Virus record (IMG/VR): IMGVR_UViG_3300006737_000208
Location: 1-24,323 of that record
Length of the DNA stretch: 24,323 bases
DNA from: a virus
Strand: one strand, 5' to 3'
The notes below the pieces were generated by a model, which saw nothing but the letters and a program-made list of their open reading frames with translations, had not been told where the DNA came from and made no database searches. Made by a program: the position numbers and the translations under genes. This document shows positions 1-24,323 of the stretch, piece by piece; the stretch's first letter is position 1; every line of letters begins with the position of its first letter.

Positions 1-530
1 CTATCATTACCTGTATCTATTGTTAAAGGACTATTACCTTCTACATAACTAAAAGATCCTGATGTGGCTGTTATTTTTGAAGAAGTTATATCTCCACTAA
101 CATTAATATTTCCTGATGCTGTTACATTATTTAATAAATTAATAGGGTCAGTTACATTCCCTATATTAATTCCATTATTATAGTCTACTGTTAATTTATC
201 TTCTACATATAACTGCTTTGCAAATATATTATTACTAGAACTTATATTTGAAGCGGTAATACTACCAATAAATTCAGATTTTTCTTTAACTGTTAAATTA
301 TTTCTTATTGTAAAATTATCAGCGGAAGAAGCAGTATCAGCATATGAGGATGATATTTCTTTTACAATTTCATGAGAAGCTGATAAAGCATAACTAGCTG
401 ATATTGAAAAATCAGAGTATGAAGATGTTAAGGCATAACTAGATGATTCAGATGATCCACCCCCTCCACCAGTATTTCCACCTGGGCTTATTGTAATACT
501 ACTATCTACAAATCTAACTTTATCTGCCAT
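1..530 (-). CDS. Fibre/adhesin-like structural protein, N-terminal part (gene runs off window)
   Basis: An open frame begins with ATG at 528-530 and stays open to base 1, giving 176 codons with no stop; the rest of the gene lies outside the window. The protein starts MADKVRFVDSSITISPGG, then has a Gly run (GGNTGGGGGSSES) and SSSYALTSSYSD and SASYALSASHEI units like those in the 823-residue fibre protein at 8483-10954. Next come ITASNISSSNNIF and VSGDITSSKIT units like those in the fibre at 4557-5921. These Ser/Thr/Gly/Asn-rich beta repeats are typical of phage fibres; the receptor-binding end is not visible. The ATATTTATA nonamer lies 15 nt upstream of the start. I infer a fibre role from composition and shared modules only. 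Confidence 0.8.
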   Translation of the reverse strand, partial: MADKVRFVDSSITISPGGNTGGGGGSSESSSYALTSSYSDFSISASYALSASHEIVKEISSSYADTASSADNFTIRNNLTVKEKSEFIGSITASNISSSNNIFAKQLYVEDKLTVDYNNGINIGNVTDPINLLNNVTASGNINVSGDITSSKITATSGSFSYVEGNSPLTIDTGND

Positions 531-545
531 TTTAATTTTATTAAT

Positions 546-554
546 TATAAATAT
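546..554 (-). promoter_or_regulatory. ATATTTATA nonamer upstream of partial fibre gene
   Basis: Exact copy of the recurrent nonamer, 15 nt before the ATG at 530. It touches the stop codon of the gp15-like gene. Promoter-like role inferred from its recurrence at gene heads. Confidence 0.5.
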
Positions 555-1645
555 TATCCAGTTGATACTTTTGGGATACCTCCATCATTCCAAATTACAC
601 CTTCTATTCCTGGATCTGAAGTTGGTAAGGAACTTAATGATACATTCGCAGGTGGTGATGGTTGATTTGGAAAAGTCATAGCTGGATTATTTAGTCTAGC
701 CCCTCCTAAAGTTTCTCTACTTCTTCCATCAGGAGTTGTTGTAGGATTTGCTTCAAATATTTCTGGGTTTGATGTAGTTTCTATTCCAAATATAATTTTA
801 GATTTATCATTATATTTTTTAATAGCTTTCATATCTTTTTGAACTACATCAGGGACTATATATCCATACATTTTTATTTCAAATGTACCTCTTACTAATC
901 TTTCTTGGCTTTGTTGTAATTCATTCACTGTTGTAAAATTATCAATTCTAGCTCTAAATTTAAACCTTTCAGGATCACCCCAATATGAATCAGAAGCATA
1001 ATTTATTGCTTCTATAATCTTATTTAATTGCTCAACATAATAGGTTTGCACAATGCAACTATAAGTTAAATTAACATAATCAGGTACTACATTGGCTATA
1101 TATTGTTTTGTAGGAATTCTATTATTTAATAAATTAAAATTACTATAAAAATCTTTTTCATTATATGATTTTTGCCATGATGTATATAAATTAGGTTCAT
1201 TTGAATCTAATTTTCTAGATAATGATCTATTTTTTTCTAATGAATCTCTTTTAAACATAATAATAGGCATCATTATAGCACCTTTTTTATCTCTGTAATA
1301 TGCATCTTTTTGAATTGATTTCCATCTTTCTGGGGAACCATATATGATGGGTACTGGTATTCTTTCTCCATTTTGTATTACAAAAGGCCTAATAACATTT
1401 TCAAAATAATACATTATAGACTCATCTATATCTTTTATACCAACTGAGAAAGGTTTAGTATCATCATCTTTAAAGGACATTTTAGTAGACCTATTAAAGG
1501 GTATGTTAGCTTCATTATTTGGTGGATATTGTGATCCTTCTTTGGCATCATTAGGATTGCCATATTGAGCATCATAAGGAGTTTGTAAATCCTTTGATAT
1601 TTCTCTTTGAGATTTAGGTACAGGTTTTCTATATCTTTTAGCCAT
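554..1645 (-). CDS. Tail completion / sheath stabiliser protein, gp15-like
   Basis: This 363-residue protein probably caps the tail end that joins the head, like T4 gp15. The central pattern fits that family as I know it: a basic, disordered N-terminus (MAKRYRKPVPKSQRE), then IPVPIIYGSPERWKSIQKD (compare the IRVPITYAS region of T4 gp15), a long middle part with VNLTYSCIVQTYYVEQLNKI, and then RLVRGTFEIKMYGYIVPDV, which matches the family's gyi-P ending. It is longer than T4 gp15 (about 270 residues) because of N- and C-terminal extensions; the last 70 residues are Pro/Ser/Asn-rich. The start overlaps the end of the gp14-like gene by 8 nt. Position after the gp13- and gp14-like genes reproduces T4 order 13-14-15 and supports the call. 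Confidence 0.7.
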   Translation of the reverse strand: MAKRYRKPVPKSQREISKDLQTPYDAQYGNPNDAKEGSQYPPNNEANIPFNRSTKMSFKDDDTKPFSVGIKDIDESIMYYFENVIRPFVIQNGERIPVPIIYGSPERWKSIQKDAYYRDKKGAIMMPIIMFKRDSLEKNRSLSRKLDSNEPNLYTSWQKSYNEKDFYSNFNLLNNRIPTKQYIANVVPDYVNLTYSCIVQTYYVEQLNKIIEAINYASDSYWGDPERFKFRARIDNFTTVNELQQSQERLVRGTFEIKMYGYIVPDVVQKDMKAIKKYNDKSKIIFGIETTSNPEIFEANPTTTPDGRSRETLGGARLNNPAMTFPNQPSPPANVSLSSLPTSDPGIEGVIWNDGGIPKVSTG

Positions 1646-2201
1646 TGATTCTTCCTTTTTCTAATTGTACCTTATCAATTGGGGTATAATGTGTTTTACA
1701 AATAATAGATAAATTACTACCAAAATTTTCTAGTCCTGGATTTATTGGATTTTCAGCATAATTGTAATCTGGGTTTTTACCTACAAAATATTGGTTGCCT
1801 ACTATATCATCTACTTCATAGTAACCTCCATAATAATATATTACATCTCCTACTTCAGGAACTAAATCAGCTCCATAATAATCTCCTTGGTCAAATTCTT
1901 CATTAAAATCTAAATTTCTTTGCAATAAATCATCGCGTAAAAACTTAAAATCAACATTCCTATAATATCTTACACCGAGTTCATCATCTGGATATTCTTG
2001 TGGTTGATGTGTTATTAGACAGCTTAATATAATACCTCTATAATAATATTTAGATCCAGCTGCTTCACCATATAAGTTAACTTTAGTTTCTTCTAATTTA
2101 TATTTATAGTATATACATTCCTGAGAAATAACATCACTTATTAATTCTCTATTTACATGCCTAAATAGGCTTATATCTCTTTGACCTCCGTATAAAGCCA
2201 T
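1638..2201 (-). CDS. Neck protein, gp14-like
   Basis: This 187-residue protein begins MALYGGQRDISLFRHVNREL, an N-terminus I associate with neck proteins of T4-like cyanophages and marine phages. It continues with VISQECIYYKYKLEETKVNLYGEA, a Tyr-rich segment, and a C-terminal PEVGDVIYYYGGYYEVDDIV beta region that resembles head-closure proteins. In T4, gp14 completes the head with gp13 before tail joining. It is somewhat shorter than T4 gp14 (256 residues). One nt separates its start from the gp13-like stop, and its end overlaps the gp15-like start by 8 nt, so the three are translated as one unit. The specific gp14 assignment rests on remembered family similarity and gene order, not on a search. 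Confidence 0.7.
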   Translation of the reverse strand: MALYGGQRDISLFRHVNRELISDVISQECIYYKYKLEETKVNLYGEAAGSKYYYRGIILSCLITHQPQEYPDDELGVRYYRNVDFKFLRDDLLQRNLDFNEEFDQGDYYGADLVPEVGDVIYYYGGYYEVDDIVGNQYFVGKNPDYNYAENPINPGLENFGSNLSIICKTHYTPIDKVQLEKGRING

Positions 2202-2202
2202 C

Positions 2203-3384
2203 TTATCCTATAAAAATTGTGTAAGGAACTTTATTTAGTTCTTTTTCTAAATAATCTCCTTCTAATGATCTTCTTTCTAATAATTTATCTCTAGAAGTAT
2301 CATCAAAATATGTTCTTAATCTTTCTATTAAAGCATTTTTAGTTTCTGTAGCTGAGGATAATAAATCAGCTTGATTTAATGTTACTTCAGCATCTGGTAT
2401 TGGAACTGTAGAATATTTTCCTCTTATATACCCTAACATTTCTTTACATATAGCTAAAGCATATTCAAATATCCATTGTCTACCTATTGAATTTATTTCA
2501 TTATAATTTGGGTTTGTGAATGGAACTTGTGATACATTTGTTACTTTATTTATACCATTCCTATATGGATTTTGTCTTTCTGAGTCTTTTATATATTCAA
2601 AACTCATATAACCACAATGTCCTCCTTTAAAATTGTTACCATAAAATTCACTACCTTGAGGAATTGGGAATATTTTTAAGTTATTATTTATTAATTCAAA
2701 TGAATAATTTGATCTTCTAATTTGATCATTTAATTCTATAGCTTGCATTACTTGCATGTCATAGTTTAAGGGCATCATTAAAAAATTAATTGCAGGTGAA
2801 TAACTACCCCAACCAAATGAATCCATCATATCAATCATTCCTGTACCAGTACCTGCAAAAGGATCAAAATATCTTGTTATTGCCGGTGGTGCCTCATAAA
2901 ATACTCTTTTTATTTCTATATTATCATCTGGTGTAATACTAGCACTAGCCTGGGCCCAAGCATTCATATCATATGTTTGTTGACCTGCTTTTAATTCTAT
3001 AGAGCCTGAATACCATGTTATATCACCTCCTACTCCTGCTTCAGTTCCATATTGATCTGATATTCTAACTATACCTGCCATATTAGGAACTATTAATTGG
3101 TCATTAGATTCTATTATAGTACTTGATCCCCCTAAAGATAGATAATTTTCTCTTACTTTATAAGCGTATAATTCATTTCCATAAGTTGTTATAGCTTCTT
3201 CAAAAGCTGTATAAAATGAACCTGATTGAAGTTCTATATCAGTTAAAGGATATCCTAACCTTCTAGCACAAAAATCAGCTACTTTATCAGCGTCATTTTG
3301 AAAATCTGTTTGATTATCATAAAAACCAAATGGAGTTTGGCCTGCAGCGAAGTTTGACGTACCCGTCCAAATAGGAATATTCAT
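2203..3384 (-). CDS. Neck / head-tail connector protein, gp13-like
   Basis: A 393-residue protein starting MNIPIWTGTSNFAAGQTPFGFYD. Residues about 25-80 (DADKVADFCARRLGYPLTDIELQ, then FYTAFEEAITTYGNEL) look like the helical adaptor domain of head-tail connectors that dock under the portal. The middle contains Pro/Met/Asn-rich loops (IDMMDSFGWGSYSPAINFLMM) and the C-terminus is helical (ALICKEMLGYIRGKYS, then ALIERLRTYFDDTSRDKLLERR). It is longer than T4 gp13 (about 309 residues). It heads the 13-14-15-like cluster and has an ATATTTATA nonamer 10 nt upstream of the ATG, so it probably starts its own transcript. The connector role is fairly likely; the exact gp13 equivalence is inferred from synteny. 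Confidence 0.65.
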   Translation of the reverse strand: MNIPIWTGTSNFAAGQTPFGFYDNQTDFQNDADKVADFCARRLGYPLTDIELQSGSFYTAFEEAITTYGNELYAYKVRENYLSLGGSSTIIESNDQLIVPNMAGIVRISDQYGTEAGVGGDITWYSGSIELKAGQQTYDMNAWAQASASITPDDNIEIKRVFYEAPPAITRYFDPFAGTGTGMIDMMDSFGWGSYSPAINFLMMPLNYDMQVMQAIELNDQIRRSNYSFELINNNLKIFPIPQGSEFYGNNFKGGHCGYMSFEYIKDSERQNPYRNGINKVTNVSQVPFTNPNYNEINSIGRQWIFEYALAICKEMLGYIRGKYSTVPIPDAEVTLNQADLLSSATETKNALIERLRTYFDDTSRDKLLERRSLEGDYLEKELNKVPYTIFIG

Positions 3385-3394
3385 AGTGTTTTAT

Positions 3395-3403
3395 TATAAA
3401 TAT
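3395..3403 (-). promoter_or_regulatory. ATATTTATA nonamer upstream of gp13-like gene
   Basis: Exact nonamer copy 10 nt before the ATG at 3384; the coding-strand leader after it reads ATAAAACACT. If it is a -10-like element the 5' UTR would be only a few nucleotides. Confidence 0.55.
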
Positions 3404-3412
3404 TATACTATT

Positions 3413-3432
3413 TAATAAATGTAAATTTATTA
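3413..3432 (-). terminator. AT-only hairpin after the 370-residue fibre gene (weak)
   Basis: TAATAAA and TTTATTA form a perfect 7-bp inverted repeat around a 6-nt loop, directly after the stop codon at 3434. The stem is pure A:T and there is no U-run, so termination would be weak. In DNA this AT-rich such palindromes arise by chance. Confidence 0.2.
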
Positions 3433-3433
3433 T

Positions 3434-4546
3434 TTAAGCTTGGGGGTTGAAATCAATATTAGCAAATACACTACCAGATGAAGCATCAGCATCTAATATA
3501 GTTCCAAATGGTGCTTCAGGTCCAAATTTATTCTCATTTAATGCTGTTCCTTCTGGTAAATTTGTTCCTTTAAATTCTCCCACATATAATTTAGCCCCGA
3601 TATTAGCTAAAGGTGTAGTTGATGTATTAGAACTTCTTACTTGAATTTGCCATCCTGGTCTTTGAGATGATCCATCACTTGAAAAATAAAATTTAACATA
3701 TCTAGCTCCAGTATCATAGAAGAAGTTACTTCCTGAGTATCCTCCTAACGGCATAGTGTTAGCTCGAGTTAAATCTCTTGGTAAAATATAACCAGGAGAT
3801 GCATTAGCACTATTCCAAGTCCCACTACCATTAAATGTAGAACTCCAAGCTGGGCTTGAGTTTGAGGAGGCATTCATCCAAGTGAAAGAAGCATTAGCAA
3901 AGCTTATCCCATTATTTGAAGTTGTTATACCTAATCTATCATACATGCTATATGTTGAATGTTCAAAAGACATAGAATCAAAAGACAACTCAACTGTATT
4001 TCCTGCTAAGGCATCAAATAATATCTCATAAGTTTCTCCAGCTGCATAATCACTGCCAGTACCTCCAGAATCTGTAAATAATACTGTAGCTCCAGCTGCT
4101 AAGTTAAGTTCTGATTCTGTAGTATCATCATCTAATTTTACAAGACTTGGGGCTGTTGATCCAGTATTAAATGCCACTGTTGTATTTCCTGATGTTAATA
4201 CTAATACAGAGTCATCTATAGAGGCTGTTTCTAATGATATACCAAGAAATTCATTAGTAGCTGAAGATGTTGTAGCTAAAACAGCATATGTTTTTCCAGT
4301 AGAGGCCTCAACTTTTCTAGCTAAGGGTTGCCCGCATACAATGGATTCAGAAGCTATATATCTAGCTGATGGTCCATAACCTATTATACTACTACCTGTT
4401 ATTTCTTCTTTTTGTCCTTGAGTAGTAGCTAAAAAAGTATAATCTTGTACAACTCCAAAAGGGGTAATCTCAAACGTATTACCACTTTCATCTGTGACAA
4501 TCATTCCACCTCTAGCTACTAATTTTTCATTATCTTCTGTTGCCAT
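3434..4546 (-). CDS. Structural protein with decoration/fibre-like domains
   Basis: A 370-residue protein. The N-terminal third (ARGGMIVTDESGNTFEIT, then SESIVCGQPLARKVEAS and SATNEFLGISLETASIDD) has the Gly/Ala beta pattern seen in small phage capsid-decoration or fibre-base domains of DUF2190 type; that resemblance is only suggestive. The C-terminal half is Ser/Asn/Gly/Trp-rich (TWMNASSNSSPAWSSTF, then GARYVKFYFSSDGSSQRPGW) and looks like a beta-sandwich adhesin domain. There is no signal peptide or membrane segment. It lies 10 nt downstream of the 454-residue fibre gene, with an ATAAAACA leader but no nonamer, so it is probably co-transcribed with that gene. A virion surface protein is likely; a precise role cannot be read from the sequence. 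Confidence 0.7.
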   Translation of the reverse strand: MATEDNEKLVARGGMIVTDESGNTFEITPFGVVQDYTFLATTQGQKEEITGSSIIGYGPSARYIASESIVCGQPLARKVEASTGKTYAVLATTSSATNEFLGISLETASIDDSVLVLTSGNTTVAFNTGSTAPSLVKLDDDTTESELNLAAGATVLFTDSGGTGSDYAAGETYEILFDALAGNTVELSFDSMSFEHSTYSMYDRLGITTSNNGISFANASFTWMNASSNSSPAWSSTFNGSGTWNSANASPGYILPRDLTRANTMPLGGYSGSNFFYDTGARYVKFYFSSDGSSQRPGWQIQVRSSNTSTTPLANIGAKLYVGEFKGTNLPEGTALNENKFGPEAPFGTILDADASSGSVFANIDFNPQA

Positions 4547-4556
4547 TTGTTTTATT

Positions 4557-5921
4557 TTAAATTCCTCTTGCTATAACTTTAATTTGGTATTGTCCTGTTG
4601 TATCTTTAGACACTAAACGAGCATTCCCATTTTTTATATCTACTTTAAATTTTAAATTCTTTGTGCTATTGCCTCCAATACCCCGTGTTGAAAAATCATT
4701 ATAAGCTACCCTAGGTGTTTCTGAGGCTATTTCCCATATAGATTGTACTGTACCTGCCCTACCTGTAAAAAAGTCACCTGATCCACTAGTAGCTACATAA
4801 TCAAAAAATGCTCCATTATATGAACCTGTTGGTATTCTAAAGTAATATTGTAATGTATTTGCTGCTGTTGATGAGTTTACCTCAGTACCATAAAAAGCAT
4901 TATTAACTTTTAAAGTATCATATGTGTTAGCTCCTGATTCAGATATTGTTAATGATCCGGTTATTACAGCATCTCCAGTAAAGGGGAAAGTTCCTCCTGT
5001 ACCCCCAGAATTATTAACTGTCACAACTCCACTACCATTATCAGTAACTGTTCCATTATTAAATTTAATAGTATTAACATTAGAAACTGATGGAACACCA
5101 TCTTGTTCTGTAACTGTTAAAGATGTGCCTGATCCTCCTCCACCTTGATATGAACCAGTATGGTAAACTTGACCTGTTGAAGTATCAATAACTAAAGTTT
5201 TAAAACCTGTATCACTATTATTAGAAGCACTAAAAAATAAATCACCACTTGAGCTTATATTTGAAGATGTTATACTAGTTATAGTAGCTCCAAACCAAGG
5301 TTCAGATTGGGTTCCTAATTTCTCACTATTTAATCCTGTAGGTAAAAAATTACTTGATATTCTAGATGTAAATGATACTGAGTCAGCTGTTGAATTACCA
5401 AATGTTACTTGGTCTTTAAAAAATGATCTACCATCTACTATGAATATAGATGAGTTACCTGATCCACTTACTGTTAATGAACCTGTTATTTTAGCATCTC
5501 CTGTGAATGGAAATGCTGTAGCAGGAGGTAAATTTGTTAAACCTGACCCATCCCCTATAAAATTAGAAGCTGAGATATGACCGCTTGCACTTATATTTGA
5601 TCCTGTGATATCAGCTTTAAAATGAGGTTTTGCAAAATCAAAATCATAGGCGGGTAATAACATTATTGGATTACCACTAAATAAGGAATGAGGTTGAGCT
5701 TTTACTTCTGTATAATGTTGATTACTTGATTCACAATAAAATCTTGCATATGATTGAGCTCCATCATTTTTAATTTCTAACCCACCACCTTCTATTAAAA
5801 TATCTCCAGATGCTGTGAAATTTAAAGAAGATATATCTCCACTTGCACTTATATTTGAGGCAGTAATATTAGATAATATCGCATCACTGCCAGATACAAT
5901 AACTTTTTTCCAATTTGGCAT
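4557..5921 (-). CDS. Fibre protein with NWKKV N-terminus and repeated FPFTG-ITGSL modules
   Basis: A 454-residue protein starting MPNWKKVIVSGSDAILSNIT, paralogous at its N-terminus to the 378-residue fibre at 6454-7590 (MANWKKVLVSGSQIEVAGIT). It contains three S-N-I-S-(A/S)-S-G units near residues 20-28, 106-114 and 218-226, the FIGDGSGLTNLP fibre motif at about 121-132, and two copies of FPFTGDA-ITGSLT-S at about 137-151 and 312-326, split by a Gly-rich hinge near 259-266. The C-terminal 120 residues form a beta-rich domain that could be the tip. Such modules are common in fibres of marine T4-like phages. The leader between 5922 and 5999 is unusually long and GC-rich for this genome. Tail, neck or head fibre cannot be told apart here. 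Confidence 0.8.
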   Translation of the reverse strand: MPNWKKVIVSGSDAILSNITASNISASGDISSLNFTASGDILIEGGGLEIKNDGAQSYARFYCESSNQHYTEVKAQPHSLFSGNPIMLLPAYDFDFAKPHFKADITGSNISASGHISASNFIGDGSGLTNLPPATAFPFTGDAKITGSLTVSGSGNSSIFIVDGRSFFKDQVTFGNSTADSVSFTSRISSNFLPTGLNSEKLGTQSEPWFGATITSITSSNISSSGDLFFSASNNSDTGFKTLVIDTSTGQVYHTGSYQGGGGSGTSLTVTEQDGVPSVSNVNTIKFNNGTVTDNGSGVVTVNNSGGTGGTFPFTGDAVITGSLTISESGANTYDTLKVNNAFYGTEVNSSTAANTLQYYFRIPTGSYNGAFFDYVATSGSGDFFTGRAGTVQSIWEIASETPRVAYNDFSTRGIGGNSTKNLKFKVDIKNGNARLVSKDTTGQYQIKVIARGI

Positions 5922-5938
5922 AATACTTTTTTATTGTG

Positions 5939-5977
5939 GTTGGTTACTCAATACGAGCCCACTTCCCGAGGGCCAAC
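5939..5977 (-). promoter_or_regulatory. GC-rich structured 5' leader, possible three-way junction
   Basis: On the coding strand GTTGG (5977-5973) can pair with CCAAC (5943-5939). Inside it, CCC (5972-5970) pairs with GGG (5960-5958) around a TCGGGAAGT loop, and CTC (5957-5955) pairs with GAG (5949-5947) around GTATT, leaving TAA unpaired. The three helices abut directly. An alternative GGCCC/GGGCT stem competes. It lies 17 nt before the fibre ATG and 7 nt after an ATATTTATT box. No known RNA family is recognised, and the short stems could be chance. Confidence 0.35.
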
Positions 5978-5984
5978 AATTTAT

Positions 5985-5993
5985 AATAAATAT
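5985..5993 (-). promoter_or_regulatory. ATATTTATT, one-mismatch nonamer upstream of 454-residue fibre gene
   Basis: Differs from the consensus at the last base. It lies 63 nt before the ATG and exactly 7 nt before the structured leader at 5939-5977. Confidence 0.4.
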
Positions 5994-5999
5994 CAACCT

Positions 6000-6182
6000 C
6001 TATTTAGAGGATTTACGTTCTTTTGAAGTTTTTTGTTCTTTTTTTGGAGGGCCTTGTTGGATATTATGGATATGTGTTTCTACTTTTTCTTGTAATGCTG
6101 CTAATAGCTTAGCTTCTGATCCTTTTATTGTTACTGTTTCTAGACCTTGTCTTAAAACAGTTAATTCTGTAATATTAAACAT
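6000..6182 (-). CDS. Small basic-tailed protein of unknown function
   Basis: A 60-residue protein: MFNITELTVLRQGLETVTIKG, then a predicted helix (EAKLLAALQEKVETHIHNIQ) and a Lys/Glu/Ser-rich tail (PPKKEQKTSKERKSSK). The start codon lies 2 nt after the stop of the preceding small gene, so the two are probably translated together. There is no signal peptide or membrane segment. It sits between fibre genes, so a small virion or fibre-assembly protein is possible, but I do not recognise it. Confidence 0.6.
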   Translation of the reverse strand: MFNITELTVLRQGLETVTIKGSEAKLLAALQEKVETHIHNIQQGPPKKEQKTSKERKSSK

Positions 6183-6184
6183 AA

Positions 6185-6379
6185 CTATTGATTTTGTAAA
6201 CTTTTATATTGATTTTGAAGTTTAATAACTAAGTTGTATAAAGATTCTACATCTTTACCTTGAAAACTACTGTCACGAACCATTTTCATTAAAACTTCAA
6301 TTTCATCAGATGTTAATTGATTGTTTTGTTTTGGTTGTACGACATTTGAAGAGGATTTTTTTCCTGCTCTAAGCCCCAT
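6185..6379 (-). CDS. Small helical protein of unknown function
   Basis: I take the ATG at 6377-6379, giving 64 residues (MGLRAGKKSSSNVVQPKQNN...). The frame is open upstream to a TTG at 6415, which would add MSIVLKLKKFLS, but that start would overlap the promoter-like box at 6414-6422, so the ATG is preferred. The protein has a basic, disordered N-terminus and a helical C-terminal half (SDEIEVLMKMVRDSSF, then ESLYNLVIKLQNQYKSLQNQ) with coiled-coil character. Its stop is 2 nt from the start of the 60-residue gene. Function unknown; the coiled coil suggests it binds another protein, possibly during fibre assembly. Confidence 0.6.
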   Translation of the reverse strand: MGLRAGKKSSSNVVQPKQNNQLTSDEIEVLMKMVRDSSFQGKDVESLYNLVIKLQNQYKSLQNQ

Positions 6380-6413
6380 ACTTAAAAACTTTTTTAATTT
6401 TAAAACTATTGAC

Positions 6414-6422
6414 AATAAATAT
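6414..6422 (-). promoter_or_regulatory. ATATTTATT, one-mismatch nonamer upstream of small gene pair
   Basis: Lies 34 nt before the ATG at 6379, in the gap after the 378-residue fibre gene. Its last-base mismatch is the same as in the copy at 5985-5993. Confidence 0.4.
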
Positions 6423-6453
6423 AATACAAAAAATTTGCTAATCCAAATTTATT

Positions 6454-7590
6454 TTAAGCATAAATCCAAATTCCATCACCTGAATCAACAAATATATTAC
6501 CTTTTTGTTTCATTTCTGCTGAAGTAACATTTGCCACATTTGGATCTAGTGCTGTTGAAGCTGATGTTAATCCCATAAATCCAGCTGCTGTAAAATCTCC
6601 TGTAGCACCTGCATTAAAAGATGATGTCACTGCCCATCTACTACTAGCGTCTTGATAACCAAATAATTGGCCCTTATTCTGTGTACCTGCTGTTTGTACA
6701 ATAAGACCACCTTGATCACCTGCTGTTGATCCTGAATTTAATAGAATATATCTATCTTTAATTAGTAGTGTTTCTTCATTTTGGAAAGAAGCAGTACCTG
6801 CTACCACAACATTACCATTGAATGTTGTTGTATCAGTGACTGTACCAACAGTAATAGTATTAGTACCTTCTTGAATTTTAGAATCTACAAATGCAGCTCC
6901 ACTCCATTTAACTAATTTTTCTGTTGTTAAGGCAGCAGCTCCAGAAATTGATACTGTTTTTGCTGAACTACCATTAAATGAGAAATTTGATATGCCTGAG
7001 GGTGCTGTTCCTTGAGTTAAAGCAGCTGTTGTTGAAGCACCTGTTACTCCTGTTAAACTTGATCCATCACCATCAAATGATCCTGTAAATGAGCCTGTAA
7101 ATTTGTTATCAGCAAGTGTACCTAAAGAAGTAGCAATTTTAGCTGTTGTTACCGCTTCATCTTTAATATTTTCTGTTTCAACTGAATCTAATGCTAATTT
7201 ATCATGAGTAACATTCAAATCAGTAATTTTTACTGTTGTTACAGCATCAGCTGCTAATTGAGCAGTGTCAATACCTAAAGGTGTTACTTTAATACCAACA
7301 TCAGCAATAGTTATGGTAGCTTGTGAATCTGAAGAAGAAACAGCAAATGTAGTACCTGTACTTCCATCAAAGTCATTACCACTTAAACCATTACCTCTTG
7401 TTAATGTTCCTGTTGTTGTTCCACTACCACCAATGGCTCCTGAACCTGTTACATAGAATTCTCCATCTGAACCTTGAATTAATACTTTAGATGTTCCTAC
7501 TGAACCTGGAGCGGTTCCAATATTTGATCCTGTTATACCTGCAACCTCAATTTGACTTCCTGAGACGAGAACTTTTTTCCAATTTGCCAT
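6454..7590 (-). CDS. Fibre protein with NWKKV N-terminus
   Basis: A 378-residue fibre-like protein starting MANWKKVLVSGSQIEVAGIT, closely like the start of the 454-residue fibre; the shared head probably attaches both to the same virion site. A Gly/Ser/Thr linker follows, then repeated V-T-T-(V/A)-K-I units (TTVKITDLNVTHDKLALD, EAVTTAKIATSL), the SFDGDGSSLTGVTG motif and GNVVVAGTASFQNEETLLIK leading to DRYILLNSGS. The C-terminus KGNIFVDSGDGIWIYA is a compact ending I associate with cyanophage-type fibre proteins. There is no intramolecular chaperone domain of the S74 type. The nonamer lies 24 nt upstream of the ATG. Structural fibre is likely; the attachment site is unknown. Confidence 0.8.
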   Translation of the reverse strand: MANWKKVLVSGSQIEVAGITGSNIGTAPGSVGTSKVLIQGSDGEFYVTGSGAIGGSGTTTGTLTRGNGLSGNDFDGSTGTTFAVSSSDSQATITIADVGIKVTPLGIDTAQLAADAVTTVKITDLNVTHDKLALDSVETENIKDEAVTTAKIATSLGTLADNKFTGSFTGSFDGDGSSLTGVTGASTTAALTQGTAPSGISNFSFNGSSAKTVSISGAAALTTEKLVKWSGAAFVDSKIQEGTNTITVGTVTDTTTFNGNVVVAGTASFQNEETLLIKDRYILLNSGSTAGDQGGLIVQTAGTQNKGQLFGYQDASSRWAVTSSFNAGATGDFTAAGFMGLTSASTALDPNVANVTSAEMKQKGNIFVDSGDGIWIYA

Positions 7591-7614
7591 TTTTGTTTAA
7601 TTTTAATATTTTGT

Positions 7615-7623
7615 TATAAATAT
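7615..7623 (-). promoter_or_regulatory. ATATTTATA nonamer upstream of 378-residue fibre gene
   Basis: Exact copy, 24 nt before the ATG at 7590; the coding strand after it is A-rich (ACAAAATATTAAAATTAAAC). Confidence 0.5.
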
Positions 7624-7637
7624 GTTACTTTTTTTTT

Positions 7638-8453
7638 CTATTGTGATCCTATCCACAAATTTGATGAGGAATACATTATTCCTCCATTTTGAACTGTTGG
7701 GGTTGATGAAAAGTCACCTAATACAACAACACCATCATTATTAATTTTGAATGATTCTAAACTAGCACTTTTTACTAAGAAAAAATCAGATGTAGATGAA
7801 CCTGTTATTTGTAAACTACCACTTAATTGAGTTAAACCTGATGGTTCTTTAAATATTAATCTAGCGCTACCCCCAAAACTTCCAGCACTATTAAATTGTA
7901 TTGAATCATTTGGAGTATCAGGATTACCTGACCCACCTCCAAAATTACCAACATATTGATATACTGTTAATTTATATGGAGTTGTATATCCTCCTCCTGG
8001 GTCTTGAATTGATAATATTCCTGTTTGATAATCAAATATCCAATCAATATTATCTGTAGCAGGTACTACAGCACCATTAGCAACTTTTAGAATTGCTGTA
8101 TATCCACCTCCGTATTTGTCACTTATAAAATTTCTTTGAAGTAAATTTTCATCTATAGTACCTCTATTAATAGTTGTACCTGGGGTAAAACCAGACCCAC
8201 TAGCAAAATAGAATACTGATGTTGTGAATCCAACTAAAGGTGATAAAGTAAATTCAGTATATAACTCAGCTACACCATCTGTAACTGCTGTTGCTGGGGT
8301 TGAGGATACAGTACTAGACCAAACCTCTCCCATACTCATATTAATGGTATTTGCTCCAAATTCCTCGAAAAATTTCTTGGTATTTGTTGTAAATTCCTTG
8401 TTTATGAGGGCTCTAAACGACTTATTTATTTTAGTATTATCTGATAGGGCCAT
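7638..8453 (-). CDS. Virion structural protein, fibre-associated
   Basis: A 271-residue protein beginning MALSDNTKINKSFRALINKEF with a helical N-terminus, then FFEEFGANTINMSMGEVWSS. The middle holds NRGTIDENLLQRNFISDKYG, GGYTAILKVANGAVVP and DNIDWIFDYQTGILSIQD, a pattern I associate with hypothetical structural proteins of T4-like cyanophages and marine phages. After a Gly-rich hinge (GNFGGGSGNPDTP) the last 80 residues (DSIQFNSAGSFGG, LSGSLQITGSSTSDFF, then GGIMYSSSNLWIGSQ) resemble the head part of tail fibres. The nonamer is 19 nt upstream of the start. Most likely a fibre adaptor or short fibre; the assignment rests on composition, motifs and neighbours. Confidence 0.75.
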   Translation of the reverse strand: MALSDNTKINKSFRALINKEFTTNTKKFFEEFGANTINMSMGEVWSSTVSSTPATAVTDGVAELYTEFTLSPLVGFTTSVFYFASGSGFTPGTTINRGTIDENLLQRNFISDKYGGGYTAILKVANGAVVPATDNIDWIFDYQTGILSIQDPGGGYTTPYKLTVYQYVGNFGGGSGNPDTPNDSIQFNSAGSFGGSARLIFKEPSGLTQLSGSLQITGSSTSDFFLVKSASLESFKINNDGVVVLGDFSSTPTVQNGGIMYSSSNLWIGSQ

Positions 8454-8472
8454 ATAGGTTTTGTTTTATTTT

Positions 8473-8481
8473 TATAAATAT
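8473..8481 (-). promoter_or_regulatory. ATATTTATA nonamer upstream of 271-residue gene
   Basis: Exact copy, 19 nt before the ATG at 8453; followed on the coding strand by AAAATAAAAC. Confidence 0.5.
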
Positions 8482-8482
8482 C

Positions 8483-10954
8483 TTAAGTTGTTATACTTAA
8501 TTGGTTTAATTGTTTTGTTTCATTTACATCACTGTATTTAATTAATAGTATTAATTGTCCTGAGGCTCCTACAACAGTATTAGTACCAAATGACCAACTT
8601 CCTGCTAATGGACCTACAGATCCTACTTTAATACCAAAAACATCAGCTGTACCTCCTGGTACTGCTACTCCACTTGCTGCTACACTATTAGCTTGAGCTC
8701 TACCAAAATCATATATTTTAGAAGGAACTCCTGCTGTAATATCTTCAGGTCTAACTATAATCATTTCTAAATCACCTCCTGATCCCCAAGCACTAATTGA
8801 ACTAAATACATTAGGACTATTATTAAAATCAAAATTACCACCTGTTTGACCATTACTATATCCAGCAAATGTTCTATAAAAATATTGTGCTCCTGTAAAA
8901 CCACTATAGTCACCAGTATTACCTGTTATTAATCTACCATTTTGAACTTGTAAATTTGTATTTGTTAATGTTGCACTTGGTGTCCAAGCAACTTGAGTAA
9001 ATCCTGTATCTCTTTTATCCTCATCTAAGAATTTTTCTACAGTATTTGTAGACTGTGCTGAAACATATGAGTTAATTTTATATGTTGATATATTAAATGA
9101 AGGTGATGTAACATTACTTTTACCTGGTTTAGATACTGTTAAAGTAGCTGTTGGTAAAGATTGTCCTGAGTTTATGTTGGCTGTTAGGTTTAAATCTTTT
9201 GTAAAGTTTAAAGTATCATTAAATTGTGGTGTATCTCCACCTGTTGTACCTCCTGATGAGTTACTAAAATAACTAGAAGCCCAAGTAACATTACTTATTT
9301 GATAAACAGGATTAAACATATTATTTGCTACTCCAGGTATTGTAAATGTAGCTGTTTTTAAATATTGTATTCCACTTAAATAGTTAAATGTAGTAGATGT
9401 TTCTGTAACTGTACCTGGTATGACAGTTTGGTTAGGATAGTGAGTTGTATCACCTACCCAAAATAAGTTTTTATCATTGGTTTCTCCTGCTCCATTATCA
9501 GCTAGAATTTTATATTGGTATGATCCAGTATTATTTGAATTTAAATTTTGTTCTATTTGAGCGTTTACTTTAACCCAAAAAGTTTCATATTGAGCTATTG
9601 ATGTTATATTAATTGGAAGTGTTGGTCCAATACCATTTGTTAAAGGGCGGTTTGTTAAAACTGGGGATGTATTCCTAAATTTAACACTAGCTGTAACTCC
9701 TCCTTCTAATGTTCCAGCTACTCTATCACTATTTTTACCACCTCTAAATATTGTTGTTTCATCTGGGGTCTCTAAATCAAAATTTCCAGCTTTAATAAAT
9801 GGAGCTGATTGTCCTGCTGTATAACCATTTTGATACCAATGATCTGAAGTTAATCCATAAGCTAGTAATCCACTATATTGAGGGGTACCACTTAATAATA
9901 AATTTTTTCCTGTTAATGTTCCTGCTTTAGGAGGGGCTAAATCTAAAAATGCTTCACTAATTTCATCTATAGCATTTGCTAATGAAGTAGCACTTGTAAA
10001 TGTATCAAAAAAACCATCTGTATATCCTCCATCAGCGGGTTTTCCTATATTAATAGATTGACCACTAGCACTAATTGGAATTGGTGTTGATCCTGATACT
10101 ATTAATGAACCAGTGATCTCAGCTTCTCCTGTAAAAGGAAAACCTGAACCTCCATCAGTATTTTCAGCGTATGAAGCAGTTAAAGCATATGAGCTTGAAA
10201 TAGCATCTTCAACATATGAGGCACTTTCAGCTAATTCAACATAAGATGCAGATTGGGCATTTTCAACATATGAGGCACTTTCAGCTAATTTAACATATGA
10301 GGCACTTTCAGCTAATTCAACATAGGATGCTGTTTGAGCATTTTCAACATAAGAAGCAGTATCAGCATAAGAAGAGGATAATTCTTTAATTATTTCAAAT
10401 GATGCTGATATAGCATATGAAGCTGATAAAGCGTATGAAGCACTTAAAGAGTTATTAGCATATGAAGCTGATTGGGCTAACTCAACATAAGATGCAGATT
10501 GGGCATTTTCAACATAGGATGCTGTAGAGGCTACTCCTGATAGTGATCCAGTTATACCATTTGTCACTATAAATGAACCTGTAACTTGTAAATCATTTGT
10601 AGTGGCAAAAAATGAACCAGTTTGTTCAAATATACCACTTGTAGCTGATCCTGTATCTATAATTACTTCAAATTCATCACCATTTCCTTTTGTAAATGTT
10701 AAAGTATTTAAATCTGCTGATGCTGTTGTTAATAATGAACCTGTTGGAGTACTGCCTGGTCCTGGAGGTCCTGGAGGTCCTGGGGGTCCTGGAGAACCTT
10801 GTGGGCCCTGTGTGATAATGTCAACAATTTCAGTGGTTTGTTGCGTTATATCAACATTAGTATGTTTGGAGTCATCATTAACAGTAATTATATTATCTGC
10901 TTTCTGAACAGTTACTTTATTTGGACTGTTTGGATTTACATTTAGATCACTCAT
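8483..10954 (-). CDS. Large collagen-repeat and SASY-repeat fibre protein
   Basis: The largest protein in the window at 823 residues. Order of parts: a polar N-terminus (1-49), a collagen-like Gly-X-Y run at 50-67, a beta region at 70-140, a long repeat array at about 143-262 in which (S/T)ASY recurs mostly every nine residues, an FPFTGEAEITGSLIVSG module at 272-288 shared with the 454-residue fibre, then about 530 residues of Ser/Thr/Asn-rich beta structure ending KYSDVNETKQLNQLSITT. Collagen repeats would form a triple helix, so a trimeric fibre is expected. The C-terminal half is the likely binding tip. There is no nonamer close to the ATG, and the 12-nt spacing from the 136-residue gene suggests co-transcription from 11389-11397. 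Fibre identity is firm; the receptor is unknown. Confidence 0.85.
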   Translation of the reverse strand: MSDLNVNPNSPNKVTVQKADNIITVNDDSKHTNVDITQQTTEIVDIITQGPQGSPGPPGPPGPPGPGSTPTGSLLTTASADLNTLTFTKGNGDEFEVIIDTGSATSGIFEQTGSFFATTNDLQVTGSFIVTNGITGSLSGVASTASYVENAQSASYVELAQSASYANNSLSASYALSASYAISASFEIIKELSSSYADTASYVENAQTASYVELAESASYVKLAESASYVENAQSASYVELAESASYVEDAISSSYALTASYAENTDGGSGFPFTGEAEITGSLIVSGSTPIPISASGQSINIGKPADGGYTDGFFDTFTSATSLANAIDEISEAFLDLAPPKAGTLTGKNLLLSGTPQYSGLLAYGLTSDHWYQNGYTAGQSAPFIKAGNFDLETPDETTIFRGGKNSDRVAGTLEGGVTASVKFRNTSPVLTNRPLTNGIGPTLPINITSIAQYETFWVKVNAQIEQNLNSNNTGSYQYKILADNGAGETNDKNLFWVGDTTHYPNQTVIPGTVTETSTTFNYLSGIQYLKTATFTIPGVANNMFNPVYQISNVTWASSYFSNSSGGTTGGDTPQFNDTLNFTKDLNLTANINSGQSLPTATLTVSKPGKSNVTSPSFNISTYKINSYVSAQSTNTVEKFLDEDKRDTGFTQVAWTPSATLTNTNLQVQNGRLITGNTGDYSGFTGAQYFYRTFAGYSNGQTGGNFDFNNSPNVFSSISAWGSGGDLEMIIVRPEDITAGVPSKIYDFGRAQANSVAASGVAVPGGTADVFGIKVGSVGPLAGSWSFGTNTVVGASGQLILLIKYSDVNETKQLNQLSITT
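10169..10525 (-). repeat. Tandem 27-bp (nonapeptide) SASY-VENAQ repeat array inside fibre gene
   Basis: Tyrosines of (S/T)ASY or SSSY units fall at residues 147, 156, 165, 174, 180, 186 (Phe), 196, 202, 211, 220, 229, 238, 247, 256 and 262. The spacing is chiefly nine residues (27 bp) with some of six. Units alternate VENAQ, VELAQ/VELAE and VKLAE. DNA copies such as TTTCAACATA(T/G)GA on the plus strand are nearly identical, so copy number could change by slippage or recombination. Confidence 0.85.
10754..10807 (-). repeat. Collagen-like Gly-X-Y segment in fibre gene
   Basis: Six Gly-X-Y triplets (GPQ GSP GPP GPP GPP GPG) at residues 50-67, encoded by GC-rich CCT/GGA triplets that stand out from the AT-rich surroundings. 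This is a trimer-forming element seen in many phage fibres. Confidence 0.85.
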
Positions 10955-10966
10955 TGAAAAGATTTA

Positions 10967-11377
10967 TTAAAAACTTCCTAATGTTATATTTTTAGATAAC
11001 TTTACTACTCCTTCTAAAAGTCTTGTTACTGTGGCACAATCACCACTACCTGTTGCTATTTCTAAATCATATAAAGCAGCATCAAATGTTAATTGAGATG
11101 AAGAAACAGCTGTTAAGTAAATACCAATAGAGCCTGATGTAGGTGGTAAATCAGCGTCTAAACCCCCTGATCCGCTAAAATTCAAACCAGTACCACAAGG
11201 TCCTAAACTTGAAGATAAAGTCAAATAAACAACATCAGAAGCAAAAGTAGGTCTAAATTGCATTCTAGCTTGATATCCTGTTAAATCTATTGGAGTGGAG
11301 CCTGAGTCTTTATACTGAATAGCAAAATCAACAGTAGCTCCTTGTTCTATTGTAAAATCATATTTTCCAGCCGCCAT
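10967..11377 (-). CDS. Small beta-sandwich structural protein next to the capsid gene
   Basis: A 136-residue protein starting MAAGKYDFTIEQGATVDFAI, followed by YKDSGSTPIDLTGYQARMQF. This start (QGAT, about 15 residues, then DLTGY-ARMQ-R) is common to small phage structural proteins related to the N-terminal domain of baseplate upper proteins and is frequent in marine T4-like phages. The rest is beta-rich, with LEIATGSGDCATVTRLLEG near the end. Two Cys residues (in GPCGTG and GDCATV) may be close in the fold. It is the first gene after the major capsid terminator and has the nonamer 11 nt upstream. It could be a fibre base or a head decoration; I cannot decide which. Confidence 0.75.
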   Translation of the reverse strand: MAAGKYDFTIEQGATVDFAIQYKDSGSTPIDLTGYQARMQFRPTFASDVVYLTLSSSLGPCGTGLNFSGSGGLDADLPPTSGSIGIYLTAVSSSQLTFDAALYDLEIATGSGDCATVTRLLEGVVKLSKNITLGSF

Positions 11378-11388
11378 ATACTTTTAGT

Positions 11389-11397
11389 TATAAATAT
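11389..11397 (-). promoter_or_regulatory. ATATTTATA nonamer starting the fibre block
   Basis: Exact copy, 11 nt before the ATG at 11377 and 20 nt after the A-run of the gp23 terminator. Position between a terminator and a new gene block is what a promoter would show. Confidence 0.6.
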
Positions 11398-11416
11398 GAA
11401 AAAAAATAATTAGAAT

Positions 11417-11446
11417 AAAAAAAGACCTGACTAAAAAGCCAGGTCT
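11417..11446 (-). terminator. Rho-independent terminator after major capsid gene
   Basis: On the coding strand AGACCTG (11446-11440) pairs with CAGGTCT (11429-11423) around a 10-nt loop, followed at once by seven T (11423-11417). The stem is perfect and GC-rich for this genome, 30 nt past the gp23 stop. On the plus strand it is followed by AATTTTTT, so it could stop transcription both ways. Confidence 0.9.
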
Positions 11447-11475
11447 AATTTTTTGAAAATTATGTTGTTATTTTA

Positions 11476-13113
11476 TTATACGAAGTTTAACCCGCTAACA
11501 AATACTCTACCATAGAATTCTGGTCTGATCATCTTCTTAGCATATCTCGTTAATAGACCTTTTCTTGGTGTGAAAGTGTCTGGATCATATACTAATGGAG
11601 TCATAATCAACGGAATATATGGAGCAAATACAGCACCTGTTTCTAGGAACTGATTACCTCTATATCCCATAAGGATTGTACCTTCAGTCATGTATGGGTT
11701 TTTATAAACATCATATCTGCTGTTCATTTGACCCATTTTCTGGATACCGAATGCAAATTTTCCTTTTGAAGCATCACCATCACTATTTGAAGCAAATCCT
11801 GGGATTGATTCAATGATAGTAGCTACAGATGGAGATATCACACAGAAATTAGCACCACCTCTAAGAGTTTTCTGGTGAATTTTGTTTGATACTTTTTGCA
11901 TTTTAGTTCCTAATGTTTGGAACCATTGTCCTTGAGAATTGAAGAAATTTAAATCTTCTGACCAAGCTGATTTATCAGCGTTAAGTCCTGAATTGTTTTT
12001 AGCATTCCAGTACTCATCAGCAGCTGATGCATCTTGGATCAACATATCTAAAATTTCTAAATCAATTTCCATTGAAATGTACTCACTCATGATAGAAGTT
12101 AATTCTGCTTCAGCATCTAGTGCTTGGTAAGCATTTAAATCTTGAGCGAATTCTGGTGTCCATTGTGCTTTTAACTTTCTAGTCTTAGCAACAATTGGCT
12201 CAGATTTCATTTTCACATCGATAGATGGAATTGCTAATGTAGTAGCAGATTGTTCATTTGGATAACCTGCACCTTCAGCATCTTCGAAATCACCTCTGTG
12301 ATCTGGAGTTGGTTGTTGGTTGTATAATACTTCAATAGTACCATCAGCTACAGAACCAGAATTTACTACCATGTAGATTAAATCTGCACCTGCATCATAT
12401 TCAGTATATTGTGGAAGTACGTCAGCTTCAGAACCTGAAATTGTAAAGGCTCTAACACCCTTCTTGTCAGCTCTTGGTAAATCACCAGCTGGGAAAGATA
12501 CAGTAGCATAAACATTTTCAGCAGAAATAGAAGCTGATAATTCAGCTGCATAATGTACAGATTCCCATGAAGTTACACCACATGTAGCTGTAGATGAAGC
12601 TGAGAATTGGTTAATTGAATATCCAAATCTACCAGCACCATATAAACCATCAGTTGGGTTTTGATCAGCACCTGGGTTAGTATTACCATACATAGAAGCT
12701 GGGCTTGAATATACAGCACCTGGTCCACCGAAATCAGTTTCTTTGGCTTGACCATATTGGAAATCTAAGAAAAATACAAGACCTGAAGGTAAGTTCATTG
12801 GTTGAACGCTAACAAATTCTTTTGCTGCAATCTGACCAAATACTTTTCTTACCATTGGTAAAGCAACACCTGCCCATTGAGCACCTGCACCACCAGCAGC
12901 AGCGAAACCACCCTGATCAGTTTGAGATTGCTCAACAACTAATTGCTTAGCCTGGTTTTCTAGAATTAATGACATGTTATTCTTGTGAATTTCACTGTCC
13001 ATTCCTTCTAAAAGTCCTGTTTTTTCCCATTTTGACGCTAGTCTAGCTGCGTCACTCTGCATGTTTTTCCAACCTTGCGCAGAGCTTTCTAATAGAGAAT
13101 TTAATTGACTCAT
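11476..13113 (-). CDS. 23: Major capsid protein, gp23-like
   Basis: A 545-residue HK97-fold capsid protein of the T4 gp23 family (T4: 521). The N-terminal propeptide region is helical (MSQLNSLLESSAQGWKNMQS). GGFAAAGGAGAQWAGVALP, MVRKVFGQIAAKEFVSVQPM and NLPSGLVFFLDFQYG then align with the start of mature T4 gp23 (its VQPMNSPTGQVFALRAVYG). A gp21-type cut, usually after a Glu, would fall before residue 68; candidates are Glu52 (ILE-N) and Glu61 (VVE-Q). The C-terminus includes PYIPLIMTPLVYDPDTFTPR and YGRVFVSGLNFV, also typical. It follows scaffold gp22 by 24 nt and is closed by a strong terminator. Codon use looks less AT-biased than in its neighbours, consistent with very high expression. 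Confidence 0.97.
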   Translation of the reverse strand: MSQLNSLLESSAQGWKNMQSDAARLASKWEKTGLLEGMDSEIHKNNMSLILENQAKQLVVEQSQTDQGGFAAAGGAGAQWAGVALPMVRKVFGQIAAKEFVSVQPMNLPSGLVFFLDFQYGQAKETDFGGPGAVYSSPASMYGNTNPGADQNPTDGLYGAGRFGYSINQFSASSTATCGVTSWESVHYAAELSASISAENVYATVSFPAGDLPRADKKGVRAFTISGSEADVLPQYTEYDAGADLIYMVVNSGSVADGTIEVLYNQQPTPDHRGDFEDAEGAGYPNEQSATTLAIPSIDVKMKSEPIVAKTRKLKAQWTPEFAQDLNAYQALDAEAELTSIMSEYISMEIDLEILDMLIQDASAADEYWNAKNNSGLNADKSAWSEDLNFFNSQGQWFQTLGTKMQKVSNKIHQKTLRGGANFCVISPSVATIIESIPGFASNSDGDASKGKFAFGIQKMGQMNSRYDVYKNPYMTEGTILMGYRGNQFLETGAVFAPYIPLIMTPLVYDPDTFTPRKGLLTRYAKKMIRPEFYGRVFVSGLNFV

Positions 13114-13137
13114 TTTATTTAGTTTTTAATTTATAAT

Positions 13138-14247
13138 TTATTTTAAACCTGCCAATTTCTTGAATCTAGCCACCATTGGGTCAGTTTCAACAATTGGGTT
13201 TTTAGTGTTTTTAAAGTTGCCTGTTACTTTTGAAGCAGAACCTAAAGATTCTTTAATAGTATTTTTCTTTCTTTTTAAACCTTCATTTAAAGTTTCAAAT
13301 ACTAATTTAGTTTCTTTTACTGTAGTAGCTTTATCAAATGCTCCTAATACTTTCACTTTTTCACTTTCAGTTAAGCTTTTAGCTTTAAAGATTTTATTAG
13401 TGTATAACAATTTAGCATTTAACAGGTTAACTTCATTTAACGCTATATCTTTTACTTTAATACTTTCTTCTAAAGCTTCGATTTTAGCATTTGCTTCTTC
13501 TAATTCTTTAGAGTACTTTTCTTTGTAAACTTCAGCGATTGAATTGTTATCCATTGCTTCTTCAGTAACTTCTTCTTCTGTAACTTCTTCTTCTTCTTTT
13601 TCTTCAGTGATTTCTTCGTCTAGTTCAATTTCTTCAGTTTCTTCAGTTTCTTCTGTTTCTTCAGTTTCAACTTCAACATCTGAGTCTTCGCCAGCTTCTA
13701 ATTCACCTGCAGCAACCATATCGGCTATAACATCTTCGATAAACCCTTTAAGGTCTTCATCAGTCATATCTTCAAGATCTAGTTCTTCTTTTTCATCTTC
13801 TTCGCCTTCTTCTTTGCCTTTTTCAAATTCAAATTTGTCTACATCGGCACGTTCAGCTTCAGATTCATCTTCAGTAACTATTTCTTCTTCATTAACTGAT
13901 TCTTCCTCATTTAATTCACCTTCGATTTCTTTTAATATTTCGTCTAGATCAAGTTCTTCTTCTACCTCTTTCTTTTTATCCATTTCTTCTTCAATTTCAT
14001 CAGATTCTTCCATTTTCTTTTTGGATTCTGTTCCATCTTCCTCTCTTGGTGGTCTAGTACCATCTTCTTCTCGAGGTGATGAAGACATTTCTTCTTCTAA
14101 TTCCATTTCTTCTAACTTTGCAGCTAGCATAGATTTTAGTTGAGGTGTAAAAGCTTCTTCTAGAGCTGCTTTTGCATTTGCGATAGCTGTTTCTTTAACG
14201 GCTTTAGCATCAGCAATAGCTTCTTTGAGAATGTCTCTTTTTGCCAT
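13138..14247 (-). CDS. 22: Prohead scaffold / core protein, gp22-like
   Basis: A 369-residue acidic scaffold protein that forms the core around which gp23 assembles and is then degraded by gp21. It starts MAKRDILKEAIADAKAVKET with a helical N-terminus seen in T4-like cyanophage gp22. Residues about 46-230 are dominated by Glu and Asp (EEEVTEEEVTEEAMDN and similar). A helical C-terminal third follows (KEKYSKELEEANAKIEALEE), and the protein ends VARFKKLAGLK. T4 gp22 is about 269 residues, so the acidic middle is expanded; it contains a small duplication, PREEDGT at residues 58-64 and 67-73. Position between protease and capsid genes matches T4. A 104-nt leader with two hairpins and a distant nonamer precedes it. 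Confidence 0.93.
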   Translation of the reverse strand: MAKRDILKEAIADAKAVKETAIANAKAALEEAFTPQLKSMLAAKLEEMELEEEMSSSPREEDGTRPPREEDGTESKKKMEESDEIEEEMDKKKEVEEELDLDEILKEIEGELNEEESVNEEEIVTEDESEAERADVDKFEFEKGKEEGEEDEKEELDLEDMTDEDLKGFIEDVIADMVAAGELEAGEDSDVEVETEETEETEETEEIELDEEITEEKEEEEVTEEEVTEEAMDNNSIAEVYKEKYSKELEEANAKIEALEESIKVKDIALNEVNLLNAKLLYTNKIFKAKSLTESEKVKVLGAFDKATTVKETKLVFETLNEGLKRKKNTIKESLGSASKVTGNFKNTKNPIVETDPMVARFKKLAGLK

Positions 14248-14278
14248 TATTCCTAAATTTATTTTATTGTTGGGAAAG

Positions 14279-14298
14279 TACGTTTATTATGAAACGTA
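14279..14298 (-). promoter_or_regulatory. Hairpin in gp22 leader, proximal
   Basis: TACGTTT and AAACGTA form a perfect 7-bp inverted repeat around a 6-nt loop, 31 nt before the gp22 start codon. There is no U-run after it on the coding strand (CTTTCCC follows), so it is more likely an RNA-stability or regulatory hairpin than a terminator. Confidence 0.4.
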
Positions 14299-14318
14299 AT
14301 AGATTTTATTTTTTGTTC

Positions 14319-14344
14319 ATGCTATATGTCCGGAGGGATAGCAT
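14319..14344 (-). promoter_or_regulatory. Hairpin in gp22 leader, distal, with GC-rich loop
   Basis: On the coding strand ATGCTAT pairs with ATAGCAT (7 bp) around the loop CCCTCCGGACAT, which contains the palindrome TCCGGA. It begins exactly 7 nt after the ATATTTATA copy at 14352-14360. It is followed by an A-rich stretch rather than a U-run, so termination is unlikely. Confidence 0.45.
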
Positions 14345-14351
14345 ATTCAAA

Positions 14352-14360
14352 TATAAATAT
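14352..14360 (-). promoter_or_regulatory. ATATTTATA nonamer far upstream of gp22
   Basis: Exact copy 104 nt before the gp22 ATG, in the 133-nt gap after the protease gene. This is the longest spacing among the copies, which is easier to reconcile with a promoter than with a translation signal. Confidence 0.5.
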
Positions 14361-14380
14361 ATGAAGATTCTTAAAAGTCG

Positions 14381-14980
14381 CTAGAATATAGGACAGTTTC
14401 CGTTTGCACATAGTATTTCTGTTACTATGCTATTTGCTTTTGTGTAAGGATTTATAATATTTTCTTTACCTTCTTTTAATGTCATATATGAACCTGGATT
14501 AGATGGTGTTGAAACAAAATCCCAACATAGTAATTCAAAATCATCTTGCACTTCCATTAAATCACCTTTTTGTTCTAGTGAACCCATTCCTCTAGATGAT
14601 ACACCCACTGTGATACCACTATCTATTAGTGCTTTTAAAATGTTTCCTGATGGTGTAGGTAATATTTCTACGGTACCCATTATATTTTTACCATCCCAAT
14701 TTATGTCTTTAATATTATGTGAAACATTTTTTAAGTTAACTACTTGAGATTCAGGATGATCTAACTCACCACATGCTCTATTTTGGTTAACTAATTCCAT
14801 ATACTTATCTATTTCCCTTTTCCATAATTCTTCAGAGTAATATCTACCATTACCATTTTCAACTTCACAAGTTGCTAGTATACCATGCACTAAAGGATTA
14901 CCTCTTTCAGACATTTTACCTTCTGATAGTAAACCTTTAGATGGTTTAAATAATTGAGTTTCTATAAGTACTTGTTTCAT
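14381..14980 (-). CDS. 21: Prohead core protease, gp21-like
   Basis: A 199-residue serine protease of the T4 gp21 type (herpesvirus-protease-like fold). It matures the prohead by cutting core and capsid proteins after Glu and degrading scaffold. I start at the ATG at 14978-14980 (MKQVLIETQLFKPSKGLLSE). The frame stays open to a TTG at 15004, but that would add VIQHHNNM-type residues without family resemblance and overlap the previous gene. Key motifs: catalytic His75 in GELDHPE, the catalytic Ser in GVSSRG (128 or 129), and WDFVSTPSNPGS with Asp154 in the conserved third motif. Length agrees with T4 gp21 (212 residues). It lies 4 nt downstream of the 339-residue gene, consistent with translational coupling. 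Confidence 0.93.
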   Translation of the reverse strand: MKQVLIETQLFKPSKGLLSEGKMSERGNPLVHGILATCEVENGNGRYYSEELWKREIDKYMELVNQNRACGELDHPESQVVNLKNVSHNIKDINWDGKNIMGTVEILPTPSGNILKALIDSGITVGVSSRGMGSLEQKGDLMEVQDDFELLCWDFVSTPSNPGSYMTLKEGKENIINPYTKANSIVTEILCANGNCPIF

Positions 14981-14984
14981 ATTA

Positions 14985-16004
14985 TTATGATGTTGAATGA
15001 CCAATTAATTTTTTAATTAGGTTTAAATCAGAATCTCTACCTAATGCGTTTTGAGATTGAATAACAAAATATTCTACAATATCACTAGCATCAAACTCAC
15101 GTATTTCTTCATCTGCAAATATTGTTTGAACTGCATCTTTAGCATCTTCTATACTATTATAAGCTACCATTATTTCATCTATAAGAGTTTGGAGTGCACT
15201 TTGGGGCATTAAACCATCTAATCTTTGAAATACTTCAGGTCTAATGTTTTCACTAATATCATCTTCTTCAAGACCTATTTTTGCTAATTCTTCAGCTCCT
15301 CTTTTTAATTTATCACTCATTGGTTCATCTTCATTCAAACCAAAAAAATCCATGTAATTTTGAGATGTAAATCCTGTACCTGTTACAATACCTCCAGCCA
15401 TTGTTATATTATGTTCCTTAAGTTTACCATATCCTGATGATTTGTATTCACCTTTTGGTTCTTCTGTTTCACCTAAACTAGGAGCTTCATCAGTGTAACC
15501 TAAATCTTTTTCTCCAAATTGTCCATTTTTAGTATAAAAAATAGGATCTTTGGCTAAGTTTTTATAAACAATTTCTAACAACTCGTGATCATCTTTTCCT
15601 TCATTTTTAGAATCTTTCAATTCACAATAATAACCCATTTGAACTTGACCAAAGATCATATTATTAGGTATTTTTTTATCTTCATAGTCATAGCTATGGT
15701 CTTGAATTTCTTCTACTTCTTTTGATGTTTTTTTCTCTTCAGCTTTTACCTCAGCTTCAGCTAGAAATTTTTCAAAAGCATTTTCAAATCCTTCTTTTTT
15801 TCTTTCAATTGGATTCCCAACCATAGGGGTACCAATAAAATTTTCTGAAATAATATTTTTGGATTTTAATATTTTTGACGCTTCTGTGAATGTAGCGTTA
15901 TTTTTGATAAGGTGTGGAAACTGTCTTTTAGCCTCTTTAAGGAAAACACCTTTATGACCTTTATCTTCTTTAATTAATCTATATTGTTCTGTTAATGTTT
16001 TCAT
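14985..16004 (-). CDS. Unknown acidic head-region protein, possible prohead core component
   Basis: A 339-residue protein starting MKTLTEQYRLIKEDKGHKGV, followed by FLKEAKRQFPHLIKNN. It is helical and acidic, with a Lys/Glu-rich segment at about 83-100. The central part (ITMAGGIVTGTGFTSQNYMD) is more ordered, and the C-terminus is helical (SALQTLIDEIMVAYNSIEDA). Several L/I-x-E sites suitable for a gp21-type protease are present, for example LAE-A at residues 81-84. It sits just before the protease, where T4 has the small core proteins gp67 and gp68, and starts within a TAATG overlap with the 229-residue gene. I infer a capsid-assembly role from position only; I recognise no catalytic motif. 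Confidence 0.75.
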   Translation of the reverse strand: MKTLTEQYRLIKEDKGHKGVFLKEAKRQFPHLIKNNATFTEASKILKSKNIISENFIGTPMVGNPIERKKEGFENAFEKFLAEAEVKAEEKKTSKEVEEIQDHSYDYEDKKIPNNMIFGQVQMGYYCELKDSKNEGKDDHELLEIVYKNLAKDPIFYTKNGQFGEKDLGYTDEAPSLGETEEPKGEYKSSGYGKLKEHNITMAGGIVTGTGFTSQNYMDFFGLNEDEPMSDKLKRGAEELAKIGLEEDDISENIRPEVFQRLDGLMPQSALQTLIDEIMVAYNSIEDAKDAVQTIFADEEIREFDASDIVEYFVIQSQNALGRDSDLNLIKKLIGHSTS

Positions 16005-16693
16005 TATTCGCTTTGTTTTAACATTTTTGTTATATCATCTAATAATTCACTTATCATATCTGTTGAATATACTACAGCATATGATCCTGGATTTTCATTA
16101 TAGTATTTTATTGTTTCATTCTTAGCATTTGATAAAAGTGCTGAAATGGAATTTACTTTTTCTTCTACTTCATCAAAACCACTAATTCTTCCTTTTTGCA
16201 TATCATTAAATTCAAATAACTGTTTTATATCATAACTTTTAGGTTTGATTTTTGGAACAGGTTTGAATCCTAATTTATAATAATAAATATCAGCAGCTCC
16301 TGTGGATTTCTTATTTTTATTAAAAGCAAAAGGAGTTGAATATCCTATACCTTCACCTTCATCAATTTCTTCTTCTTTTAATCTTAAAACCCTTTCATAT
16401 TCTTCAGGGTAATTTTTTCTAATGTGAGTTCTGAATTTGTTAAAAATATTACTTAATTCATCATCCAATTTATCTAAAGCTATATCGTCTTTAGCTTTAC
16501 CTGTTTGTTCTAAATCTCTTAGGAAATTCTTTGCTTGTTCTAATTCATTGTATGTTGAAGAAAAGTCAGCTACACTTTCTACATCCCAGGTGATAGTACC
16601 TGTAGTATCATCAATATCTGTTACTGTAGATTGTTTACCACTTCTAACTTCAGTATCACCAACTTCTATTTCTTTAAGCTTGAACCTGTACAT
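16004..16693 (-). CDS. Unknown helical protein of head gene cluster
   Basis: A 229-residue protein. The N-terminus (MYRFKLKEIEVGDTEVRSGK) and a Thr/Asp-rich strand region lead into helices (SSTYNELEQAKNFLRDLEQT, then LDKLDDELSNIFNKFRTHIR). At residues 113-145 is a GEGIGYSTPFAFNKNKKSTG segment followed by YYYKLGFKPVPKIKP; similar GYxTPxAF motifs occur in other marine phage structural proteins as I recall. The C-terminus is helical (DMISELLDDITKMLKQSE). It overlaps the end of the 287-residue gene by 20 nt and shares a TAATG stop-start with the 339-residue gene. Function not recognised; the context suggests a role in head assembly. Confidence 0.75.
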   Translation of the reverse strand: MYRFKLKEIEVGDTEVRSGKQSTVTDIDDTTGTITWDVESVADFSSTYNELEQAKNFLRDLEQTGKAKDDIALDKLDDELSNIFNKFRTHIRKNYPEEYERVLRLKEEEIDEGEGIGYSTPFAFNKNKKSTGAADIYYYKLGFKPVPKIKPKSYDIKQLFEFNDMQKGRISGFDEVEEKVNSISALLSNAKNETIKYYNENPGSYAVVYSTDMISELLDDITKMLKQSE

Positions 16694-17537
16694 TTTTTAA
16701 CTCCTCAATTAGATCATAATATTGTAATAGGTTAGTTAGATCATCATCTTTAACCTTTGATGTTTTACTTAATGTAGGTAACATCTTAATAACTTCATTA
16801 ACTTTTATTTTAGTTATTTTATCAGAAACTTCATTATTTAATCCTTCTAATTCTTCTTTAATTTCATTAACTTTTAGATTATGAAATTCTCTTAATTTAG
16901 GAGTATTATCAATTGATGTAATTAGTTCTCTTAAAATTTCTTTTTGACTTTCAAGTAAATCCTCGTATTTGTCATTAAATTTGTCTAATAAAACTTTAGT
17001 TGTTAAAATTCTTAAATCTTTATCATATGATTTAAATTCTTCAAGTACATTTTCTTTAACTTTTTCTTTTTCAATTTTAGCAGCTGATAAATGTTCTAAA
17101 ATTGTAATTTTATTATCTATAACTTGTTGAGCGTTTTTAGGAGTCTCTTGAGAAAAACTTTCTATTAAAGTATAAAAGGCTGCTTGAATTTTATAATGAG
17201 GCAATTTGTGAGAGAAAAATTTAGTAACATCATAATGTTTTTTAATTTCACTAATTAGATTGTATTTTTGCCTTTTTAAAGCTTTTCTATTTAGGTGTTT
17301 TGAAGATTCTAATAATGTACTTAAAGTAACATCAGCTTGAGTTTCTGTTATATTTGTCTTTTTAAATAAAGTCTCATATAATTTATACTCTCTTCCTAAC
17401 TCAGTTTTAACAAAATATTCTTTTAGAATATTACTCGCCCTAGAATCTTCACCATTTAAGGTATCAGTAGTTATTTGTCTTACTAATAATTCAAAAAGAA
17501 TTCCAGTGTTCTTATACTTTGAATGCTTAACGCTCAT
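16674..17537 (-). CDS. Unknown all-helical protein after the portal gene
   Basis: A 287-residue protein rich in Lys, Glu and Leu and predicted almost wholly helical, from MSVKHSKYKNTGILFELLVR to the C-terminal LTNLLQYYDLIEELKNVQVQ. Several stretches have coiled-coil spacing (AKIEKEKVKENVLEEFKSYD, DLLESQKEILRELITSID). There is no signal peptide, membrane helix or enzyme motif. It is the first gene after the portal, has an ATATTTATA copy 19 nt upstream, and overlaps the next gene by 20 nt, so it probably begins a transcript running through the protease. Its position and helical make-up fit a scaffold or core factor, or a portal-bound assembly factor; neither is shown. Confidence 0.75.
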   Translation of the reverse strand: MSVKHSKYKNTGILFELLVRQITTDTLNGEDSRASNILKEYFVKTELGREYKLYETLFKKTNITETQADVTLSTLLESSKHLNRKALKRQKYNLISEIKKHYDVTKFFSHKLPHYKIQAAFYTLIESFSQETPKNAQQVIDNKITILEHLSAAKIEKEKVKENVLEEFKSYDKDLRILTTKVLLDKFNDKYEDLLESQKEILRELITSIDNTPKLREFHNLKVNEIKEELEGLNNEVSDKITKIKVNEVIKMLPTLSKTSKVKDDDLTNLLQYYDLIEELKNVQVQA

Positions 17538-17556
17538 TCCTTTATGTTTAGTTTAT

Positions 17557-17565
17557 TATAAATAT
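17557..17565 (-). promoter_or_regulatory. ATATTTATA nonamer upstream of 287-residue gene
   Basis: Exact copy, 19 nt before the ATG at 17537, in the only gap between portal and protease genes. Confidence 0.55.
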
Positions 17566-17576
17566 ATAAAAATTTC

Positions 17577-19469
17577 TTACTCTTTCAACTGTTTTTCATC
17601 AAGCAGATTATTTTTCTTTTTATCCTGTTCAAATACCAAATGTTTTTTAGTACGTTGTGGGGTAGGAGCTTTTTCTAACATATTCAAAGTTTCTAAAGCT
17701 AATGGAGAACCACCTTTAAATGATGGTTTTAATCTTCCATTATCATTATAATCTTTTTTAGTTCCTTCTCTACCTATTGGATCTTTCCCAAAAGCACTAT
17801 CTTGAGTATGTGATTTTGATAATTTTTTCTTTTTTCTTCCTAATGGTTTTTTCTCATTATATCCAGCAGGAACGTTAGATGGATCTGATTGTGTTCTACC
17901 CATTCCATATAACGAAGCTAAATCATGTGGTGTACCATAAGATTTACCTGTTTCTAAAGGATCATTACCTTCTGCCTCTATTTGTGCTAATCTGAAATTA
18001 CGTTTAGTATCTTGTTTAATTAAATCTCTATATTCATCATATTGATCCTCACTAAAATGGAATATATTTTCATATATCCAATCTGATGGGACTAACTTAC
18101 TATCTAACATAGCTTGAGCTAGAGTCATTTTTTCTGTCATCAATGCTACTCTTTCTTGATCATATATGATTGATGGAGTTGTCATTGATAATTCAAAATT
18201 TGTTAAATTTTCATCTTTATAACCCTGAGTATATAAATGAACTAATGCTATCTTTTGTAATTCAGAAACTACAATTCTTTGAATTCTTTCTATCGTTCTT
18301 GCAAATCTAATATCTTGAGCTGCTAAAGTAGCTTTACCTTCTGTGTTTTCATCATAACCCATAAATGCTTTAGGAACTTTTAAAGCAGCAAATAGTTTAT
18401 CTCTTAAATACTCTACATCAGCAATACCATCATATTGTAATCCTGGTGTAGTATCTATTTTAGTTGCTGTATCATTACCTCTAACTGGTATGTAAAAATC
18501 TTCTAACATGTTCTGCATGTTGTATTTAAGATTGTACTCTCCTGTTTGTTGATCAATATAAGGTGTACGTTTCATTTTAGAAATAGTCTTTTGCATAAAA
18601 TTTTCTACTTCTGCAGGTGGAATGTTACCTACATTCATATAAAAAACACGTTTCTCAGGTGCTCTAACTATTCTATGTATCAACATTGCGTCTTCCATTA
18701 GAACATACTGTTTAAACAACTTATGTGCTGGTTCTATGTATGCTCTACCATATGGGAGGAAATTAGTATCAGTAAGTAATCTAAAGTGGGCCATTTCATA
18801 ATTATCAAATATAATAGCATTACCACTTATTTCATTAGTGCTAGGTACATTATAAAATCCATATCCACCTGTTGATAATCCTTCAGGATCAAATTTATAT
18901 TGAATATCAGCTGGGTTATCTGGGTCGCCACCTTCTAATCTCTCAATATGAAATGCATTATAAGGTATAACATTGTAAACACCAAATTTTTCTGCTATTT
19001 CTAACTTAAGAAAGAAATCACCATACTTACACATATTCCTAATCCAAGGCCATAAATTAAATTCTATGTTTAATACATCATAAAATAAATTGTATAATAT
19101 TTTTTGAATATTTTCATCAGCTGATCTGATTTGAAGTACTTCGCCCATATCATTTTTAAGAGTTGACTCATCTGCTATAATATCTAAAGCAGAAGCTATA
19201 ATAGCATCTGTATCCATAGAATCATATTCTGAGTATAATTGTGGTCTTAATGTTTGGTAATTGAAGTTACTTTGATAACCATATAATGAAGTAGGGGATG
19301 TAGAATATAATCTATTAAATCTATCTACTAATGAGTTGTTTTCATATTCTCCAGAAGATTGGATTTTATTAATGTCTACAACTTTTAATTGGTCACCACC
19401 TTGATTACGAATTATTACATCCGTTGAAAATAATCTTTTTAATCTTGAAAATAATCTTGTATCAGCCAT
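17577..19469 (-). CDS. 20: Portal vertex protein, gp20-like
   Basis: A 630-residue portal protein; twelve copies would form the ring through which DNA enters and leaves the head. It begins MADTRLFSRLKRLFSTDVII and contains portal-family stretches such as ASALDIIADESTLKNDMGEV, NLWPWIRNMCKYGDFFLKLE, APEKRVFYMNVGNIPPAEVE and LFAALKVPKAFMGYDENTEG, the last being the conserved LKVPKA region. T4 gp20 is about 524 residues. Much of the extra length is a polar, Lys-rich C-terminal tail from about residue 510 (KKPLGRKKKKLSKSHTQDSA) that looks disordered. It follows the terminase directly, with a nonamer 13 nt upstream of its ATG. In T4 the sheath and tube genes lie between gp17 and gp20; here they do not. 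Confidence 0.95.
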   Translation of the reverse strand: MADTRLFSRLKRLFSTDVIIRNQGGDQLKVVDINKIQSSGEYENNSLVDRFNRLYSTSPTSLYGYQSNFNYQTLRPQLYSEYDSMDTDAIIASALDIIADESTLKNDMGEVLQIRSADENIQKILYNLFYDVLNIEFNLWPWIRNMCKYGDFFLKLEIAEKFGVYNVIPYNAFHIERLEGGDPDNPADIQYKFDPEGLSTGGYGFYNVPSTNEISGNAIIFDNYEMAHFRLLTDTNFLPYGRAYIEPAHKLFKQYVLMEDAMLIHRIVRAPEKRVFYMNVGNIPPAEVENFMQKTISKMKRTPYIDQQTGEYNLKYNMQNMLEDFYIPVRGNDTATKIDTTPGLQYDGIADVEYLRDKLFAALKVPKAFMGYDENTEGKATLAAQDIRFARTIERIQRIVVSELQKIALVHLYTQGYKDENLTNFELSMTTPSIIYDQERVALMTEKMTLAQAMLDSKLVPSDWIYENIFHFSEDQYDEYRDLIKQDTKRNFRLAQIEAEGNDPLETGKSYGTPHDLASLYGMGRTQSDPSNVPAGYNEKKPLGRKKKKLSKSHTQDSAFGKDPIGREGTKKDYNDNGRLKPSFKGGSPLALETLNMLEKAPTPQRTKKHLVFEQDKKKNNLLDEKQLKE

Positions 19470-19482
19470 AATGTATATATTA

Positions 19483-19491
19483 TATAAATAT
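19483..19491 (-). promoter_or_regulatory. ATATTTATA nonamer upstream of portal gene
   Basis: Exact copy, 13 nt before the portal ATG, in the short gap after the terminase stop. Confidence 0.55.
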
Positions 19492-21065
19492 TATAGAAGC
19501 CATTTAATGTCCTCTTCTCCACCAGAGTATGGGTTATCTATTTTAAATGGGTTTTTATCTGTTAATGGAGTATAAGCTCCAGTATGCGATGGTTTATTTG
19601 ATGAAATATTACTTAGCATATTTTTTGTTAAATCTAAATTTTGTTGTTTATATTTAAAAGCTGTGTCTCTCATATATTGACCTATTGCAAAACTCATTAT
19701 CAAATCATCATTATATCCTTGTTGAGCTTCAGGTCTACCATTTCTCCAAATAAAGGTTTTCATTTCATCTATCAATCTTTTTGATTGAATTGTAACTCCT
19801 TTATCAGATATAGATTCTCTAAATTTGCTAACAACCATAGGTCTTGTTCTGGATGACATTGTGAATCCAGGAGTCATTCTTGAAGTATCCATATATTCTT
19901 CAAAATATGAGTCTGCTCTTACTTCTCCACTTTTAGGTGAGTAATAAAAATTAGTATAACCTCTATCAATTATAGTTTGAATAGTTGACCATCCTATACT
20001 AGCATTTTCTACTACTAATAAAGCATTATTATATTCTGTTGCTATTCCCACTAATAAATGTCCATATTCTTTTGTTCCTAATTGTCCTCTATATTCTGCT
20101 ACTTGCACATTATTCTCAACATCTATAATATGAAATGCTGAAAAATCCTTTCCATCTCCTCTAGCTACATCAGCTACAACCATATAAGTCCTTGAATAGT
20201 CACATGGTTCCCAAACCCATAAATTACGATCTACCCCTCGCCTCTCCAAAGGATCTTTAATATAAGTTTTTTCATAAAATTCTATATATTCAGGATAGAA
20301 TACAATATCACCAGAAGTACTAAAATCACAATCACATTCTTGTGCTGCTAATCTAGGATCACCTAGTAATTCATCTTGTCTATCTCTCCACGCTTGATCT
20401 CTTTCTGGATGTACCATCCATGGTAATCTGATAGGCAAAAAGTCATTTTCTTTGTTTTCTGCTCTTACCCATGTTTGATGAAACCAATTTCCAGTACCAT
20501 AAGGAGTACTCAATGCTATACAACCCCCTCCAGTTGCTAATGTTTGTTGAGCTGAAGCCCAAATTTCTCCAATATTTTCAATAAATGCTGCTTCATCTAT
20601 TATTAGTAAACTAACTGCTTCTGATCTACCTGCATCTGAAGCTGCTGAGGTTGCTTTGATTTGAGAACCATTTGATAATCTTAGATTTAATTTATTATTT
20701 TCAGCTGCTTCTATTTTAAGCCATGAAGGTAAATTTTCATACATAAATTTAACCTTTGTAACCATGTTTTTAGCTGTTTCTTGTTTTGTAGCTATACAAA
20801 GTATATTTTTGTCTTTATGGAATATCATCAACCATAAACTAAAACCTGCTACTAAAGTAGATATACCTAACTGTCTAGCTTTTAAAACCATTGAGTATGG
20901 GTTTTCTTGAAATAAATTTAATACTTTTTCTTGAAAAGGAAATAATTGAAATAAAATTCTACCCCTTTGAGGATGTTGAATATTACAGTATTTTTTCATA
21001 AAATGTATAGGATCACTAGCACATTTTAAATATTCTTGCCTTATAACTGTTTTAATATCACTCAT
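19491..21065 (-). CDS. 17: Large terminase subunit, gp17-like
   Basis: A 524-residue DNA-packaging motor (ATPase plus nuclease; T4 gp17 is 610). The ATPase domain has the adenine-binding FPFQ near residue 42, a Walker A-type loop KARQLGIST at 62-70 aligned to T4 SRQLGKT, Walker B LLIIDEAAF at 153-161 with Asp157-Glu158, and the coupling motif ALSTPYGTGN at 184-193. The nuclease domain shows VVADVARGDGKDFSA (Asp299), LVVENAS (Glu353) and YNDDLIM (Asp453/Asp454), the three acidic positions of the RNase H-like fold. The usual Walker Lys before S/T is Ile68 here, a variant common in phage terminases. The start codon directly follows the previous stop. No small terminase gene is visible nearby. 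Confidence 0.97.
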   Translation of the reverse strand: MSDIKTVIRQEYLKCASDPIHFMKKYCNIQHPQRGRILFQLFPFQEKVLNLFQENPYSMVLKARQLGISTLVAGFSLWLMIFHKDKNILCIATKQETAKNMVTKVKFMYENLPSWLKIEAAENNKLNLRLSNGSQIKATSAASDAGRSEAVSLLIIDEAAFIENIGEIWASAQQTLATGGGCIALSTPYGTGNWFHQTWVRAENKENDFLPIRLPWMVHPERDQAWRDRQDELLGDPRLAAQECDCDFSTSGDIVFYPEYIEFYEKTYIKDPLERRGVDRNLWVWEPCDYSRTYMVVADVARGDGKDFSAFHIIDVENNVQVAEYRGQLGTKEYGHLLVGIATEYNNALLVVENASIGWSTIQTIIDRGYTNFYYSPKSGEVRADSYFEEYMDTSRMTPGFTMSSRTRPMVVSKFRESISDKGVTIQSKRLIDEMKTFIWRNGRPEAQQGYNDDLIMSFAIGQYMRDTAFKYKQQNLDLTKNMLSNISSNKPSHTGAYTPLTDKNPFKIDNPYSGGEEDIKWLL

Positions 21066-21524
21066 TTATAACATTGCAATTAGTGTAAGTATGGGTAATA
21101 TAATAGTACTTGTGAACCCAGCCAACTTAAGAAGTTTTTGTTTTCGAATTTCTTTTTTTTGTTCTTTAATTGTGTCTTCTTTAAAACCTAATTCTTTATT
21201 TTTATTGTCTAAAACTTCTTTAAAATTATCTATTTGATATTGTTGGTTATCATTTTTTTCAACTAGTTTAAATATAATATCTTTTTGGATTGATATTGTT
21301 TCTCCATTTAATGAATCTTTTTCTTTGTAAGTTGTAAGTAAACTATCAACGATTTCATACTCTAGTAAATCATTTAAAATGACTCTAGCGTCTTCAAGAT
21401 GCATTATTACCAAAGTATCCCCGTTTGAATTAACGGTTTCCTTTATTTCTCCTCTTAAGATAGTCTGAGAATGTGTTGGTAATATCATCGCTATCCATAT
21501 TAGTAACGATAGTAGATATTTCAT
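21066..21524 (-). CDS. Secreted/membrane-anchored coiled-coil protein, candidate outer partner of spanin-like pair
   Basis: A 152-residue protein with a signal peptide (MKYLLSLLIWIAMILPTHSQ), probably cut by signal peptidase I near HSQ; there is no lipobox Cys. A periplasmic beta/helix region (TILRGEIKETVNSNGDTLVI) and a long Lys/Glu coiled coil (LDNKNKELGFKEDTIKEQKK) follow, then a C-terminal hydrophobic segment (LAGFTSTIILPILTLIAML). Its first 95 nt overlap the end of the previous gene in another frame, as in Rz/Rz1 lysis gene pairs. The C-terminal anchor and lack of lipoprotein Cys differ from classical Rz1, so spanin is a hypothesis. It ends one base before the terminase ATG. Confidence 0.7.
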   Translation of the reverse strand: MKYLLSLLIWIAMILPTHSQTILRGEIKETVNSNGDTLVIMHLEDARVILNDLLEYEIVDSLLTTYKEKDSLNGETISIQKDIIFKLVEKNDNQQYQIDNFKEVLDNKNKELGFKEDTIKEQKKEIRKQKLLKLAGFTSTIILPILTLIAML

Positions 21525-21810
21525 TTCTTTTATTTTCTAATACCGAAAGTTTTTCTTCGGTTTGTTTTAATATAACCTCTGTACTATCTATAGCATAGAG
21601 CATAACTGTAATTTCTTCTTGTAACTTTTGGTTAATTTTATTTATACTATCATTTGATAATAAAAGTTTTTGATTTTCTTGCCTTAGAACATTAATTTCA
21701 GTCTCATATGTTTCTATTGGTGTAGAGGGTCTAAAGAGAAAGCTTAAAATTAAAGCAACTGCTAAAACTAATATAAAAATAATTTTTATATCTTTAAATA
21801 AATTTCCCAT
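21430..21810 (-). CDS. N-terminally anchored coiled-coil protein, candidate inner-membrane spanin
   Basis: A 126-residue protein with a short cytoplasmic N-terminus (MGNLFKD), one transmembrane helix (IKIIFILVLAVALILSFLF), then about 75 residues of coiled coil (YETEINVLRQENQKLLLSND, QKLQEEITVMLYAIDSTEV) and a basic C-terminus (YLKRRNKGNR). This is the layout of Rz-type inner-membrane spanins, which act at the last step of lysis. The next gene starts inside its final 95 nt in a different frame. No endolysin or holin is visible in the window, so a lysis role rests on topology and overlap only; other membrane roles are possible. Confidence 0.65.
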   Translation of the reverse strand: MGNLFKDIKIIFILVLAVALILSFLFRPSTPIETYETEINVLRQENQKLLLSNDSINKINQKLQEEITVMLYAIDSTEVILKQTEEKLSVLENKRNEISTIVTNMDSDDITNTFSDYLKRRNKGNR

Positions 21811-21820
21811 TTATTATAAC

Positions 21821-22108
21821 TTAATCTTCAGAATCATAATCTAATTCTTGATTAACACCTATATTAAGAGCTGCTTCCATTTCTTTTTCAGCTGCATTGT
21901 CCCTCTCAGCTTCAAGTCTTTTTTTCTCAGCATTTAATTTTTTTAACATATTAATTGCTAATTTTTTAGCTTCATTTCCTTCAGCATTTTTATACATGTC
22001 TAAATGTTTTGCTATTTCAGCATTAACTTTATCTAAAGTAGTTGACTCTTCTGATAGAATTGATTTAATCTCTTCTTTGATTAATTGTTTTAGTTCAGAT
22101 TTTTTCAT
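21821..22108 (-). CDS. Small coiled-coil protein of unknown function
   Basis: A 95-residue protein starting MKKSELKQLIKEEIKSILSE, an N-terminal helix of a type I recall at the start of many small marine phage proteins. A helical, Lys/Glu/Ala-rich body (MLKKLNAEKKRLEAERDNAA) and an acidic tail (NQELDYDSED) follow. There is no signal peptide or membrane segment. It has the nonamer 13 nt upstream and lies 10 nt before the 126-residue membrane gene, so it may begin the transcript for the spanin-like pair and the terminase. A small-terminase (gp16-like) role can be imagined from position but nothing in the sequence shows it. Confidence 0.65.
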   Translation of the reverse strand: MKKSELKQLIKEEIKSILSEESTTLDKVNAEIAKHLDMYKNAEGNEAKKLAINMLKKLNAEKKRLEAERDNAAEKEMEAALNIGVNQELDYDSED

Positions 22109-22121
22109 TATAATATTTTTA

Positions 22122-22130
22122 TATAAATAT
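22122..22130 (-). promoter_or_regulatory. ATATTTATA nonamer upstream of 95-residue gene
   Basis: Exact copy, 13 nt before the ATG at 22108, overlapping the last base of the kinase-like gene's stop codon. Confidence 0.55.
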
Positions 22131-22660
22131 TAGGGATTTAATGCCTCTCGCACTGATGCAATACGTTCCTCAATACTCCCCTCAATTGTATGTATGTATT
22201 TAATTTTATGGTTATATCTATTTAAAAACATCTTAATAGTAAAATCAATTAAATCTCTATACTCAGCATTTGTTTCTCTAACACCATTATTTTCTATTTC
22301 AACTCCTTCAGGTGAAACATAAAATACATAATCATATTCATGTAATAAATCAGCTGCTAATTGTGTAAAATTATCTTTTTCAATATAATTCATTGATTTT
22401 GAACATTGAGCAAATGCCATAACATCTAAAACTGTTCTATCTGTTATAATATTTTCTTGCATTAATTCAGCTGATCTTTCTGATAGAAATATTGTTTGTC
22501 CTTTTAATGTTGAATCTGTATTTAATGGGATGCCTAAATTCATTAAATGTTTAGAACGTTCTGTTCTACATTCATAATCTTTGAATTCCTTTAATTTTTT
22601 TAATTCTTTTACAAGTGTGGTCTTACCTACACTCATTGTACCGCAAAAACCTATCTTCAT
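22130..22660 (-). CDS. P-loop ATPase/kinase, AAA_28 or NadR-kinase-like
   Basis: A 176-residue P-loop protein starting MKIGFCGTMSVGKTTLVKEL, with Walker A GTMSVGKTT at residues 7-15. TDRTVLDVMAFAQCS at about 73-87 holds the DR and Asp typical of nucleoside/nucleotide kinases, and DYVFYVSPEGVEIENNGVRE with the following AEYRDLIDFTI resembles the lid region with Arg residues. This matches the AAA_28 / NadR-like ribosylnicotinamide-kinase and dNMP-kinase type of fold. The substrate could be a nucleoside, a nucleotide or nicotinamide riboside; the sequence alone does not decide. It starts 3 nt after the stop of the 90-residue gene. A cytoplasmic metabolic role during infection is likely. Confidence 0.8.
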   Translation of the reverse strand: MKIGFCGTMSVGKTTLVKELKKLKEFKDYECRTERSKHLMNLGIPLNTDSTLKGQTIFLSERSAELMQENIITDRTVLDVMAFAQCSKSMNYIEKDNFTQLAADLLHEYDYVFYVSPEGVEIENNGVRETNAEYRDLIDFTIKMFLNRYNHKIKYIHTIEGSIEERIASVREALNP

Positions 22661-22663
22661 AAT

Positions 22664-22936
22664 TTAAAATCTAGATGTTGCTTTCATTGATGGGTTTTTA
22701 TACCAAGGTAAACCTTCTTTACTTTGTTGATATTCTTTAAACTCTTCATGTGTTTTACTCATTCCAAAAAGATAATACTCTTTTTTAACTGATCTGTCAC
22801 TTGAGTTTATAGGTTCGATAGCTGGGCCATCAGGATTATGATGTAACCAATTAGTATTGCCTGTTTCTCTAAATAAATGATGAATAGCGTTATTCACTTT
22901 TATTTTTTTATATTCATAAATCTTTTCTTTTTTCAT
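22664..22936 (-). CDS. Small DGPA-motif protein of unknown function
   Basis: A 90-residue protein. Residues about 30-60 (WLHHNPDGPAIEPINSSD, then KKEYYLFGMSKTHEEFKEYQ) match a pattern seen in many phage and bacterial small proteins: H-x-x-DGPA-I-E, an aromatic strand, a Gly turn, and then a helix with EEF. The N-terminus is basic (MKKEKIYEYKKIKVNNAIHH). The function of such proteins is unknown to me. It has a one-mismatch nonamer 15 nt upstream and is closely followed by the kinase gene, so the two are probably co-expressed. It lacks membrane or secretion signals. Confidence 0.65.
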   Translation of the reverse strand: MKKEKIYEYKKIKVNNAIHHLFRETGNTNWLHHNPDGPAIEPINSSDRSVKKEYYLFGMSKTHEEFKEYQQSKEGLPWYKNPSMKATSRF

Positions 22937-22951
22937 ATAACTTTTATTTTA

Positions 22952-22960
22952 TATGAATAT
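22952..22960 (-). promoter_or_regulatory. ATATTCATA, one-mismatch nonamer upstream of DGPA gene
   Basis: Lies 15 nt before the ATG at 22936; differs from consensus at the sixth base on the coding strand. Confidence 0.35.
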
Positions 22961-22992
22961 AAGTAAAAAATTTTATAAAGCCAAACTGATTG

Positions 22993-23238
22993 TTAGATAT
23001 TTTCTATATATAGAATAAAATCATCTATTACTTCCTTTTGTTCTTTGTTAAGCTTATTTTTATAATTTTCTAAAACTAACATAGGATTAAGTGATTCTAA
23101 TATTAATGGTTTGATTCCTGATAATGTACTTTCACATAATTTTGTATATTCAGATGTATAGATATTATCATCTCCATAGTCTTCAATATCATTAAGATAT
23201 TGAGTTATTCTTAGTGGTATATTATTTGAGAATTTCAT
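22993..23238 (-). CDS. Small protein of unknown function
   Basis: An 81-residue acidic protein, MKFSNNIPLRITQYLNDIED through KNKLNKEQKEVIDDFILYIE, likely helical in its C-terminal half. It overlaps the end of the DUF6884-like gene by 17 nt in a different frame, which suggests translational coupling and argues that it is real. There are no recognised motifs, signal peptide or membrane segment. It may act with its upstream neighbour, but this is only a positional guess. Confidence 0.6.
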   Translation of the reverse strand: MKFSNNIPLRITQYLNDIEDYGDDNIYTSEYTKLCESTLSGIKPLILESLNPMLVLENYKNKLNKEQKEVIDDFILYIENI

Positions 23239-23701
23239 AAATACGTTTTTTTAATTTAATAAAGGCTTCTTTAAGTTGTTTTATTTGAGAATTTAACCAA
23301 CTTAATCTTTCACCCATACGTTTACCATTCATTGGATTAACAATATTTTCCTCAGGTATATGTTCTTTTAAAGGTTTTATATATTCACTTCCGGCTAAAA
23401 ATACAAAAGTATCAGATTCTGGTTTGATTCCTTTATCATTCATTTGAGATATAACAGTTTCAGCCCATTGTTCTTTTTGGTCTTTTTTAAAATCTTTAAG
23501 AGTCATATCATATGGCTCTAATTGTTTATCTAATGGTACTAGATGGTGTTTAGCTGATAAAATGTAAGTTTTGTCAGGTTTAAGAGATTCTCCATATGCC
23601 TTTGTTTTTTGAAACATAGGAGAGGGTGAGTATAAATCCTGAGCTTCTGCTGGTTTATCTAACTTTGCTTTGGTACAACTTAATAATACTACTTTTGCCA
23701 T
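23222..23701 (-). CDS. DUF6884-like protein
   Basis: A 159-residue protein starting MAKVVLLSCTKAKLDKPAEA. The family marks visible are LLSCTKAKL at 5-13, DLYSPSPMFQKTKAY at 22-36, the central YILSAKHHLVPLD at 46-58 followed by EPYDMTLKD, and AGSEYIKPLKEHIPEEN near 103. This arrangement (SCxK, LYxSxxF, SAKHxLV, PYDxTL) is how I recognise DUF6884 proteins, found in phages and bacteria. Their function is not established to my knowledge; conserved Cys, Lys and His suggest an enzyme. The last 25 residues are a basic helix (LKEAFIKLKKRIYEILK). The nonamer lies 10 nt upstream, and its end overlaps the next gene by 17 nt. Confidence 0.75.
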   Translation of the reverse strand: MAKVVLLSCTKAKLDKPAEAQDLYSPSPMFQKTKAYGESLKPDKTYILSAKHHLVPLDKQLEPYDMTLKDFKKDQKEQWAETVISQMNDKGIKPESDTFVFLAGSEYIKPLKEHIPEENIVNPMNGKRMGERLSWLNSQIKQLKEAFIKLKKRIYEILK

Positions 23702-23710
23702 CTTGTTTTA

Positions 23711-24323
23711 TTATAAATATAAACTGTTTTCTAATTGTTGATTTTTGTTTTTTAATTCAGATTTTAATATACTTTCAGCAACATATGTACCTTGTGCTCC
23801 TGATACTGTAATACCTCTTGCACTTAAAGCATCACCTACAAAATATATATTTGGATAATCTTCTAAACTTAAATCATCATAGTTTACTAATGGTTCTGGG
23901 CTTAAATATTTTACTTCTGGCATGTATATTCCCCAATCATTACCTAATGTTGGAAATACTTCTTTCATATCATTAATAAAATCTTCAATATATAAAGCAT
24001 AGTCACCTAATGCTTCATATAATGTATCCATACTATCTACTACTTTAGTTTTAACATAGTCACCTTCTGAGGTTTTAGATGGTACTCTGTTAGATGGAGA
24101 AAAATATGTACCTACTCCATCTTTTTGTAATTTTTTAACTGCTTCTCTTGACCAATCAAATGGTTTATCTATGCCTCTAATTTCCATTAGTATACCAAAA
24201 TTAGTCATATCATTTCTATATGCTTCATCTTTTTTAGCATGACCATTGTAGCTGTAGTCTCCGTATGTGTGTTCTGCTGCTACATAAGCTGCATTATTGT
24301 TAGTACAAAATGATCTTAATGAA
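23711..24323 (-). CDS. FAD-dependent dehydrogenase, C-terminal part (gene runs off window)
   Basis: The frame is open from the stop at 23711 to the window end, so at least 203 residues are encoded and the true start lies outside. Visible parts: SLRSFCTNNNAAYVAAEHT and GDYSYNGHAKKDEAYRND, matching the FCMCPGG-x-V and x-NG-x-S region of uncharacterised FAD-dependent dehydrogenases (COG2509 type); MTNFGILMEIRG, a conserved substrate-domain strand; and near the C-terminus YPNIYFVGDALSARGITVSG followed by AQGTYVAESIL, the classic FAD-closing GD motif and helix. The N-terminal GxGxxG dinucleotide fold would be upstream and is not seen. In this family the Cys-Pro segment is usual; here TNNNA replaces CPGG. 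The substrate is unknown. Oxidoreductase identity is fairly firm, and phage-encoded copies look unusual. Confidence 0.8.
   Translation of the reverse strand, partial: SLRSFCTNNNAAYVAAEHTYGDYSYNGHAKKDEAYRNDMTNFGILMEIRGIDKPFDWSREAVKKLQKDGVGTYFSPSNRVPSKTSEGDYVKTKVVDSMDTLYEALGDYALYIEDFINDMKEVFPTLGNDWGIYMPEVKYLSPEPLVNYDDLSLEDYPNIYFVGDALSARGITVSGAQGTYVAESILKSELKNKNQQLENSLYL
23712..23720 (-). promoter_or_regulatory. ATATTTATA nonamer upstream of DUF6884-like gene
   Basis: Exact copy, 10 nt before the ATG at 23701; the coding strand continues ATAAAACAAG to the start, nearly the same as before the gp13-like gene. It overlaps the stop region of the dehydrogenase gene. Confidence 0.55.

Follow-up and report, generated by a model that had tools for sequence, protein, structure and literature searches.

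The window analyzed here is a linear virus fragment taken at its full length of 24,323 bases, whose minus strand carries T4-type head genes (terminase, gp20 portal, gp21-type protease, and gp23 capsid). At its edge, on the same strand, lies the 3' part of a gene for an FAD-dependent oxidoreductase, followed downstream by a DUF6884 gene, two small genes, a P-loop kinase-like gene, three small genes, and the terminase gene (Table 1). The oxidoreductase frame runs off the virus record at its 5' end, the last position of the record being 24323; about 250 residues, the N-terminal 55% of the protein, fall outside the contig. A first-pass annotation had read the gene as phage-encoded and adjacent to phage genes, with the N-terminal FAD fold outside the window; both points are borne out. 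The 203-residue fragment, which terminates ...FVGDALSARGITVSGAQGTYVAESILK..., matched no Pfam or NCBIfam model when searched alone, and its sole match among the PHROGs was PHROG 12409 'dehydrogenase' (E 7e-5). Elsewhere in the window, a fibre-like protein of 823 aa (8483-10954, minus strand) contains many repeats of the ASYVENAQ/ASYALSAS type.

Table 1. Coordinates of features around the FAD gene, in the window unless a contig is named
Feature	Position	Strand	Remark
FAD-dependent oxidoreductase (viral branch of COG2509), C-terminal 203 codons and stop	23711..24322	minus	cut at its 5' end by the contig
SFC-TNNNA	24290-24313	minus	seen in the window fragment
TNNNA segment	24290..24304	minus	directly after the invariant Cys of SFC
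C-terminal FAD-binding motif VGDALSARGITVSGAQG	23789..23839	minus
TATTTATA box, overlapping the 3' end of the FAD gene	23712..23719	minus	promoter-like; 18 nt before the DUF6884 gene start
DUF6884 protein (PF21818, PADLOC PDC-M57A)	23222..23701	minus	9 nt 3' of the FAD gene; occasional neighbour
81-aa protein without assigned function	22993..23238	minus	overlaps the DUF6884 gene
90-aa protein, small family cluster c8	22664..22936	minus	after the FAD gene in many relatives
P-loop nucleoside/nucleotide-kinase-like protein (PF13521; PHROG 2107)	22130..22660	minus
Terminase large subunit (T4 type)	19491..21065	minus	survey anchor
TATTTATA octamers	546, 3395, 7615, 8473, 11389, 17557, 19483, 22122, 23712	minus
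DUF6884 or look-alike	L095:11576-12067		near the FAD/kinase cluster
DUF6884 or look-alike	L187:1485-2006		near the FAD/kinase cluster
FolE2, QueC, DUF6884 in a row	L085:50-2979		directly before the FAD gene
RNA leader	L018:4146-4260		upstream of the FAD gene

Contig L003, from a second metagenome, is 99.94% identical to the window over 5 kb (19289-24323), repeats the junction and lengthens the FAD reading frame to 396 residues. The presence of the same junction in a separate metagenome contig rules out a chimera at the edge. The N-terminal part of the protein and the whole leader described below were taken from relatives, the nearest full-length ones being 85-87% identical over the shared part.

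The enzyme family and the TNNNA segment

Relatives of the enzyme are encoded on at least 593 viral contig stretches; complete ones are mostly 427-458 aa long, and a few are longer via fusions. Full-length relatives match PHROG 12409 end to end (E 6e-25 to 3e-22), and a profile of 15 relatives compared with the PDB ranked the COG2509 structure 3NLC first (7e-8), with SFCTNNNAAYVAAE aligned opposite SFCMCPGGTVVAAT. Both matches agree with the COG2509 type proposed from the fragment at the first pass. The full-length relatives contain the motifs GAGVAGxNAATKL, GAGGWSDGK, WHVGTD, GVRFE, SFC, NGHA, and GDALSARG, and the N-terminal Rossmann FAD site, GxGxxG/N, is present (58 relatives with a readable N-terminus). 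These intact N-terminal motifs, together with the PHROG 12409 and 3NLC matches, rule out a broken N-terminus or another family. With the edge chimera, these were the grounds for refutation listed in the first-pass annotation, and all of them fail.

The core residues GAGxxSDGK, H-x-G, GVRxE, FC, NG, and GD/GE are kept in relatives, and FC, NG, E, and GD are also visible in the window fragment. Among 21 aligned rows of viral, archaeal, Bacillota, and Bacteroidota sequences, 20 or more agree at 29 positions, including GxG, GAGxxSDGK, H126, R219, E221, F253-C254, N274-G275, E385, and G412. Because these positions are kept across viral and cellular rows, the flavin site and the core look intact. 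The AlphaFold model of the relative L018 (pLDDT 87, pTM 0.86) has 3NLC as its top match (Z 31.7 over 391 residues, rmsd 2.8), the next structure reaching Z 20.4. Sequence and predicted structure both indicate that the viral protein is a complete FAD-dependent oxidoreductase, a new variant of a known family that forms a virus-specific branch of COG2509; flavin binding and redox activity are predicted for it. The same predicted fold, at 20% identity, is found in BFVD entry A0A3G4ZPX6 of the giant virus Terrestrivirus, suggesting that the family also reached eukaryotic viruses.

The first-pass annotation had also remarked that the usual CPGG segment appears replaced by TNNNA while the C-terminal FAD motif is intact. 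The replacement and the intact motif, which is one residue shorter than in cellular forms, both stand; CPGG as the usual state does not, since the nearest short cellular forms have TCPRG or MNPxG. RSFCTNNNAA is found in all 81 readable marine copies, and the corresponding loop is RTFCVNHGTA in Campylobacter phages and RTFCVNSNAA in L085, a Methanothrix MAG contig. In cells, long forms have YSFCMCPGG and short forms RTFCTCPRG or RTFCMNPxG. The FCxCPGG loop of the long form is thus absent from short cellular forms as well as from marine copies, so CPGG marks the long form only. The Cys of SFC (Cys254) is invariant; the viral copies have lost the Pro, the Gly, and the second Cys, and their loop is one residue longer. 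The four-cysteine cluster CPx..CxxCxxC, located before GAGxxSDGK, is found in none of 59 viral proteins, against 18 of 19 archaeal short forms. In the L018 model, TNNNA is a turn joining two strands of the substrate-side sheet. As the segment is fixed in every readable marine copy and its neighbouring Cys is invariant, we read it as a remodelling, neither a lesion nor decay nor a local oddity, in which the TNNNA hairpin beside Cys254 would shape the substrate pocket and substitute for the CPxG loop. The altered activity or substrate suggested at the first pass may follow from it.

Occurrence, neighbours and origin of the gene

In a survey independent of the FAD gene, 80 contigs were fetched by terminase similarity, and the count covered 36 of them that were new and whose upstream sequence measured 2.5 kb or more. 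The kinase gene was present in all 36 and the FAD gene in 34; upstream sequence in the two exceptions was limited to 2.9 and 4.8 kb. Median dN/dS was 0.20 for the FAD gene, 0.21 for TerL, and 0.25 for gp20, indicating purifying selection; mean identity in these contigs, a set that favours TerL, was 76% for the FAD gene and 80% for TerL. The FAD gene is a core gene of this lineage of abundant, uncultured marine T4-like phages and not a sporadic extra. Its retention by nearly all sampled members of such a lineage suggests that the enzyme does something these phages need.

The neighbourhood of the gene varies in part. DUF6884 or a look-alike lies near the FAD/kinase cluster in the window, L095, and L187, and scores above the cut-off in only 2 of 17 records; the FolE2-QueC-DUF6884 order in L085 suggests a 7-deazaguanine context for it. 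In L021, L027, and L028, the FAD enzyme continues in frame at its C-terminus into the small HNxxGPA protein (cluster c8) that elsewhere is a separate neighbour, hinting at a physical link between the two. A phage SET-domain protein (PF00856, E 5e-13) is encoded between the FAD gene and the kinase in L094 (11221-11619). Late proteins that are otherwise unlike one another (window 21821-22108; L094:7919-8527; L090:4567-5193; L093:17052-17573, and others) have in common an N-terminal MKKSxLRxIIKEEIxxxL-like peptide, possibly a capsid-targeting signal.

A maximum-likelihood tree including cellular homologues and other phage copies, a check proposed at the first pass, set the viral rows apart: the marine, Campylobacter-phage, and L085 proteins fall on one side of a branch (support 100/98) and the cellular ones on the other. 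The tree program warns of long branches, and the deep branches join long-branch groups, so the depth and the nearest relative of the viral clade are unsure. A pattern scan of 84,980 species genomes matched only three contigs, one of them from a Flavobacteriaceae MAG, 74% identical and with its genes in phage order. The form present on Bacteroidota chromosomes is instead the long one with CPGG (best profile E about 1e-12). A Bacteroidota host for the lineage is plausible, and a guess, given that one of the three matches is informative. Among cultured phages, the only matches were Campylobacter phages and human-fecal 'Bacteriophage sp.' records (MT836034, MT836377, and related; UNVERIFIED). The query protein of the fecal records has 79% identity to a plasmid gene of Lachnospira eligens; because of this likeness, they are probably bacterial DNA and were left out of the phage count.

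These results bear on the proposal, made at the first pass, of an auxiliary metabolic gene. A metabolic-type oxidoreductase in a phage might suggest a recently acquired host gene, and an auxiliary gene of the ordinary kind is host-derived and sporadic among related phages. Here, instead, the gene has 34 carriers among 36 contigs and a viral clade of its own. The near absence of relatives from the species genomes, with phage gene order around one of the three, and the long CPGG form of Bacteroidota, from which the viral clade is separate, likewise speak against recent acquisition, which we regard as highly improbable; the core-gene status of the enzyme replaces the auxiliary label.

The RNA leader of the FAD operon

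In complete relatives, a hairpin (P1), a linker, a terminator hairpin, and TATATT stand in this order before the start codon of the FAD gene or of its operon. This leader occurs in L018 and at equivalent sites upstream of the FAD gene in more than 100 other viral contigs; no copy was found in the window, since that stretch lies beyond its edge. P1 consists of a variable stem of 4 bp, a G-C pair, and the fixed loop ATTCATAGC; it begins 10-25 nt past the stop codon of a preceding gene that differs between relatives. The linker, of 17-34 nt, is mostly A-rich, and the terminator hairpin (median 11 bp, median -17 kcal/mol) is followed by a T run. In 80 of 89 leaders, a spacing of exactly 19 nt separates the terminator loop TTTGG from TATATT, and the start codon comes about 25 nt past TATATT.

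The leader precedes all 21 terminase-anchored FAD genes having upstream sequence. An independent DNA-pattern scan of viral_contigs, in which the loop and CTGTGG were the sole fixed parts, returned 115 readable matches. A FAD gene follows 110 of them, within 200 nt in 91 cases and further away in 19; one of the others is at a contig end and four, without a stem, are chance-like. L054 seems to have lost P1. No Rfam family matched the element at E 5 or 1, and one Streptococcus sRNA model covers the terminator only, far below its threshold; the search for a leader DNA match in cultured phages was also negative, and no similar element was seen by eye upstream of the FAD homologue of Campylobacter phages. 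Other genes of the lineage have a different signal. The octamer TATTTATA, which reads as the T4 late-promoter box in reverse complement, has 10 coding-strand copies in the window, and 9 of them lie 18-32 nt before a start, serving 9 of the 25 genes. It also precedes gene starts in relatives, but was never found upstream of the FAD gene (0 of 45).

RNAalifold on a plain MAFFT alignment recovered P1 only, and P1 and P2 were for this reason counted on a fixed-register composite. The composite rows were hand-picked after selection on loop letters and landmarks, with off-register and chance matches left out, and gave 66 distinct sequences; shuffles do not correct for relatedness, sliding the register does. 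P1 is paired in 99.7% of cells and all five of its pairs change on both sides (one pair reads AU 22, CG 18, UA 18, and GC 7), a covariation attained by 0 of 500 shuffles. P2 is a pseudoknot in which the P1 loop AUAG(C) pairs with (G)CUGU at the terminator foot, and variants keep the pairing: AUAAC/GUUGU, AUAUC/GAUGU, ACAUC/GAUGU, and AUUAC/GUAGU. It shows six double-sided compensations at two pairs (as many in 0 of 500 shuffles, and at most 3 in slid registers), and 91% of its cells are paired against 48% in a slid register. Its covariation score of 0.087 is barely above that of one slid register (0.081), and its variants are few, with 7 of 66 rows varying at the most informative pair and the fifth pair missing in 30 of 66, so the pseudoknot is more weakly supported than P1. 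For P1 and P2 together, the score is 0.514, against 0.150 in 500 shuffles and at most 0.082 in slid registers. This covariation indicates that the leader is a structured RNA; it is without a match in Rfam and goes closely with a single gene. The 3' strand of P2 overlaps terminator nucleotides in 79 of 82 folded elements and shares at least 2 nt with the terminator foot in 75 of 82; the relatives therefore combine a covarying structured domain with an expression platform overlapping it, as riboswitches and attenuators do, and a regulated terminator or a riboswitch is plausible.

Because of this overlap, the pseudoknot and the full terminator should compete. Late transcripts from upstream would reach the leader terminator, where the pseudoknot would favour read-through and its absence termination, and the FAD operon would otherwise be transcribed from a promoter embedded in the terminator. 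Bacteroidota promoters have TTTG at -33 and TAnnTTTG at -7. The terminator loop and TATATT may be read as a promoter of this type, TTTGG resembling the -33 box, and from this likeness the FAD operon may have a promoter inside its terminator. The position of P1 close to the upstream stop makes the RNA part of upstream transcripts, barring an undetected promoter inside the upstream gene, and the RNA may even belong solely to the 3' end of that gene.

Two readings of the leader follow. It may be a new class of conditional cis-regulatory RNA, in which competition between an H-type pseudoknot and an intrinsic terminator would switch the FAD operon in response to a small molecule or a protein, possibly the enzyme's own product; we put this forward tentatively, at somewhat under even chances. 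It could also be passive punctuation, namely a terminator for the upstream late transcript with a pseudoknot protecting the 3' end of that transcript, plus a promoter of host type for the FAD operon, with no conditional regulation. The start of P1 at 10-25 nt from the stops of different upstream genes, the nearly fixed TTGG-19-TATATT spacing, and the lack of an evident separate promoter between the upstream stop and P1 are in keeping with punctuation. A plain terminator, however, would need neither the fixed loop nor a pseudoknot, and the element keeps with the FAD operon though the upstream gene differs. Passive punctuation is a serious possibility that still falls short of an even bet. At the level of the whole locus, we consider it probable that this marine lineage combines a virus-specific COG2509 core enzyme with its own RNA, terminator, and promoter control region.

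Function and comparison with known systems

The enzyme would bind FAD and pass electrons between a pyridine nucleotide or another donor and a small substrate sitting under the substrate-side sheet. Our first guess is a step in nucleotide or purine-base metabolism, based on the kinase, on the DUF6884/QueC/FolE2 context in one relative, and on the Campylobacter phages. The literature gave little guidance: no paper was found on phage COG2509 enzymes or on the function of VP0956, and no known substrate was found for COG2509, cells and plants included. The plant protein At4g30720 and rice TCD5 are presumably COG2509 members. The only phenotypes found are those of these two, which affect growth and chloroplasts and are termed putative oxidoreductase or monooxygenase (PMC2869320, PMC5014166).

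The enzyme might instead serve purine or DNA-base modification, for example in a 7-deazaguanine or inosine pathway, and not central metabolism. This would suit the FolE2, QueC, and DUF6884 genes before the FAD gene of L085, the DUF6884 gene adjoining the FAD gene in the window and near it in L095, and the kinase that is always nearby. The Campylobacter homologues come from a phage genus that we take to be Fletchervirus. Base modification would suit these homologues as well, for the genus of their phages is described as replacing dG with deoxyinosine in a passage of PMC8713573 citing Crippen 2019. Against it, QueC of the preQ0 pathway was not found in 23 virus records, mostly fragments, that included the complete Campylobacter phage CP81, and DUF6884 is as infrequent as noted above; we hold base modification to be rather unlikely. 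A catalytically dead relative, retained as a structural or regulatory flavoprotein, would account for the loss of the CPxG loop and the cysteine cluster from all viral copies and for the fusion to a small domain in three contigs, yet the FAD motifs and the core residues common to cellular forms are kept and dN/dS is about 0.2, which makes inactivity improbable.

Compared with the long cellular COG2509 form, represented by 3NLC (VP0956 of Vibrio parahaemolyticus), the viral form has the same whole fold, GxG Rossmann site, GAGxxSDGK, H-x-G, GVRxE, FC, NG, and C-terminal GD/GE motif. It differs in the absence of an N-terminal domain of about 90 aa, in the changes from CMCPGG to CTNNNA and from NGWS to NGHA, and in an identity of only 20%. 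The short cellular form, found in many archaeal genomes of the phylum of G014 and in the Lachnospira 'FAD-dependent protein', resembles the viral one in length, FC and NGHS motifs, core residues, and the lack of the extra N-terminal domain; the viral copies are without its CPx..CxxCxxC cluster and CPRG/NPxG loop and are about 30% identical to the Lachnospira-type proteins. The PHROG 12409 dehydrogenases of Campylobacter jejuni phages (CP81, NCTC12673, and relatives) share the side of the tree, the full-length profile match, and a loop, FCVNHGTA, without CPxG, but are 28-30% identical, adjoin dUTPase and spanin genes, and showed no such leader upstream. The uncultured Caudovirales phage protein A0A6J5M0P4, 'COG2509' by database annotation only, is 43% identical with a very similar predicted fold, and no study of it was found. 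By revealing which residues the enzyme can do without and by linking it to a kinase operon, the phage copies narrow the question of what the family does.

The RNA leader, located in relatives outside the window, is a more surprising result than the enzyme. Finding its trigger could tell what the enzyme uses or makes, and would demonstrate that lytic phages are capable of metabolic or stage sensing. H-type pseudoknot riboswitches of the preQ1-I-like kind consist of a small hairpin and an A-rich linker, with the loop paired to a 3' segment overlapping a terminator. The leader differs from them in loop sequence, linker length (17-34 nt), gene context, and the lack of an Rfam match, and shares their layout of hairpin, A-rich linker, and loop-3' pairing that overlaps the terminator.
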